Below, one piece after another: positions 1-64,000 of a stretch of 64,000 bases of DNA; position 1 is the first letter of the stretch; each line of letters opens with the position of its first letter. The translations under genes were made by a program, and so were the position numbers. Below the pieces are notes generated by a model. That model was given only the letters and a program-made list of their open reading frames with translations. It did no database searches and had not been told where the DNA came from. The DNA is from Mycolicibacterium iranicum. GTDB lineage: Bacteria > Actinomycetota > Actinomycetes > Mycobacteriales > Mycobacteriaceae. The stretch is from contig NZ_LQPC01000020.1 in NCBI RefSeq assembly GCF_002101705.1, forward strand, positions 124,001 to 188,000. Reading direction: 5' to 3'.

Positions 1-2503
1 CGATCTGGTCCTTGAGTGCAGGCCGCAGGTCGGCCCACCGCGACACGGCGATCATCACGTGGATCCCGTACGAAAGTCCCTGCGCCGCAATCGCGGTGAT
101 CTTGGACTCCAGCCCGTCGAAATCCTGGCGGAGGGTAGCCCAGCCATCGACCACGAGGAACACCTCGCCATAGGGATCGGAAGCCGAAGACTCCCGGCTC
201 CGCAGCAGTGATTCGAGCTGGGCCACGGTGCGACGGCACAAGTCGGTGTCGCGCCTACTGGCCACCGACCCGACGTGGGGCAGGTTCTGCAGGGTTGCGA
301 GCTGGCCGCCGCCGAAGTCCAGACAGTAGAACTGCACTGCCGCGGCGTCGTGCGCGGCGGCCAGCGAACACATGATCGTCCGCAGCGCCGTTGATTTGCC
401 AGACCGGGGTGCGCCGACCACGGCGACATTGCCGCTCGCACCGGACAGGTCGACGATGTACGGATCTCGCCGCTGCTCGAAGGGGCGGTCCACCACACCG
501 ATCGGCACCTGCAGCGGGCGCATCGGCTCGGGCGGCAGGAGGTCGTTCAAGTGCGGCGACGCTCCCAGCGGCGGCAACCAGACGCGATGGGCGGGCGTGC
601 CACGCCCGGTCAGCCGGGCAAGCACCGCGTCGAGAAGTGTTTTGCCGGAGGGCTTTGCGGCCGCCGGTTCGGATTCTTCGGTGAGCGTGAAGCGCGCTAC
701 AGCACAGGGCGTTTCGTCGTGTCGCAGACGTGGCGTGTAATCCCCGGAGACGAACACCGTCTGGAATCGGGTCAGCGCGCCCGCGGCGGTCTTGAGGTAC
801 GCCGCACCGGGCTGCGACGGCAGATGGTATGCGTCCGGCACGCCGAGCACGGCGCGGGACTCGCTGGCCGAGAACGTCTTGAGGCAGATTCGGTACGACA
901 GGTGGGTCTCCAGCCCCCGCAGCCTGCCCTCGTCGAGACGCTGGGTCGCCAGCAGCAGATGCATGCCCAGGGACCGGCCAAGCCGTCCGATCGCGACGAA
1001 GAGTTCGGCGAAATCAGGATGCTGGCTGAGCATTTCGGAGAACTCGTCGACGATGATGAACAGCGCAGGCAGCGGCGCCAAGGCGCGCCCCTCGGCGCGG
1101 GCCCGCGCGTACTCGGCGATGTTGGTGGCATTGCCCGCCGCCCGCAACAGTTCCTGACGCCGGTTGACCTCGCCGGAGAGAGCCTCGCGCATCCGGGACA
1201 CCAGCGGAGCCTCGTCGGCAAGGTTGGTGATCACCGCCGAAACATGGGCGACCTTTTCCAGTCCGAGAAACGTCGCACCGCCCTTGAAATCGACCAGCAC
1301 GAGGTTCAGCGCTTGCGGGGAGTGCGCCGCGACCATCCCGAGAACCAACGTACGGAGAAATTCGGACTTACCCGATCCCGTTGCCCCCACGCACAAGCCG
1401 TGGGGGCCCATCCCGTCGGCGGCGGCCTCCTTGATGTCGAGTTCGACGACGGAGCCATCCTCTGCCACCCCGATCGGCACTCGCAGCGATGAGGGCCCGG
1501 CAGCGCGCGACCACAGCTGATCGGGATCGATCGTCTCGGGATCGTCGATCCCCATCAGCGCGGGCCAGTCCCGCGCGCGGTGCAACGCTGACGTATGGTC
1601 CGGCCGGTAGCGCGCGATCCGCCGCGCGCACGCCACCGCGTCAGCGAGCGCAAGCCCGTCGCGGGGCTCACCGCCGCCGGGGCCGACCACGAGGAACGTC
1701 GTCGACTCCCGCGGCGCCGGCGGTGTTCCACCGTCGACGATCTCGACCCGGTGAACCACTCGCGAACTGCGGCGGTGCGGAAGCCATTTCACCCATTCCC
1801 ACTCCCGCGTCGGCGGAGCAGCGATGGCCACGAGATCGGGGTGGTGCAGCATCGCCACCTGGCACACCAGCGCCCGCGCCGCGGGCCGCGGCAGAGTGAC
1901 GTGCGGTGACGAGCGCAGCGTCACCGTCAGTGGCACGCCGTCGACCACGGCACGATTGGTCACCAACCGCCGGAGGGCTTCGACGGTCACCGGGTCTGCA
2001 TCGGCATCGGAGCCCAGATCCGGTGCGACGACCTCGACGGCAGACGGTCGCGACCCCACTCCGATGCGCGCGACGAGGAAGTCAGGGTGCTCCTCGCCTC
2101 GTTCCCACATGCGGCCGCGACCCGCCAGCAACCACAGGGACGCGGGGTCGGGATGAGCGGTGTGCAGATCGAGATGTTGTTGATCGGCCGACTCCGCGAG
2201 CGAGGTGTCGAGAGCCTCGAGATACCGCAGATAGTCGGCACGCTGGGCGCCGAGCTCCCCGGTGCGGCCTGCACCACCGCGCGCTCCGTAGGCGAGTGTG
2301 CCGATCAGGGATACCAGCATCATGGCGGGGAAGAACAGGAACATCGGGCTGCGCGTCGCGGTGTCGGTCGACGTCAAGTACAGCGCCGTCATTCCGCCCA
2401 TCGCGACGATCATCGCCACGGGCATCAATCGAGCCAGCGGACTGACCGGCGCCGGCACAGGCGGTTCGGGCGGCGCCTCGATCACAACCCGACCGGTTTC
2501 CAT
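1..2503 (-). CDS. eccC4: ESX-4 type VII secretion ATPase EccC4 (C-terminus cut by window edge)
   Basis: FtsK/SpoIIIE-type motor ATPase of the ESX-4 type VII secretion apparatus, which couples ATP hydrolysis to export of WXG100-type substrates at the inner membrane. The reading frame is open from ATG at 2503 to the left edge (about 834 codons), so the last ATPase domain is missing. Two hydrophobic stretches lie near residues 28-45 and 54-70. A first Walker A (GATGSGKS) sits near residues 373-380 and a second (GAPRSGKST) near 697-705, as expected for the multi-ATPase EccC architecture (about 1,200-1,300 residues when complete). It is divergent from eccD4, as in the M. tuberculosis Rv3447c/Rv3448 locus. 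The substrates and other partners would lie outside the window to the left. Confidence 0.93.
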   Translation of the reverse strand, partial: METGRVVIEAPPEPPVPAPVSPLARLMPVAMIVAMGGMTALYLTSTDTATRSPMFLFFPAMMLVSLIGTLAYGARGGAGRTGELGAQRADYLRYLEALDTSLAESADQQHLDLHTAHPDPASLWLLAGRGRMWERGEEHPDFLVARIGVGSRPSAVEVVAPDLGSDADADPVTVEALRRLVTNRAVVDGVPLTVTLRSSPHVTLPRPAARALVCQVAMLHHPDLVAIAAPPTREWEWVKWLPHRRSSRVVHRVEIVDGGTPPAPRESTTFLVVGPGGGEPRDGLALADAVACARRIARYRPDHTSALHRARDWPALMGIDDPETIDPDQLWSRAAGPSSLRVPIGVAEDGSVVELDIKEAAADGMGPHGLCVGATGSGKSEFLRTLVLGMVAAHSPQALNLVLVDFKGGATFLGLEKVAHVSAVITNLADEAPLVSRMREALSGEVNRRQELLRAAGNATNIAEYARARAEGRALAPLPALFIIVDEFSEMLSQHPDFAELFVAIGRLGRSLGMHLLLATQRLDEGRLRGLETHLSYRICLKTFSASESRAVLGVPDAYHLPSQPGAAYLKTAAGALTRFQTVFVSGDYTPRLRHDETPCAVARFTLTEESEPAAAKPSGKTLLDAVLARLTGRGTPAHRVWLPPLGASPHLNDLLPPEPMRPLQVPIGVVDRPFEQRRDPYIVDLSGASGNVAVVGAPRSGKSTALRTIMCSLAAAHDAAAVQFYCLDFGGGQLATLQNLPHVGSVASRRDTDLCRRTVAQLESLLRSRESSASDPYGEVFLVVDGWATLRQDFDGLESKITAIAAQGLSYGIHVMIAVSRWADLRPALKDQI

Positions 2504-2597
2504 GTGTGAGTAGACGCACGGGACGCCCGTCGCGTTCCATCCACAGGGCAGCAAAATGGTGCGCCCTGCTCCGGTGAGGCCGCGTTAGGTTCAGACG

Positions 2598-3908
2598 GTG
2601 CCGGATACGTTGTGCCGATTGGTCGTCGAGGTGACGGGTGCGGATCAGTCGGGCAGCGTCGATCTGGTTCTGCCGTCGCAGTGTCCGCTCGGCGAGCTGA
2701 TACCGCCGATCGTGTGCGCGATCTTCGGCGATACCGCCGACGCGCCGCAGCGGTGGCACCTGACGCGTGCAGCAGGAGCAGCGCTTGATACCTCAGTGTC
2801 ACTACAGGACAACGGCATTCAGGATGGTGACATCGTCATCCTCTCGACGGCTCCGCTGCCACGCCCACGGCTGACGCCCACCGAGCCGTGCGGGGTGGTC
2901 GCGCGCACAGCGGCAACCGCTCCGTTGACTCGCCGCGTCCTGGTGTCCGCCGCCGCGGCAGGCACTCTATTGTCGGCCGTCTTACTGGTCTGGGCGGGTC
3001 TGCATGCCGCGACCATATGGCCGTTGGGTGCGGCAGCAACGCTCGCCGCAGTTGCGGCTACGGCGGCGGTCGCGGTCGGCCGCTCGGACCGGGAGTCGAC
3101 CGAGCTGTTGAGTCTTGGTGCCGTGGTGTTCGTCAGCGCGACAGGCATTCTCGCGGTTCCGGGCGCGGGGTGGGTGGCGGCCGCACTACTCGCGGCGGCC
3201 TCGGCAATGGCGATGTCCACGCTGCTGCTGAGGATGACCGACGACTGTGGGTTGATGACGGCGTGCGCGGCGGCGGGCGGTGCGGTGTCCGCCGCGGTCG
3301 CGCTGTGCATCGCGGTCGGACCGCGACTCGTCGTGGCGGGCGCCGCCCTGGCAATCATCTCCCTCGTGGGGCTGTCGGCCGCGCCGCGAATCGCTGCACT
3401 CGCCACGCGCCTCGGACCCGCACACCTCGACGTCGACGAACAGCGCGCCGCCGCGGCGCACCGGACCCTGTCCGCACTGGTGGCGGGGTGGTCGGTGTCG
3501 GCGATGCTGGGCGCCTTCGCTGTCGGGGGAGCGGCAGTGCACCACGGCTCGCCGATGATCCTCGCCGCGTGCTTTGCCGCCGATCTCGGCGTGCTGCTGG
3601 TCCTGCGCCAACGCTCTCACGTCGACCCCTGCAGACGGGTGTGGTTGTTCATCGCGGGAATCGCGGCTCTGCTCTCGGCTTTCGCCGTCGCGGTCGCCGC
3701 AGCCCCTGCGCTGGCGCACTGGTTATGCGTGGCAGCTGCCGTCGGATGCGCCGCCTGCAGCTGGTGTTTCAGCCGCCCGATCGAACTCAGCCCGTTGCTG
3801 CGTAACGCTATTCAGGTCGTCGAGTATGCGGCGCTGGTGTCGGTGATTCCGCTGGCGTTCTGGGTCGCCGGCCTCTACGGGCTCGTCCGGGAAGCGAGCC
3901 TGTCGTGA
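2598..3908 (+). CDS. eccD4: ESX-4 membrane channel component EccD4
   Basis: Polytopic inner-membrane core subunit of ESX-4. The first 90 or so residues resemble the cytosolic ubiquitin-like domain of EccD (VDLVLPSQCPLGELIPPI), followed by a long run of Ala/Val/Leu-rich transmembrane segments to the C-terminus. At 436 residues it is slightly short for EccD4. GTG at 2598 is the likely start, 94 bp from the divergent eccC4 start. Its stop overlaps the mycP4 start by 4 nt (GTGA), so the two genes are probably translationally coupled. Identity rests on the fold pattern plus the eccC4-eccD4-mycP4-eccB4 context. Confidence 0.9.
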   Translation: MPDTLCRLVVEVTGADQSGSVDLVLPSQCPLGELIPPIVCAIFGDTADAPQRWHLTRAAGAALDTSVSLQDNGIQDGDIVILSTAPLPRPRLTPTEPCGVVARTAATAPLTRRVLVSAAAAGTLLSAVLLVWAGLHAATIWPLGAAATLAAVAATAAVAVGRSDRESTELLSLGAVVFVSATGILAVPGAGWVAAALLAAASAMAMSTLLLRMTDDCGLMTACAAAGGAVSAAVALCIAVGPRLVVAGAALAIISLVGLSAAPRIAALATRLGPAHLDVDEQRAAAAHRTLSALVAGWSVSAMLGAFAVGGAAVHHGSPMILAACFAADLGVLLVLRQRSHVDPCRRVWLFIAGIAALLSAFAVAVAAAPALAHWLCVAAAVGCAACSWCFSRPIELSPLLRNAIQVVEYAALVSVIPLAFWVAGLYGLVREASLS

Positions 3909-5251
3909 CCGGTCGAGCGCTGAGAGTCCTTGCGGTGTCGGCCGTCGCGCTCGCGCAGTCCGCGCCGGCGGCCCTCGCCGTGAGCCCACCTGCTGTGGAT
4001 GAACGTCGGCTTCCTGACGCGGGCCCGCCCGCTCCGGCGCATCCGACCGCTCAGCACGACGAGTGCGCCACCGCACCGCCGGCGGCCACCGCCGAGCCAG
4101 GGCAGCTCGGCGGCATGGACCTATCGAGTGTGTGGGCCCTGACACGCGGGGCGGGCCAGACCGTCGCGGTGATCGACACCGGCGTCACCCGCCACCGCAG
4201 GCTGCCGCACCTCGTCCCTGGCGGCGACTACGTCTCGCGGCATGACGGGACCAATGACTGCGACGGCCACGGCACGATCGTCGCCGGGATCATCGGCGCC
4301 ACGCCGGACACAGGCGACCCCGAGGGCTTCTCCGGAATCGCACCGGATGTCTCGCTGTTGTCGATCAGACAGTCCAGCAACAAGTTTCATGCAATCGACG
4401 AACCCGGAGGCACCGGCGTCGGTGACGTAGCGACACTGGCGGCGGCGGTGCGTACCGCCGCCGACCTGGGGGCGACGGTCATCAACATCTCCACGGTCGC
4501 GTGCGTGCCGGTCGACACCGTCCTCGCGGACGAGGCGCTGGGTGCCGCGCTGTCGTATGCCGTCGACGTCAAGAATGTCGTGGTCGTTGCGGCGGCAGGC
4601 AATGTGGGAGGACCGGGTCAGTGCCGGGACCACAACCCCCGTGGCGCCGCGGGTGCCGAACAGGTGAGCACGGTCGCGAGTCCGGCGTGGTACGACGACC
4701 TTGTGCTGACCGTCGGGTCGGTCGCCGCAGATGGAACTCCGTCAGACTTCAGCCTCGCGGGCCCCTGGGTGGACGTCGCAGCACCCGGTGAGGGCGTCGT
4801 GTCCCTGGCATCCGCGGGCGACGGTCTTGTCGATGTGTCCCCCTCCGGCGCCCCGCTGTCCGGGACCAGCTATGCCGTCCCCGTCGTCAGCGCGGTCGCC
4901 GCCCTGGTACGGGCCCGATCACCGGAACTGACCGCACGTCAGGTGATGCGGCGCATCGAAGACACCGCCCAGTCGTCCTCCTCGGGGTGGAACCCGGTGG
5001 TCGGACACGGCGTGATCGATCCGATGGCCGCGGTCAGCGACAGCGGTCTGCGCCCCGCACCAGCCCGCACGAAAGCACCGATCGACGCCGTCGAATCCGT
5101 GGCGGAGCCGGCGAGCACACGCACGGCCCTTCGCGGCGCCGCCCTCTGTTTCGCACTCACGGCGTGCGTCGCAGCCCTGTCTGTGATTATGGGGCGGCTG
5201 ACGCGGCGTCACGGCTCAGCTCGGGCCCCCGGGGCAGTGGCGCGAGAATAG
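3905..5251 (+). CDS. mycP4: ESX-4 mycosin, subtilisin-like serine protease MycP4
   Basis: Membrane-anchored S8 family protease (mycosin) belonging to ESX-4, needed for type VII function and acting on the outer face of the cytoplasmic membrane. The N-terminus is a signal peptide (cleavage likely after ALA near residue 25). The catalytic triad is visible as D91 in VIDTG, H122 in DGHGT and S322 in SGTSYA, with the oxyanion Asn in AAAGN near 232. A hydrophobic C-terminal segment (about 408-428) followed by Arg residues fits the mycosin membrane anchor. The 448 residues match the family. It is the second gene of the eccD4-mycP4 operon; its last 65 bp overlap the 3' end of convergent eccB4. Confidence 0.93.
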   Translation: MTGRALRVLAVSAVALAQSAPAALAVSPPAVDERRLPDAGPPAPAHPTAQHDECATAPPAATAEPGQLGGMDLSSVWALTRGAGQTVAVIDTGVTRHRRLPHLVPGGDYVSRHDGTNDCDGHGTIVAGIIGATPDTGDPEGFSGIAPDVSLLSIRQSSNKFHAIDEPGGTGVGDVATLAAAVRTAADLGATVINISTVACVPVDTVLADEALGAALSYAVDVKNVVVVAAAGNVGGPGQCRDHNPRGAAGAEQVSTVASPAWYDDLVLTVGSVAADGTPSDFSLAGPWVDVAAPGEGVVSLASAGDGLVDVSPSGAPLSGTSYAVPVVSAVAALVRARSPELTARQVMRRIEDTAQSSSSGWNPVVGHGVIDPMAAVSDSGLRPAPARTKAPIDAVESVAEPASTRTALRGAALCFALTACVAALSVIMGRLTRRHGSARAPGAVARE

Positions 5252-6506
5252 GCCACGGCGCTGAGACAGCGGGCCCCACCAGACCGAGCGCGGCGGCCGT
5301 CTCGTCGTCACGCACTCCGTGCAACAGGCCCGAATCTGTCAGCAGGAAAAGCGAACCCGCACTGCGTCCGCCGCCGGTCAGTCCGACCGACCGCACGAAC
5401 ACACTCCGCCCCGCGGGCACGGACACCCCGCCGATGGGAGGCGCAGCTTTCGGCAGCTGAGTACCGACGAGAACGTCGGTGCGCGAGCCTGTTTCGCCAT
5501 CGGCTGGCGCCCATTGCGCGCAAACGACCGGGTCTGTGACGACACCGCCGTGCCGCGGATACGTGCTCACAGGCAGGGAGGTGACCACGGGCACCGCCCC
5601 GACGGCAGCGCTGGACACGGTCGGGATCTCGGCGCCGACACGAGCGTCGGTGTAGCGAATCAGATCCGCGGCGACCTCGCCGATCCGCTGCAGCCCGTCG
5701 GCGAGGACGACGAAGCGGTCTTCGCCCGAGGCCACCACGCTGCCCACAGCGTGATTCCGGAGGATGCCAGGCCCCGGGCGGCCCGCGTCGGCGATGTGCG
5801 GCGGCACAATCGCGGGGGCCTCGGGGATCGCTGCCAGCATCTCCGGCGACACCGACTGTGGCACAACGCCGTCGATGCGCAGAGCCCGGACCACGGCGGC
5901 GTGGCGAAGGTCGACCCGCGACCGCCAACCGCCGTGCAGCAGGTAGGTGAGCGCGGCACTTCCACCACGCGGTGTCACCAGCACGCTGCGGCCTGGCTCG
6001 AGACCGCCGGCGGACACGGGTCCGGCGAAGACCGTGGTGGCGTGCTGGTCGTCGCAGACCGTCCAGCGGGACTCCTCGGCGCTCAGCGGCGGCGAAATCT
6101 GTTCAGGCGCTTCGGGTATCCCGACTCGTGCTCCGAGCTCGGCACGTTCGACCGCCCGCGCAGACACCACGCGGGGTTCGACGGCCTCGCCGACGATCAG
6201 GCGGGCCGAGGCCAGGTTGAACACCGGGTGCAGGACGTCGTCGATACGCACGTACATCGCTCCGGACTCCCTGACCACGACGACGGGCGCGTCCCCGAGA
6301 CTTGCGCCCGGACGCACGAACGCGAGCACGGCACAGACGGCGACCGCGATGACAGCCAGCACCGCGCCGGAGATCAGCGAAAGCTTCTGCCCGCGTAGCG
6401 GATCGTCGATCATGCGGGTGTCACCGCGCACGAGCGCATGCTCCATCCGGCGCGCCATGAACCGGTGGCCGCTGACCTGCAGCCGTGTCGTCGGTTGCCC
6501 CATCAC
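5187..6506 (-). CDS. eccB4: ESX-4 core component EccB4
   Basis: Single-pass membrane protein with a large periplasmic domain, part of the type VII core complex. A short cytosolic N-terminus starting MMGQPTTRLQVSGHRF is typical of EccB, then one transmembrane helix spans about residues 43-64, followed by the R-repeat type periplasmic domain. At 439 residues it is slightly shorter than most EccB proteins. It runs opposite to mycP4 and the 3' ends overlap by 65 bp. The start could be either of two adjacent ATGs (6506 or 6503). The family match and locus order make this assignment firm. Confidence 0.92.
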   Translation of the reverse strand: MMGQPTTRLQVSGHRFMARRMEHALVRGDTRMIDDPLRGQKLSLISGAVLAVIAVAVCAVLAFVRPGASLGDAPVVVVRESGAMYVRIDDVLHPVFNLASARLIVGEAVEPRVVSARAVERAELGARVGIPEAPEQISPPLSAEESRWTVCDDQHATTVFAGPVSAGGLEPGRSVLVTPRGGSAALTYLLHGGWRSRVDLRHAAVVRALRIDGVVPQSVSPEMLAAIPEAPAIVPPHIADAGRPGPGILRNHAVGSVVASGEDRFVVLADGLQRIGEVAADLIRYTDARVGAEIPTVSSAAVGAVPVVTSLPVSTYPRHGGVVTDPVVCAQWAPADGETGSRTDVLVGTQLPKAAPPIGGVSVPAGRSVFVRSVGLTGGGRSAGSLFLLTDSGLLHGVRDDETAAALGLVGPAVSAPWPILAPLPRGPELSRDAASAAP

Positions 6507-6560
6507 TCCCCCGTGCCAGCCCCCCGTGGCCAGCGTAACGACGCGGGCGCAGGGGTCAGA

Positions 6561-7121
6561 TCACTTGTTGGAGCGGCGGTTCCGATAGGCGGCGACGTGC
6601 TGGCGGTTGCCGCAGTTGCCGGTGTCGCAGAACTTGCCCGACCGGTTGCGCGACAGGTCTACCAGGGTGGCCTCGCAGTCGGGCGCCGCGCAGATCTTGA
6701 GCCGCCGCAGCTCACCCCCACGGATGAGGTCCGCCAGCGCCATCGCGATCTCGGCGCCCATCCGCTGCCAGAGCGGGTCGTGGATCGACGCGAGGTGCAG
6801 ATGCCATTCCGGCATCTCGGGGTGGCGGGTCAGCCACGGCGACGCCTTCGTATCCGACAGCAGTGCGTTGACCTGTTCGACCGCGCGGACCTCGTCGCCG
6901 GCGGTCGCCCAGATCCGGCCCAGCCGGTCGCGCAACTGGTGCACCGCGGCGAGCTCGGCGTCGTCGTGGTCACGCCTGCCCGTCCACCCGAACCCGTCCA
7001 GGTACTCGTCGAGCGCCGCGAGGTCGGGCATCTGCTCCCCGTCCACCCGATTGCTGTTGATGAGGACACTGGCGGCCCGCAATGTGAGCTCGGTGTCATG
7101 AGTGAAAAGCATTTGACTCAT
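6561..7121 (-). CDS. CGNR zinc-finger (ABATE-domain) regulator
   Basis: Predicted transcriptional regulator of the ABATE/CGNR family (186 residues). The N-terminal domain carries the family signature of a short beta segment followed by helices. The C-terminal 45 residues form the CGNR zinc finger: C-x4-C (CAAPDC), then C-x4-C (CDTGNC) running into GNRQHVAAYRNRR, rich in Arg for DNA contact. I chose ATG 7121 because GGAGGAG lies just upstream; an in-frame start 30 nt earlier has no such site. It is divergent from an EamA exporter, and the intergenic DNA holds two related dyads, so it probably controls itself and the exporter. The ligand is unknown. Confidence 0.85.
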   Translation of the reverse strand: MSQMLFTHDTELTLRAASVLINSNRVDGEQMPDLAALDEYLDGFGWTGRRDHDDAELAAVHQLRDRLGRIWATAGDEVRAVEQVNALLSDTKASPWLTRHPEMPEWHLHLASIHDPLWQRMGAEIAMALADLIRGGELRRLKICAAPDCEATLVDLSRNRSGKFCDTGNCGNRQHVAAYRNRRSNK

Positions 7122-7169
7122 GACTCCTCCTTCGGCTAGCGTCATGACCAAAGCTGATTTTACTCATGA
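7096..7169. promoter_or_regulatory. Four-box TCATGA operator-like array
   Basis: The hexamer TCATGA, itself a palindrome, occurs at 7096, 7118, 7142 and 7164, giving start-to-start spacings of 22, 24 and 22 bp (about two helical turns each). The boxes pair into two 28-bp dyads, 7096-7123 and 7142-7169, whose inner flanks are also partly complementary (AAAA/TTT). The first dyad overlaps the first codons of the CGNR gene and the second lies upstream of the exporter gene. This is the layout expected for an autoregulator controlling a divergent pair; binding by the CGNR protein is inference. Confidence 0.6.
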
Positions 7170-7200
7170 CATTCCTTGTCTGAACCCCGGAGGTGTTCCT

Positions 7201-8226
7201 ATGGCTGCGCTCGAGACGACCCGGCAGCAGGTCGATCACTTCCGTACCGGTCTACTCTTCGCGATCGGCTCCGCGTTTGCGTTCGGATCGTCGGGTCCGT
7301 TCGCGAAATCTCTGATGGAGGCGGGCTGGACCCCGACCGCGGCAGTCACGGCACGACTTGCCGGCGGCGCACTGGCAATGGCGGTCTTTGCGTTCGTGGT
7401 CCGTCCCGGCTGGCTGCGCGAAGCCACCACGCACGTCAGGACCGTGGTCCTCTATGGGCTGGTTCCGATCGCCGGCGCACAGCTCTTCTACTACAACGCC
7501 GTCTCGCACCTGTCGGTCGGTGTGGCACTGCTGCTCGAATACACCGCCCCGATCCTTGTGGTGGGCTGGCTATGGGCGACCACGCGCAAGCGCCCCACCA
7601 ACCTGACACTGGCCGGGGTGGTGCTCGCGGTGGCCGGAATCATGTTGGTGCTCGGCATCGTCGGGCCCCACGGGCTGGCCGGTGCAAACATCAACCTGGT
7701 CGGCGTCGGCTGGGGGCTGGCTGCGGCGGTCTGCGCGGCGTGCTACTTCCTGATGTCTGACAAAGCCGGTGCCGAGGGACCTGACGGGCAGGCGCCCGTC
7801 CACCCCATCACGCTGGCCGCGGGCGGCCTCATCGTGGGCGCCTTCGCGGTGGCCGCACTGGGCGCATCGGGCGTCATGCCGTTGACCTTCACGTCCGGCG
7901 ACACGGTCATCGCGGGCTGGACCACCTCGTGGATCGTTCCGGTGGTGGCACTGGCAGTGATCCCGACGGCCATCGCGTACACGCTCGGGATCATCGGCAT
8001 TGCGCGGCTGCGTCCGCGGTTCGCCTCGCTGGTCGGGTTGTCCGAGGTGATGTTCGCCGTGATCGCGGCGTGGGTGCTGCTCGGCGAGGCGATGACCGCG
8101 TTGCAGGCCGTCGGTGCAGCGATCATGCTCTTCGGACTGGCCCTGGCTCGCCAGGGTGACCGCAGCGAACTCGACGACAACGACTTGGTGACGTGGCCCG
8201 AAAACGCACCGGCAACCACCCGGTAG
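7201..8226 (+). CDS. EamA/DMT family transporter (RhtA-like exporter)
   Basis: Inner-membrane drug/metabolite-transporter superfamily protein (341 residues) with ten predicted transmembrane segments made of two EamA repeats, e.g. FAIGSAFAFGSSGPFAKSL early on and GLSEVMFAVIAAWVLLGEAM near the C-terminus, the typical EamA end motif. Such proteins usually export amino acids or other metabolites; the substrate here cannot be read from sequence. ATG 7201 follows CCCCGGAGGTGTTCCT, a good ribosome site, so the longer in-frame reading from 7120 is unlikely. It is divergent from the CGNR regulator and shares its operator-like region. Confidence 0.85.
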   Translation: MAALETTRQQVDHFRTGLLFAIGSAFAFGSSGPFAKSLMEAGWTPTAAVTARLAGGALAMAVFAFVVRPGWLREATTHVRTVVLYGLVPIAGAQLFYYNAVSHLSVGVALLLEYTAPILVVGWLWATTRKRPTNLTLAGVVLAVAGIMLVLGIVGPHGLAGANINLVGVGWGLAAAVCAACYFLMSDKAGAEGPDGQAPVHPITLAAGGLIVGAFAVAALGASGVMPLTFTSGDTVIAGWTTSWIVPVVALAVIPTAIAYTLGIIGIARLRPRFASLVGLSEVMFAVIAAWVLLGEAMTALQAVGAAIMLFGLALARQGDRSELDDNDLVTWPENAPATTR

Positions 8227-8245
8227 TCCCGCTAACATCGGGCGG

Positions 8246-8908
8246 GTGAAGATCGATCTTGAAGTCGGCCGCCGGCTCTCGGCGGTGGTCGCCGCCGTCA
8301 TGACCGCTGCCGCCCTGCTCATCGCGCCCACCGTCACAGCGCCCGTCGCCAACGCGCAGGGCTGCCCTGACATCGAGGTCATCTTCGCCCGCGGCACCGA
8401 TGAGCCGCCGGGCCTCGGCCGGGTGGGGTCGGCATTCGTCGACTCACTGCAGGGTCGGGTCGGGGGCCGGTCGGTCGGCTCCTACGCCGTGGTCTACCCG
8501 GCGACCTTCGACTTCCTCGCGGCGGCCGGCGGCGCCAACGATGCCAGCGCACGCGTCCAGTACATGATGGCCAACTGCCCCAACACCCGGCTGGTGCTCG
8601 GCGGCTACTCGCAGGGCGCCGCGGTCATCGACGTCATCGCCGCGGTGCCGTTCCCGGCCGTCGGGTTCAACAACCCGCTGCCGCCGAACGCCCCGGATTT
8701 CGTCAGGGCCATCGCGCTGTTCGGCAACCCGACCACCAAGGTCGGTCTGCCGATCACAGCGAGCCCGGTATGGGGTTCGCGCTCGATTGACCTGTGCAAC
8801 GTCGGCGACCCCGTCTGCTCGGGCGGCGATGACGTCCCGGCCCACAGCAACTACGGACCCGCGGGCTTCACCAACCAGGCCGCGGCCTTCGTCGCCGGTC
8901 TCGTCTAG
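8246..8908 (+). CDS. Cutinase family secreted esterase (first of three)
   Basis: Exported alpha/beta-hydrolase of the cutinase-like (Culp) family, hydrolysing lipid or polyester esters at or outside the cell envelope. A signal peptide ends near ANAQG (residues 35-39). ARGTDEPPG (48-56) supplies the first oxyanion residue, and the nucleophile S122 lies in GGYSQGAA. The conserved cysteines (C40, C111 and the later CNVGDPVCS) fit the two disulfides, with catalytic Asp and His in DPVC and PAHSNY. The start is GTG 8246. It is the first of three tandem cutinase genes in the position of M. tuberculosis Rv3451-Rv3452. Confidence 0.92.
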   Translation: MKIDLEVGRRLSAVVAAVMTAAALLIAPTVTAPVANAQGCPDIEVIFARGTDEPPGLGRVGSAFVDSLQGRVGGRSVGSYAVVYPATFDFLAAAGGANDASARVQYMMANCPNTRLVLGGYSQGAAVIDVIAAVPFPAVGFNNPLPPNAPDFVRAIALFGNPTTKVGLPITASPVWGSRSIDLCNVGDPVCSGGDDVPAHSNYGPAGFTNQAAAFVAGLV

Positions 8909-8932
8909 CTCAGCTATGCGTTACGGTGTCTT

Positions 8933-9610
8933 GTGCCTTTCGACCGCATGAGCCGCCGGATTCTCGCGACCACCGCAGCCGCGATGGTGCCGATGTCCCT
9001 GATGGCGTCCGCCGCCATCCTGCCCGCCGCCACGGCGAACGCCCAGCCCTGCCCGGACGTCGAGGTGGTGTTCGCCCGCGGGACCAGCGAGCCGCCCGGC
9101 GTCGGCCGCGTCGGCCTGGCGCTCGCCGACCAGCTCAGAAACCAGTTGGGTGGCCGCACCGTCACCACCTACGGCGTGAACTACCCCGCCAGCTACGACT
9201 TCTTCACCTCCGCCGACGGGGCGAACGACGCCGCGGCCCGCATCGCCACCATGGCCGCACAATGCCCCAACACCAGCATCGTGCTCGGTGGCTACTCACA
9301 GGGCGCTGCCGTCGTCGACATGCTGGCCGGGGTGCCACCGCTGGGCAACCGCATCGGCGACATCGGCTCCGCACCTCCGCTGCCCGGCAGCCTCAACGGC
9401 AACGTCGCGGCAGTGGCGGTGTTCGGCAATCCGGCCACCAAGTTCGGCAACCCGATCTCAGCCCGCGGCTCCTTCACCGGCAAAGCGGTCGACCTGTGCG
9501 CCGACGGTGACCCGATCTGCTCGGACGGCCGGAATCCGTTTGCACATACCAGCTACGAACGGTCCCCATTCATCGGCCAGGCGGCCAGCTTTGCCGCAGG
9601 GCGGGTCTGA
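8933..9610 (+). CDS. Cutinase family secreted esterase (second of three)
   Basis: Paralogue of the preceding gene (225 residues), with signal peptide to about ANAQP, intact ARGTSEPPG (residues 48-56), nucleophile S122 in GGYSQGAAVVD, and C-terminal CADGDPICSDG and FAHTSY carrying the Asp and His. All catalytic elements are present, so an active extracellular esterase is expected. It begins at GTG 8933, 24 bp after the previous stop, and is probably co-transcribed. The natural substrate is not evident; mycobacterial homologues act on esters, triacylglycerols or phospholipids. Confidence 0.91.
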   Translation: MPFDRMSRRILATTAAAMVPMSLMASAAILPAATANAQPCPDVEVVFARGTSEPPGVGRVGLALADQLRNQLGGRTVTTYGVNYPASYDFFTSADGANDAAARIATMAAQCPNTSIVLGGYSQGAAVVDMLAGVPPLGNRIGDIGSAPPLPGSLNGNVAAVAVFGNPATKFGNPISARGSFTGKAVDLCADGDPICSDGRNPFAHTSYERSPFIGQAASFAAGRV

Positions 9611-9638
9611 ACGCTCACAGGCAGTTAAGATCGGCACA

Positions 9639-10298
9639 GTGATTCGTCAGCTGCGAAAATTTCGCCTACCGACGCTGTTCGCCGCGCTCGTTCTGGGCGC
9701 GGCGGCGCTGATCCTGCCGCCGGCCGCCTCGGCGCAGTCGTGCCCCGACGCCGAGCTCATCTTCGCCCGCGGCCGCGTGGAATCCCCAGGCGCAGGCCAG
9801 ATCGGCAATGCGTTGATCAGCGCCCTGCGGTCCAAGACCGGCCAGAACGTCAGCCTCTACGCGGTGAAGTATCCCGCCGATACCGAGATCGACATCGGCG
9901 CCAACGACATGAGCAACCGCATTCAGTGGAACATGGCCAACTGTCCCGACACCCGGTTGGTGCTCGGCGGCTACTCCCTGGGTGCCGCGGTGACCGACGT
10001 TGTGCTCGCCGTTCCGTTCGCCGCATTCGGCTTCAAGAGGCCGCTGCCGCCGGGCGCGGATCGGCACATCGCCGCGGTCGCCCTGTTCGGCAATGGCATC
10101 GCCTGGGTCGCGCCGATCGCCAACTTCAACCCCGTGTATCGGGAGCGGACCATCGAGCTCTGCCACGGCGACGACCCGATCTGCAGCCCTACCGATCCGG
10201 AGAACTGGCAAGACTACTGGCCCGACCACCTGGCCCCCGCGTACATCAACGCGGGCATGGTCAACCAGGCTGCCGATTTCGTCGCGCCCAGGATCTAG
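9639..10298 (+). CDS. Divergent cutinase-like protein (third of three)
   Basis: Secreted cutinase-fold protein of 219 residues starting at GTG 9639 (signal peptide to about SAQS, residue 34). The nucleophile motif is GGYSLGAA (S113) rather than GYSQG, and the loop that normally reads ARG-T/S-x-E reads ARGRVES, so both classical oxyanion-hole positions are changed (R46, L114). Cysteines and the C-terminal DPIC and DHLAP segments are kept. It may act on a different substrate or have weak activity. Its stop codon shares the tetranucleotide CTAG with the convergent truA stop. Confidence 0.88.
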
Positions 10299-11185
10299 CC
10301 GACTTCTGGGTCTTTCAGGATGACCGTCCGCAGGTCGCGCGTCACCGCGTTGCGGGCTTCGAGGTCCTCGTCGGCCGGATAGTCGACGCCGACGAGCGTC
10401 AGCCCGCGCGCCGGTGCGGCGGCGAAGTCGCTGGAACGTTGGGTCGCCTCAAGCAGTCCGGCACACCATGCCGCGTCACGACGGTGCTCACCGACGGCGA
10501 GCAGCGCGCCCACCAGCGAGCGCACCATGTTCCAGCAGAACGCATCGGCACTGACGTGCACACAGATGCGGTCGCCCTCGCGGACACAATCCAATCGCTG
10601 CAGGTCCCGGATCGTCGTAGCACCGGCCCGGTGCCGGCAGAACGCCGCGAAATCCCTCAGGCCCAACAGGTTTCGCGCGGCGTCGGCCATCGCATCCACA
10701 TCGAGGGGGCGGGGCCACGCCGTGACGTAACGTGACTCGGCCGGCTCCGCGCCGTACGGCGCCGTCGTCAGCCGGTACACGTAGTGGCGGCGCAATGCCG
10801 AGAATCGGGCGTCGAATCCTGGTGCGGCACGCTGGATTTGACGGACACGGACGTCCTCGGTGAGCATCCTCCCGAGACGGCGGACGAGCGGCCCGAACTC
10901 CGCCTCCCCGGCGCGCACCGTGCGCGGATAGGCATGAGCAAGCGCGTCGGCGGGCACGTCGACGTGCGCGACCTGTCCGGTGGCGTGCACCCCGGAATCC
11001 GTGCGACCCGCCGCCCGCGTCAACACCGGCGTCCGGAACACCGTCGAGAGCGCGTCGTCAACCACGCCGGCCACGGTGCGCTGCCCGGCCTGGGTGGCCC
11101 AGCCCGCGAAGTGCGTTCCGTCGTAGGCGATGTCGAGCCGCAAACGAACAAACCCGCCACCGGAATCGGTGGCGGGTTCGTCCAT
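10295..11185 (-). CDS. truA: tRNA pseudouridine synthase A
   Basis: Modifies uridines 38-40 of the tRNA anticodon arm in the cytoplasm. The protein (296 residues from ATG 11185) shows [17 protein letters not shown], the catalytic aspartate in the [11 protein letters not shown] motif, and [11 protein letters not shown], all standard TruA elements. It follows rplQ by 7 nt, as in most actinobacteria. The start is uncertain: the first 12 or so codons after ATG 11185 are formed by a perfect 12-bp hairpin that looks like the rplQ terminator, so translation could also begin at a downstream TTG near RLDIAYDG. Confidence 0.9.
11151..11178 (-). terminator. Hairpin terminator after rplQ
   Basis: AACCCGCCACCG (11151-11162), loop GAAT, then CGGTGGCGGGTT (11167-11178): a perfect 12-bp stem. 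On the minus strand it is followed by the T-rich tract TTTGTTCGTTTG. This is a good intrinsic terminator for the alpha operon, yet it falls inside the 5' coding part of truA if ATG 11185 is the start. Confidence 0.7.
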
Positions 11186-11192
11186 GCGATGA

Positions 11193-11804
11193 CTACTTGT
11201 CGTCAGACTTCTCGTCCTCGGTTGTCGACTCCTCGGCCGAGGCCTCTTCGGCGGCTTCCTCGGACACTGTGCCGGGGGTCTCGACCTCGGCCTCATCGGC
11301 GATCGGGGTCTCCTCCACAGCCTCGGCCTCTTCAACGGTCGGGCCTTCGGTGGCCTCTGGCTCGACAGCTGCCTGCGGCGCCGCGGCGGCCGCGACCTTA
11401 TGAGCACCGGCCGCACGGCGCGCGCGGTTGGCCTCGGAGGTCACGGTCTTCTCCCGCACCAGCTCGATGACCGCCATGGGGGCGTTGTCGCCCTTGCGGT
11501 TTTCGACCTTGATGATGCGGGTGTAGCCGCCATTGCGGTCGGCGAAGAACGGACCGATCTCGGCGAACAGGACGTGGACGATGTCCTTGTCGCGGATCTT
11601 CTTCATCACCTCACGCCGGTTGTGCAGCGTGCCCTTCTTGGCGTGGGTGATGAGCTTCTCCGCGTACGGCCGCAGCGCCCGTGCCTTCGGCTCGGTGGTC
11701 TTGATGCGGCCGTGCTCGAACAGCGACGTGGCCAGGTTGGCCAGGAGCGCCTTCTGGTGCGAGGACGACCCGCCGAGGCGAGGGCCCTTGGTGGGCTTAG
11801 GCAT
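11193..11804 (-). CDS. rplQ: 50S ribosomal protein L17 with long acidic tail
   Basis: L17 of the large subunit, lying near the peptide exit tunnel. The N-terminal 120 residues ([20 protein letters not shown]) are the canonical domain. The C-terminal 80 or so residues are an Ala/Glu/Thr-rich, low-complexity acidic extension ending DDEKSDDK-like, as seen in mycobacterial L17 but absent in E. coli (127 residues). The total is 203 residues. Last ribosomal gene of the alpha operon, 73 bp after rpoA. The tail is in frame and does not look like a frameshift. Confidence 0.97.
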
Positions 11805-11877
11805 TGCGACTATCTCCTATTCGGGGCCGACCCCCGTATCAGGTAGGGCCGGGACGGATCTCCAGAGCGGGTGCGCT

Positions 11878-12969
<1,092 letters not shown>

Positions 12970-13010
12970 TTAGGTGGCCTGAGCCCCGGTGGATTCCGGG
13001 GTCAGGATTG

Positions 13011-13616
13011 TTACTTCGAGTAGAGCTCGACGATCAGCTGCTCGGTGAGCGGGACGTCGATCTGCGCACGCTCGGGCAGCTGGTGCACGAGGATGCGCTG
13101 ACGCTCGCCGACGACCTGCAGCCAGCCCGGGATCGGACGCTCGCCGGCGGTCTGGCGGGCGATCTCGAAGGGCAGGGTGTTGATCGACTTGTCCTTGATG
13201 TCGATGATGTCGTACTGCGACACCCGGTAGCTGGGCACGTCGACCTTCACGCCGTTGACGGTGAAGTGGCCGTGGCTGACCAGCTGACGCGCCATGCGGC
13301 GGGTGCGGGCCAGGCCTGCGCGGTACACGACGTTGTCGAGCCGGCTCTCCAGGATGCGGAGCAGGTTGTCACCGGTCTTGCCGGGAAGCCGGTTGGCCTC
13401 CTCGTAGTACCGGCGGAACTGCTTCTCCATGACGCCGTAGGTGAAGCGAGCCTTCTGCTTCTCCTGCAGCTGGGTGCGGTATTCGCTCTCCTTGATCCGC
13501 GCGCGGCCGTGCTGGCCGGGCGGGTAGGGGCGCTTCTCGAAGGACTGATCTCCACCGACGAGGTCGACGCCGAGGCGGCGCGACTTGCGGGTGACAGGTC
13601 CGGTGTAACGAGCCAT
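13011..13616 (-). CDS. rpsD: 30S ribosomal protein S4
   Basis: Primary 16S rRNA-binding protein that nucleates assembly of the 30S body (201 residues). The start MARYTGPVTRKSRRLGVDL and the S4 RNA-binding domain (SRLDNVVYRAGLARTRRMAR, followed by LVSHGHFTVNG) are both clear. There are no N-terminal zinc cysteines, so it is the zinc-free type usual in actinobacteria. Lies between rpsK and rpoA in the alpha operon, with 14 bp to rpsK. Confidence 0.98.
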   Translation of the reverse strand: MARYTGPVTRKSRRLGVDLVGGDQSFEKRPYPPGQHGRARIKESEYRTQLQEKQKARFTYGVMEKQFRRYYEEANRLPGKTGDNLLRILESRLDNVVYRAGLARTRRMARQLVSHGHFTVNGVKVDVPSYRVSQYDIIDIKDKSINTLPFEIARQTAGERPIPGWLQVVGERQRILVHQLPERAQIDVPLTEQLIVELYSK

Positions 13617-13630
13617 TTTCTAGATCCTCC

Positions 13631-14044
13631 CTAGACCCGGCGCCGCTTGGGCGGACGGCAGCCGTTGTGCGGCTGCGGCGTGACGTCGGAAATCGCGCCC
13701 ACCTCGAGGCCGGCGGCCTGCAGCGAGCGGATGGCGGTCTCGCGACCCGAGCCCGGGCCCTTCACGAACACGTCGACCTTCTTGACACCGTGCTCCTGCG
13801 CCTTGCGGGCGGCGTTCTCGGCAGCCAGCTGCGCGGCGAACGGGGTGGACTTCCGCGACCCCTTGAAGCCGACATGTCCGGACGATGCCCAGGCGATGAC
13901 GTTGCCCTGGGGATCGGTGATCGACACGATCGTGTTGTTGAACGTGCTCTTGATGTGAGCGGCGCCGTGCGGGACGTTCTTCTTTTCCCTGCGGCGGGTC
14001 TTCTGCCCCTTCTTCGGGGCTCCTGCCTTCTTTGCCTGTGCCAT
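13631..14044 (-). CDS. rpsK: 30S ribosomal protein S11
   Basis: Platform protein of the 30S subunit near the mRNA exit/E site (137 residues). A basic Ala/Lys-rich N-terminus ([20 protein letters not shown]) precedes the conserved core ([33 protein letters not shown]) and the C-terminal [13 protein letters not shown]. Located 6 bp downstream of rpsM. Confidence 0.98.
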
Positions 14045-14050
14045 CCGGGG

Positions 14051-14434
14051 TTACCTGGCCTTCTTCTTGCCGGCGATGGTGCGCTTCGGGCCCTTGCGGG
14101 TGCGCGCGTTGGTCTTGGTCCGCTGGCCGCGCACAGGCAGACCGCGACGGTGCCGCAGGCCCTGGTAGCAGCCGATCTCGATCTTGCGGCGGATGTCGGC
14201 CTGCACCTCGCGGCGCAGATCACCTTCCACCTTGAGGTTGCCCTCGATGTAGTCGCGCAGCTGGGTCACCTGATCGTCGGTCAGGTCCTTGGTGCGCAGT
14301 TCCCGGCTGATGCCGGTGGCTTCCAGGATCTCCTGGGAGCGGGTACGGCCGATGCCGTAGATGTAGGTCAGTGCGATCTCCATGCGCTTGTCGCGCGGGA
14401 GGTCCACACCCATGAGACGGGCCACGTGTGCCAT
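14051..14434 (-). CDS. rpsM: 30S ribosomal protein S13
   Basis: Head protein of the 30S subunit contacting P-site tRNA and the L5 bridge. [17 protein letters not shown] marks the conserved start at ATG 14434 (127 residues), preceded by AGAAGGA. The helix-turn region with [20 protein letters not shown] and the basic tail ending KKKAR are standard. The same frame stays open upstream to an ATG at 14539, giving a possible 35-residue extension that is treated separately. The gap to rpmJ is 179 bp, unusually wide for this operon. Confidence 0.97.
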
Positions 14435-14539
14435 TCCTTCTTCTCTGCGGAGGTCTTGTCCCAGCCCGTTCCCGAAACTCTTGTCGGGGCCCGGCCTCCG
14501 TGCCGGGCGTTCACCGATGCTCTTCGCGCAAGCGCTCAT
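14435..14539 (-). other. In-frame leader ORF upstream of rpsM beginning MSACAKS
   Basis: An ATG at 14539 opens 35 codons that run without a stop straight into rpsM. The first seven codons (MSACAKS) come from a 24-nt sequence (14519-14542) repeated exactly at 58850-58873 before rplV. The segment also contains a short GC hairpin (CCCGGC/GCCGGG, near 14491-14508). It may be a translated leader, an alternative S13 N-terminus, or untranslated leader RNA; nothing in the sequence decides this. Confidence 0.4.
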
Positions 14540-14613
14540 CGGAAGCGAGGGCCCTATGCCCTCAGTGGTGCTGGGAGTTCATCATTCAGTTGTCGTTATT
14601 GCGTGGCTGTCGA

Positions 14614-14727
14614 TCAGCCTTGCCGCTGCTTGTGGCGGGGATCGGAGCAGATCACCATGACCCGCCCATGCCGGCGGATCACCCTGCACTTGTCGCAGAT
14701 CGGCTTGACGCTCGGGTTCACCTTCAC
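14614..14727 (-). CDS. rpmJ: 50S ribosomal protein L36
   Basis: Small 37-residue large-subunit protein starting at GTG 14727: [20 protein letters not shown]. It keeps the zinc ligands C-x2-C (CDKC), a third cysteine in VICSDP and the following His (RHKQRQG), so it is the zinc-binding C+ type. Sits between infA and rpsM, the usual place. Confidence 0.96.
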
Positions 14728-14767
14728 GGCTGTGTCGATCCTTCTTCTCGTAGGTCTTGTATTCGAG

Positions 14768-14989
14768 TTACTTGTAGCGGTAGACGATGCGGCCACGGGA
14801 CAGGTCGTAGGGCGAAAGCTCCACGACCACGCGATCCTCGGGGAGGATGCGGATGTAGTGCTGCCGCATCTTTCCGCTGATGTGGGCGAGGACCTTGTGT
14901 CCGTTCTCCAGCTCAATGCGGAACATCGCATTGGGCAGGGGCTCGACGACACGACCCTCGACCTCTATGGCACCGTCTTTTTTGGCCAT
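14768..14989 (-). CDS. infA: Translation initiation factor IF-1
   Basis: Single S1/OB-fold protein (73 residues) that occupies the A site during initiation: [20 protein letters not shown], then [19 protein letters not shown] and the closing [14 protein letters not shown]. First gene of the operon infA-rpmJ-rpsM-rpsK-rpsD-rpoA-rplQ. The 281 bp upstream, shared with the divergent response-regulator fusion gene, must hold its promoter; a CTGCTC-G-GAGCAG dyad at 15035-15047 lies in the leader. Confidence 0.98.
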
Positions 14990-15270
14990 ACTCTGTAACG
15001 ATCCTTGCTTTCGTTTCGTACCCGGCTTGCTGGCCTGCTCGGAGCAGCCTTCGATCCGACTTGAAAACGTGGGCCGGGTCCCGGGAATTCCCCTGGATAC
15101 GGGGCTCGGAGATGGGGCACGCAAAAAGTCGGCGCGGAAGCCGCACCGTTGATCCATGCTACTCGCCCCGCGCCCATGCCCAAAATCGCGCACTGAGCGG
15201 CCCCGCAGGGTCCGCGTAGCCGTCCGGTGGAGCGGCTTTTCCGCTGGACAGCGGGCGCATACTTGAACCG

Positions 15271-16935
15271 ATGACTGGACTTGAGCACCAGCCCCGCAAA
15301 CCCGTGATCTTGACCGTCGACGACGACCCCGCGGTGTCGCGCGCCGTGGCCCGCGATCTGCGCCGCCACTACGGCGACAAGCACCGCATCGTCCGCGCGG
15401 AATCGGGCCCCGATGCGCTGGAGACGCTGAACGAATTGAAGCTGCGCGGCGAGACGGTCGCGGTGTTCGTCGCCGACTATCGGATGCCGCAGATGAGCGG
15501 CATCGAGTTCCTCGAAGCCGCCATGGACATCTACCCGATGGCCCGCCGCGTCCTGCTGACCGCCTACGCCGACACCCACGCCGCGATCGACGCGATCAAC
15601 GTCGTCGACTTGGACCACTACCTGCTCAAGCCGTGGGATCCGCCCGAGGAGAAGCTCTACCCCGTCATCGACGCGTTGCTGGAGGCGTGGCGCTCCACCG
15701 GGGACCGGGCGATCCCGCACACCAAGATCATCGGGCACCCGTGGAATGCCCGCTCCTCCGAGGTGCGCGAGTTCCTGGCCCGAAACCGCCTGTACTACAC
15801 ATGGTTTCGCTCCGACGAGGCCAAGGGCGCCCAGCTGCTGGAGGCGGCGGGCCTCGATGGGCTGACGCTTCCGGTCATCATCACCGAGCAGGGCGAGACA
15901 ATGGTCGACCCGACCGACGCCGAGCTGGGCGCGACGCTGGGCCTGACCACCACGCCCTCGGACGACTTCTACGACCTCGTCGTCATCGGCGGCGGACCCG
16001 CGGGGTTGGCCGCGGCGGTGTACGGCGCCTCCGAGGGGCTCAAGACCGTGCTGATCGAGCGCACCGCCACCGGCGGGCAGGCCGGGCAGAGCTCCCGCAT
16101 CGAGAACTACCTGGGCTTCCCGGACGGATTGTCGGGAGCACAGCTGGCCGAGCGGGCCCGCAGGCAGGCCGAAAAGTTCGAGGCGGAGCTGATCACCGCC
16201 GCAGAGGTCACCAGGCTCGAGGTCGACGGCAGCGCCCGCACCATCCACCTGTCCGACGGGCGCACGATCGGCACCCGCGCCGTGATCCTCGCGATGGGCG
16301 TCGAGTACCGGCAACTGGAGGCCGAGGGCTGTGACGGACTGACCGGCGCCGGGGTCTACTACGGCGCCACCGCGTCGGTGGCGTCGGACTGCGATGACGA
16401 CGAGGTCTACGTGATCGGCGGCGCGAACTCGGCCGGGCAGGCCGCCATGTATCTGTCGCGCACCGCCAAGAAGGTCAACATCGTCATCCGGCGCACGCTC
16501 GAAGACTCCATGTCGCACTACCTGATCCAGCAGATCAGAGCCACCGACAACATCCAGGAACTGCCGAACACCGTCGTGCACGCGGTCAAAGGCGACGGCC
16601 ACCTCGAAGGCATCTGCCTGGAGAACACCAAGACCGGTGAGCGCCAGGAGCACAACTGCGGACGGATGTTCATCTTCATCGGCGCCGAGCCGCGCACCGA
16701 GTGGCTCGACGGCGTCGTCGTCCGCGACAACCACGGCTTCATCCTGTCCGGGCCGGACCTGCGCGACGTCAGCGGCTGGACGCTGGACCGGCCCCCGCAC
16801 CACCTGGAGTCCAGCGTTCCCGGGGTGTTCGTCGCCGGGGACGTGCGCGCGGAATCCGCCAAGCGGGTGGCCGCGGCGGTCGGCGAGGGCTCGATGGCGG
16901 TGATGCTCGTGCACAGGTACCTGGCCGAGACATGA
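15271..16935 (+). CDS. Response regulator / glutaredoxin-like / thioredoxin-reductase-like flavoprotein fusion without redox cysteines
   Basis: A 554-residue fusion. Residues 10-140 are a CheY-like receiver with acidic D17-D19, phosphoacceptor D69 in [12 protein letters not shown]97 and K120. Residues 150-226 resemble a glutaredoxin fold ([19 protein letters not shown]...LPVIITEQG) with no CxxC. Residues 233-554 are a thioredoxin-reductase-like FAD/NAD(P)H oxidoreductase with GGGPAG (240-245), [18 protein letters not shown], a second dinucleotide motif GGANSAG (383-389) and the C-terminal FAD segment VFVAGDVR. Where TrxR has CATC, this protein has GATA (365-368). I infer a signalling or electron-transfer flavoprotein rather than a disulfide reductase. 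The next gene, a histidine kinase 141 bp downstream, is the likely partner. Related proteins are known to be annotated as fused response regulator/thioredoxin-disulfide reductase; I know of no defined function. Confidence 0.88.
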
Positions 16936-17076
16936 GCACATGCGACCTGACCGGCTTCGGCAGCCTCCGGGCGGAATCAATCCCCGGCGATATGCGTTTC
17001 AGTACTGCGCCGCGGTTACAGGCTCCCCAGAACCTCAGAGCGTCCGCCGAAGACAGGCCATAGGAAGGATCCCGCC

Positions 17077-18537
17077 ATGGGCGAAAAGTGCCTGCCCGAT
17101 GAACTTCGGACGTTGTTCCTTTTCGAGAAGCTGACCGACGAGCAATTGCAGACGCTGTGCGAGAACGGCCACATCGCGACCTACGAGCCCGGTCCCATCT
17201 GCGCCGAGGGTGACCCGGCCACGTGCTTTTACGTGCTCATCGATGGTGAGCTGGTCATGTCGAAGCGCTCCGGCGGCGTCGACCTCGAGACCAACCGGAC
17301 CTCGCAGCGCGGCGTGTACTGCGGCGCGTGGTCGGCCTACGTTCCCGGCGAGGACAAGACGTATCAGGCGTCGGTGCGGGTCACCCGGCCGTCGAGGTTC
17401 TTCGTGCTCGACGCCGCGGCATTCGCCGAATTCATGCGGAAAGAGTTCCCGATGGCGGTGCACCTGCTGGAGGGCCACATGGTCGGCGGGATGCGGCAGC
17501 GCCAGATCATCGACACCCGGGAGAAGCTGCTCGCCCTCGGCCAGCTGTCGGCGGGTTTGACCCACCAGCTCAACAATCCGGCGGGTGCCACCGCTCGCGC
17601 CGTGGCCGACCTGCGCGAGAGCGTCGGCAAGATGCGGCACAAGCTCGCGATGCTGGCCGACGGCAAGTTCACCCCCGAGGCACTGCGCGTGCTGGTCAGC
17701 ATTCAGGACGAAGTCGCCGAGCAGGTGGCCAAATCGAAGGGCCAGGAGCTCACTGCGCTGGAGACCTCCGACCGCGAGGACCAGATCGGCGACTGGCTCG
17801 AAGACCACGGAATCTCGTCCGCGTGGGACTACGCGCCGACGTTCGTGGAGGCCGGTCTCGACGTCGACTGGCTGGAGCGGGTCGAGGCCTCGGTGGACGA
17901 CGTCGACTGCTCGGCAACGCTGCCCGGAGCGATCGGCTGGCTGAAGTACACGATCGACAACGAGTTGCTGATGAACCAGATCGCCGAAGCCTCCAAGCGC
18001 ATCTCGGCGCTGCTGGCGGGCGCCAAACAGTACTCGCAGATGGACCGCGCGCCCTACCAGAGCGCCGACGTGCACGAGTTGCTGCACAGCACGCTGATGA
18101 TGTTCGGCGACAAGATCGGCAAGAACAACCCGATCAAGCTGGTCAAGGACTGCGACAAGAGCCTTCCCGAATTGCTCTGCTACCCAGGCGATCTCAATCA
18201 GGTCTGGACCAACATCATCGACAACGCGATCCAGGCGATGAACGGTGAGGGCACGCTGACCCTGCGCACCATGCGCGAGAACGAGGACACGATCCGGGTC
18301 GAGATCGAAGACGACGGGCCGGGCATCCCCGAGGACATCATCGAGCGGATCTTCACGCCGTTCTTCACGACCAAACCCTTCGGTGAGGGCACCGGGCTGG
18401 GCTTGGATCTCGCCTGGCGCATCGTCGTCGAGAAACACCACGGCAACCTGTCGGTGCAGTCGCAGCCCGGCCGCACCACGTTCTCGATCTGTCTGCCGCT
18501 GGAGGCGCCCGCCCCGGAGAACTACGTCGCGGAATAG
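17077..18537 (+). CDS. Sensor histidine kinase with N-terminal CNB-like domain
   Basis: A 486-residue soluble kinase. Residues 8-135 have the cyclic-nucleotide-binding (CNB) barrel pattern (LFLFEKLTDEQLQTLCENG, CAEGDPATCFYVLIDGELV), but the phosphate-binding cassette is degenerate (CGAWSAYVPGEDKTYQA). A HisKA-like dimerisation region follows, with H163 in GQLSAGLTHQLNNPAG. An inserted helical region (about 200-330) precedes the HATPase domain with N box (NQVWTNIIDNAIQAM), G1 (DDGPGIPEDI) and G2 (GEGTGLGLDLAW). No membrane segment is seen. ATG 17077 is preceded by AGGAAGG. The likely phosphoacceptor is the receiver domain of the upstream flavoprotein fusion, making an orphan two-component pair with an enzymatic output. 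Confidence 0.87.
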   Translation: MGEKCLPDELRTLFLFEKLTDEQLQTLCENGHIATYEPGPICAEGDPATCFYVLIDGELVMSKRSGGVDLETNRTSQRGVYCGAWSAYVPGEDKTYQASVRVTRPSRFFVLDAAAFAEFMRKEFPMAVHLLEGHMVGGMRQRQIIDTREKLLALGQLSAGLTHQLNNPAGATARAVADLRESVGKMRHKLAMLADGKFTPEALRVLVSIQDEVAEQVAKSKGQELTALETSDREDQIGDWLEDHGISSAWDYAPTFVEAGLDVDWLERVEASVDDVDCSATLPGAIGWLKYTIDNELLMNQIAEASKRISALLAGAKQYSQMDRAPYQSADVHELLHSTLMMFGDKIGKNNPIKLVKDCDKSLPELLCYPGDLNQVWTNIIDNAIQAMNGEGTLTLRTMRENEDTIRVEIEDDGPGIPEDIIERIFTPFFTTKPFGEGTGLGLDLAWRIVVEKHHGNLSVQSQPGRTTFSICLPLEAPAPENYVAE

Positions 18538-18561
18538 CGCGCTCCCGGCCACAGGTTGCAC

Positions 18562-18706
18562 GTGACCAACTACCTGAACTCCTGGAAACATCTCGGCTTC
18601 GGTGATCAAGACGTGGCAGAACCGGGTAGTGACGGTCTGGTGGGACGCCGACCATGTGCCTGTGCAGGTGTTCACAAGCCCGGCCAAGCTGGACGTGAAA
18701 GGGTAG
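18562..18706 (+). pseudogene. Decayed fragment of a luciferase-like oxidoreductase gene
   Basis: The stretch reads NYLNSWKHLGFGDQDVAEPGSDGLV in one frame, matching NYVNNWKRLGFTDEDLVRPGSDRFI of the next gene, then in a shifted frame ADHVPVQVFTSPAKL, matching ADHVAIQVLGGEDEL, and ends at TAG 18704-18706. About 25 residues between the two blocks are deleted. It is a short, frameshifted remnant of a paralogue, with no start and no catalytic N-terminal barrel. Confidence 0.8.
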
Positions 18707-18712
18707 ACAACG

Positions 18713-19576
18713 ATGACCGAAGCTGACATCAACTCCGAGGGCCCGTCGCTGAAGCCCGCACAGGGCCGGTTCGGGGTGTGGACCGGGGCGCCGGTCTCGC
18801 CGGAGCAGGCCGTCGAGATCGAGAAACTCGGTTACGGCACGGTGTGGGTCGGGGCGTCTCCCGCCGCCGACCTGGCGTTCGTCGAGCCGATTCTGGAGAA
18901 GACCGAAACGCTGCAGGTGGCCACCGGCATCGTCAACATCTGGACGGCCGACGCCGACGAGGTCTCGCAGTCCTACCACCGCATCGAGAAGGCATTCCCG
19001 GGCCGGTTCCTGCTCGGCGTCGGCGTAGGACATCCGGAGCACACGCAGGAGTACACGAAGCCATACGAGGCACTGGTCGACTACCTGGACAAGCTGGACG
19101 CGAAGAAGGTTCCGACCAGCAGGCGGGTCCTGGCGGCACTGGGCCCGAAGGTGCTGCAGCTGGCCGCGCAGCGCAGCGCGGGAGCGCACCCCTACTTGAC
19201 GACCCCGGTGCACACCGGCCAGGCGCGCGAACTACTCGGGCCGACGGTTTTCATCGCGCCCGAGCACAAGGTGGTGCTCACCAACGACGCGGACAAAGCC
19301 CGCGAGATCGGTCGCGCGACCGTCGACTTCTACCTAGGCCTGTCGAACTATGTGAACAACTGGAAGCGACTCGGGTTCACCGACGAGGACCTGGTGCGCC
19401 CGGGCAGTGACCGGTTCATCGACGCGGTCGTGGCGTACGGGTCACCGGAGCAGATCGCCGCACGGCTCTCCGAGCATCTCGCCGCGGGCGCCGACCACGT
19501 CGCGATCCAGGTGCTCGGCGGGGAAGACGAACTGCTGTCGACACTGGAGGAGCTGGCGGGGCCGCTCAAGGTGTGA
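18713..19576 (+). CDS. LLM-class (luciferase-like) F420-dependent oxidoreductase
   Basis: TIM-barrel oxidoreductase of the bacterial luciferase-like family (287 residues), most members of which in mycobacteria use coenzyme F420. Visible elements: FGVWTGAPVSPEQAVEIEKLGYGTVWVG (start of barrel), TGIVNIWTADADEV, PGRFLLGVGVGHPEH and a C-terminal PEQIAARLSEHLAAGADHVAIQVL. It occupies the position of M. tuberculosis Rv3463, between infA and rmlB. The substrate is unknown. A decayed paralogue lies immediately upstream. The 3' end overlaps the convergent lipoprotein gene by 11 bp. Confidence 0.88.
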   Translation: MTEADINSEGPSLKPAQGRFGVWTGAPVSPEQAVEIEKLGYGTVWVGASPAADLAFVEPILEKTETLQVATGIVNIWTADADEVSQSYHRIEKAFPGRFLLGVGVGHPEHTQEYTKPYEALVDYLDKLDAKKVPTSRRVLAALGPKVLQLAAQRSAGAHPYLTTPVHTGQARELLGPTVFIAPEHKVVLTNDADKAREIGRATVDFYLGLSNYVNNWKRLGFTDEDLVRPGSDRFIDAVVAYGSPEQIAARLSEHLAAGADHVAIQVLGGEDELLSTLEELAGPLKV

Positions 19577-20261
19577 TCGTGGTGCCTTCGTCGATGACAC
19601 CCATGGCGTCCAGCAGCGCCTGCTGCTGATCGGCGGGGCCCTGGGCGTCCAGCGCGAGCACGAAGGTGTTCTCCTGACCGTCGATCACGACCGTCTTGCG
19701 TGCGACGAAGCCTGGTGCACCCTCGACCGTCGCGGTGCCCGCGATGGCCATCGCCTCGCTGCCGTCGAGCTCGCTGGGTGTGCCGGCGGTCGGGCCTTCC
19801 CACCCCGGCAGCTTGATGACGGCGTTCGGGGACAGTTCCAGGATCTTGGCGACCTCGAAGTTGTCGCCGTCCAGACGCGCCATCCGCGCGATGATCGCCG
19901 GCGGGTTGGGCGTGCCCTTCGCAGCAGACAGGAAGATGGCGCCGTATGCGTCCTGCGGAAGGTCGGCATCGGGGATCGACTCCCAGCCGTCGGGCATCGG
20001 AAGGTCGATTTTCGGCACGCCCGGCTCGTTGGCCTTGACGATCGTCTGGGTGACGCCGTTGGCGGTCAGGTACTCCCCGACCGTTTGGGCGTCGGCGGGT
20101 GCGGCTGCGCTGGTTTCTGCTGTGGAGGTGGGGGAGCTCGACGACGCAGTAGAAGATTCGGCCGTCTGACTGCTGTCGCCGCTCGATCCACAGCCGGTCA
20201 CGGCCAGGCCGATTGCCACGGTCACTGCTGCGATAGCGCCGATGGTCGCCGAAGATCGCAT
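19566..20261 (-). CDS. LpqN/LpqT-family lipoprotein
   Basis: Exported lipoprotein of 231 residues. The signal peptide with lipobox VTGC (Cys at about residue 23) is followed by a Ser/Thr/Ala-rich linker and an LpqN-type domain with the family motif DLPMPDGWES and later FVLALDAQGPADQQ. LpqN-like proteins are cell-envelope lipoproteins whose biochemical role is not settled. I prefer ATG 20261 because AGAGGGGG lies at proper distance; ATG 20267 is in frame but abuts the site. The gene is divergent from rmlB (90 bp gap). Confidence 0.85.
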   Translation of the reverse strand: MRSSATIGAIAAVTVAIGLAVTGCGSSGDSSQTAESSTASSSSPTSTAETSAAAPADAQTVGEYLTANGVTQTIVKANEPGVPKIDLPMPDGWESIPDADLPQDAYGAIFLSAAKGTPNPPAIIARMARLDGDNFEVAKILELSPNAVIKLPGWEGPTAGTPSELDGSEAMAIAGTATVEGAPGFVARKTVVIDGQENTFVLALDAQGPADQQQALLDAMGVIDEGTTITP

Positions 20262-20336
20262 GTGCATCCCCCTCTTCTTGACGGATTCGCACATAGGAGA
20301 ACACAGGGCATGCGATTTCAGACCGGATTGCACTAG

Positions 20337-21962
<1,626 letters not shown>

Positions 21963-21976
<14 letters not shown>

Positions 21977-22720
21977 CGCCTCCACGCGACCAAACGATCC
22001 GCCTGCCCCATTCGCGGGCAATCAACGCCTTATCCCGGAGCCAGACTTCGAACAGGCGCCCTCGTGTCTGGGGCGGGACGCGCCTGCCGAGTCCTTCCGC
22101 TCGCGTGTAACGACATGGGTTGCAGCAACCGCACGGCTTACCTCGCAACGGAGAGTGGCAGAACCATGTCAGTTCCATCACCCGTAAGAAGCCGCCGTCA
22201 CGAGCAGCGTCCCCCATTTCCAGCTTGGTGGTCTCGAACAACGGAAACCGGAAGCGGCGGAACATTTCGAGCGCCGGATCGACTGGGCCCGCCACCAGGC
22301 GATACGAGCCGTCGATGTTGTCGACTGCAGCGGCTAGGACTTTATGGGCACGGTCATCTCGGTGAATGCTCAACTCCAACACGAGCCGGCGGCTCTCGGC
22401 CAGCCGTGCCAACCATTCGTATTGACCACCGAGAAACTGCTTGCCTAGCAATGCCCGAAACTGTTCTGTGATTTCGGGGATTTGTGGGATTTCGTCCACA
22501 GTGACGATCTGCGCCGGCAATAACCGCCTCGTCGCGGTGGGATCGAGGTCTGCGAGGGCGCGCCGAATCACATCCTGGGTCTCAAGTTCGATCGTTGCGG
22601 AGCGCCGATATGGGTCGACGACGTACCACGGCCTCACTATGTCATCGGAGTGGAAAGCAGGTCAGCGACTCGAAATGTTGAATCCCAACCCGCTGTCCAT
22701 AGCACGTCGACCGCAGACAC
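21963..22720 (-). pseudogene. QueC-like PP-loop protein interrupted by a frameshift
   Basis: Two reading frames together make one protein of the QueC-like (7-cyano-7-deazaguanine synthase-related) family. From GTG 22720 one frame reads VDVLWTAGWDSTFRVADLLS, the PP-loop ATP-pyrophosphatase motif with GWDST, and stops at TAG near 22637. From 22637 another frame continues RPWYVVDPYRRSATIELE and, near the C-terminus, holds the zinc-binding cysteine cluster CHSPLRGKPCGCCNPC. A net +2 (or -1) shift at about 22637-22645 would restore one ORF of about 250 residues. Whether this is true decay, a sequencing error or recoding cannot be told. The natural role is unclear; a complete queuosine pathway is not present here. 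Confidence 0.75.
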
Positions 22721-22855
22721 CTTGGCAGCCTAGCCTCATCCCATCGCGCAGGAACAGCGCGGCTCTTCGGCGGTTCGCTTAACCTTGCGAAGCACTCAAG
22801 CCCATTACTAGGGTATCCAAGTATCTCTACTCAGTAGCTCTTGGAAGGCCGGCTC

Positions 22856-24376
22856 ATGTCCACACGGATCCCCCACTTCATCGACGGCAAGCGCAGCGAG
22901 CTGGCGTCCACCCGCACGGCCGATGTGCTGAATCCGAGCACCGGCGAGGTACAGGCCGAGGTCTTGCTCGCGTCGGCAGCCGACGTCGACACCGCGGTCG
23001 CCTCCGCCGTCGAAGCGCAGAAGGAGTGGGCCGCCTGGAACCCGCAGCGCCGCGCCCGCGTGATGATGAAGTTCATCGACCTTGTCAACCAGCACGTGGA
23101 GGAATTGGCGGAACTGCTCAGTGTGGAACACGGCAAGACCATCGCCGACTCCAAGGGCGACATCCAGCGCGGCGTCGAGGTCATCGAGTTCGCGATCGGC
23201 ATCCCACACCTGCTCAAGGGCGAGTTCACCGAGGGCGCCGGTGGAGGCATCGACGTGTACTCGATCCGCCAGCCGCTGGGCGTGGTCGCCGGCATCACGC
23301 CGTTCAACTTCCCCGCCATGATCCCGCTGTGGAAGGCAGGCCCGGCGCTGGCATGCGGAAACGCGTTCATCCTCAAGCCTTCCGAGCGCGACCCGTCGGT
23401 TCCCTTGCGTCTGGCAGAGCTGTTCCTGGAGGCCGGTCTGCCCGCGGGCGTCTTCCAGGTGGTCCAGGGCGACAAGGAAGCCGTCGACGCAATCCTCACC
23501 CACCCCGACATCCAGGCTGTCGGCTTCGTCGGCAGCTCGGACATCGCGCAGTACATCTACTCCACGGCCGCGGCCCACGGGAAGCGCTCGCAGTGCTTCG
23601 GCGGTGCCAAGAACCACATGATCGTGATGCCCGACGCCGACCTCGACCAGGCCGTCGACGCCCTCATCGGGGCGGGCTACGGCAGCGCGGGCGAACGCTG
23701 CATGGCCATCAGCGTCGCGGTTCCCGTCGGCAAGGAGACTGCCGACCGCCTGCGTAATCGCTTGGTGGAGAGGGTCAATCAGCTCCGCGTCGGCCACAGC
23801 CTCGACCCGAAGGCCGACTACGGCCCGCTCGTGACCGGTGCCGCGCTGGAGCGCGTCAAGAGCTACATCGCGCAGGGCGTCGAGGCCGGTGCAGACCTCG
23901 TGGTCGATGGCCGCGAACGAACCACCGACGAATTGGCCTTCGACGACCAGGACTTGTCGAAGGGGTTCTTCATCGGACCCACGCTCTTCGACAACGTCAC
24001 CACCGACATGTCGATCTACACCGACGAGATCTTCGGGCCGGTGCTGTGCATCGTGCGCGCCGCCGACTATGAAGAGGCATTGAGCCTTCCGAGCAAGCAC
24101 GAATACGGCAACGGCGTCGCGATCTTCACCCGCGACGGTGACGCCGCCCGAGATTTCGTGTCCCGTGTGCAGGTCGGCATGGTGGGCGTCAACGTGCCGA
24201 TCCCGGTTCCGGTGGCCTACCACACCTTCGGCGGCTGGAAGCGCTCCGGCTTCGGCGATCTCAACCAGCACGGGCCCGCGTCGATCCAGTTCTACACCAA
24301 GGTCAAGACCGTTACCGAGCGGTGGCCGTCGGGCATCAAGGATGGCGCGGAGTTCGTCATTCCCACCATGAAGTAG
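22856..24376 (+). CDS. mmsA: Methylmalonate-semialdehyde dehydrogenase (CoA-acylating)
   Basis: Converts (methyl)malonate semialdehyde to propionyl- or acetyl-CoA with NAD and CoA at the end of valine catabolism. ALDH-fold protein of 506 residues with TPFNFPAMIPLWK, NAD-binding GFVGSSDIAQYIY, catalytic C282 in GSAGERCMA and the MMSDH-type CFGGAKNH where other ALDHs carry the general-base Glu region. ATG 22856 (MSTRIPHFIDGKR) is preferred over an in-frame TTG 15 nt upstream. First gene of the mmsA-fadE-mmsB operon, equivalent to Rv0753c-Rv0751c. Confidence 0.96.
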   Translation: MSTRIPHFIDGKRSELASTRTADVLNPSTGEVQAEVLLASAADVDTAVASAVEAQKEWAAWNPQRRARVMMKFIDLVNQHVEELAELLSVEHGKTIADSKGDIQRGVEVIEFAIGIPHLLKGEFTEGAGGGIDVYSIRQPLGVVAGITPFNFPAMIPLWKAGPALACGNAFILKPSERDPSVPLRLAELFLEAGLPAGVFQVVQGDKEAVDAILTHPDIQAVGFVGSSDIAQYIYSTAAAHGKRSQCFGGAKNHMIVMPDADLDQAVDALIGAGYGSAGERCMAISVAVPVGKETADRLRNRLVERVNQLRVGHSLDPKADYGPLVTGAALERVKSYIAQGVEAGADLVVDGRERTTDELAFDDQDLSKGFFIGPTLFDNVTTDMSIYTDEIFGPVLCIVRAADYEEALSLPSKHEYGNGVAIFTRDGDAARDFVSRVQVGMVGVNVPIPVPVAYHTFGGWKRSGFGDLNQHGPASIQFYTKVKTVTERWPSGIKDGAEFVIPTMK

Positions 24377-24380
24377 CACT

Positions 24381-25565
24381 GTGGACTACTTCGGATTGGA
24401 CGACGACGAGCGGGTCATCGCCGAGACGGCGGCGGCGTTCGCCGAAAAGCGTTTGGCACCAAACGCTCTGGAGTGGGACGCCACCCACCACTTCCCCACC
24501 GACGTGCTCCGTGAGGCAGCCGAACTCGGGATGGCGGCCGTCTACTGTCGCGACGACGTCGGCGGCAGCGAGTTGCGCCGCCTCGACGCGGTACGCATCT
24601 TCGAGAAGCTGGCGACCGCCGACCCGACGGTGGCGGCGTTCCTGTCGATCCACAATATGTGCGCGTGGATGGTCGATACGTTCGGCACCGACGAGCAACG
24701 CAAGGCGTGGGTGCCGAGGCTGGCGTCGATGGACACCATCGCGAGCTACTGCCTGACCGAACCGGGCGCGGGGTCCGACGCAGCCGCGTTGCGCACCAAG
24801 GCGGTGCGATCCGGCGACGAGTGGGTGCTCGACGGTGTCAAGCAGTTCATCTCGGGCGCCGGCCAATCCGATGTCTACATCGTGATGGCCCGCACGGGCA
24901 GCGAAGGTCCGAAGGGGATTTCGGCGTTCGTCGTCCCCAAGGACACACCGGGGCTGAGCTTCGGCACCAACGAGGAGAAGATGGGCTGGAACGCCCAGCC
25001 CACGGCGCAGGTCATCTTCGAGGGCGCGCGACTGCCTGCCGATGCGCTGCTCGGCGGTGAGGAGGGCACCGGGTTCGGGATCGCGATGAAAGGCCTCAAC
25101 GGGGGTCGCATCAACATCGCGGCGTGCTCGCTGGGCGGCGCCCAGGCCGCCTACGACAAGGCGGTGGCGTACCTGGCCGACCGGCAGGCGTTCGGCGGTT
25201 CACTGCTCGACGAGCCGACGATCCGGTTCACCCTGGCCGACATGGCCACCGCCCTGCAAACCTCGCGTGCGCTGTTGTGGCGTGCCGCAACGGCTCTCGA
25301 CAACGACCACCCCGACCGCGTCGAACTGTGCGCGATGGCCAAGCGTTACGTCACCGACTCGTGCTTCGAGGTCGCCGACCAGGCGCTGCAGCTGCACGGT
25401 GGCTACGGATACCTGCGCGAGTACGGCCTGGAGAAGATCGTGCGCGATCTCCGCGTGCACCGAATCCTTGAGGGCACCAACGAAATCATGCGCGTGGTGA
25501 TCGGCCGTTCGGCCGCGGGCCGAGCCCGCAGCAAGACCGATGCCGCCAAAGCACGCGCATCCTGA
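24381..25565 (+). CDS. Acyl-CoA dehydrogenase, probably isobutyryl-CoA dehydrogenase (FadE9-like)
   Basis: FAD-dependent acyl-CoA dehydrogenase (394 residues), expected to oxidise isobutyryl-CoA to methacrylyl-CoA in valine degradation. Visible: YCLTEPGAGSDAAALRT (substrate/FAD loop), QAFGGSLLDEPTIRFTLADM, and LQLHGGYGYLREYGLEKIVRDLRVHRILEGTNEIMR, the C-terminal family signature. Starts at GTG 24381, 4 bp after mmsA. Substrate choice rests on its place between mmsA and mmsB. Confidence 0.92.
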   Translation: MDYFGLDDDERVIAETAAAFAEKRLAPNALEWDATHHFPTDVLREAAELGMAAVYCRDDVGGSELRRLDAVRIFEKLATADPTVAAFLSIHNMCAWMVDTFGTDEQRKAWVPRLASMDTIASYCLTEPGAGSDAAALRTKAVRSGDEWVLDGVKQFISGAGQSDVYIVMARTGSEGPKGISAFVVPKDTPGLSFGTNEEKMGWNAQPTAQVIFEGARLPADALLGGEEGTGFGIAMKGLNGGRINIAACSLGGAQAAYDKAVAYLADRQAFGGSLLDEPTIRFTLADMATALQTSRALLWRAATALDNDHPDRVELCAMAKRYVTDSCFEVADQALQLHGGYGYLREYGLEKIVRDLRVHRILEGTNEIMRVVIGRSAAGRARSKTDAAKARAS

Positions 25566-25579
25566 CTGAGGAGATGTCA

Positions 25580-26452
25580 ATGACGACGATCGCGTTCCTG
25601 GGGCTGGGAAACATGGGTGGTCCGATGGCTGCCAACCTGGTGGCGGCCGGTCATACGGTGAACGGGTTCGACCCGGTGCCCGCCCTGAAGGAAGCCGCAC
25701 AAGCCCACGGCGCCACCGTGTTCGACAGCGGTGCCGCCGCCGCGGCTGAGGCCGATGTCGTCATCACGTCGCTGCCCAACGGCGGGATCGTCAAGGCCGC
25801 CTACGCCGAGATCCTGCCCGTCGCCAAGGACGGCGCCCTGCTGATCGACACGTCGACGATCTCCGTCGACGACGCCCGCGACATCCACGCCCAGGCCGCC
25901 GAGCGCGGCCTCGCCCAGCTCGACGCTCCTGTCTCCGGCGGCATCAAAGGCGCCGCCGCGGGCACGCTGGCGTTCATGGTGGGCGGTGAGGACGATGCGT
26001 TCGAGCGCGCCAAGCCGGTGCTGGAGCCCATGGCGGGCAAGATCATTCACTGCGGAGCCTCAGGTGCGGGGCAGGCCGCCAAGCTGTGCAACAACATGGT
26101 GCTGGCCGTGCAGCAGATCGCCATCGGTGAAGCGTTCGTGCTCGCCGAGAAGCTCGGGCTACCCGCGCAGTCACTCTTCGACGTCATCACCGGCGCGACG
26201 GGCAACTGCTGGGCGGTACACACCAATTGCCCGGTGCCAGGCCCAGTTCCGACGTCGCCCGCCAACAACGACTTCAAGCCGGGCTTCGCGACAGCCCTGA
26301 TGAACAAGGACCTCGGCCTGGCGATGGACGCGGTGAACTCGACCGGGTCCAACGCGCCGCTGGGCACCCACGCCGCCGAGATCTACCGCGCATTCAACGA
26401 AGAGCATGCCGACAAGGACTTCAGCGCGGTCATCGAGGCGCTGCGCCGCTGA
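25580..26452 (+). CDS. mmsB: 3-hydroxyisobutyrate dehydrogenase
   Basis: NAD-dependent oxidation of 3-hydroxyisobutyrate to methylmalonate semialdehyde, the step feeding MmsA. Beta-hydroxyacid dehydrogenase family: FLGLGNMGGPMAANL (dinucleotide fold), DAPVSGGIKGAAAGTLAFMVGG (substrate motif) and catalytic Lys in GQAAKLCNN. ATG 25580 has GAGGAG at the right distance; ATG 25574 is in frame but overlaps it. Closes the valine operon. Confidence 0.95.
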   Translation: MTTIAFLGLGNMGGPMAANLVAAGHTVNGFDPVPALKEAAQAHGATVFDSGAAAAAEADVVITSLPNGGIVKAAYAEILPVAKDGALLIDTSTISVDDARDIHAQAAERGLAQLDAPVSGGIKGAAAGTLAFMVGGEDDAFERAKPVLEPMAGKIIHCGASGAGQAAKLCNNMVLAVQQIAIGEAFVLAEKLGLPAQSLFDVITGATGNCWAVHTNCPVPGPVPTSPANNDFKPGFATALMNKDLGLAMDAVNSTGSNAPLGTHAAEIYRAFNEEHADKDFSAVIEALRR

Positions 26453-26460
26453 CAGACGTC

Positions 26461-26521
26461 GCCGAATCTGAGCTTATGTACCGGATTTCGGCCGACCTTC
26501 GTGCATATCCTCAGATTCGGC
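26461..26521. repeat. 12-bp inverted repeat between mmsB and the TetR gene
   Basis: GCCGAATCTGAG (26461-26472) and CTCAGATTCGGC (26510-26521) are perfect inverted arms 37 bp apart, between two convergent genes; the right arm lies in the last codons of the TetR gene. The 12-mer CTCAGATTCGGC recurs at 34522-34533. It may act as a two-way terminator or be a small dispersed repeat. Confidence 0.5.
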
Positions 26522-27091
26522 ATCGGCCGGGGGCGAGATCGACCCGAACAACACCTGGACGATCACCGGGCGGGCGAAGCGAATCAGTTCGTCATGGCTG
26601 AGATTCGCGACCGCCGGGTTGGCCATCACGTAACGCGTTGTGGCCAAACCGATCACGAATGCGCCCAGCATTCCTGCCCGTTGCGCCGGATGGTCCGGCG
26701 TGACGGCGGCCACCGCGGGCGCCACCTGGGTGGCGAATACCCGACGCATGGTTTCGGCAGCTGATTCACTGGTCATCGCCGCGCGCAGCAGTGCAAGAAA
26801 TGTAGTGTCCTTTTCCCACACTGCGAAGAAGCGCGACAGAAGGACGTCGGCCACGTCGCCTTCGTCGACCTCGGTCAGGTCGGGTAGCTCGAGCGTGAAC
26901 TCGGCGGCCTCGGCGAACAGGTTCTGCTTGTTGCCGAAGTATCGGATGATCAGCGCCGGATCGACGCCGACGTCGGACGCGACGCCGCGCAGAGTGGTCG
27001 CCTGGTAGCCCTCGGACCCGAACCGCCGCCGGGCGGCATCGAGGATGTCGGCGCGAGTCTGAAGCGCGTTGCGCGATCGACCCGGGCTCAT
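26474..27091 (-). CDS. TetR-family transcriptional regulator
   Basis: One-domain repressor-type protein of 205 residues. The N-terminal helix-turn-helix is clear: TRADILDAARRRFGSEGYQA, TTLRGVASDVGVDPALIIRYFGNKQNLF (residues 13-60). The C-terminal ligand domain is of the TetR_C type (LLRAAMTSESAAETMRRVF). It is convergent to mmsB and downstream of the HAD-like gene on the same strand. Target and ligand are not evident; control of the valine operon is possible but unsupported. Confidence 0.88.
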   Translation of the reverse strand: MSPGRSRNALQTRADILDAARRRFGSEGYQATTLRGVASDVGVDPALIIRYFGNKQNLFAEAAEFTLELPDLTEVDEGDVADVLLSRFFAVWEKDTTFLALLRAAMTSESAAETMRRVFATQVAPAVAAVTPDHPAQRAGMLGAFVIGLATTRYVMANPAVANLSHDELIRFARPVIVQVLFGSISPPADAESEDMHEGRPKSGT

Positions 27092-27127
27092 TCGGGCAAG
27101 GATAGGCGCTTGCCGCCCGATCGGAGC

Positions 27128-27916
27128 TCAGGCTGCAGTCGGTCTCCGATGCGTCTCGTGCCAGGAGTCGTACGCGCGCTGACAGTCGGCCACGCGCAGC
27201 GGCACACCGCCGGCGCCGTCGCCTTCGACGAGAACCGACGCCAACCCGGTGGCGGTGGCGGTGCGCTGACTTGCCGGCGACCCCGCGAACGCGAGCGAGT
27301 CGTGGGCCGGGGCTCCGAGCTCGGCCAACGCCGCCGCATACAGCTCGCCGCGGGGCGCATCGTCGACGGTCAGCACCGCGCCGGCGATCCCCTCCCCGAT
27401 CAGCTGCCGCACCAGCGGCTCCACCCACGCGCGGTTGCCCGTACTGACGATGCCGATGCCGACACCTGCCCCGTACGCCTCGGTGATCAGGTCCAGCATC
27501 CCGGGACGCACCGCGATGTCGGCGTCGAGGATCGTCTCGTCGAGGATCATCGCCTTCGTCATGCAGATCTCGTCGACGAGCAGCTCGGCGAGCACATCGC
27601 ACTCGGTGCTCACTCCACGCTTACGCAGTTCGGCGGCTACCCGCCGGCGTTCGTCGGTGAGCGCCTGCAGCTGTCGGTACCGGGCGACCGACCATTCGAT
27701 GTCCAGGCCGAGGGACGCGAAGGCGGCGTTGAACGCGGGCCGGTGACCTGCGCTCTCGACGTCGGCTAGCGCGTCGAGGTCGAAGATCACCGCGCTGAGC
27801 TTTTTCAACGGCTGCGGCGGTGTCGGCTCGGTTTGGGCGGACTGCCAGTCCCACCAGAAGCGACCGGCACGCCATGCTTTCTGCTGTGAGGGCTGCACGA
27901 GATAATGGTGGCCCAC
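27128..27916 (-). CDS. HAD-superfamily (CbbY-like) protein with altered motif I
   Basis: 262 residues resembling HAD subfamily IA phosphatases of the CbbY type: VIFDLDALADVESAGHRPAFNAAF (motif I region, D46 and D48), GIGIVSTGNRAWVEPLV (motif II Ser/Thr) and LTVDDAPRGELYAAALAELG (motif III/IV area). Motif I lacks the usual GT after DxD, so catalysis may be impaired. The first 40 residues are an unusual Trp-rich extension and the true start may be internal, near the Leu-Ser-Ala-Val-Ile-Phe segment. It is divergent from the NarL-type regulator. Confidence 0.68.
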   Translation of the reverse strand: MGHHYLVQPSQQKAWRAGRFWWDWQSAQTEPTPPQPLKKLSAVIFDLDALADVESAGHRPAFNAAFASLGLDIEWSVARYRQLQALTDERRRVAAELRKRGVSTECDVLAELLVDEICMTKAMILDETILDADIAVRPGMLDLITEAYGAGVGIGIVSTGNRAWVEPLVRQLIGEGIAGAVLTVDDAPRGELYAAALAELGAPAHDSLAFAGSPASQRTATATGLASVLVEGDGAGGVPLRVADCQRAYDSWHETHRRPTAA

Positions 27917-27933
27917 GTCACACCCCGCGCGCC

Positions 27934-27949
27934 TCCCCCATGTGGGGGA
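27934..27949. promoter_or_regulatory. TCCCCC-ATGT-GGGGGA palindrome upstream of the response regulator
   Basis: A 16-bp dyad with 6-bp arms sits 18 bp before the response-regulator start (27967). The position suits autoregulation by the NarL-type protein or promoter overlap; there is no direct evidence. Confidence 0.4.
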
Positions 27950-27966
27950 TTCCTTACAGTGGGGCC

Positions 27967-28599
27967 ATGGCAGGCCGCGAACCGGTGCGAATTGTGCTGG
28001 TCGACGACCATGAGATGGTCATCGAAGGTCTCAAGGCGATGCTCGCCGCGTTCGGCAGCCGGGTCACCGTCGTCGGCCAGGCGGTCGGTGCGGAACGGGT
28101 GATGAGCGTCGTGGCCGACCTCGAGCCCGACATCGTGCTGTGCGACGTGCGCATGCAGGGATCGAGCGGGCTGGACGTGTGCCAGCAGCTTCGCTCCCGC
28201 GACCCCGGCCGCAAGGTGGTCATGCTGTCGGTCTACGACGACGAGCAATACCTTTTCCAGGCCCTGCGGGTGGGGGCATCCGGGTATCTGCTCAAGAGCA
28301 TCAGCAGCGAGGAGCTGGTCCGGCAGCTGGAGCTGGTGCACGCCGGCCAGACCGCGATCGATCCGACGATGGCCGGCCGCGTCGTGGAATGGCCAGGCGC
28401 CCGGCAGGGGCTCACCCAGCGCGAGAGCGAGATTTTGGAACTGGTGGTCAACGGACTGTCCAACCGGGCGATCGCGGCGAAGCTGGTGATCGGCGATGAG
28501 ACGGTGAAGACGCACCTCAGCTCGATCTATCGCAAGCTGGCCGTCAGCGACCGGACCGGCGCGGTGGCGACCGCGCTGCGCGAAGGGATCTTCCAGTGA
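27967..28599 (+). CDS. NarL/FixJ-family response regulator
   Basis: DNA-binding response regulator (210 residues). The receiver domain has RIVLVDDHEMV at the start, phosphoacceptor D60 in IVLCDVRMQG and Lys in GASGYLLKSIS. The C-terminal LuxR-type helix-turn-helix is GLTQRESEILELVVNGLSNRAIA...ETVKTHLSSIYRKL. ATG 27967 is chosen from the family start. The stop overlaps the sensor kinase start by 4 nt, so the two proteins form a two-component system. Confidence 0.93.
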   Translation: MAGREPVRIVLVDDHEMVIEGLKAMLAAFGSRVTVVGQAVGAERVMSVVADLEPDIVLCDVRMQGSSGLDVCQQLRSRDPGRKVVMLSVYDDEQYLFQALRVGASGYLLKSISSEELVRQLELVHAGQTAIDPTMAGRVVEWPGARQGLTQRESEILELVVNGLSNRAIAAKLVIGDETVKTHLSSIYRKLAVSDRTGAVATALREGIFQ

Positions 28600-29804
28600 C
28601 GCGGCCGCTGCTGACCGCCGACCGCGAACTGGCGCTGCTGCGCGAGCTCATCCAGGCCGCCTCGAGCGGACCGGGCGTCGAACCGCTCGCGGCCGCGGCC
28701 GCGAGGATGATCACCGCGGCCACCGACAGCGACGTCTGCTTCGTGCACGTCCTCGACGACACGGAAAGGTCGCTGACGCTGGCCGGGGCGACCCCGCCCT
28801 TCGACTCGGAAGTGGGAAAGATCAGACTTCCTCTGGGACAGGGCATTTCGGGGTGGGTGGCCAGCCACCGGGAGCCGGTGGTGATCAGGAAGGACAAGGA
28901 ATCCGATCCGCGCTACCTGCCGTTCCGCTCGCTGCGCGGCCGGGATTTCACCTCGATGGTGTCAGTTCCGATGGAGACCGACCCCGGCGGACTCGTCGGC
29001 GTCCTCAACGTCCACACCGTTGCCGAGCGCGACTTCGGCGACCGCGATGTCGAGCTGCTGTTGGTGATCGGCAGGCTGATTGCCGGCGCCATGCACCAGG
29101 CGCGGCTGCACCGCCAGCTGGTGGCTCGCGAACGCGCCCACGAGAACTTCGTCGAGCAGGTCATCGAGGCCCAGGAATTGGAGCGCCGCAGGCTCGCGGG
29201 CGACATTCACGACGGCATCTCGCAGCGGCTCGTCACGCTCTCCTACCGCCTCGACGCGGCCGCGCAGGCCGCGAAGTCCCCCGACGACCGCGCCGCGCTG
29301 ACCGAACAGCTCGACCGCGCACGGGAACTCGCTGACCTGACGCTGCAGGAGGCGCGCGCCGCGATCAGCGGGCTACGACCCCCCGTGCTGGACGACCTGG
29401 GGCTCTCCGGCGGGCTGGCCAGTTTGGCCCGGTCGATCCCACAGATCACCATCGAGGTCACGCTGGCCGAGGATCGGGTGCCCGACCACATCGAGCTGGC
29501 TCTGTACCGCATCGCGCAGGAATGCCTGCAGAATGTCGTCAAACACGCCCGTGCCGACCATGCCCGGCTCACGTTCGCCGTGGACAGGACCGACAACGGA
29601 GAGGTCGCCCGGTTGGAGATCGTCGACGACGGCGTCGGATTCGACACGCTGGAACGCCCGCTGGGCGGCGACGAGATGGGTGGCTACGGGCTGCTGTCGA
29701 TGGCCGAGCGCGCCGAGATCGTCGGGGGCAGGCTCCACATCCGCTCGCGCCCCGGCAACGGCACCGCGGTGACGGCGACGATCCCGCTGCCCCCGAACCG
29801 GTGA
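28596..29804 (+). CDS. GAF-domain sensor histidine kinase (NarL partner type)
   Basis: Soluble kinase of 402 residues. The N-terminal GAF domain spans about residues 15-170 (LPLGQGISGWVASHREPVVI, TSMVSVPM). HisKA_3 follows with H205 in ERRRLAGDIHDGISQRL, and a HATPase domain with ALYRIAQECLQNVVKHA, IVDDGVGF and GGYGLLSMAERAEIVGG. It starts at GTG 28596 inside the regulator stop. The GAF ligand is unknown; there is no obvious haem-type DosS signature. Confidence 0.92.
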   Translation: MTRPLLTADRELALLRELIQAASSGPGVEPLAAAAARMITAATDSDVCFVHVLDDTERSLTLAGATPPFDSEVGKIRLPLGQGISGWVASHREPVVIRKDKESDPRYLPFRSLRGRDFTSMVSVPMETDPGGLVGVLNVHTVAERDFGDRDVELLLVIGRLIAGAMHQARLHRQLVARERAHENFVEQVIEAQELERRRLAGDIHDGISQRLVTLSYRLDAAAQAAKSPDDRAALTEQLDRARELADLTLQEARAAISGLRPPVLDDLGLSGGLASLARSIPQITIEVTLAEDRVPDHIELALYRIAQECLQNVVKHARADHARLTFAVDRTDNGEVARLEIVDDGVGFDTLERPLGGDEMGGYGLLSMAERAEIVGGRLHIRSRPGNGTAVTATIPLPPNR

Positions 29805-29817
29805 CGAGCACCGACAG

Positions 29818-30315
29818 TCAGAAATCGCCTGCGCTGCGGCGCAGCGTCTCGATCGAGGCCGCCAGCGTGCGGGATTGTTCGTCGGAGATGCCGATGTCGC
29901 CGAAGACGTCCTTGTTCAGCGTCACCGTCGCATCTTCGACGGTCGAGCGACCGAGGTCGGTGATCTGGACCAGCGTCGTGCGTCCGTCGGTCGGGTGCGG
30001 AAGCCGTTCGACCAGGCCGTCGGACTCCAACCGCCGGATCGCGTGCGTGACGCTGGTGACGTGCACCTGCAATCGGTCGGAGGCTTTCGTGATGGGCAGC
30101 GCCCCCGTGCGGCTGAATGCCAGCAAGCGCAGCAGCTCATAGCGCGAAAAGCTCAGGTCGTAGGGCCGCAACGCGTTCTCGACGCGGGCCAGCAGGATCT
30201 GGTGGGCGCGCATCACCGAGGTCACCGCGACCATGCCGTCGGCGACATCGCCCCACCCTGAGCGCTCCCAGTTGTCGCGGGCGATGGCGATCGGGTCCCG
30301 CCGTTCGGATGGCAC
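29818..30315 (-). CDS. MarR-family transcriptional regulator
   Basis: 165-residue winged-helix protein starting at GTG 30315 (PSERRDPIAIARDNWERSGW). The DNA-binding core reads LSFSRYELLRLLAFSRTGALPITKASDRLQVHVTSVTHAIRRLE and the wing SDGLVERLPHPTDGRTTLVQIT. It lies 32 bp downstream of the anti-sigma gene, matching Rv0737 after rslA in M. tuberculosis, and may be co-transcribed with sigL-rslA. Its target is unknown. It is convergent with the kinase gene. Confidence 0.9.
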   Translation of the reverse strand: MPSERRDPIAIARDNWERSGWGDVADGMVAVTSVMRAHQILLARVENALRPYDLSFSRYELLRLLAFSRTGALPITKASDRLQVHVTSVTHAIRRLESDGLVERLPHPTDGRTTLVQITDLGRSTVEDATVTLNKDVFGDIGISDEQSRTLAASIETLRRSAGDF

Positions 30316-30347
30316 GCATGTCTTTCTACCGCAACGGCTCGCCCGGG

Positions 30348-31064
30348 TCACACCTGCTTCTCGAGCAGTACCGAGCCGTCGGAGGCCGAAACCAGTTGCA
30401 CGGCAGCGATTTCGTTCCTGTCCATCGGGGTGCTTCCGCTCGGCAGTGCCGTCGCACCGGACACGCCGAGCCAGGTGGCGATCTGGTGTCGGCTGCCGTC
30501 CTGACCGATGACCACCATGCCGAGATCCTGCGGCTTGGCGCCGTGGGGGCTCTGCCCCCAATCGCCGTACGAGCACTCCATGTCGATGCGGGTGCCCCAG
30601 CCGTAGCTGGTCAGCGCGACGCTCGCGTTGATCGGGGTCTCGGAGACCTTGCTCATCCCGAGCATCTGCGCGGTGCTCTGTTGTGTTGGCGCCGTGTGCA
30701 ATCCGAAGATCTCGGGCCGCACGGCGACCATCAGTGCGACGGCCGCGAGCACCGCTGCCACCCCGACAGCCGTCATCGTCGCCCAGCGCGCCCGGCGCCT
30801 GCGCACACCGACGCGGTCGATCACCGAGGTGAGCACCTCGGGTCGCAACGGCGGATCGGGATCTTCGTCGTCGAGTGCCCGCACCTCGCCGAGGTCGAGC
30901 AGCGACAGCAGGCCGGGCATGCCGCCGAGTTCTCCGACGGCGGAACGGCATCGAGCACACTCGGCGAGATGCGATTCGTACTCGCGGCGATCTTCGCCGG
31001 ACAGCGCACCCAACACGTAGGCGGCGTCCCACGTCAGGTAGGTGTCGTGGTCTTGCGGAATCAT
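30348..31064 (-). CDS. rslA: Anti-sigma-L factor RslA
   Basis: Membrane-bound anti-sigma factor (238 residues). The N-terminal zinc-associated anti-sigma domain has H32-x3-C36-x2-C39 (HLAECARC), one transmembrane helix spans about residues 94-115, and an extracytoplasmic C-terminal domain (RskA type) follows. In M. tuberculosis RslA releases SigL under oxidising conditions through this zinc site. The ATG overlaps the sigL stop (ATGA), so the two are coupled. Confidence 0.93.
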   Translation of the reverse strand: MIPQDHDTYLTWDAAYVLGALSGEDRREYESHLAECARCRSAVGELGGMPGLLSLLDLGEVRALDDEDPDPPLRPEVLTSVIDRVGVRRRRARWATMTAVGVAAVLAAVALMVAVRPEIFGLHTAPTQQSTAQMLGMSKVSETPINASVALTSYGWGTRIDMECSYGDWGQSPHGAKPQDLGMVVIGQDGSRHQIATWLGVSGATALPSGSTPMDRNEIAAVQLVSASDGSVLLEKQV

Positions 31065-31594
31065 CGAGTCACCCCCATCTCCTGAAGGCCGAGCCGCAGC
31101 GCGCGGACGGCGTAGTGCAGCCGAGACTTCACGGTTCCTTCCGGGATCTGCAGATCGGCTGCGATCTGTCCCGTCGTCCAGCCCTGGTAGTAGGCGCGGC
31201 GAATCACCGCGCGGTGCTCGTCGGACAGTTGACGCAACGCCGTGCCCAGCAATATCCGGTCCAGCGCCGTGTCGACGTCGTCATTGGACGCCACGTCGGC
31301 GACAAGCTCGGGCTCGGGCACCCCGGTCTCGTGCCGGAAGCGGGCACTTCGACGTTCGTCGATGATCATGTTGCGCGCCACGGTGAACAACCACGCCCTG
31401 GCGGACCGGTCCAGGTCGGCGGTGACGTCGGGGTGTCGCCACGCACGCAGCAGCGTCTCCTGAACCACGTCCTCGGCACGCGCCCGGTCCCCGGTAAGTC
31501 GCAGCGCATAGCGCCACAGCGCGGCGGCGTGCTCGTTGTAGAGCGCCCGCATGACCGCGGCTTCGGGGTCGTCCCGGTGGTTCACTTGCGCCAT
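31061..31594 (-). CDS. sigL: ECF sigma factor SigL
   Basis: Extracytoplasmic-function sigma factor of 177 residues. Sigma-2 region: YNEHAAALWRYALRLTGDRA followed by AEDVVQETLLRAWRHP; sigma-4 region: LRQLSDEHRAVIRRAYYQG...IAADLQIPEGTVKSRLHYAVRAL. In M. tuberculosis SigL controls envelope-related genes and its own operon. A sequence matching the SigL promoter lies just upstream. A GGCGGAGG site precedes ATG 31594. Gene order secY-adk-mapA-sigL-rslA is the same as Rv0732-Rv0736. Confidence 0.94.
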   Translation of the reverse strand: MAQVNHRDDPEAAVMRALYNEHAAALWRYALRLTGDRARAEDVVQETLLRAWRHPDVTADLDRSARAWLFTVARNMIIDERRSARFRHETGVPEPELVADVASNDDVDTALDRILLGTALRQLSDEHRAVIRRAYYQGWTTGQIAADLQIPEGTVKSRLHYAVRALRLGLQEMGVTR

Positions 31595-31605
31595 CCTCCG
31601 CCAGT

Positions 31606-31633
31606 GACACGACGGTGACGGGCTTTCGGTTCA
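31606..31633 (-). promoter_or_regulatory. SigL-type autoregulatory promoter
   Basis: Minus strand: TGAACC (31633-31628), 16-bp spacer, CGTGTC (31611-31606). This is an exact fit to the SigL consensus reported for M. tuberculosis (TGAACC, 16-17 bp, CGTGTC). The -35 element includes the TGA stop codon of mapA. The start of transcription would fall only a few bases before the Shine-Dalgarno of sigL. Confidence 0.8.
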
Positions 31634-32431
31634 GCGCGCGGTCAGGATGCGGGGCCCGTCGTCGGTGACCGCGACGGTGTGCTCCCAGTGCGCGGCGCGT
31701 GAACCGTCGGTGGTGACGACCGTCCAGTTGTCGTCGAGTACCGCGGTTTTGCGGGTGCCGAGGGTGAGCATGGGCTCGATGGCGAGCACCGAACCGACGG
31801 CCAGGTACGGACCGCGGCCGGGTGAGCCCTCGTTCGGCAGGAACGGGTCCATGTGCATCTCGCGACCGATACCGTGCCCGCCGTAGCCGGCGACGATGCC
31901 GAATTTGCGGCCGTAGCGCGCCTCGGCGGCCTTGGTGCCCTGCTCGATGGCGTGCGAGACATCGGTCAGTCGGTTCCCGGGAACCATGGCGGCGATGCCG
32001 GCCTCCATCGAATCGCGAGTCGCGGCGGACAGCATCTCGTCGGCAGGGATCAGCTCGCCGACGCCGAAGGTGAACGCCGAGTCGCCGTGCCAGCCGTCCA
32101 GGATCGCACCGCAGTCGATCGACACCAGATCGCCGGCGGCGAGCTTCTCCGCGTCGCTCGGGATGCCGTGCACGACACGGTCGTTGACCGACGAACAGAT
32201 GGTCCCGGGGAATCCGTGGTAGCCGAGGAACGACGGCGTGCCACCCCCGTCGCGGATCACCGACTCGGCGACTGCGTCGAGCTCCAGCGTCGACACGCCC
32301 GGTCGGGCCGCCGCCTGCACGGCTTTGAGTGCGGCGGCGACGAGCGCGCCGGCGGCAGCCATCGCGTCCAGTTCACCGGCGGTGCGCTGCGGAACGACCT
32401 TGCGGCTGCGCAGTCCGGGCAGAGAGACCAT
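31631..32431 (-). CDS. mapA: Type I methionine aminopeptidase
   Basis: Removes the initiator methionine from nascent proteins; cytoplasmic dinuclear metalloprotease (266 residues). Metal ligands are visible: D in [14 protein letters not shown] (two Asp), His in [15 protein letters not shown] and Glu in [10 protein letters not shown] and HWEHTVAVT. Its ATG directly abuts the adk stop. The stop codon is part of the predicted sigL promoter. Confidence 0.96.
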
Positions 32432-32977
32432 CTAGCGGCCGAGCGCCTTGAGCGCGCGGGTGAACACCTCGTCGAGTTCACCGACGGCGTCGACCGTCTT
32501 GAGGTCGTCGGAGTAGAAGTCGAGCAGCGGCGCGGTCTCGTCGCGGTAGACCTTGAACCGGTTACGGATGACGTCCTCGGTGTCGTCGGCGCGGCCGCGG
32601 CCCTGTAGTCGGGAGACGAGCTCCTCCTCGGGCACCCGGAACTCGAGCACCGCGTCGAGGGCCAATCCGCGCTTCTGGAGCATCTGCGCCAGCGCTTCGG
32701 CCTGCTCGACCGACCGCGGGAAGCCATCGAGGATGAAGCCCTCTTTGGCGTCGTCGTCATTGAGCCTGTCATCGACCAGCGCGTTGGTGAGCGTGGCCGG
32801 CACCAGATCGCCGGCGTCCAGGTACTTCTTCGCCTCCACACCGAGCTCGGTGTTGTTGCTGATGTTGTACCGGAACAGATCGCCGGTGGAGATCTGCGGG
32901 ATGCCGAGCTTGTCGGCCAGCTTCTGCGCCTGGGTTCCCTTGCCCGCACCCGGCGGGCCCAACAACACGATTCTCAA
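32432..32977 (-). CDS. adk: Adenylate kinase
   Basis: Reversible phosphoryl transfer ATP + AMP to 2 ADP. P-loop [10 protein letters not shown] near the N-terminus, AMP-binding [11 protein letters not shown] and [11 protein letters not shown], then a short LID ([18 protein letters not shown]). At 181 residues it is the short-lid form found in mycobacteria. Lies 16 bp after secY. Confidence 0.97.
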
Positions 32978-32993
32978 CGTAGGAAACCCTCTC

Positions 32994-34331
32994 TCACTTC
33001 AAAAAGCCCTCGTAGTTGCGCTGCATCAGCTGGCTTTCGATTTGCTTCACGGTGTCCAGGCCGACACCGACGGCGATGAGGACCGCGGTACCGCCGAACG
33101 GCAGGTTCTGCACAGAGCCGGTGTTGCCGATCTCGAGGAAGAGGTTCGGCAGAACGGCGATCACGCCCAGATAGATCGAGCCTGGCAGGGTGATCCTCGA
33201 CAGGACGAAGTTCAGGTAATCGGCGGTCGGCTTGCCCGGGCGGATACCGGGGATGAAACCGCCGTACTTCTTCATCTCGTCGGCACGTTCTTCGGGGTTG
33301 AACGTGATGGAGACGTAGAAGTAGGTGAAGAAGATGATCAGGCCGAAGTAGATCGCGATGTAGACCGGGCTACTGGGATCGGTCAGGTACTCGGCGACGA
33401 ACGTCTGCCACCATCCGGTGCTCGGGGTGGAGCTACCGCTGGTGATCAGCTGGGTGATCAGGTGCGGGATGTAGATCAGCGACGACGCGAAGATGACCGG
33501 GATGACGCCGGCCTGGTTGACCTTCAGCGGCAGGTAGGTCGACGTGCCGCCGTACATCTTGCGGCCCACCATGCGCTTGGCGTACTGCACCGGGATACGG
33601 CGCTGACCCTGCTCCACGAAGACGACGCCGATGACGATGACCAGGGCCGCCACGCAGACCAGCGTGAAGACCATGCCGCCGCGGCTGTCCAGGATGTTCT
33701 TGCCCTCGCCGGGGATCGCCGAGGCGATGCTGGCGAAGATGATCAGCGACATGCCGTTGCCGACACCGCGCTCGGTGACGAGCTCGCCCATCCACATGAC
33801 CAGCGCGGCACCGGCGGTCATGACGATGACGATGACCGCCAGCGTCCAGATGTTGAGGCCTTCGCTCTGCCCCTGGATGATGTCGAGCGAGCAGCCCTGC
33901 AGCAGGCCGCCGTTGGCGGCCAGCGCGACGATGCTGGTGGCCTGCAGGATGGCCAGCGCGATCGCCAGGTAGCGCGTGTACTGCGTGAGCTTGGTCTGCC
34001 CTGCTTGTCCTTCTTTGCGGAGCTGCTCGAAGCGAGGGATGACCACGCCGAGCAGCTGCACGATGATGCTGGCGGTGATGTAGGGCATGATGCCCACCGC
34101 GAACACCGAGAGCTGGAGCAGCGCGCCACCGGAGAAGAGGTTGATCAGCGAGTAGATCTGACCCGACTCACCGCCGCTGACCTGGGCGATGCACTGCTGC
34201 ACGTTGGGGTAGTTGACACCCGGGGACGGGATGGAGGCACCGACCCGGTAAAGGATCACGATGCCCAGCGTGAACAGGATCTTCCGTCTGAGATCGACTG
34301 TCCGCAGGGACGAGATGAAGGCCGAGAGCAC
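32994..34331 (-). CDS. secY: Protein translocase subunit SecY
   Basis: Central channel of the Sec translocon (445 residues, ten transmembrane segments). Starts [22 protein letters not shown]; SecY signature segments include GVNYPN, the plug-side [22 protein letters not shown] and the cytosolic loop [20 protein letters not shown] chose GTG 34331 because GGAGGAAAG lies just before it; a longer reading to 34346 is unlikely. Leads secY-adk-mapA, the tail of the spc operon, here separated from rplO by 12.5 kb of accessory genes. Confidence 0.97.
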
Positions 34332-34496
34332 TCTTTCCTCCTGCACGGCCGGGGTGTCGATCGCGGCGTGCTTGTGTAGCTGGCGTCACCAGCGTCGTGG
34401 TCAAGTCGTGTGCGCGACGGCATGAGCAGGAGAAATAGCCTGCCCAAGTCGCGCGTTCAAACAGTCTACGAGACTAACAGTTGCATGTTGGTTGGC

Positions 34497-34570
34497 CCGA
34501 ATCCGAAGGTCTCAGACGGCACTCAGATTCGGCGCGTACCGTGGCGGCGGTTGTTAATTCATCTAATTAA
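34497..34570. repeat. Inverted repeats in the secY/methyltransferase intergenic region
   Basis: Two structures lie here. CCGAATC (34497-34503) and GATTCGG (34526-34532) form inverted arms; the right arm is part of CTCAGATTCGGC, which is also found at 26510. Further on, TTAATT (34554-34559) and AATTAA (34565-34570) form an AT-rich dyad with a 5-bp spacer, 12 bp before the first methyltransferase gene and overlapping its ribosome-site region. The dyad is striking in such GC-rich DNA and is an operator candidate. Confidence 0.45.
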
Positions 34571-34582
34571 AAAGGACACGAG

Positions 34583-35509
34583 ATGCCCCGCACCGCAGAC
34601 GATACCTGGGACCTCGCCTCCAGCGTGGGGGCCACCGCGACGATGGTCGCCGCCGCCCGCGCCGTGGCCACCAGGGCCGAGCAACCCGTGATCAACGACC
34701 CGTTCGCCGAGCCGCTCGTAAGAGCCGTCGGCGTGGACTTCTTCACCCGCCTGGCCAGTGGCGAGCTGACCCCGGCCGATCTGGACACCGGAAACTCCGG
34801 TGAGTCGCCGGTTGGCATGAGCCGCTTCGCCGACGGCATGGCCGCGCGCACCCGGTTCTTCGACGACTTCTTCGCCGCGGCTGTCGAGTCCGGTGTCCGT
34901 CAGGCCGTCATCCTCGCCTCCGGCCTCGACGCCCGCGGCTACCGCCTCACCTGGCCCGACGACATGACGCTGTTCGAGATCGACCAGCCGGAGGTCATCG
35001 AGTTCAAGGCCACCACTCTCGCCGGGCTCGGAGCCCGGCCGTCGACCGAGTTGAAGACGGTTCCCGTCGACCTTCGCAACGACTGGCCTGCTGCGCTGGC
35101 AGAGGCCGGCTTCGACGCGACCGCTCCGACGGCCTGGATCGCCGAGGGGCTGCTCGGCTACCTGCCGCCGGATGCGCAGGACCGTTTGCTGGACACCATC
35201 GGTGAGCTCAGCGCGCCCGGGAGCCGGCTTGCCGTCGAGTCCGTGCCCTCCCACCACGAGGCCGACCAGCAGGAAATGCGCGAGAAGATGCAAGCGTCGA
35301 CCGACACCTGGCGCAGCCACGGCTTCGATCTCGACTTCTCCGAGCTGGTGTTCCTCGGTGACCGCAACGACGTCGTCGAGTATCTGCGCGAGCGGGGCTG
35401 GACGGTGGAGGGCACCCCCACCAACGATCTCCTGGTGCGCTACGGACTCCAGCCTCTGGACAACGACGAAGGCTTCGCCGACGTCGTCTACGTCAGCGCG
35501 GCCAAGTAG
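34583..35509 (+). CDS. SAM-dependent methyltransferase, PF04072 family (1 of 4)
   Basis: Putative class I S-adenosylmethionine-dependent methyltransferase of the mycobacterial leucine-carboxyl-methyltransferase-like family (308 residues). Conserved features: start with [42 protein letters not shown] (SAM-binding motif), [12 protein letters not shown] and [20 protein letters not shown]. The substrate is unknown; these proteins are amplified in mycobacterial genomes. AAAAGGACACG precedes ATG 34583. First of a four-gene tandem array on the plus strand, divergent from secY. Confidence 0.9.
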
Positions 35510-35537
35510 GTCGGGCCCCGGTTTCGAGGAGGCACGG

Positions 35538-36476
35538 ATGGCACGCACCGAGGGCGACACCTGGGACCTGGCCTCCAGTGTGGGCGCGACAGCGACGATG
35601 GTCGCTGCTGCCCGTGCCGTCGCCAGCCGGGAAGCCGACCCGCTGATCGACGATCCGTATGCCGCGCCGCTGGTGCGTGCGGTCGGGATCGACTTCTTCA
35701 CCAAGGTCGTGGACGGGGAGATCGACTTCTCCTCCGGCGACGAGTCCGGGACCGCGGAGCTGATGACGGATGTGATGGCGGTCCGCACGCGGTTCTTCGA
35801 CGATTTCTTCGCCGACGCCATGGCCGCCGGCATCAGGCAGGCCGTCATCCTCGCCTCGGGACTGGATTCCCGCGCGTACCGACTGGACTGGCCGGCGGGC
35901 ACCACGGTCTTCGAGATCGACCAGCCCGCCGTCATCGAATTCAAGACGGCGACGCTGGCTGCCCTCGGCGCAGCCCCGTCGGCGCGGCTGCACACCGTCG
36001 CAGCGGACTTGCGGGACGACTGGGCGGCCGCGTTGCGCGGCGCCGGCTTCGACCCGACGGCGCCGACTGCGTGGATCGCCGAAGGCTTGCTCGTCTACCT
36101 GCCCCCGGATGCGCAGGACCGGCTGTTCGACGAGATCACCCGGCTCAGCGCTACGGGAAGCCGGCTGGCCACCGAATTCCATCCCGATGCGGGAGCGAGC
36201 ATCGGTCAGCGCAGCCGCGCTCTGCGCGCGCAGTGGGAGAGCCAGGGGTTCGAAGCCGACATCCCGGATGTGGCGAGCCTGTTCCATACCGGCGAGCGCA
36301 CACCTGCGGCCGACTACCTCGGCGCACTGGGGTGGCAAGTCAGCGGCCGGTCGCGGCCCGAGGTCTTCGCACACTACGGCCGCGAGTTCTCTGTCACCGA
36401 AAGCCTTGCCGCGCTCCGCGATTCGAGAGCGCTGACGGCAGTACTACGCGAAAGGAACGCAGATGGCGCGCACTGA
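35538..36476 (+). CDS. SAM-dependent methyltransferase, PF04072 family (2 of 4)
   Basis: 312-residue paralogue of its neighbour. Starts at ATG 35538 after CGAGGAGGCACGG with [20 protein letters not shown]. Contains [34 protein letters not shown] and [20 protein letters not shown]. The last third departs from copy 1 ([15 protein letters not shown]), the region where these paralogues vary and where substrate choice may lie. Its end overlaps the next gene by 14 bp. Confidence 0.9.
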
Positions 36477-37362
36477 GGGCGACACCTGGGACCTGGCTTC
36501 CAGCGTCGGTGCGACCGCCACGTCGGTGGCCGCCACCCGGGCACTGGCCAGCCGCGGCCCCGACCCGCTGATCGACGACCCCTACGCCGCAGCCCTCGTC
36601 GAGGCCGTCGGCCTACCGCACTTCATCAAGGTGGCCAACGGCGAACTCGGCGACGAGGCCGATCCCCTGTTCGGAGCCCAGCAGATGCGCGAACACATCG
36701 CCGTGCGCACCCGGTTCTTCGACGACTTCTTCACCGCCGCAGGACATCAGGGAATCCGGCAGGCGGTGATCCTTGCGTCGGGCCTCGACACCCGCGCTTA
36801 CCGGCTGCCGTGGGCCGACGGCTCCGTGGTGTTCGAGATCGACCAGCCGGCGGTGATCGACTTCAAGACGAGGGTGCTTGCCGAGGCCGGGGCCACACCC
36901 GCGGCCGGCCGCGCAACGGTGGGCATCGATCTGCGCGACAACTGGCCGAAGGCATTGCGCGAGAACGGTTTCGACCCGTCTCAGCCGACGGCGTGGATCG
37001 CCGAAGGGCTGCTGATCTACCTGCCGCCGGACGCGCAGGACCGACTGCTTGACAACATCACGTCGCTGAGCGCGCCGGGAAGCCTGCTGGCGACCGAGCA
37101 CATGGATGCCAAAGCCCTGACCGGCGACTGGGCCAAGGAGCTCAGCGACCGCGGTCGCCGCTACGGCAGCGACATCGATCTGACCGAGCTGTTCTACAGC
37201 GGACCGAGGACGTCGGCGAGTGACCACCTTCGCGGGCAGGGCTGGCAGGTCACCGTGCTAACCAATGCAGAGGCCTACGCCGCCAACGGTTTCGAACCAC
37301 CCAACGATCAGCTGGCCGTGATGGTCGGGGACTCCGGGTATCTGTCAGCGCGGTTAGGATAG
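36463..37362 (+). CDS. SAM-dependent methyltransferase, PF04072 family (3 of 4)
   Basis: 299-residue paralogue with the same opening ([20 protein letters not shown]) and core motifs ([56 protein letters not shown]). The C-terminal third is distinct ([20 protein letters not shown]). ATG 36463 sits inside the end of copy 2 with GAAAGGAA upstream, so the pair is translationally linked. Confidence 0.9.
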
Positions 37363-37366
37363 CCGG

Positions 37367-38284
37367 GTGGCGCGCACGGACGACGATTCCTGGGACCCGG
37401 CCTCCAGTGTGGGTGCGACGGCGACGTTGGTGGCCGCAGGCCGTGCGGTGGCCAGCGCAAGTCCCGACCCCCTGATCGACGATCCTTACGCCGATCCGCT
37501 GGTGCGGGCCGTCGGCCTGGACTTCTTCATTAAGCTGCTCGACGGCGAGATCGATCTGTCCCAGTTCCCCGACAGCTCCGCGGAGCGGGCGCAGGCGATG
37601 ATCGACGGAATGGCGGTGCGCACCAAGTTCTTTGACGACTGCTGTTTCGCGGCGACGGCGGCAGGCATCGCACAGGTGGTGATTCTGGCGTCCGGGCTGG
37701 ATGCACGGGCCTATCGACTGGCGTGGCCCCCGGGAACCGTGGTCTACGAGCTGGATCAGCCCCAGGTCATCGAGTTCAAGACCCGCACGCTGCGCGATAT
37801 CGGCGCCGAGCCGACGGCAACCCACCGGCCGGTTCCGATCGACCTGCGCGACGACTGGCCGACGGCCCTGCGGGAGGCCGGGTTCTCCCCCGCCCAACCC
37901 ACCGCGTGGCTGGCCGAAGGCTTACTGATCTACCTTCCGCCCGAGGCCCAGGACAGGTTGTTCGACCAGATCACCGAGCTGTCGGCGCTGGGAAGCACCA
38001 TCGCGACCGAATATGCGCCGGGCATCGTCGATTTCGACGCCGACAAGGCGAGCGCGATGTCGGAACCGCTGCGCGAGCACGGTTTCGACATCGACATGGC
38101 CTCGCTCGTGTACGCCGGGGCGCGCAGCCACGTGATGGACTATCTCAGCAGTAAGGGCTGGCAGGTCAGCGGCGCAGCCCGCGATGAGCTGTTCACGCGC
38201 TATGGCCGTCCGAAACCCGTGCTGTCGGAGGACACCGACCCGCTCGGGGAGATCGTCTACGTCAGCGCGACCTTGGCTGACTAG
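37367..38284 (+). CDS. SAM-dependent methyltransferase, PF04072 family (4 of 4)
   Basis: 305-residue paralogue starting at GTG 37367, 4 bp after copy 3. Opening [26 protein letters not shown] replaces FFDDFF, and the SAM motif is [36 protein letters not shown] is kept. It is the most divergent of the four in the first motif. Ends the array; no downstream partner suggests a pathway. Confidence 0.9.
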
Positions 38285-38405
38285 CCGGTATCCGGAAGAA
38301 ATTCACGGCCGCGGATTAAGTTCTGCGAGCGCAGGGCACTCCCGTCCCGCAGGGGTCGAGTGACGCGCGCCACACTGGCGGCGTCCCCTGGGTCAGGAGA
38401 TGCCG

Positions 38406-40010
38406 ATGACCGCGGACAATCCGGTGAAGCGCACCGACGTCGACAAGTCACTGCTGGGCGGCGGGACCTATCGCAGCCTGGGCGAGCAGCAACTGAGCCC
38501 GGCCGAAGAGCGATTCGAGAAGGGGCGCCGGACCGTCGGTCTCTTCTTGGCGCCTGTCGTTGCCATCGTGTTCCTTCTCCTTCCGCTCGACATCCCGCCA
38601 CAACAGCAGACCCTGGCCGGCGTGCTGCTCGGCGTCATCGTGTTGTGGGTCACCGAGCCCGTACCGATACCGATCGGGGGATTGCTCGGCGTCGCCGTCA
38701 TCGTCTTCCTGGGCGTCGCCCCGGCCGACGACGTCCTCGGCCCCTTCGGATCGTCGACGGTCTTCACGTTCATCGGCGCCTTCATCCTGGCTCAGGCGAT
38801 GCTCAAGCATGGGCTGGCGCGGCGTTTCGCATTCCGTATCCTCGCGCTACCCCGTGCCGGCCAATCGACAACAGGGGTCATCATCGCCTTCGGCGCCATC
38901 ACGGCGCTGCTGTCGGCGTTCGTCTCCAACACCGCCACCGTCGCCATGCTGTTGCCGACAGCGCTCGGCATCCTCGGGGTGATCGCAAAGTTGCTGCAGA
39001 AGCAGGGCAAGGTGGAAGAAGATTTCGATCCGCTGCGGTTGAGGGTCGGCGCCGCCCTCATGCTGATGCTCGCCTACTCGGCCAGCGTCGGCGGCCTACT
39101 CACCCCCGTCGGGAGCCCGCCGAACCTGATCGGACGTGGCCTGATCGAGGAGGCCACCGGCGAGCGAATCAGCTTCGGACAGTGGATGGTTCTGGCCGCG
39201 CCGATCTGCCTCCTGATGTTCTGCGTTTTGGCGTTCCTGCTCATCAAGCTCAACAAGCCGGAGCTCAAGAAGATCGAAGGCGTGTCGGAGTACGTTGCCG
39301 AACAGCGCGCCGAGATGGGCGGGCTGTCACGTGCGGAGAAGAACACGCTGCTCGCGTTCGGTGTCACCGTGTCGCTGTGGATCCTGCCAGGAATCCTTGC
39401 GCTGGTCTTCGGCAACGAATCCGACATCTACACCGCGGTGAGCGACCGACTGGACGAGGGGACCGTCGCCGTATTCGGGGCGTCCCTGCTGTTCCTGCTG
39501 CCGACGGACTGGCCCCAGCGTGAGTTCACGCTGCGATGGAAAGACGCCGCCGCCATCGACTGGGGAACTGTGGTCTTGTTCGGTACCGGCATCATCTTCG
39601 GTTCTCTACTGGCGGACACAGGATTGGCCGAGACCATCGGCACCTCGGTGGCAGAAGCTTTGGGACTCACCAGCGTCGTGGCAATCACCATCTTCGCCGT
39701 GCTGCTGGCGATCGTCGTGTCCGAGACGACGAGCAACACGGCCTCGGCTGCGGTCGTCGTACCGATCATCATCCCGATTGCCGTCGCCGCCGGCGTCAAC
39801 CCGTTCGTGCCCGCACTCGCCGCGACATTTGCCGCATCGTTCGGCTTCATGCTGCCGGTCTCGACCCCGCAGAACGCAATCGTCTACGGGTCGGGCGCAG
39901 TGCCCATCACGACGATGATCCGCTCGGGCATCTCGTTCGACATCGCCGGCGCGATCCTGATCGTCATCTGCCTGCCCCTGTTGATCGCGCTGCTGGGCCT
40001 GGGCGCATGA
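38406..40010 (+). CDS. DASS/SLC13-family sodium:dicarboxylate (or sulfate) symporter
   Basis: Inner-membrane divalent-anion:Na+ symporter of about 534 residues, with a hydrophilic first 45 residues then some 11-12 hydrophobic segments. Both SNT motifs that bind Na+ and substrate carboxylate are present: FVSNTATVAMLLPTA and ETTSNTASAAVVVP, each followed by a TP hairpin (TPVGSPPNLIGRGL; VSTPQNAIVYGSG). The start may be ATG 38406 (AGGAG at good distance) or ATG 38400. It overlaps the dehydrogenase gene by 4 nt, which points to uptake of a C4-dicarboxylate such as malate or tartrate. Confidence 0.9.
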   Translation: MTADNPVKRTDVDKSLLGGGTYRSLGEQQLSPAEERFEKGRRTVGLFLAPVVAIVFLLLPLDIPPQQQTLAGVLLGVIVLWVTEPVPIPIGGLLGVAVIVFLGVAPADDVLGPFGSSTVFTFIGAFILAQAMLKHGLARRFAFRILALPRAGQSTTGVIIAFGAITALLSAFVSNTATVAMLLPTALGILGVIAKLLQKQGKVEEDFDPLRLRVGAALMLMLAYSASVGGLLTPVGSPPNLIGRGLIEEATGERISFGQWMVLAAPICLLMFCVLAFLLIKLNKPELKKIEGVSEYVAEQRAEMGGLSRAEKNTLLAFGVTVSLWILPGILALVFGNESDIYTAVSDRLDEGTVAVFGASLLFLLPTDWPQREFTLRWKDAAAIDWGTVVLFGTGIIFGSLLADTGLAETIGTSVAEALGLTSVVAITIFAVLLAIVVSETTSNTASAAVVVPIIIPIAVAAGVNPFVPALAATFAASFGFMLPVSTPQNAIVYGSGAVPITTMIRSGISFDIAGAILIVICLPLLIALLGLGA

Positions 40011-41059
40011 GCGCGCAACGTATCGCCGTCATCCCGGGCGACGGCATCGGCGTCGACGTGATCGAGTCCGCCCGAGCCGTCCTCGACGCGGTGTGCGCGA
40101 AACACCGAATCGAACTGGAGTACCGAGAATTCGACTGGTCGTGTCAGCGATACGAACGCGAGGGCGCGATGATGCCCGCCGACGGACTCGACATGCTCCG
40201 TGAGTTCGACGCGATTCTTTTGGGCGCGGTCGGATGGCCGGGAGTACCGGACCACGTGTCGCTGTGGGGTCTCCTCATCCCGATCCGCCGGACCTTCCGG
40301 CAGTACGTTAATCTGCGGCCCATCAGGGTGTTTCGCGGCGTCCAGAGCCCCCTTCGCGGTGCCGAGGACGTCGACTTCGTAGTCGTGCGGGAAAACATCG
40401 AAGGCGAGTACAGCGAGATCGGCGGACGCCTCAACCGGGGATTCCCCGAAGAGATGGCGGTCCAAGAATCCGTATTCACGCGCGCCGGTGTGTCGCGGAT
40501 CGCTGACTACGCCTTCGAACTCGCACAGACCCGACGCGGCTACGTGACGTCGGCGACGAAGTCGAACGGCATCGTGCACACCCTGCCGTTCTGGGACGAA
40601 GTCGTCGCCGAACGTTCCGCGCGGTACCCCGATGTCCGGATCGACAGTGAACACATCGACGCCCTGGCGGCGAAGTTTGTTCTCCAGCCCTCCCGATTCG
40701 ACGTGGTGGTGGCGTCCAATCTGTTCGGCGACATCCTCTCCGACCTCGCCGCTGCAGTGGCCGGGTCCATCGGGATCGCGCCCTCGGCGAACCTTGATCC
40801 GACAAAGCAATACCCGTCGATGTTCGAGCCTGTCCACGGTTCGGCACCGGACATCGCAGGCCGCGGCATCGCCAACCCCGTCGGCGCGGTCTGGTCGGCA
40901 GCCATGATGCTTTCCCACCTCGGCCACCACGCGGCGGCCGACGATGTCCTGGCTGCGATGACAGCCAGCCTCGCCGACTCCAGCACGCGTACCGCCGATC
41001 TCGGCGGCACCGCATCCACAGCCCAGGTAACCGCCGCGCTGGTTGCCGCGCTCGCCTGA
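40007..41059 (+). CDS. Tartrate/D-malate dehydrogenase (beta-decarboxylating)
   Basis: Member of the isocitrate/isopropylmalate dehydrogenase family (350 residues), subgroup of D-malate and tartrate dehydrogenases that yield pyruvate or related products with NAD+ and a divalent metal. Visible: AVIPGDGIGVDVIESA, LLGAVGWPGVPDHVSLWGLLIPIRRTF, VVRENIEGEYSEIGGR, and the metal-binding NLFGDILSDLAAAVAG. Its ATG overlaps the transporter stop (ATGA), so uptake and oxidation are one operon. The exact substrate cannot be fixed from sequence. Confidence 0.88.
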   Translation: MSAQRIAVIPGDGIGVDVIESARAVLDAVCAKHRIELEYREFDWSCQRYEREGAMMPADGLDMLREFDAILLGAVGWPGVPDHVSLWGLLIPIRRTFRQYVNLRPIRVFRGVQSPLRGAEDVDFVVVRENIEGEYSEIGGRLNRGFPEEMAVQESVFTRAGVSRIADYAFELAQTRRGYVTSATKSNGIVHTLPFWDEVVAERSARYPDVRIDSEHIDALAAKFVLQPSRFDVVVASNLFGDILSDLAAAVAGSIGIAPSANLDPTKQYPSMFEPVHGSAPDIAGRGIANPVGAVWSAAMMLSHLGHHAAADDVLAAMTASLADSSTRTADLGGTASTAQVTAALVAALA

Positions 41060-41138
41060 CCACGGCGACGGCGCGGTTTCGTCACTGCGGACGCCGGTAG
41101 TTACACGTCCCGCAGTGAACGACAACCGACCGTGAGGT

Positions 41139-41612
41139 ATGGCCGCCGGGAACGATGACCAAGGCAAGGTGCGCTACATCGGCTCGTCTTAGTTCTCCGG
41201 TTCGCAGATCGTGGAGGCGCAGTGGGCAGCCGAAGAGAACCGGTATTCCCGATTCGTCACCGAGCAGCCGCCCTACTCGATACTCGTGCGCGGCATGGAA
41301 GAAGACGTCCTACCGACGGTGCAGCGCTACGGCATGGGAACTTTGGTGTACTCCCCCATTGCCGGCGGCCGGCTGTCCGGCAAGTGGCGCAAAGGGGTGG
41401 CCCCCACCGCCACCTCGTCCGCGCGGCCGACCGCGCGCTTCGACATGTCCACCCCGGCGAATCAGCGCAAGCTCGACATCGTCGCCGACCTCATCCTGTC
41501 GGCCGACATCCTCGACCGCATCGACGAGATCGTCGCACCGGGAGTGACCATCAACCCCGACGACAACAGCTACCGAGCTCACGAGCTACTACCTGCTGCG
41601 CGGCGCCGCTGA
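41139..41612 (+). pseudogene. Aldo/keto reductase pseudogene
   Basis: Remnant of an aldo/keto reductase. From 41139 the frame reads DQGKVRYIGSS, then a TAG at 41190-41192, then FSGSQIVEAQWAAEENRYSRFVTEQPPYSILVRG, YGMGTLVYSPIAGGRLSGKW and, after a deletion of the usual C-terminal barrel part, LSADILDRIDEIVAPGVTINP. The first half of the barrel with the catalytic Asp-Tyr-Lys is missing. An in-frame stop, a 5' truncation and an internal deletion all argue for a dead gene. Confidence 0.85.
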
Positions 41613-41661
41613 TCGCCGACCACAACGCGCGGCATCGGGGCTTTCCACGCACAATCGTCGG

Positions 41662-42414
41662 ATGAAGAGCCAACCACGCAGCGCGATAGTCACCGGGGCC
41701 TCGGGTGGCATCGGCCTCGCCGTTACATCCGCGCTCCGCGAAGAGGGGTTCGCGGTGACCATGGTGGCCCGCAACCCTGAAAAGCTGAGTATTGAAGCGG
41801 AATCGATTCGTGCACAGCCCGGCCCCGAGCTACACACAGTGGCGGGATCGGTGGCCGACGAGAACTTCCTCGACGCGATTGCGGAGGGACACCGCCGAGC
41901 CTTCGGCTCGCTGGATCTGCTGGTGAACAACGCCGGGATCGCAGGTAACAGCGCGGTCGGCGACATCACGGCCGAGCTGCTGGACGCCCAGCTGGCAGTC
42001 AATGTTCGCGCGGTCGTACTGCTCACCAGCAAGTGCCTGCCGCTGCTGAAGGAGGCTGTCCGACTCCGAGGTTCGGCTCAGGTCGTCAACACTGCCTCCA
42101 ATGCGGGCAAGCGGGGCGAGGCTACGCTGTCCACCTACTCGGCGACCAAGTTCGCCGTCGTCGGATTCACCGAAGCTCTACATGACGAACTATCCACGGC
42201 GGGCATCAAGGCCACGGCCCTGTGTCCCGGACTCGTAGACACCGCGATGGCCGACGCCTACCGCGACCAGGTCGACGCTTCGACGATGATCAGCCCGCGC
42301 GACGTTGCCGAAGTCGTTCGGATGACCACCCGACTCTCGACGGCGTGCATCGTCCCCGAGGTTGTCCTGTTGCGACCTACCGAGTGGCTACAGCCCGACG
42401 AGGTCCGCGCCTAG
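41662..42414 (+). CDS. Short-chain dehydrogenase/reductase
   Basis: Classical SDR of 250 residues: cofactor motif TGASGGIGLAV, NNAG (LLVNNAGIAG), catalytic Ser in VNTASNAGKRG and YSATK, and PGLVDTAM after the active site. The Arg at VARNP after beta-2 suggests NADPH. Substrate unknown; the C-terminal PEVVLLRPTEWLQ is typical of 3-ketoacyl-reductase-like SDRs. Its stop shares a CTAG with the stop of the convergent HNH gene. Confidence 0.9.
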   Translation: MKSQPRSAIVTGASGGIGLAVTSALREEGFAVTMVARNPEKLSIEAESIRAQPGPELHTVAGSVADENFLDAIAEGHRRAFGSLDLLVNNAGIAGNSAVGDITAELLDAQLAVNVRAVVLLTSKCLPLLKEAVRLRGSAQVVNTASNAGKRGEATLSTYSATKFAVVGFTEALHDELSTAGIKATALCPGLVDTAMADAYRDQVDASTMISPRDVAEVVRMTTRLSTACIVPEVVLLRPTEWLQPDEVRA

Positions 42415-43658
42415 TTGGTTGTCGGTGGCGGTGGCTCAAAGGGGTGGTACCACTTCCATTGCGCGCGTTCGCCGGTAGGGCCGGGTGCTGGTGGGACTGC
42501 CGGTGGGGGCGTGGTCGGTGGGCGGGCCAGTGATCCCCCGGTCAGTGGGTCACCGTCGCGGTCGGTGACCACAAGCCGATCGGCGGTTCCGATGAGGATG
42601 ATCAGGCCGCGGTGATGGGCCCGGTGATGAAACGGGCACACCAGCACCAGGTTCCACAACTCGGTGGGGCCGCCGTCTTCCCAATGGCGGAGGTGGTGCG
42701 CGTGCAGGCCACGGGTGGCCCCGCAGCCGGGCACCACACAGCAGCGGTCCCGATGCTCCAGCGCGCGACGCAGCCGCCGGCTGATGGTGCGGGTGGCCCG
42801 GCCCACGCCCAGGGGCTGACCGTGGCGTTCGAACCACACCTCGCAGGTGGCATCACAGCTCAGATACTGGCGCTCGGCGTCGGTGAGCAGCGGACCCAGA
42901 TGCAAAGATCCGATCGGCTTCTCGACGTCGACGTGTACGACCACGGTGGTGTGCTGACCATGCGGACGGCGCGCGGCTTCGGCGTCCCAGCCCGCCTCGA
43001 CCAACCCCATGAACGCATCCACCGCATCAGGAAACGGCGGCACCTGATCCGAGTCGGGCGCTTCGGAATCGTGGTCACGCTTCCAGTCCGCGACCAGGGT
43101 GTCGCGATGCGACGCCAAGGCCGCCTCGAGTTTCGCGGCGTCGAGGTGGGGCAGCCGGATGCGCCACGTGGTGTACTCGGCACCCGCGGTTTTGGACAGC
43201 GAGCGGGTCTGTTCGGGACGCGGCTCGGGCTCCGGGCGGGGTTCTAGCCGCACCGCGGTGCGCAGTTGGTTGACCGTGGCCACCGACGCCAGCTGCGCGT
43301 AGTGGGCATCGGAGCCGTCGGCGGCGCGTTCGGCGATCACCCCGACCTGATCCACCGACAGGCGGCCCTCGCGGATGCCCTGGACGCACTGCGGGAACTG
43401 TTCGAGACGATCCGCGATCGCGACGACACTCTTGGCGTGGCGCGCCGCACTGCCCAGCTTCCAGGCCACCAACCCCGCCAACGTGCGCGCCCCGGTAGCC
43501 CCCCACAACCGGTCACGATCGATCTCGGCGACGATATCGACAATGCGCCCGTCGATGGCGTTGCGATGCCCGGCCAGCTCCGACAGCTCGTCGAACAGCT
43601 CCTCCAGCCGCGCCATCCGAGGTGGACTGGGAACGAAAGACGCTGCCGTCGAGGACAT
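42411..43658 (-). CDS. DUF222 / HNH endonuclease-domain protein (13E12-like family)
   Basis: 415-residue member of the actinobacterial DUF222-HNH family, which in M. tuberculosis includes the REP13E12 proteins. DUF222 covers about residues 10-310 (RDRLWGATGARTLAGLVAWKLG). The C-terminal HNH nuclease fold is CVVPGCGATRGLHAHHLRHW, then NLVLVCPFHHRAHH (Cys/His metal ligands). A Pro-rich tail (about 380-415) ends it. The start is uncertain: ATG 43658 is only 9 bp from the neighbouring divergent start and lacks a clear ribosome site. No repeats or ends of a mobile unit are seen around it. Confidence 0.82.
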   Translation of the reverse strand: MSSTAASFVPSPPRMARLEELFDELSELAGHRNAIDGRIVDIVAEIDRDRLWGATGARTLAGLVAWKLGSAARHAKSVVAIADRLEQFPQCVQGIREGRLSVDQVGVIAERAADGSDAHYAQLASVATVNQLRTAVRLEPRPEPEPRPEQTRSLSKTAGAEYTTWRIRLPHLDAAKLEAALASHRDTLVADWKRDHDSEAPDSDQVPPFPDAVDAFMGLVEAGWDAEAARRPHGQHTTVVVHVDVEKPIGSLHLGPLLTDAERQYLSCDATCEVWFERHGQPLGVGRATRTISRRLRRALEHRDRCCVVPGCGATRGLHAHHLRHWEDGGPTELWNLVLVCPFHHRAHHRGLIILIGTADRLVVTDRDGDPLTGGSLARPPTTPPPAVPPAPGPTGERAQWKWYHPFEPPPPTTN

Positions 43659-43667
43659 AACGCCACC

Positions 43668-44579
43668 ATGCCAGGCGGGTCCGACAAATTCCGGCCGAAG
43701 GTGGGTACACCGTCGGGTGTGGACCTGACGCGAACGACGTGGACTCTGCCGAAAGAAGCCGAGCTTGCCGACGGGGTGGTGCGCTGGAACTCGATCGGCC
43801 ATGGCCCTGCTGTCGTCCTCGTACACGGCACGCCGTACTCGTCGTTCCTATGGCGCGACGTGGCCCCGGCCCTCGCCAGGGCCGGCCGGCGTGTGTACGT
43901 CTTCGACCATCTCGGTTACGGGCAGTCCGACACGCAAGATGGCCAGGACCTGACCCTCGCGGCCCAGGCACATAATTTCGCCGAGCTGCTCGGCCACTGG
44001 AAGCTGGACCGTCCCAGCGTCATCGCCTGCGACATCGGCGGCGCCATCGTGCTGCGCGCATTACTGCTCGAAAGGGCGCAGTACTCAGATCTTTTCCTCT
44101 TCGACGCCGTCACCGGGGGCACCTGGGAACACGGCCTGTTCGGACTCATCCGTCAACACCACGAGGTCTTCGGCCAGCTACCCGCCTACGCCCACGAGGC
44201 CCTTGTCACCGCGCACTTGCGCAACGGCACCCATGCTGACTACCGCCCGGGGGTCCTCGACGCCTACCTGGCACCGTGGCTGGGCGCAGCCGGACAGGCC
44301 GCTTTCTACCGGCAGTACCGCCAGCTCAGCCAGAGCGACACCGCGGACTACGAGGACCTGCTCGCCACAGTCGACATCCCGGTGACATTGGCATGGGGCC
44401 GTGAAGACCGCATTCTCCCTGCGCCCCACGGGGAGTGGATCGCAGGGCGCATCCCCAACCGAGGTCTGACATGGATCGACGATGCCGGGCACCTCCTACC
44501 GGAAGACGCCCCAGCCCAGCTCCTGGAACGGATCATCGCTCACCTCAGTAGCGGGTCTCCCCCAGCCACAACACGTTGA
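43668..44579 (+). CDS. Alpha/beta hydrolase with Asp nucleophile (haloalkane dehalogenase / epoxide hydrolase type)
   Basis: 303-residue alpha/beta-hydrolase. Oxyanion motif HGTPYSS, nucleophile-elbow IACDIGGAI with D122 where serine hydrolases have Ser, acid Asp in WGREDRILP and catalytic His in DDAGHLLPEDAP. An Asp-His-Asp triad is characteristic of epoxide hydrolases and haloalkane or haloacetate dehalogenases, so C-Cl or epoxide chemistry is plausible. The start may be ATG 43668 or GTG 43719. The 3' end overlaps convergent sppA by 35 bp. Confidence 0.85.
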   Translation: MPGGSDKFRPKVGTPSGVDLTRTTWTLPKEAELADGVVRWNSIGHGPAVVLVHGTPYSSFLWRDVAPALARAGRRVYVFDHLGYGQSDTQDGQDLTLAAQAHNFAELLGHWKLDRPSVIACDIGGAIVLRALLLERAQYSDLFLFDAVTGGTWEHGLFGLIRQHHEVFGQLPAYAHEALVTAHLRNGTHADYRPGVLDAYLAPWLGAAGQAAFYRQYRQLSQSDTADYEDLLATVDIPVTLAWGREDRILPAPHGEWIAGRIPNRGLTWIDDAGHLLPEDAPAQLLERIIAHLSSGSPPATTR

Positions 44580-46317
44580 CCCCGGTGAGCGACCGCTGGG
44601 TCTGGTCGACCACACCGATCAGCGACCGAATCGCCACGGCGCCCAGCAGGTCGGGCAGCGACGCCGCCGCCGGCTGCGAAGAAGGCTTGGGCCGCAACAC
44701 ATCCCGTAGCGACGAGCCCGGCAGGTAGTGAAGTTCGACCTTGTCGTCCGCGTCGATGCCAGCCAGCACTTTGGCCCGCTGGATCGCGCAACGCAGCCCG
44801 CCGAGTTCGTCGACAAGACCGCGCTCGAGCGCATCAGCGCCCGTCCACGCCCGCCCACGCGCCACCTGCTCGACGGCTTCGACGGTCATCTTTCGCCCCT
44901 CGGCGACCCGCTCCACGAAGTCGGTGTAGATCTCGTCGGCCCCGGCAACGACGTGCGCGTGCTGCTCCTCGGTGAACGGTGCGTCGATCGACCAGGCATC
45001 GGCATTGGCGTTGGTGCGCACCGAGTCCGAACCCACACCGAGCCGGTCCTTCAAATCCTTGGCGATGAACTTGCCCGTGACGACGCCGATCGAACCCGTG
45101 ATGGTGCCAGGGTTGGCGACGATCGCGTCGGCGGCCATCGACACGTAGTAACCACCCGAGGCAGCGACGGAGCCCATCGATGCGACGATCGGCTTACCCC
45201 GTTCGCGCGCGCGGACGACCTCCCGCCAGATCGTCTCCGATGCGGACACTGCGCCGCCGGGGCTGTCGACGCGCAGCACGATCGCCGCGATGTCGTCATC
45301 GGACACCGCTTGGCGCAGCGCGGCGGCAATGGTGTCGCCGCCGGCGTTGGAGCCGCCGATCGGCGTCTGCCGTCCACCCTTGCCGCCGACGATCGGCCCG
45401 GCCACCGTCACCACCGCTAACCGCGGGCGGTTCTTCAGCGTAGGGACCGCCGGCTTCTTGGCACGGGCGTACCGGCAAAGATAGAGCCGGGGCGGCGCAT
45501 CCTCGCTGTCAGCGTCCCCGGTTTCCGGTGAAATACCCTCCGCGCCAACCCTTTCCGCGATCCGCGCGTAGGCCTCGTCGCGGAAGCCGATTCGGTCCAC
45601 CAGACCCGCCGTCACCGCGTCGTCGCGCAGCAGCGGCGCCCGGTCGGCCAGCCCGTCAAGCGTCGAGATGTCGATGCCGCGAGAGGCCGCCACTGCCGCC
45701 CACACCTGTCCGCGAAGCCCGTTGACCAGAGCGGTGTCGGCTTCGCGATGGGCTTCGGTGTAGTGGTTCTGCGTGAAAAGGTTTGCTGCGGACTTGTATT
45801 CGCCGCGCGCCACGAACTGGGCCTCGACGCCGAGCTTGTCGAGCGCATCGCGCAGGAACAGTGCACTGGTCGCGAAGCCGACGAGGCCGACCGACCCCGA
45901 CGGCTGCATCCATACCTCACCGAAAGCCGAGGCCAGGTAGTAGGACAGCGTGCCCGGGTAGGTCTCGGCCCACGCCAGCGACGGCTTCTTCGCGGTGAAC
46001 GCCACGATCGCCTCGCGCAACTCCTGCACGGGCCCCGGCGGGGCGGCGTCGATCTGTACGCGTGCGATCAGGCCCGCCACCCGGGGATCCTCGGCGGCCC
46101 GGTGCAGCGCGGAGACCGCTTCACGAAGCAGCAGGGGCCGCCCGGCGCCGCTGAGGAGAGCCATCGGGTCGAAGCCGGCGGTTTCCGGCGGCGCGCTCTG
46201 CAGATCCAGCTCGAGGATGCAGCCGTCGGGCACGCCCTGATGGCGGGCCGTGTCGACCTTGCGGGCGAACTGACGAACTTCGTCGAACCCGGGAACCCCG
46301 GACAGCAGAGAGAACAT
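44545..46317 (-). CDS. sppA: Signal peptide peptidase SppA (protease IV)
   Basis: Long-form SppA (590 residues) of the S49 family, degrading cleaved signal peptides. The catalytic Lys is in ARGEYKSAANLFTQ in the N-terminal half and the nucleophile Ser in IVASMGSVAASGGYYVSMAAD in the C-terminal half, as in E. coli SppA. VLRVDSPGGAVSASE is also family-typical. No N-terminal transmembrane helix is evident, in contrast to E. coli. Position next to rplO matches M. tuberculosis Rv0724. Confidence 0.93.
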   Translation of the reverse strand: MFSLLSGVPGFDEVRQFARKVDTARHQGVPDGCILELDLQSAPPETAGFDPMALLSGAGRPLLLREAVSALHRAAEDPRVAGLIARVQIDAAPPGPVQELREAIVAFTAKKPSLAWAETYPGTLSYYLASAFGEVWMQPSGSVGLVGFATSALFLRDALDKLGVEAQFVARGEYKSAANLFTQNHYTEAHREADTALVNGLRGQVWAAVAASRGIDISTLDGLADRAPLLRDDAVTAGLVDRIGFRDEAYARIAERVGAEGISPETGDADSEDAPPRLYLCRYARAKKPAVPTLKNRPRLAVVTVAGPIVGGKGGRQTPIGGSNAGGDTIAAALRQAVSDDDIAAIVLRVDSPGGAVSASETIWREVVRARERGKPIVASMGSVAASGGYYVSMAADAIVANPGTITGSIGVVTGKFIAKDLKDRLGVGSDSVRTNANADAWSIDAPFTEEQHAHVVAGADEIYTDFVERVAEGRKMTVEAVEQVARGRAWTGADALERGLVDELGGLRCAIQRAKVLAGIDADDKVELHYLPGSSLRDVLRPKPSSQPAAASLPDLLGAVAIRSLIGVVDQTQRSLTGVNVLWLGETRY

Positions 46318-46348
46318 GAAACCGAGCGTACCGACGCCCGGGAAGAGC

Positions 46349-46699
46349 TCAGCGGCCGATGAGGCGTGCCCACTGCGGGCAGTAGATGTAGGTGGACGCC
46401 TGCATCACGCCGACGGCCTGTTGCTTGGTGAGCTCGGTATTGCTTTCCAGCGTTTGAACTACGCCGCGCACCGCGGGAACGGGATTGGGGTTGCCCGTCA
46501 ACCCCGCCGTCAGCATGTCGCACACCTTGTGCCCGACCGCGGGCAGATCCTCATCGGGCGCGAACGGGATGCCCATTTTCGTCATCGCGCTGACGAACTG
46601 CTCATCCGGCGTCTGGGCGTTGGCGGTCGCAGCTCCCCCAAACATTGCGAGACCGGCGGCGACCATCGCGACGGTGATGGTCCGGCGGCGGCGGATCAT
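46349..46699 (-). CDS. Secreted DUF732 protein
   Basis: Small exported mycobacterial protein (116 residues). Signal peptide MIRRRRTITVAMVAAGLAMF ends near ATANA, then the DUF732 domain with two cysteines (GHKVCDML and TYIYCPQW) that probably pair. Function unknown. ATG 46699 follows AAGGAGCACGCC. It lies on the same strand 31 bp upstream of sppA, and 114 bp downstream of rplO, with a terminator between. Confidence 0.85.
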   Translation of the reverse strand: MIRRRRTITVAMVAAGLAMFGGAATANAQTPDEQFVSAMTKMGIPFAPDEDLPAVGHKVCDMLTAGLTGNPNPVPAVRGVVQTLESNTELTKQQAVGVMQASTYIYCPQWARLIGR

Positions 46700-46774
46700 G
46701 GCGTGCTCCTTGTGTGTCGGCATGCAGATTCTAAATCGTCGTGCGCCGCTGCGCTGTTACGGACGGTCCAACGA

Positions 46775-46802
46775 AAGAACCCCCGCCGAGGCGGGGGTTC
46801 TT
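46775..46802 (-). terminator. Intrinsic terminator after rplO
   Basis: AAGAACCCCCGCC and GGCGGGGGTTCTT form a perfect 12-13 bp stem with a tiny loop, 12 bp past the rplO stop. On the minus strand the stem ends in TTCTTTCGTT. It marks the end of the rplN-rplO transcript, so secY is not part of the same message. Confidence 0.85.
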
Positions 46803-46813
46803 GTCGTCTGAGA

Positions 46814-47257
46814 TCAGAGCTCGGTGGCCGAGCCACCTGCGGCCGTGATGGCCTCGCGGGCGCTGCCGCTGAACTTGTGCGCGGTCACGTCGACCTTGAC
46901 GGTCAGCTTGCCGTCGCCGAGCACCTTGACCAGAATGTTCTTGCGAACGAGTCCCTTGGCCACCAGCTCGTCCACGCCGACCGTGCCGCCCTCGGGGAAG
47001 GCCTTGTTCAGGTCCCCGACGTTGACGACGCCGTACTCGGTGCGGAAGCGGTTGCGGAAGCCCTTCAGCTTCGGCAGCCGCATGTGGATCGGCATCTGGC
47101 CACCCTCGAACGTCGCGGGGACGTTCTTGCGGGCCTTCGTGCCCTTCGTGCCGCGACCGGCGGTCTTACCCTTGGAGCCCTCACCGCGACCCACGCGGGT
47201 CTTGGCGGTCTTCTCGCCGGGGGCCGGCTTCAGGTCGTGAAGCTTGATCGGAGCCAT
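46814..47257 (-). CDS. rplO: 50S ribosomal protein L15
   Basis: Large-subunit assembly protein (147 residues): [40 protein letters not shown], then the globular part. Last gene of the spc-type transcript here, 2 bp after rpmD and followed by a strong terminator. Confidence 0.98.
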
Positions 47258-47259
47258 GG

Positions 47260-47439
47260 TTAAACCTCCTCAACTTCTACGAGGTGGTGCACGGTCTTGA
47301 TCAGACCGCGCGTCTGCGCGTTGTCCTCACGGACGACGGACTGGCGGATCTTGCGCAGCCCGAGCGTCCGCAGCGACTCGCGCTGCTTCCAGCGCGCACC
47401 GATGGTGCTGCGCACCTGGGTGATCTTGAGCTCTGCCAT
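47260..47439 (-). CDS. rpmD: 50S ribosomal protein L30
   Basis: 59-residue protein translated from ATG 47439: [20 protein letters not shown], then [19 protein letters not shown] and the end HHLVEVEEV. Packed between rpsE (3 bp gap) and rplO (2 bp gap). Confidence 0.96.
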
Positions 47440-47442
47440 TGG

Positions 47443-48111
47443 TTAAGCCGTTCCCTCACGCGCTGCGCTGGCGGCCAGGGCCTCGGCCTCACGGCGAGCC
47501 CTGAGCATGCCCGCGGGCGCTACATCTTCGATCGGCAGGCCGCGGCGCGCCGCGACCTCTTCGGGACGCTGCAGGAGCTTCAGCGCGGCAACGGTGGCGT
47601 GCACCACGTTGATCGCGTTGTCGCTGCCGAGCGACTTGGCCAGGACGTCGTGCACGCCGGCGCATTCCAGCACCGCACGGCACGCGCCGCCGGCGATGAC
47701 ACCGGTACCGGGGCTTGCCGGACGCAGCATCACGACGCCGGCCGCAGCCTCACCCTGGACCGGGTGGGTCACGGTGCCGCCGATGAGCGGCACGCGGAAG
47801 AAGTTCTTGCGCGCCTCTTCCACGCCCTTGGCGATCGCCGCGGGAACTTCCTTGGCTTTGCCGTAACCGACGCCGACCATGCCCTTGCCGTCGCCGACGA
47901 TCACCAGCGCGGTGAAGCTGAACCGGCGACCGCCCTTGACCACCTTGGAGACGCGGTTGATCGTGACGACCCGCTCCAGGTAATTGCTCTTCTCCCGGTC
48001 GTCGCGCCCACCACGGCCGCCGCGGTCGTCCCGGCGACCCCGGCCACCGCGATCGTCACGACCGCCGCCGCGATTGTCCTGCGCCGAACCGGCGCCAGCC
48101 TGCTCGGCCAT
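47443..48111 (-). CDS. rpsE: 30S ribosomal protein S5
   Basis: Translational-accuracy protein (222 residues). An Arg/Gly/Asp-rich repetitive N-terminus ([19 protein letters not shown]) of about 45 residues precedes the double-stranded-RNA-binding core ([32 protein letters not shown]). The extension is typical of mycobacteria. The start may be ATG 48111 or 48114. Confidence 0.97.
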
Positions 48112-48136
48112 CATGCAGTCCTCTCGTTGTAAGTCA

Positions 48137-48544
48137 TCAGAACTTCAGCCCGCCTTCGCGAGCGGCATCGGCCAACGCCGCGATACGGCCGCCGTAGGTG
48201 TACCCACCGCGGTCGAACACGACCTCTTCGATGCCTGCGGCCTTGGCGCGCTCGGCGATCAGCTGACCGACCCGCGAGCTGGCGGCCTTCTTGTCGCCGT
48301 CGACCGCACGCACATCGCCCTCGATCGAGGACGCCGCGGCCAGCGTGACGCCCGCAAGGTCGTCGACCAGCTGCACATGGATGTGCCGCGAGGAACGGTT
48401 GACCACCAGGCGCGGACGCTCGGCGGTACCGGAGACCTTCTTGCGCAGGCGTGCGTGCCGACGCAGCCGCGCGGTGCGGCGGGTTTGACTGATGTTCTTG
48501 CCGACCGGGGTGTGCCCGGCGGCTTCTGCGCTCTTGGTAGCCAT
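48137..48544 (-). CDS. rplR: 50S ribosomal protein L18
   Basis: 5S rRNA-binding protein (135 residues): [39 protein letters not shown] and the closing [17 protein letters not shown]. Follows rplF by 3 bp. Confidence 0.97.
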
Positions 48545-48547
48545 GTG

Positions 48548-49087
48548 TTACTTACCCGTCTTTCCGACCTTGCGACGGATCTGCTCGCCCTCGTAGCGGA
48601 TTCCCTTGCCCTTATAGGGATCGCTCTTACGGAGGCGGCGGATGTTCGCCGCGATCTGGCCGACAGCTTGCTTGTCGATACCGGAGATCGAGAACTTGGT
48701 GGGGGTCTCGACCGCGAACGTGACGCCCTCAGGAGCGGTGATCAGGACCGGGTGGCTGTAGCCCAGGGCGAACTCCAGGTTGCTGCCCTTGGCCACGACG
48801 CGGTAACCGACGCCGAAGATCTCCATCTTGGTGGTGTAGCCCTTGGTCACGCCCTCCACCAGGTTGGCGATCAGCGTGCGCGACAGGCCGTGCAGCGAGC
48901 GGTTGCGACGCTCGTCGTTGGGCCGGGTCACCACGATGGCGCCGTCGTCGTCGCGCGAAACCTCAATGGGCTCAGCGACATCGAGGGTCAGCGTGCCCTT
49001 GGGCCCCTTGACCGCCACGTTCTGTCCGGTGATGGTGACGTCGACCCCGGCGGGAACCGGTACCGGCTGCTTTCCAATGCGAGACAT
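48548..49087 (-). CDS. rplF: 50S ribosomal protein L6
   Basis: Binds near the factor-binding centre (179 residues). [19 protein letters not shown] and the C-terminal signature [20 protein letters not shown] are diagnostic. Lies between rpsH and rplR. Confidence 0.98.
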
Positions 49088-49101
49088 GTTCTAACCCTCC
49101 C

Positions 49102-49500
49102 TCACCACACGTAAGCGAGGACCTCGCCGCCGACACCCTCGCGGGATGCCTGGCGGTCGGTCCTCAAACCGGACGACGTGGAAATGATGGCCACACCGAG
49201 CCCGCCGAGCACCTTCGGCAGGTTGGTGGACTTGGCGTACACCCGCAGACCGGGCTTGCTCACGCGGCGCAGGCCGGCGATGCTTCGCTCCCGGCTCGGC
49301 CCGTATTTGAGCTGCACCACAAGGGACTTGCCCACGCGGGCGTCCTCGGTGCGGTAGTCGGAGATGTAACCCTCGGACTTCAGGATCTCGGCGATGTTCG
49401 CCTTGATCTTGCTGTGCGGCAAGGTCACTTCGTCGTGATACGCCGAGTTGGCGTTGCGCAGACGCGTCAAGAAGTCTGCGATCGGATCCGTCATGGTCAT
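49102..49500 (-). CDS. rpsH: 30S ribosomal protein S8
   Basis: Central-domain 16S rRNA binder (132 residues): [20 protein letters not shown] and the C-terminal [14 protein letters not shown]...GGEVLAYVW. In E. coli it is the spc operon translational repressor. The 99 bp before it, back to rpsN, are unusually loose for this operon. Confidence 0.98.
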
Positions 49501-49599
49501 GACAGCCGGCTCACCTTTCTCGCGGCGGTTCCCACTGGGTTGAATCCCTTTTGGGGCCTACCGCAACATTTTTCGTGGATGGAAGTTTGGGTTTCCGGC

Positions 49600-49785
49600 T
49601 TACCAGCTGGACTTCTGCACACCGGGCAGTTCGCCCGCGTGCGCCATTTCGCGCAGGCAGATCCGGCACAGGCCGAACTTGCGGAACACCGCGTGCGGGC
49701 GGCCGCAGCGATTGCAACGCGTGTAGCCACGCACCTTGAACTTGGGCTTCTTGTTGGCCTTGTTGACCAGAGCCTTCTTTGCCAT
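49600..49785 (-). CDS. rpsN: 30S ribosomal protein S14, zinc-binding type Z
   Basis: 61-residue zinc-ribbon S14: start [20 protein letters not shown], with C-x2-C (CNRC) and C-x2-C (CRIC) and the end [11 protein letters not shown]. It is the short four-cysteine paralogue kept in the spc operon; mycobacteria commonly also have a zinc-free copy elsewhere used under zinc limitation, which is not in this window. Confidence 0.97.
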
Positions 49786-49789
49786 GTGC

Positions 49790-50353
49790 TCAGTTCTCCT
49801 TGAACGGGAAGCCGAGCGCCCGCAGCAGCGCACGTCCCTCGTCGTCGTTCGTCGCCGAGGTGACGACGGTGATGTCCATGCCGCGGGGGCGGTCGATGCT
49901 GTCCACGTCGATCTCGTGGAACACCGACTGCTCGGTCAGACCGAAGGTGTAGTTGCCGGTGCCGTCGAACTGCTTGGCGCTCAGGCCGCGGAAGTCGCGG
50001 ATACGGGGCAGCGAGATCGAGATCAGACGGTCCAGGAATTCCCACATGCGGTCGCCGCGCAGCGTGACGCGGGCGCCGATGGGCATGCCTTCACGAAGCT
50101 TGAACTGCGCGATGGACTTACGGGCCCTGCGGATCTCGGGCTTCTGGCCGGTGATCAGCGCGAGGTCGTTGACCGCGCCGTTGATCAGCTTGGCGTCGCG
50201 GGCGGCGTCGCCGACACCCATGTTCACGACAACCTTGACCACGCCGGGGATCTGCATGACGTTCGCGTAGCCGAATTCCTTGAGCAGCTGGTCGCGGATT
50301 TCTTCGCGGTAGCGCTGCTTGAGGCGAGGGAGGGTCTTTTCTGCTGTGGTCAT
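49790..50353 (-). CDS. rplE: 50S ribosomal protein L5
   Basis: 5S rRNA-binding central protuberance protein (187 residues): [39 protein letters not shown] and [20 protein letters not shown]. Its ATG overlaps the rplX stop by one base. Confidence 0.98.
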
Positions 50354-50673
50354 TAGACGATGTCCTTGCCGTTGGTCTTGGCGATGCGGACCTTCTTGCC
50401 GGTCTCATCGTCGACGCGGAATCCGACGCGGGTCGGCTTGCCGTCCGAGTCCAGGAGCATCACGTTCGACACCGGAATCGGCGCCTCCTGCGTGACGATG
50501 CCGCCCGAGGCCGCACCGCGCTCGGTGCGCGACTCGGCGGTGTGCTTCTTGATCCGGTTGACGCCCTCGACCAGGACCTTGTCGCGGTCGGGGTAGGCCA
50601 CCAGGACCTTGCCCTTGGCGCCCTTGTCCTTGCCCGAGATGACGAGCACCGTGTCGCCCTTGCGGACCTTCAT
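50353..50673 (-). CDS. rplX: 50S ribosomal protein L24
   Basis: Assembly initiator with a KOW motif (106 residues): [20 protein letters not shown] followed by [19 protein letters not shown]. Starts directly after rplN. Confidence 0.98.
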
Positions 50674-51042
50674 CTACAACACCTCCGGGGCGAGCGAGAC
50701 GATCTTCATGAACTTCTTCTCGCGCAGCTCGCGGCCGACGGGCCCGAAGATGCGGGTGCCGCGCGGATCGTTGTCGTTCTTGATGATGACGGCGGCGTTC
50801 TCGTCGAACTTGATGTAGCTGCCGTCGGCGCGGCGGCGCTCCTTGACGGTGCGCACCACGACGGCTTTGACGACGTCGCCGCGCTTGACGTTGCCGCCGG
50901 GGATGGCGTCCTTGACCGTCGCCACGATGACATCGCCGATGCCCGCGTAGCGCCGCGACGAGCCGCCGAGCACCCGGATGCACAAGATCTCCTTGGCACC
51001 CGTGTTGTCGGCGACCTTGAGCCGCGATTCCTGCTGAATCAC
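50674..51042 (-). CDS. rplN: 50S ribosomal protein L14
   Basis: Large-subunit protein near the intersubunit face (122 residues), starting at GTG 51042 with [20 protein letters not shown]; the end [15 protein letters not shown] is standard. First gene of this spc transcript. The 184 bp upstream, to the end of the FGE gene, must contain its promoter, since the S10 operon lies beyond the inserted sulfatase block. Confidence 0.98.
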
Positions 51043-51226
51043 TAGATCTCCTCGACCTGGGTTTTTATGCACGCCAGATACCGACCTGGTCGTGCGCGGT
51101 CTTTGTCACCCAAGAGCACGCAGGGTCTTCTCACTGGATCACTCAAAATCCGAAGAAGATGACCGAGGTCTGCCCTAGGCAACCCCTACATACTAGGTGA
51201 GCTCGGGGAATGCTCCAAATCGCAGG

Positions 51227-52117
51227 TCAGACGACGCTCGCGACGCACCTGAAGCCTATGTGCGTGGTCGCGCTGTCCTGCGACTGCGGGGACCTTGCGG
51301 CGGGTCGGTAGCGGTGGCAGTACTCCGGCGCGCACAGGTGCGAGCCGCCCTTGAGCACCTGGTTGAGGGCCGGATCCGGCCCGTGCGGAGGACAGCACGA
51401 CTGCGTCGCGCCGTCTGGCCGGTGGTGCCCGGCGAAGCGCGTCGTCGTCCATTCCCAGACGTTTCCGATCATGTCGGCCAGACCGAACGCATTGTCCGGA
51501 AATGCGCCGACCGGTGAGGTGCCGGCCCAGCCCAGCGCACCGTCGTTGCGGTACGGGAACGCGCCCTGCCACGTGTTGGCCATCAGCTGGCCCCCGGGCG
51601 TCGGCTCCTCACCCCACGCGTAGGTCGCTGTCGAGCCGCCCCGGGCGGCGAACTCCCATTCGGCTTCCGTGGGCAGGCGCCGACCCGCCCACTGCGCGTA
51701 GGCAGCGGCGTCGGCGTAGCAGACCTGGACCACGGGATGATCGGGCTTGTCCTGAACGGACTCGGCGGAACTGTCCGGTCCGAACGGGTAACGCCAGCAC
51801 GCGCCGGGCATCCACTGCCACCACTGGCGCCAGTCTCTGAGGTCGACCGGCCCGGCGGTGGCACGGAACACCAGGGCGCCCGCGACGAGGTCTTCGGGTG
51901 CGGCTCCGGGATACAGCGCCGCATCGGGCGGCTGTTCGGCGACGGTGCGGTATCCGGTGTCCTCGACGAACGCGGCGAACTGCACGTTGGTGACGGGGTG
52001 TTGCTCGATCGCGAACGGCGCGACCGTGACGGTGTGGATCGGGGCCTCTTCGGGATAGAACCGCGTGGAGCCCATCCGGAACGTCCCGCCGTCGAGACCG
52101 ACGAGATCGGTCAGCAT
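51227..52117 (-). CDS. Formylglycine-generating enzyme (sulfatase maturation)
   Basis: FGE/SUMF1-family copper enzyme (296 residues) that oxidises the Cys of CxPxR in sulfatases to formylglycine. Family features: GGTFRMGSTRFYPEEAPIHT, RRLPTEAEWEFAARGG, NVWEWTTTRF, and the active-site pair C262/C267 in SHLCAPEYCHRYR with the end THIGFRCV. It belongs to the same minus-strand cluster as the sulfatase, its presumed substrate, with a lipoprotein gene in between. Equivalent to M. tuberculosis Rv0712. Confidence 0.95.
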   Translation of the reverse strand: MLTDLVGLDGGTFRMGSTRFYPEEAPIHTVTVAPFAIEQHPVTNVQFAAFVEDTGYRTVAEQPPDAALYPGAAPEDLVAGALVFRATAGPVDLRDWRQWWQWMPGACWRYPFGPDSSAESVQDKPDHPVVQVCYADAAAYAQWAGRRLPTEAEWEFAARGGSTATYAWGEEPTPGGQLMANTWQGAFPYRNDGALGWAGTSPVGAFPDNAFGLADMIGNVWEWTTTRFAGHHRPDGATQSCCPPHGPDPALNQVLKGGSHLCAPEYCHRYRPAARSPQSQDSATTHIGFRCVASVV

Positions 52118-52121
52118 GGTT

Positions 52122-52787
52122 TCAGGGTAGGGCGATCTCGAAGTCGCCGGTCACCAGCGTCGCGGCCTCGTCGAATCCTGGCGTTTCACCGGGCGCCTCG
52201 ATGTACACGGCGATCAGGTAGGCCTGACCCGCGCTTGGCACGTGCACGATCCGGGCCTTGTACTCCACGGTCTGCGGCGAATCTGTTTTCTCGAGCACGC
52301 CCATCAGCCGTTGGCCGAGGTACCCGCACAGGTCCGCCGGCAGCATGCTGACCGTGCTGACCGTCGTCTCTTCGGTCAGGTCGTCGGTGTAGTCACGGAA
52401 GGCTTCCTGCGGTTCGGGCGAGGTGGGGGCGATGGTCACGGTCGCCCACATGCCGTCGGACCCCTCCAGCCGCGCGCCGCCGGGGGCCGAGGCCATCGAC
52501 CACCCGTCGGGCACGCCGACGATGGCCTTCGGGGCGGCGGGGTCGGGGATCTCGGCGGCCACCCGCACCGGCGGAACGTCGGCGGGCGCACAGGGCGCCC
52601 CCGCCGGAACGGGGGTCGTCTCAGTCGCCTCGGTTGTCTCGGTCGTCCCGGTCGTCTCGGTCGGTTCCGATGGCTGCGCTGCGGGCGGGCTGCCGTCGGC
52701 CACCGGAGCACCGTCGTCCAGACGCGTGCAGGCCGGTGCGGCGAGAGCGACACCGACGAGCACGATCGCGACTGCGGCGCGGACCAC
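52122..52787 (-). CDS. Putative lipoprotein between sulfatase and FGE genes
   Basis: 221-residue exported protein. The signal peptide ends in a lipobox-like LAAPAC (Cys near residue 20), followed by a Thr/Glu repeat linker (TETTGTTETTEATETT) and a globular domain with VGVPDGWSMASAPGG that faintly resembles LpqN-type lipoproteins. Two further cysteines (APCAPADV, ADLCGYLG) may pair. Function unknown. It lies 5 bp after the sulfatase gene and 4 bp before FGE, so it is co-transcribed and perhaps linked to envelope sulfate-ester metabolism. Confidence 0.75.
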   Translation of the reverse strand: MVRAAVAIVLVGVALAAPACTRLDDGAPVADGSPPAAQPSEPTETTGTTETTEATETTPVPAGAPCAPADVPPVRVAAEIPDPAAPKAIVGVPDGWSMASAPGGARLEGSDGMWATVTIAPTSPEPQEAFRDYTDDLTEETTVSTVSMLPADLCGYLGQRLMGVLEKTDSPQTVEYKARIVHVPSAGQAYLIAVYIEAPGETPGFDEAATLVTGDFEIALP

Positions 52788-52792
52788 GGCCG

Positions 52793-55147
52793 TCAGTCCC
52801 TCGCGAACGCCCGGGCGAAGTCGCGTTCCAGATCGGTGTACGGAGCCCCGGACACGTCGATGTTGACGCGCGCGATGGTGCCGCCGGTGAACGGGAACGG
52901 AGCATGGAAGGCGTTGGAGGTGGCCGATCCGGAGTTCCGTCCCACGCTCAGGCTCGCCCCGGCGAGCCCGAAAGTGCCCGGATGGGCCCGCATTTCGGCT
53001 AGACCGGCCACCTGCACCTCGTCGATGTACAGGGCCGCGTCACCGACGGGGGTGTGGCTTCCCTCGGCGGTTCCGGTTCGGGTGAAGGTGAACCCCAGGG
53101 TGTGGTGGCCGGCGGTGACCGGATCTGCGGACGCCAACGTCTGGTCGTACTCGCCGAGGAAGTTGTAGCAGAAGTGCAGGCGACCGCCCTGCAGGTACAT
53201 CACGTAACCACCATGTGCGCCACCGTGTTTGACCACCACGCCGTCGGCGCCGCCGTCGTCGTCGATGGTGACCTCGGCCAGCACCGCGAACGACCGGCCC
53301 CTGATCTCGACGACCGCGCCCATGCCGACATCGGCTGTTCCCGGGTAGTACGTGTAGGACTGCCGCTCCCCCGCCAGATACGGCCGCCACCTCGACATCG
53401 TCTCGAGCACGTTGAGGTCGCCCAGGGGAAGCCCGTTGTACTTGTCGGCCTCGCTGAACCACAGGGCCTTGAGCTCCTCGACCATGTCCGGGTGCTCGGC
53501 GGCCAGGTCGTGGCACTGACTGCGGTCGGCCTCGATGTGGAACAGTTCCCACCGGTCGTCGTCGAAGTGCGACCAACCCGCCGGCGACGCCGCGTGGACG
53601 GCGCTGGCAAACCAGCCCTTGTGCCAGATGCCTCGAGTGCCGAGCATCGTGTAGAACTGGGTTTCCTTACCGGTCGGGGCCGTCGGATTCTCCAGTGCCA
53701 CTTTGAAACTGACGCCGTCGAGCGGCTTCTGCGCCACTCCGCGCACGGTGGCCGGCGGGGTGATGTCCAGCAGGTCGTACACCGTCGGCGTTATGTCAGC
53801 GACGTTGACGTAGTTGTCTCGCACCTCGCCGTGGGCGGCAATTCCGTTGGGCCACGAGATGATTGCGGTGTCGGCGATGCCGCCCTCGTGGGATGCGTAC
53901 CGCTTGAACAGCTTATAGGGGGTGTTGAACGCCATCGCCCAGCCGATCGGGTAATGGTTGTAGGTGGACGTACCGCCGAGTTCGTCGAAGACCTTCAGGG
54001 CTTCCTCGGCCGAATCGATGTATCCGTTGAAGAACTTGACCTCGTTGACCGATCCGTTGGGTCCGCCCTCGCCGCTGGCCCCGTTGTCGGAGATCACGAC
54101 AATGATGGTGTTGTCGAGCTGCCCCGACTCTTCGAGATAGTCGAGGACGCGCCCGATCTGGTCGTCGGTGTAGGAGAGGAACCCGGCGAAAACTTCGGCC
54201 ATCCGCGAGAACAGCCGCTTCTCGTCGTCACTCAGCGACTCCCACGGCCGGACGGTGTCCTGCGTCGGCCACTCTTCGCCATTGGGACCCTTGACGTCCA
54301 GGTACGGATTGACCGGCGAAAGCTCGGTATCCGGTGGCACGATGCCGAGACGTTTCTGGTTCTCCAGCACGATCTCCCGGTAGACCTCGTACCCCATGTC
54401 GAAGCGCCCCGCGTAGCGGTCTGCCCACTCCTTGAAGACGTGGTGCGGCGCGTGCCCCGCGCCGGGGCACACGTAGGAGAACCACGGTTTGTCGGGTGCG
54501 ATCACCTTGGCATCGCGAATGAATTCGATCGTCTTGTCCGCCAGGTCCTTTGACAGGTGGTAGCCCTCCTCCGGCGTGGCGGGCGGAGCGACGGGGTGGT
54601 TGTCGTAGACGAGATCGGGGTACCACTGGTCGGTCTCGCCGCCCATGAACCCGTAGAACCGCTCGAAGCCGCGAGACAACGGCCAGTGCCGTTTCGTCGC
54701 TGCGAGATTGGACTCCTCAAGCGGCGTCAGGTGCCACTTGCCGACACAGTAGGTGTTGTAGCCGTTTTCGGCGAGCACCTCCGACAGCAGGGCGGTGTCG
54801 AAGGGAATTCGCCCGTTGCTGTTGGGGAAACCGTCGGTGAATTCCTCGACCGTGGCCATGCCGACGGTCGTGGGGTTTCGCCCCGTGAGCAGCGCGGCCC
54901 GGGTGGGTGAGCACAGCGCGGTGGTGTGGAACTGCGAAAGCCGAACTCCTCGTTCGGCGATACGGCTCATCGCGGGCATGTCCACGAGCCCGCCGAAACA
55001 ATCCCAGGTGGCGATGCCGATGTCGTCCCAGACGAGGTAGAGGACGTTGGGCGCATCCGGTTGCGCCGTCGGCGCCGCGAACGGCCCCCAGTCCGGTTCG
55101 GAATCCCGGATGTCGAGTTCGATCTTGCCGTTGAATTCCGTCGCCAC
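52793..55147 (-). CDS. Arylsulfatase (AtsA-like, type I formylglycine-dependent)
   Basis: 784-residue sulfatase hydrolysing sulfate esters. The metal-binding start is NVLYLVWDDIGIATWDCFGG, and the modified residue is C79 in the signature CSPTRAALLTGR (CxPxR). WHLTPLEE and later VVISDNGASGEGG supply other metal and sulfate ligands. No signal peptide is seen, consistent with cytoplasmic maturation. A C-terminal beta-sandwich-like region (about 620-784) is present. The length is close to M. tuberculosis AtsA (Rv0711), which has the same location next to rpsQ. Leads the sulfatase-lipoprotein-FGE operon. Confidence 0.93.
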   Translation of the reverse strand: MATEFNGKIELDIRDSEPDWGPFAAPTAQPDAPNVLYLVWDDIGIATWDCFGGLVDMPAMSRIAERGVRLSQFHTTALCSPTRAALLTGRNPTTVGMATVEEFTDGFPNSNGRIPFDTALLSEVLAENGYNTYCVGKWHLTPLEESNLAATKRHWPLSRGFERFYGFMGGETDQWYPDLVYDNHPVAPPATPEEGYHLSKDLADKTIEFIRDAKVIAPDKPWFSYVCPGAGHAPHHVFKEWADRYAGRFDMGYEVYREIVLENQKRLGIVPPDTELSPVNPYLDVKGPNGEEWPTQDTVRPWESLSDDEKRLFSRMAEVFAGFLSYTDDQIGRVLDYLEESGQLDNTIIVVISDNGASGEGGPNGSVNEVKFFNGYIDSAEEALKVFDELGGTSTYNHYPIGWAMAFNTPYKLFKRYASHEGGIADTAIISWPNGIAAHGEVRDNYVNVADITPTVYDLLDITPPATVRGVAQKPLDGVSFKVALENPTAPTGKETQFYTMLGTRGIWHKGWFASAVHAASPAGWSHFDDDRWELFHIEADRSQCHDLAAEHPDMVEELKALWFSEADKYNGLPLGDLNVLETMSRWRPYLAGERQSYTYYPGTADVGMGAVVEIRGRSFAVLAEVTIDDDGGADGVVVKHGGAHGGYVMYLQGGRLHFCYNFLGEYDQTLASADPVTAGHHTLGFTFTRTGTAEGSHTPVGDAALYIDEVQVAGLAEMRAHPGTFGLAGASLSVGRNSGSATSNAFHAPFPFTGGTIARVNIDVSGAPYTDLERDFARAFARD

Positions 55148-55156
55148 GCCCGGAGA

Positions 55157-55807
55157 TTACACCCGCTGAGCACGGTAGGCCCGCAAAACTGCCGGTGGCA
55201 CACCGGGCTTGCGTCGCAGCCACACCTGCGTCACCACCAGCGGCACAGTCCAGCCCAGCCATCCGCCGAGGCCCGCGACGAGCCAGAGGAAGTGCTCTTC
55301 GTTGCCACCGAACAGCCTGTGCTGCAAGGGCTGCAACGCGAGGAACAGCGCCGGCGTCCACACACGGTTTGTTATGACAGACAGTGCCAACACGGCGCTG
55401 CGCGTGATCTGCCGGCGGTGACGCGCGAATTGCCTTGCGCGCGCGGCGCGGTATCCGTCGACGGTGAACCACAACCACAGCGCACCGAGTACCACGTTGC
55501 TCGCGGCCAACAGCGGACCGAAGGGTGTGGCAGCGCCGATCACCAACGCCGACAGCGCCGCAGGGACGGCGGCGAATACGTAGATGCGCCCCGTCCGGCG
55601 ATGCAGAGCAGGCCACCTGCCGCGCGAGCCGGGCAGCAACTGCACGACTGCGCAGAGCATGGCGATGCCGGCCAGCAGCACGTGCATGACCAGAAGCTCG
55701 TAGTGCAGACCGAATGTCGGAGGTACGCGACTACCGCCGCTCAGGTAGGGCGGCAGCGAGAACGCCAGGAAGCCGACGACAAGCACACCCAGGAATGCGT
55801 ATGGCAT
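55157..55807 (-). CDS. DUF2306-like multi-pass membrane protein
   Basis: 216-residue membrane protein with about six to seven hydrophobic segments and the conserved pattern HVLLAGIAMLCAVVQLLPG, then LHRRTGRIYVFAAVPAA and HRRQITRSAVLALSVITNR, as in DUF2306 proteins of unknown function. ATG 55807 is preferred over an in-frame TTG at 55813. It is divergent from a TetR gene, and its start codon lies within the first of two palindromic sites, so it is probably repressed by that TetR. Confidence 0.75.
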   Translation of the reverse strand: MPYAFLGVLVVGFLAFSLPPYLSGGSRVPPTFGLHYELLVMHVLLAGIAMLCAVVQLLPGSRGRWPALHRRTGRIYVFAAVPAALSALVIGAATPFGPLLAASNVVLGALWLWFTVDGYRAARARQFARHRRQITRSAVLALSVITNRVWTPALFLALQPLQHRLFGGNEEHFLWLVAGLGGWLGWTVPLVVTQVWLRRKPGVPPAVLRAYRAQRV

Positions 55808-55831
55808 ACGCAAAAGCGTATGGCATACGCA
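55797..55831. promoter_or_regulatory. Tandem palindromic TetR operator
   Basis: GCGTATG-G-CATACGC occurs at 55797-55811 and again at 55816-55830, centres 19 bp apart; with the trailing A this is a 16-bp direct repeat of a perfect 7+1+7 palindrome. It lies between the DUF2306 gene and the TetR gene and covers the DUF2306 start codon. Layout is typical of a TetR protein repressing itself and its divergent neighbour. Confidence 0.75.
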
Positions 55832-55860
55832 TAACGGCGTCCAGAGCTACAGTGACCTCG

Positions 55861-56511
55861 ATGAATCCGCGCCCTGGCCGTTCGCGAAATCTCAGCCGCA
55901 CCCGCATCGTCGACGCCGCGATAGAGCTGGCCGACACCGACGGTCTCGCCGGGTTGTCGATGGCGCGGCTCGCGGACAAGCTCGGCTGCGGCACGATGTC
56001 GCTCTACCGGCACGTAGCCACCAAGGACGAACTGCAGATGCTGATGACCTCGGTTGCCGTCGGAGCGCCTCCCGCGGTAGCAGGCCGGGACGACTGGCAG
56101 GCCGCTGTCTCCGAATGGGCCGACGGATTGTGGGAGGTCTATCACCGGCACCCGTGGATCCTCGCGGTGACCGCGGCCTACCCGCCGGTCGATCCGGGTC
56201 AGCTGGCTTGGCTCGACGCAGGTCTGGCAGCGCTGTCCTCGGCACGACTGGCCGAGCACCACAAGGTGGCCGCCGTGATGGCTGTCCTGCACTACACCCG
56301 AGGCGCCGCCGCACTCGACATCGATGCCACCCGATCGAAGCAGGCCCCGTTCACGGCACAGTTACACGAGCTTGTCGAATCCGAGCGTTTCCCCGCGCTG
56401 TCTGCGGCGGTGCGGGCCGGGGCTTTCGACGGCGACGGGGATCGGATGGCCGACTTCCACTCCGGTCTGCGCCAATTGCTCGACGGTGTGCGCACCCGCA
56501 TCGAAAAGTGA
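55861..56511 (+). CDS. TetR-family transcriptional regulator
   Basis: 216-residue regulator from ATG 55861. HTH: LSRTRIVDAAIELADTDGLA, then GLSMARLADKLGCGTMSLYRHVATKDEL (residues 12-60). The C-terminal domain is of the tetracycline-repressor-like TetR_C class (WAVYHRHPWI-type segment, LDAGLAALSSARLAE). Divergent from the DUF2306 membrane gene with a 53-bp gap holding two palindromes, its probable operators. The ligand is unknown. Confidence 0.88.
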   Translation: MNPRPGRSRNLSRTRIVDAAIELADTDGLAGLSMARLADKLGCGTMSLYRHVATKDELQMLMTSVAVGAPPAVAGRDDWQAAVSEWADGLWEVYHRHPWILAVTAAYPPVDPGQLAWLDAGLAALSSARLAEHHKVAAVMAVLHYTRGAAALDIDATRSKQAPFTAQLHELVESERFPALSAAVRAGAFDGDGDRMADFHSGLRQLLDGVRTRIEK

Positions 56512-56530
56512 CGGTCTGCAGACGAGAAAA

Positions 56531-56556
56531 CCCCCGCCGCCAATAGGGCGCGGGGG
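56531..56556. terminator. Intrinsic terminator between TetR gene and rpsQ
   Basis: CCCCCGC (56531-56537) pairs with GCGGGGG (56550-56556), extended by three pairs past a bulged C. On the minus strand it is followed by TTTTCTCGTCT, ending the S10 operon 19 bp after rpsQ. The plus side ends in CTTCTT and may also serve the TetR gene. Confidence 0.75.
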
Positions 56557-56574
56557 CTTCTTCGAGAACGGTAC

Positions 56575-56880
56575 TTACTTGGCCCGCTCGAGCACCTCAA
56601 CGAGGCGCCAGCGCTTCGTGGCCGACAACGGCCGGGTCTCCATCAACGACACGCGGTCGCCGACACCGGCGTCCCCGTTCTCGTCGTGGGCCTTGACCTT
56701 CGTCGTGGTCCGAATGATCTTGCCGTACAACGGGTGCGACTTGCGGGACTCGAGCTCGACCACGATGGTCTTCTGCATCTTGTCCGACACGACGTATCCG
56801 ATGGCGGTCTTGCGACGGCCACGCGGCGTCTCGGTGCGGGGAGTGTGCTTGGGGCCCTTCTCCGTCTTTGCGTCTGCCAT
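56575..56880 (-). CDS. rpsQ: 30S ribosomal protein S17
   Basis: OB-fold 16S rRNA binder (101 residues): an actinobacterial N-terminal extension ([20 protein letters not shown]) and then [33 protein letters not shown] and [18 protein letters not shown]. Last gene of the S10 operon, followed by a terminator. Confidence 0.98.
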
Positions 56881-57113
56881 TAGGAATCCTCACCTCCGGG
56901 TCCGGCGGCCAGACCCAACTCACGTTCACGCAGCACGGTGTACACGCGTGCAATCTCCTGCCGGACAGTGCGCAGCCGGCGGTTGTTGGCAAGCTGGCCG
57001 GTCGCCATCTGGAAGCGCAGGTTGAACAGCTCTTCCTTCGACTCGCGGAGCTTGTCGGTCAGTTCTTCGTCGGTGAGCTCGCGCAGTTCGCCGGTGGAAA
57101 CTCCGACTGCCAT
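56880..57113 (-). CDS. rpmC: 50S ribosomal protein L29
   Basis: Two-helix protein near the exit tunnel (77 residues): [20 protein letters not shown] and [23 protein letters not shown] 57113 overlaps the rplP stop; its own stop overlaps the rpsQ start by one base. Confidence 0.97.
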
Positions 57114-57529
57114 CAGAACTGCTCCTCTCTCGTGACGATGCGTGCCTTGATCGGCAGCTTGTGGATGGCGCGGGTAAGGGCTTCCCTGGCGACCTTCTCG
57201 TCGGGGTAGCTCAGCTCGAACAGCACGCGTCCGGGCTTGACATTGGCAACCCACCACTCCGGGGAACCCTTACCGGAGCCCATGCGGGTCTCGGCGGGCT
57301 TCTTGGTCAGCGGGCGGTCCGGGAAGATGTTGATCCACACCTTGCCGCCACGCTTGATGTGCCGGTTGATGGCGATACGAGCGGACTCGATCTGCCGGTT
57401 GGTGATGTAGGCATGGCCCAGCGCCTGGATGCCGTAGTCACCGAAGCTGACCGACGTCCCGCCGCTGGCGATGCCACGCTGGCGGGGGTGGTGCTGCTTG
57501 CGGTGCTTGACCTTGCGGGGAATCAGCAT
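57113..57529 (-). CDS. rplP: 50S ribosomal protein L16
   Basis: A-site-proximal large-subunit protein (138 residues): [35 protein letters not shown] segment and [20 protein letters not shown]. Lies 3 bp after rpsC. Confidence 0.98.
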
Positions 57530-57532
57530 GAT

Positions 57533-58835
<1,303 letters not shown>

Positions 58836-58836
<1 letters not shown>

Positions 58837-58871
58837 TAGCTGAGTCCTTTGCTCTTCGCGCAAGCGCTCAT
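58836..58871 (-). CDS. 11-codon mini-[14 protein letters not shown] linking rpsS and rplV
   Basis: ATG 58871 overlaps the rpsS stop (ATGA) and the TAA overlaps the rplV start (TAATG), so rpsS, the mini-ORF and rplV are chained with no gap. The first seven codons lie within a 24-nt sequence repeated exactly upstream of rpsM. It may be a coupling or leader peptide; it could also be chance within a conserved RNA element. No protein family is recognised. Confidence 0.45.
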
Positions 58872-59149
58872 CGCCGCTTCGCCTTCCGGTCATCCTTGAT
58901 ATGACCCTTGAACGTGCGGGTGGGGGCGAACTCGCCCAGCTTGTGCCCGACCATCGCCTCGGTGACGAACACCGGGACATGCTTGCGACCGTCGTGGACG
59001 GCGAAGGTGTGCCCGATGAAGTCGGGGATGATGGTGGACCGACGGGACCAGGTCTTGATGACCTGCTTGGTGTTCTTCTCGTTCTGGACGTCGACCTTCT
59101 TGAGCAGATGGTCGTCGACGAACGGGCCCTTCTTCAGGCTGCGTGGCAT
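58868..59149 (-). CDS. rpsS: 30S ribosomal protein S19
   Basis: 30S head protein (93 residues): [40 protein letters not shown] and [18 protein letters not shown]. Sits between rplB and the mini-ORF/rplV. Confidence 0.98.
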
Positions 59150-59160
59150 CGGTTGACTCC

Positions 59161-59997
59161 CTAGCGCTTCTTGCCGGTGCGCCGGCGACGGACGATGAGC
59201 TTGTCGCTGGCCTTGTTCGGCTTGCGAGTACGGCCCTCGGGCTTACCCCACGGGCTCACAGGGTGACGGCCGCCGGAGGTCTTACCCTCACCGCCGCCGT
59301 GCGGGTGGTCGACCGGGTTCATGACGACACCACGGACGGTGGGGCGCTTGCCCTTCCACCGCATACGGCCGGCCTTGCCCCAGTTGATGTTGGCCTGCTC
59401 GGCGTTGCCGACCTCGCCGACGGTGGCGCGGCAGCGCACGTCGACGCGGCGGATCTCACCACTGGGCATACGCAGGGAGGCGTAGGTGCCCTCCTTGCCC
59501 AGCAGCTGGATCGAGGCGCCCGCCGAACGCGCCAGCTTCGCTCCACCACCGGGACGCAGCTCCACGGCGTGGATCAGCGTGCCCGCGGGGATGTTGCGCA
59601 GCGGCAGGTTGTTACCCGGCTTGATGTCGGCGTTGGCGCCCGACTCCACGACCGCGCCCTGCTTGAGGCCCTGCGGCGCGATGATGTAGCGCTTCTCGCC
59701 GTCGACGAAGTGCAGCAGCGCGATGTTCGCGGTGCGGTTCGGGTCGTACTCGATGTGCGCGACCTTGGCGTTGACGCCGTCCTTGTCGTTGCGACGGAAG
59801 TCGATGACGCGGTAGGCGCGCTTGTGGCCACCACCCTTGTGCCGAGTGGTGATGCGGCCGTGGGCGTTGCGCCCGCCCTTGCCGTGCAGCGGGCGGATCA
59901 GCGACTTCTCCGGGTGATCACGGGTGATCTCGGCGAAGTCGGACACGCTCGAGCCGCGGCGGCCCGGGGTGGTCGGCTTGTACTTGCGAATAGCCAT
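59161..59997 (-). CDS. rplB: 50S ribosomal protein L2
   Basis: Peptidyl-transferase-proximal 23S rRNA binder (278 residues): [40 protein letters not shown] and the functional-site region [20 protein letters not shown] with the key His. Confidence 0.98.
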
Positions 59998-60018
59998 CTT
60001 CTAAATCTCCCTGCCGGA

Positions 60019-60321
60019 CTAGGCCGGCGCTCCGAACAGATCGATGGGCTTGCTTCCCGCGGCCAGCGTGACGATGGCGCGCTTGGTTGCCTTGCGCTGG
60101 CCGTAGCCGGTGCGGGTGCGCTTGCGCTTGCCGGGCCGGTTGGCCGTGTTCACCGAATCGACCTTGACCTTGAAGATCTTCTCGATCGCGATCTTGATCT
60201 GGGTCTTGTTCGAGTCCGGGTGGACGATGAACGTGTAGACGTTGTCCTCGATGAGTCCGTAGGACTTCTCGGAGATCACCGGGGACAGGATGATGTCGCG
60301 GGGATCGGTCACGGTTGCCAT
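60019..60321 (-). CDS. rplW: 50S ribosomal protein L23
   Basis: Docking site for SRP and trigger factor at the tunnel exit (100 residues): [20 protein letters not shown] and [23 protein letters not shown] overlaps the rplD stop by one base. Confidence 0.98.
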
Positions 60322-60983
60322 CAGGCCGACACCTCCTCAGTCGTCTCGGTCTTCGTGTTCGCTTCGATGTAGGCGTTCAACGCCTCGACGCTGAACACCA
60401 CGTCGTCGGCCTTGAGCACGTCGTAGGTGTTGAGCTGATCGGGCGAGATCACATGCACGCCAGGCAGATTGCGCACGCTCAGCGCGCTGGTCTCGTCAGC
60501 GCGGCCGATCACCACGAGCACCTGCCGACGGTCGGTCAGCGTCGCCAGGAACGCCTTGGCGCTCTTGGTCGACGGGGTCTGACCCTCGATGACCTCGGTG
60601 ACGGCGTGGATGCGGTCGTTGCGGGCCCGATCCGAGAGCGCGCTGCGCAGTGCGGCGCGGATCATCTTCTTCGGGGTCCGCTCGCTGTAGTCGCGCGGCT
60701 GCGGGCCGTGGACGACGCCGCCGCCGGTGAACTGCGGCGCACGCGTCGAGCCCTGGCGGGCGCGGCCGGTGCCCTTCTGCCGGTACGGCTTCTTGCCGCC
60801 GCCGGAGACCTCGCCGCGCGTCTTGGTCGAGTGGGTGCCCTGGCGCTTGGCGGCCAGCTGCGCATTGACGACCTGGTGCATCAACGCGATGTTGGGCTCC
60901 ACATCAAACAGCGCTGCAGGCAGGGTGACGTTTCCGTCCTTCTTGCCTGCCGGCGTCAACACGTCAATTGTCTTGTCAGCCAT
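60321..60983 (-). CDS. rplD: 50S ribosomal protein L4
   Basis: Tunnel-constriction protein (220 residues): [20 protein letters not shown], the tunnel-loop segment [20 protein letters not shown] and a C-terminal Rossmann-like half. In E. coli L4 regulates the S10 operon. ATG overlaps the rplC stop by one base. Confidence 0.98.
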
Positions 60984-61636
60984 TACTTCTCGCCTCGCTT
61001 GATTGCGGTGCGGACAACTACCAGACCACCGTTGCGTCCGGGGATGGCGCCCTTGATCAACAGCACGCCGTTCTCAGCGTCGACCTTGTGCACCTTCAGG
61101 TTCTGGGTCGTGACGCGGTCGTTGCCCATGCGGCCCGACATGCGCGTGCCCTTGAAGACGCGGCCCGGGGTGGCGCAGCCACCGATCGAGCCGGGCCGGC
61201 GATGCACGGCCTGTGCGCCGTGAGACGCCCCCTGGCCTTTGAAGCCGTGGCGCTTCATGGTGCCCGCGAAGCCCTTGCCCTTGCTGGTGCCGGTCACGTC
61301 GACATAGGCGCCGTCGGCGAAGATCTCCGCCGTCAGTTCCTGGCCGACCTCGTACTCGGCGGCCGCGCCCTCGTCGTCGAGCCGAAGCTCGGCGAGGTGG
61401 CGGCGGGGGTTCACACCGGCGGCGGCGTATTGCCCCGTCACCGGCTTGGTCACCTTGCGGGGGCTGATCTCGCCGTAAGCGAGCTGCACAGCGCTGTAAC
61501 CGTCGCGCTCCGGGGTGCGGATGCGCGTCACGACGTTGGGCCCGGCCTTGACGACCGTCACCGGCACGACCTTGTTGTTCTCGTCGAACACCTGCGTCAT
61601 GCCCAGCTTGGTGCCCAGAATGCCTTTTCTAGCCAT
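60983..61636 (-). CDS. rplC: 50S ribosomal protein L3
   Basis: Assembly-initiating 23S rRNA binder (217 residues): [20 protein letters not shown], then [20 protein letters not shown] and [20 protein letters not shown]. Confidence 0.98.
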
Positions 61637-61651
61637 CGTTCTGGAATTCCT

Positions 61652-61957
61652 TTACTGGATGTTGACGTCGACGCTGGCCGGCAGATCGATGCGCATGAGT
61701 GCGTCCACCGTCTTCGGCGTGGGGTCGAGGATGTCGATCAGCCGCTTGTGCGTGCGCATCTCGAAATGCTCCCGCGAGTCCTTGTACTTATGCGGGGACC
61801 GGATGACGCAGTACACGTTCTTCTCGGTCGGCAGCGGCACCGGGCCGACCACGCTCGCGCCCGTCCGGGTAACCGTCTCGACGATCTTGCGCGCAGAGGC
61901 GTCAATCGCCTCATGGTCGTAGGCCTTGAGCCTGATGCGGATCTTTTGTCCCGCCAC
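61652..61957 (-). CDS. rpsJ: 30S ribosomal protein S10
   Basis: 30S head protein and transcription-antitermination factor NusE (101 residues), starting at GTG 61957: [40 protein letters not shown] and the end [10 protein letters not shown]. First gene of the 11-gene S10 operon. Confidence 0.98.
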
Positions 61958-62338
61958 GCCTTCTCCTACCTCACTACTAACGGGCCCGAATCGCTCTCGG
62001 GCCTGGCTGTGCCGCCGCTGTTTACCTGTCTGTGGTTCACCGGTCCCCGCGGTCGGGTGTGTCGCCCGTACGCGCACTCGTCCGCGTCGGAAGTTCGTCG
62101 CGATCGAGGTGGGAACCGGATGCGCCCCGCAAGGGGCGCCAGTCGCATGCCCAGCCAGGCGAACCCGGCTGAAGGCAACCCGAACAGTATGCCTCAGATC
62201 GCGGCGTGCTCCAAATCCCTGGTGGAGGCCTAGACGCCGCCGCGAACGTGCTTCCAGGGCCCGAAACTCGCCCATTTCCCGCCACCATCGCATGCTCGGG
62301 GGCCGCCGTCGAACTTACCGACGAGTAAGGTCATCGCC
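61958..62338. promoter_or_regulatory. S10 operon leader / intergenic region
   Basis: 381 bp with no gene, between divergent rpsJ and the DUF4442 gene. Two hairpins are visible: GGCCCGA/TCGGGCC (61983-61989 and 61997-62003), 26 bp from the rpsJ start, and GCGCCCC-GCAA-GGGGCGC (62122-62139). They could be part of an untranslated S10 leader under transcriptional or L4-type control, but no clear promoter hexamers were identified. Confidence 0.5.
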
Positions 62339-62809
62339 GTGACGAGTTCGCCGACGTATCGGGCATGGCAGCGGCTCTCTGGCATACCCGCCGGATCCAG
62401 GCTGTTTTCGATGGCCGCAATGGCCAGGGTGCCGTATTTCGCGTCCATCCTCCCGCACGTCCGGCGCATGGAGCCCGGCATGGCCGAGGTGTCGGTCCCC
62501 AACTGGTTCTTCCTCCATAACCACCTGGGCACGGTGCACGCCATCGCGTCATGCAACGCGGCAGAAGCCGCCATGGGCATGTTGATGGAGGCGACGGTGC
62601 CGAGGTCGCACCGCTGGATTCCGAAGTCGATGACCGTCGCCTACCTGCAGAAGGCGACGACGTCACTGCGCGCGACCGCGCGGCTGGACCCCCCGGATTT
62701 CACGCAGATCACCGACGGCGTGGAGTTCGTGATCCCGGTCAGCGTCGTCGACGACCACGGCACCGAGGTCGTGCATGCCGACATCACCTGCTGGGTGACG
62801 CCGGCCTGA
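62339..62809 (+). CDS. DUF4442 hotdog-fold (PaaI thioesterase-like) protein
   Basis: 156-residue protein of the DUF4442 family, related to acyl-CoA thioesterases: RVPYFASILPHVRRMEPGMA, NHLGTVHAIASCNAAEAAMG (the helix of the hotdog fold) and HADITCWVTPA at the end. Catalysis has not been shown for many members. GTG 62339 is the probable start. It lies divergent from the S10 operon and convergent with a carboxylesterase, 1 bp between their stops. Confidence 0.82.
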   Translation: MTSSPTYRAWQRLSGIPAGSRLFSMAAMARVPYFASILPHVRRMEPGMAEVSVPNWFFLHNHLGTVHAIASCNAAEAAMGMLMEATVPRSHRWIPKSMTVAYLQKATTSLRATARLDPPDFTQITDGVEFVIPVSVVDDHGTEVVHADITCWVTPA

Positions 62810-62810
62810 G

Positions 62811-64000
62811 CTACTGCAGGCCGTCCCAGAACTCGCACCGGTGGGTGGCGCCGAAGTCGTCGATCATGCGGCTTCCGTCGGGTTGCAGCGACATGACGCC
62901 GTCGGCCACGACGGACCAATCGCCGCCGGGGCTTCCCGCCTTCACGAATCTCGCCCAGTAGTCGACCATCTGGTTGCCGAGTTCGACCTGCGCGGGATCC
63001 GGCGGTGACGCGCCCCCGACGTCGAACAGGTAGCGCAGTTCCAGGGAGTGGCTGGCCCCCACGGGGAACGGCAGGGCCTTCAACGGATCGGGGGCGGGGG
63101 CGTTGCGATCGTTGAACTCGTAGAAGTAGACGTTCTCGTCAGCCGCGAGCTCGCGCGCCCAGCGCTTTCCCGGGCAGGCGAGCACTCCGTCGGTGACGGT
63201 GGCCGCGTAGGCGAGCGCCACATTCGGGAAGTCCGAGAGTGGATAGCGCTGCGCCACCGCGGCCGCGTCGGGTCCGAACGTGTCGGACAGCAGGCGCGGA
63301 TACTCCTCGGGGGTGTAATCCCTGCCGTCGCGGATGCGCTGCAGCGCGACGAACAACGTCCATTCGTCCCGCGTCGTGCCCATCAGGACCGGAACCTTTG
63401 CCGCCTTGCCCTCGCCGAATGCCGCGACGGGATCGGTCGGCAGGGCGGCCGTCCCGGTCACCGGACCGCTGAGCTGGTCGTCGCCGATGCCGTAGTACCA
63501 GATCGGGGTGCGCAGTTTGTTGGCCGGCAGCGCGCGTAGGCACTCGGCTGCAGATTCGGGATCGCCGCACCCGAGGTCGGCGGCGTAGGCGACGCTGCGG
63601 TCCTGCGCTGCTGGCAGCGCGAGCTGCGACTGGCAAGGGCCGCTCATCACGACGGCCGCACCGAAGAGGCCTTCCGAACCGGGCGCCACCAGGTGGTCGC
63701 ACACCGACATGCCGCCTGCGGACTCCCCCGCGACCGTGACCTTGCCTGGGTCGCCGCCGAAGTTCGCGATGTTGTCGCGCACCCAGCGCAGGGCGGCCTG
63801 CTGGTCGGCCAGCCCGTAGTTTCCGACGGCGCCGGGCGGCCCGAGCGCGGGATGGGCCAGAAATCCGAGGGCACCGAGCCGGTAGTTGAGAGTGACCACG
63901 ACGACGTCACCGCGGGACACGAGGCGCCGGGAGTCGTAGATTCCGCCGCTGCCCGCCACGAACGAGCCTCCGTGGATCCACACCATGACGGGCTTGGGAG
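62811..64000 (-). CDS. Type B carboxylesterase (N-terminus cut by window edge)
   Basis: Alpha/beta-hydrolase of the carboxylesterase/lipase type B family. The frame is open at the right edge, so roughly the first 100 residues are missing. Visible: PVMVWIHGGSFVAGSGG (oxyanion loop), GNYGLADQQAALRWVRDNIA, nucleophile Ser in TVAGESAGG, acidic residue in GTTRDEWTLF and His in GASHSLELRYLFD. The catalytic triad is therefore complete. Likely an exported or cytosolic ester hydrolase; the signal peptide, if any, lies beyond the window. Confidence 0.9.
   Translation of the reverse strand, partial: PKPVMVWIHGGSFVAGSGGIYDSRRLVSRGDVVVVTLNYRLGALGFLAHPALGPPGAVGNYGLADQQAALRWVRDNIANFGGDPGKVTVAGESAGGMSVCDHLVAPGSEGLFGAAVVMSGPCQSQLALPAAQDRSVAYAADLGCGDPESAAECLRALPANKLRTPIWYYGIGDDQLSGPVTGTAALPTDPVAAFGEGKAAKVPVLMGTTRDEWTLFVALQRIRDGRDYTPEEYPRLLSDTFGPDAAAVAQRYPLSDFPNVALAYAATVTDGVLACPGKRWARELAADENVYFYEFNDRNAPAPDPLKALPFPVGASHSLELRYLFDVGGASPPDPAQVELGNQMVDYWARFVKAGSPGGDWSVVADGVMSLQPDGSRMIDDFGATHRCEFWDGLQ

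Follow-up and report, generated by a model that had tools for sequence, protein, structure and literature searches.

Receiver-linked predicted flavoproteins with a thioredoxin reductase fold and no CxxC pair: a family spanning nine phyla, with a candidate kinase and zinc-finger partner

In a conserved family of response regulators found in nine phyla, and represented here by a protein of Mycolicibacterium iranicum, the output domain is a flavoenzyme fold that has been stripped of thiols and has kept its cofactor motifs. The architecture, in which a receiver and a glutaredoxin-fold segment precede a thioredoxin reductase (TrxR)-like core that lacks CxxC, is confirmed as real. The fusion itself is already in print; the family-wide thiol loss and the link to a small UBP-type zinc-finger (zf-UBP) protein were not found described among the open-licence papers that the literature searches listed, and no functional study of a receiver-TrxR fusion was found among them either. 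The gene and its neighbours (Table 1) lie in the window, that is, the whole 64,000-nucleotide stretch of DNA that was analysed.

Table 1. Features of the flavoprotein gene and of the adjacent kinase gene in the window
Feature	Position	Strand	Basis
Receiver / glutaredoxin-fold / thiol-less TrxR-fold protein, 554 aa, 60.3 kDa	15271..16935	+	ORF, domain searches, alignment
Receiver domain, residues 12-142 of the model	15304..15696	+	Pfam PF00072, alignment, model
D69, predicted phosphorylation site	15475..15477	+	Alignment, 113/113
Glutaredoxin-fold segment, residues 146-229, without any cysteine in the window protein	15706..15957	+	
TrxR-fold FAD/NAD(P)H core, residues 232-554	15964..16932	+	
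GGGPAGL stretch, FAD ADP-binding, residues 238-246	15982..16008	+	Sequence, conserved
GATA, residues 365-368, at or 1 residue before the lost CATC columns	16363..16374	+	Alignment
C374, single conserved cysteine	16390..16392	+	Alignment
NAD(P)H dinucleotide motif, residues 383-392	16417..16446	+	Alignment
cNMP-fold / HATPase_c sensor histidine kinase, predicted partner, 486 aa	17077..18537	+	Pfam, conserved residues, neighbourhood
Kinase Cys5	17089..17091	+	Sequence; same residue number as hypochlorite-sensitive Cys5 of MSMEG_1515

Results

Domain architecture

An earlier note, made from the DNA sequence, had described the protein as a fusion of a phosphorylatable receiver with glutaredoxin-like and TrxR-like parts, and Pfam, alignment and structural model all agree with this description. 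The receiver is recognised by PF00072 (48.7 bits), and its pocket residues, D17, D18, D69, T97 and K120, are constant in 113/113 aligned rows. The patterns by which loci were selected included LKPW, and hence K120, as well as the NYLGF flavin stretch, so that this conservation is partly built in; the same five residues are also constant in all 34 rows found without those patterns. Residues 146-229 have a glutaredoxin/thioredoxin fold, with P201 invariant in two alignments, and the TrxR-like core has the two-domain FAD/NAD(P)H fold. The AlphaFold model of the whole chain has a pLDDT of 89.1 and a pTM of 0.75, the pLDDT falling below 50 at residues 278-282 of the flavin domain. Rfam and tRNA scans of the window gave no match, a promoter scan found none, and two terminator-like sequences were found against 1.9 expected.

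The alignment derives from 116 collected loci that matched the protein, of which 114 rows were kept and 113 remained after removal of the cNMP-fused L014. These comprise the window protein and 112 relatives, the pattern-based part being the best 80 of at least 589 confirmed relatives, and, with phyla assigned from the titles of the records, they represent Actinomycetota, Deinococcota, Pseudomonadota, Cyanobacteriota, Acidobacteriota, Chloroflexota, Gemmatimonadota, Verrucomicrobiota and Bacteroidota.

Family-wide loss of both CxxC pairs

In the window protein the CATC motif of TrxR is replaced by GATA and the CPxC position of glutaredoxin reads HPWN. Both losses, which the earlier note had pointed out, prove to be genuine and family-wide. 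On alignment to the window genome's own TrxB, not one of the 113 rows has a cysteine in any of the four CATC columns, a region that was outside the locus-selection patterns; nor does any row have a cysteine at residues 156-159, where CPxC or CPxS would be expected. Dithiol-disulfide reduction by the TrxR mechanism is therefore unavailable to these proteins, as had been proposed. Residue 369, in the column of the second TrxB cysteine, is T or S in 101/113 rows, and residue 370, in the column of the TrxB Asp, is E or D in 111/113; in the window protein these positions are S and V. The replacement of the flavin-side cysteine by Thr or Ser in most relatives, with the neighbouring acid kept as Glu, suggests that reduced flavin would pass its electrons on directly.

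Two trivial explanations were considered. Loss in a single strain is rejected, since the pair is absent from 113/113 sequences across nine phyla. Misalignment that hides cysteines is likewise rejected: six proteins have a CxxC anywhere (L014, L055, L069, L072, L087 and L109), in each case away from the motif, at their own residues 328 or 426-427.

The window protein scores below the cut-offs of the TIGR01292 (TrxB; 228.2 against 343.45 bits), TIGR03140 (AhpF; 150.3 against 502.9 bits) and TIGR04018 (YpdA/Bdr bacillithiol disulfide reductase; 54.5 against 339.9 bits) families. A separate, true TrxB, to which it is 36% identical, is encoded elsewhere in the genome.

Cofactor motifs and structural model

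The retention of FAD and NAD(P)H motifs, also claimed earlier, is borne out by the family alignment, in which GGQAG, NYLGF and NSAGQA are conserved nearly without exception across the 113 rows. In TrxR the motif HRRxxxR recognises the NADPH phosphate. Here only R407 is constant and the next position is acidic in 59/113, so that, with the motif reduced to one Arg, the cosubstrate could be either NADH or NADPH. Taken together, motifs and fold predict that the thiol-less core binds FAD and NAD(P)H. The model core lies much closer to a TrxR labelled FR (5mh4, rmsd 1.8) than to TrxRs labelled FO (5mjk, rmsd 7.6; 5w4c, rmsd 5.4). This predicts an FR-like arrangement of the two domains, one that would place NAD(P)H against the flavin, from a model that is ligand-free and stands without a control TrxR prediction.

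The neighbouring histidine kinase

The kinase gene starts 141 bases downstream of the flavoprotein gene. Its product carries an HATPase_c domain (PF02518, 91.1 bits) and has no Pfam HisKA match; H163, N383, D412, G414, G416, G440 and G442, residues of the H-, N- and G-boxes, are invariant in seven sequences including that of the window. A kinase of the same family is found within 1.5 kb, on either side or strand, in 67/79 named-genome loci (64/79 by tblastn alone), and in 55 of the 79 it follows the flavoprotein gene directly, on the same strand. No such kinase is found within 3 kb in 11/79, two of which have less than 1.5 kb of downstream sequence. A four-base overlap between kinase and flavoprotein genes is seen in Tsukamurella, Streptomyces, Deinococcus and Caballeronia, and is absent from Gloeothece. 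Judged from these sequences, the neighbouring kinase is likely to switch the flavoprotein through phosphorylation of its receiver.

Eight of 26 cyanobacterial receiver-fusion loci (L051, L056-L059, L069, L073 and L075) have no family kinase within 3 kb, one of them, L057, ending 163 bases downstream; some of these proteins may thus answer to a distant kinase. The window genome encodes a second kinase of the cNMP-fold/HATPase_c family on another contig (L130, G000:C67, at ~7527; a 3.2 kb locus was read), which may be an orphan or a second input to the flavoprotein; this kinase also has a Cys ahead of its first DELRTVFLF stretch. Folds that bind cNMP usually carry a phosphate-binding arginine stretch; judged by eye, the window kinase seems to be without it, which makes cAMP a doubtful ligand. 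Directly after the kinase, on the same strand, is a gene for a luciferase-like monooxygenase (PF00296; 18713-19576), and further on (20352-21976) lies an ordinary pair of sugar-nucleotide dehydratase-type and dTDP-4-dehydrorhamnose 3,5-epimerase-type genes.

Orthologues in M. smegmatis

We infer that MSMEG_1516 (flavoprotein) and MSMEG_1515 (kinase) are the M. smegmatis orthologues, from the gene order near rpmJ and infA, the shared Cys5, and the matching size and TrxB identity, and this assignment brings together scattered published facts. MSMEG_1520 and MSMEG_1521 are rpmJ and rpsM, respectively, and MSMEG_1515 encodes a sensor kinase with a reported Cys5 (PMC5430705); in the window, the flavoprotein gene has infA and rpmJ on the side away from the kinase. 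Msmeg_1516 gives a band at ~60 kDa and shares 36% identity with Rv3913 (PMC7474061). The mycobacteriophage Wildcat protein gp145, which is toxic and causes branched filaments, co-precipitates Msmeg_1516 (PMC7474061), a ClpC1 interactome lists MSMEG_1516 (PMC10433963), and the protein is under-represented upon VapC overexpression (PMC10745673).

Treatment with NaOCl takes the oxidised share of the MSMEG_1515 residue Cys5 from 13.1 to 48.5% in the wild type and, in an mshC mutant, from 39.2 to 58.3%; in the same table Cys5 is unstarred, and many other, apparently conserved, residues are starred (PMC5430705). Within our own set, an N-terminal C-x3-E[LI] motif is present in 11/11 kinases of loci L015-L025, which come from the genus of the window, from its family and from one more family in the class; it is present in 0/14 of the other Actinomycetota loci that were read, three more giving no reading. 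In the wider set, 25/66 kinases have a Cys among the 16 residues that precede the first conserved Phe, although in some cases this Cys probably lies ahead of the real start. The motif being missing from many branches, redox input through Cys5 would be branch-specific at most.

A UBP-type zinc-finger protein as candidate third partner

A small zf-UBP protein is a recurrent third partner of flavoprotein and kinase; the earlier note had taken neither this partner nor the kinase into account. Its gene directly follows that of the kinase in Streptomyces and Tsukamurella, and is present in 14 of the 84 loci with flanks, from Actinomycetota, Deinococcota (Meiothermus, at almost 5 kb), Cyanobacteriota, Acidobacteriota, Chloroflexota and Bacteroidota. 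Among 296 Actinomycetota genomes, zf-UBP occurs in 40/51 of those with a strong flavoprotein match (E <= 1e-100) and in 28/245 of the others (odds ratio 28, p 2e-21, uncorrected for shared ancestry). G184, which is among the 51, has a match confined to residues 151-553 and perhaps represents a receiver-less form; moving it to the others gives 39/50 against 29/246 (p 2e-20, again with shared ancestry uncorrected). The exceptions are 28 genomes with zf-UBP and no strong match, eight of which have a more weakly matching core relative (E 1e-76 to 1e-100), and 11 with a strong match and no zf-UBP. A zf-UBP gene lies within 2.5 kb of 13/69 matched genes, in 11 of these 13 at ~1.5 kb, a distance equal to one kinase gene. 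Bacterial UBP zinc fingers thereby gain a candidate partner.

In the window genome just one zf-UBP gene was found, on another contig (L124, G000:C30, 19224-19430) and unlinked to the flavoprotein gene. A review of prokaryotic RING and UBP zinc fingers may deal with operons of this kind.

Receiver-less relatives of the core

Plasmids carry relatives that combine the glutaredoxin fold with the thiol-less core and have no receiver. In several of these a cNMP domain is directly fused; one cNMP-fused relative is 46% identical to the window protein over 409 residues. Kinase and one-piece form thus share an input fold, which supports signal control of the core. In a tree of 38 core rows, from which five rows were excluded at the motif cut, the two TrxB-type rows have long branches and fall outside the forms with receiver, with cNMP domain or with neither; the tree gives three changes, and a single origin of the receiver fusion is compatible with it.

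In Streptomyces, Rhodococcus and Nocardia the receiver-less core follows clpB, thioredoxin and zf-UBP genes, and among 11 annotated receiver-less plasmid loci (L014, L131-L135 and L138-L142) a zf-UBP neighbour is found in five and a Clp ATPase in four; the plasmid loci L136 and L137, being without annotation, were left out of this count. Some other receiver-less loci have no clpB, thioredoxin or zf-UBP neighbours. Such neighbours offer a hint that the core is tied to protein quality control.

Three plasmid operons (L131, L132 and L140) run clpB, thioredoxin, zf-UBP and receiver-less TrxR-like gene, and the thioredoxins read in two of them have CGPC or CAPC and extra N-terminal CxxC pairs. In Gloeocapsa (L134, 2203-3438) a plain core stands behind a gene annotated with a thioredoxin domain and a DsbA-family gene.

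Discussion

What might such a protein do? The reading that we favour, tentatively and with a chance that we put a little short of even, is phosphorylation-gated direct electron transfer, in which reduced flavin would pass electrons to a non-disulfide acceptor under the control of the adjacent kinase. On this proposal, the kinase would sense stress, fed in the mycobacterial branch by thiol oxidative stress, and would phosphorylate D69 of the receiver, which would then shift the arrangement of glutaredoxin fold and core. NAD(P)H would reduce the FAD, and the electrons would pass directly to the acceptor. The thiol-less glutaredoxin fold may serve as a docking module, and the zf-UBP protein as an adaptor or target that links the enzyme to protein quality control, perhaps by bringing the acceptor. 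A more far-reaching version would make this a widespread pathway, running from a stress kinase through a thiol-free NAD(P)H:flavin reductase and its UBP adaptor to the delivery of electrons into protein quality control, with at least one mycobacteriophage toxin targeting the reductase; we regard that larger picture as rather unlikely. Two-component outputs mostly regulate genes or second messengers. If gated electron transfer is correct, phosphorelay control extends to electron flow, and a signalling pathway ends in redox catalysis rather than in gene switching.

The flavin core may instead be a sensor, reading the reducing state or NAD(P)H, changing shape, and so tuning the phosphorylation, dephosphorylation or binding of the receiver with no meaningful turnover. 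Loss of the catalytic thiols in 113/113 rows with cofactor motifs kept is the pattern that a sensor pseudo-enzyme would leave, no acceptor for the flavoprotein is known, and the reported phage-toxin co-precipitation and ClpC1 interactome listing of the inferred orthologue point to protein contacts. Against this, the nucleotide and flavin motif residues are conserved very strictly, and the existence of cNMP-fused forms, and of forms with neither receiver nor cNMP domain, suggests that the core works without a receiver. We consider a sensor doubtful, if worth keeping in mind.

A single-thiol reductase, in which C374 would take electrons from the flavin or form mixed disulfides with thioredoxin, mycothiol or the zinc-finger protein, seems to us improbable. 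The statement that every thiol active site has been lost holds for both CxxC pairs and overlooked this residue, which is Cys in 94/113 rows and stands, in the AlphaFold model, at the end of helix 368-374, the former active-site helix; moreover, relatives of the core adjoin thioredoxins (CGPC or CAPC) and a DsbA-family gene. A catalytic role for C374 is thus conceivable, but the column is Tyr in 14 rows and another residue in five, leaving 19/113 without it, and C374 aligns some five to six residues past the last CATC column, that of the second TrxR cysteine, so that it provides no replacement for CxxC in the alignment. A further column, that of T335 in the window protein, is Cys in 59/113.

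Comparison with known systems

Direct flavin-to-acceptor transfer, which we favour for the window protein, is the mode of action of known members of the ferredoxin/flavodoxin-NADP reductases that have the TrxR fold without CxxC, such as FNR1 and FNR2 of B. cereus. These TrxR-like reductases are grouped by their FAD-stacking residue (PMC10294844). That the window protein is simply one of them, reducing ferredoxin or flavodoxin and distinguished by an added receiver, appears quite improbable. It lacks their C-terminal FAD-stacking extension (His/Val/Tyr/Phe), its last residue, 554, aligning to FNR residue 319-322, before H326/V329, and it has a receiver and a kinase partner. With low-Mr TrxB (TIGR01292) it shares the two-domain FAD/NAD(P)H fold, 27-36% core identity and, in the model, an FR-type arrangement; it differs in having no CxxC, in its receiver and glutaredoxin-fold domains and in its score below the family cut-off. 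An ordinary thioredoxin reductase with misaligned or misread cysteines is scarcely credible, even though databases give many members that name, and is refuted at the sequence level by the Cys-free motif columns (0/113), with the TIGR01292 score (228 against 343) and the true TrxB elsewhere in the genome also standing against it.

A flavoenzyme as the output of a two-component system had been called unusual, a view that is overstated, the architecture being neither rare nor unnamed. Galperin et al. (2018; PMC5847659) include the same domain combination in their census, which calls the REC-thioredoxin reductase fusion a 'Mycobacterium-like combination' and places it in two Heimdallarchaeota; the two census passages concerned make no mention of cysteine loss, partner genes or function. 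The name of one UniRef member begins 'Fused response regulator/thior', and the family extends over nine phyla. A search by term in passages of a review of Deinococcus thiol reductases found no mention of it.

AhpF, which gives the best Foldseek E-value for the whole model (TM-score 0.38), resembles the window protein in having a thioredoxin-fold N-terminal part on a TrxR-fold core; the TIGR03140 score of the window protein, however, is far below the cut-off. The CxxC pairs are retained in AhpF, whose thioredoxin fold is a double one. The cNMP-domain TrxR-like proteins, finally, share with the window protein both the glutaredoxin fold and the thiol-less core, together with zf-UBP neighbours, and differ from it in that a cNMP fold replaces the receiver and that some are found in operons with clpB and trxA.
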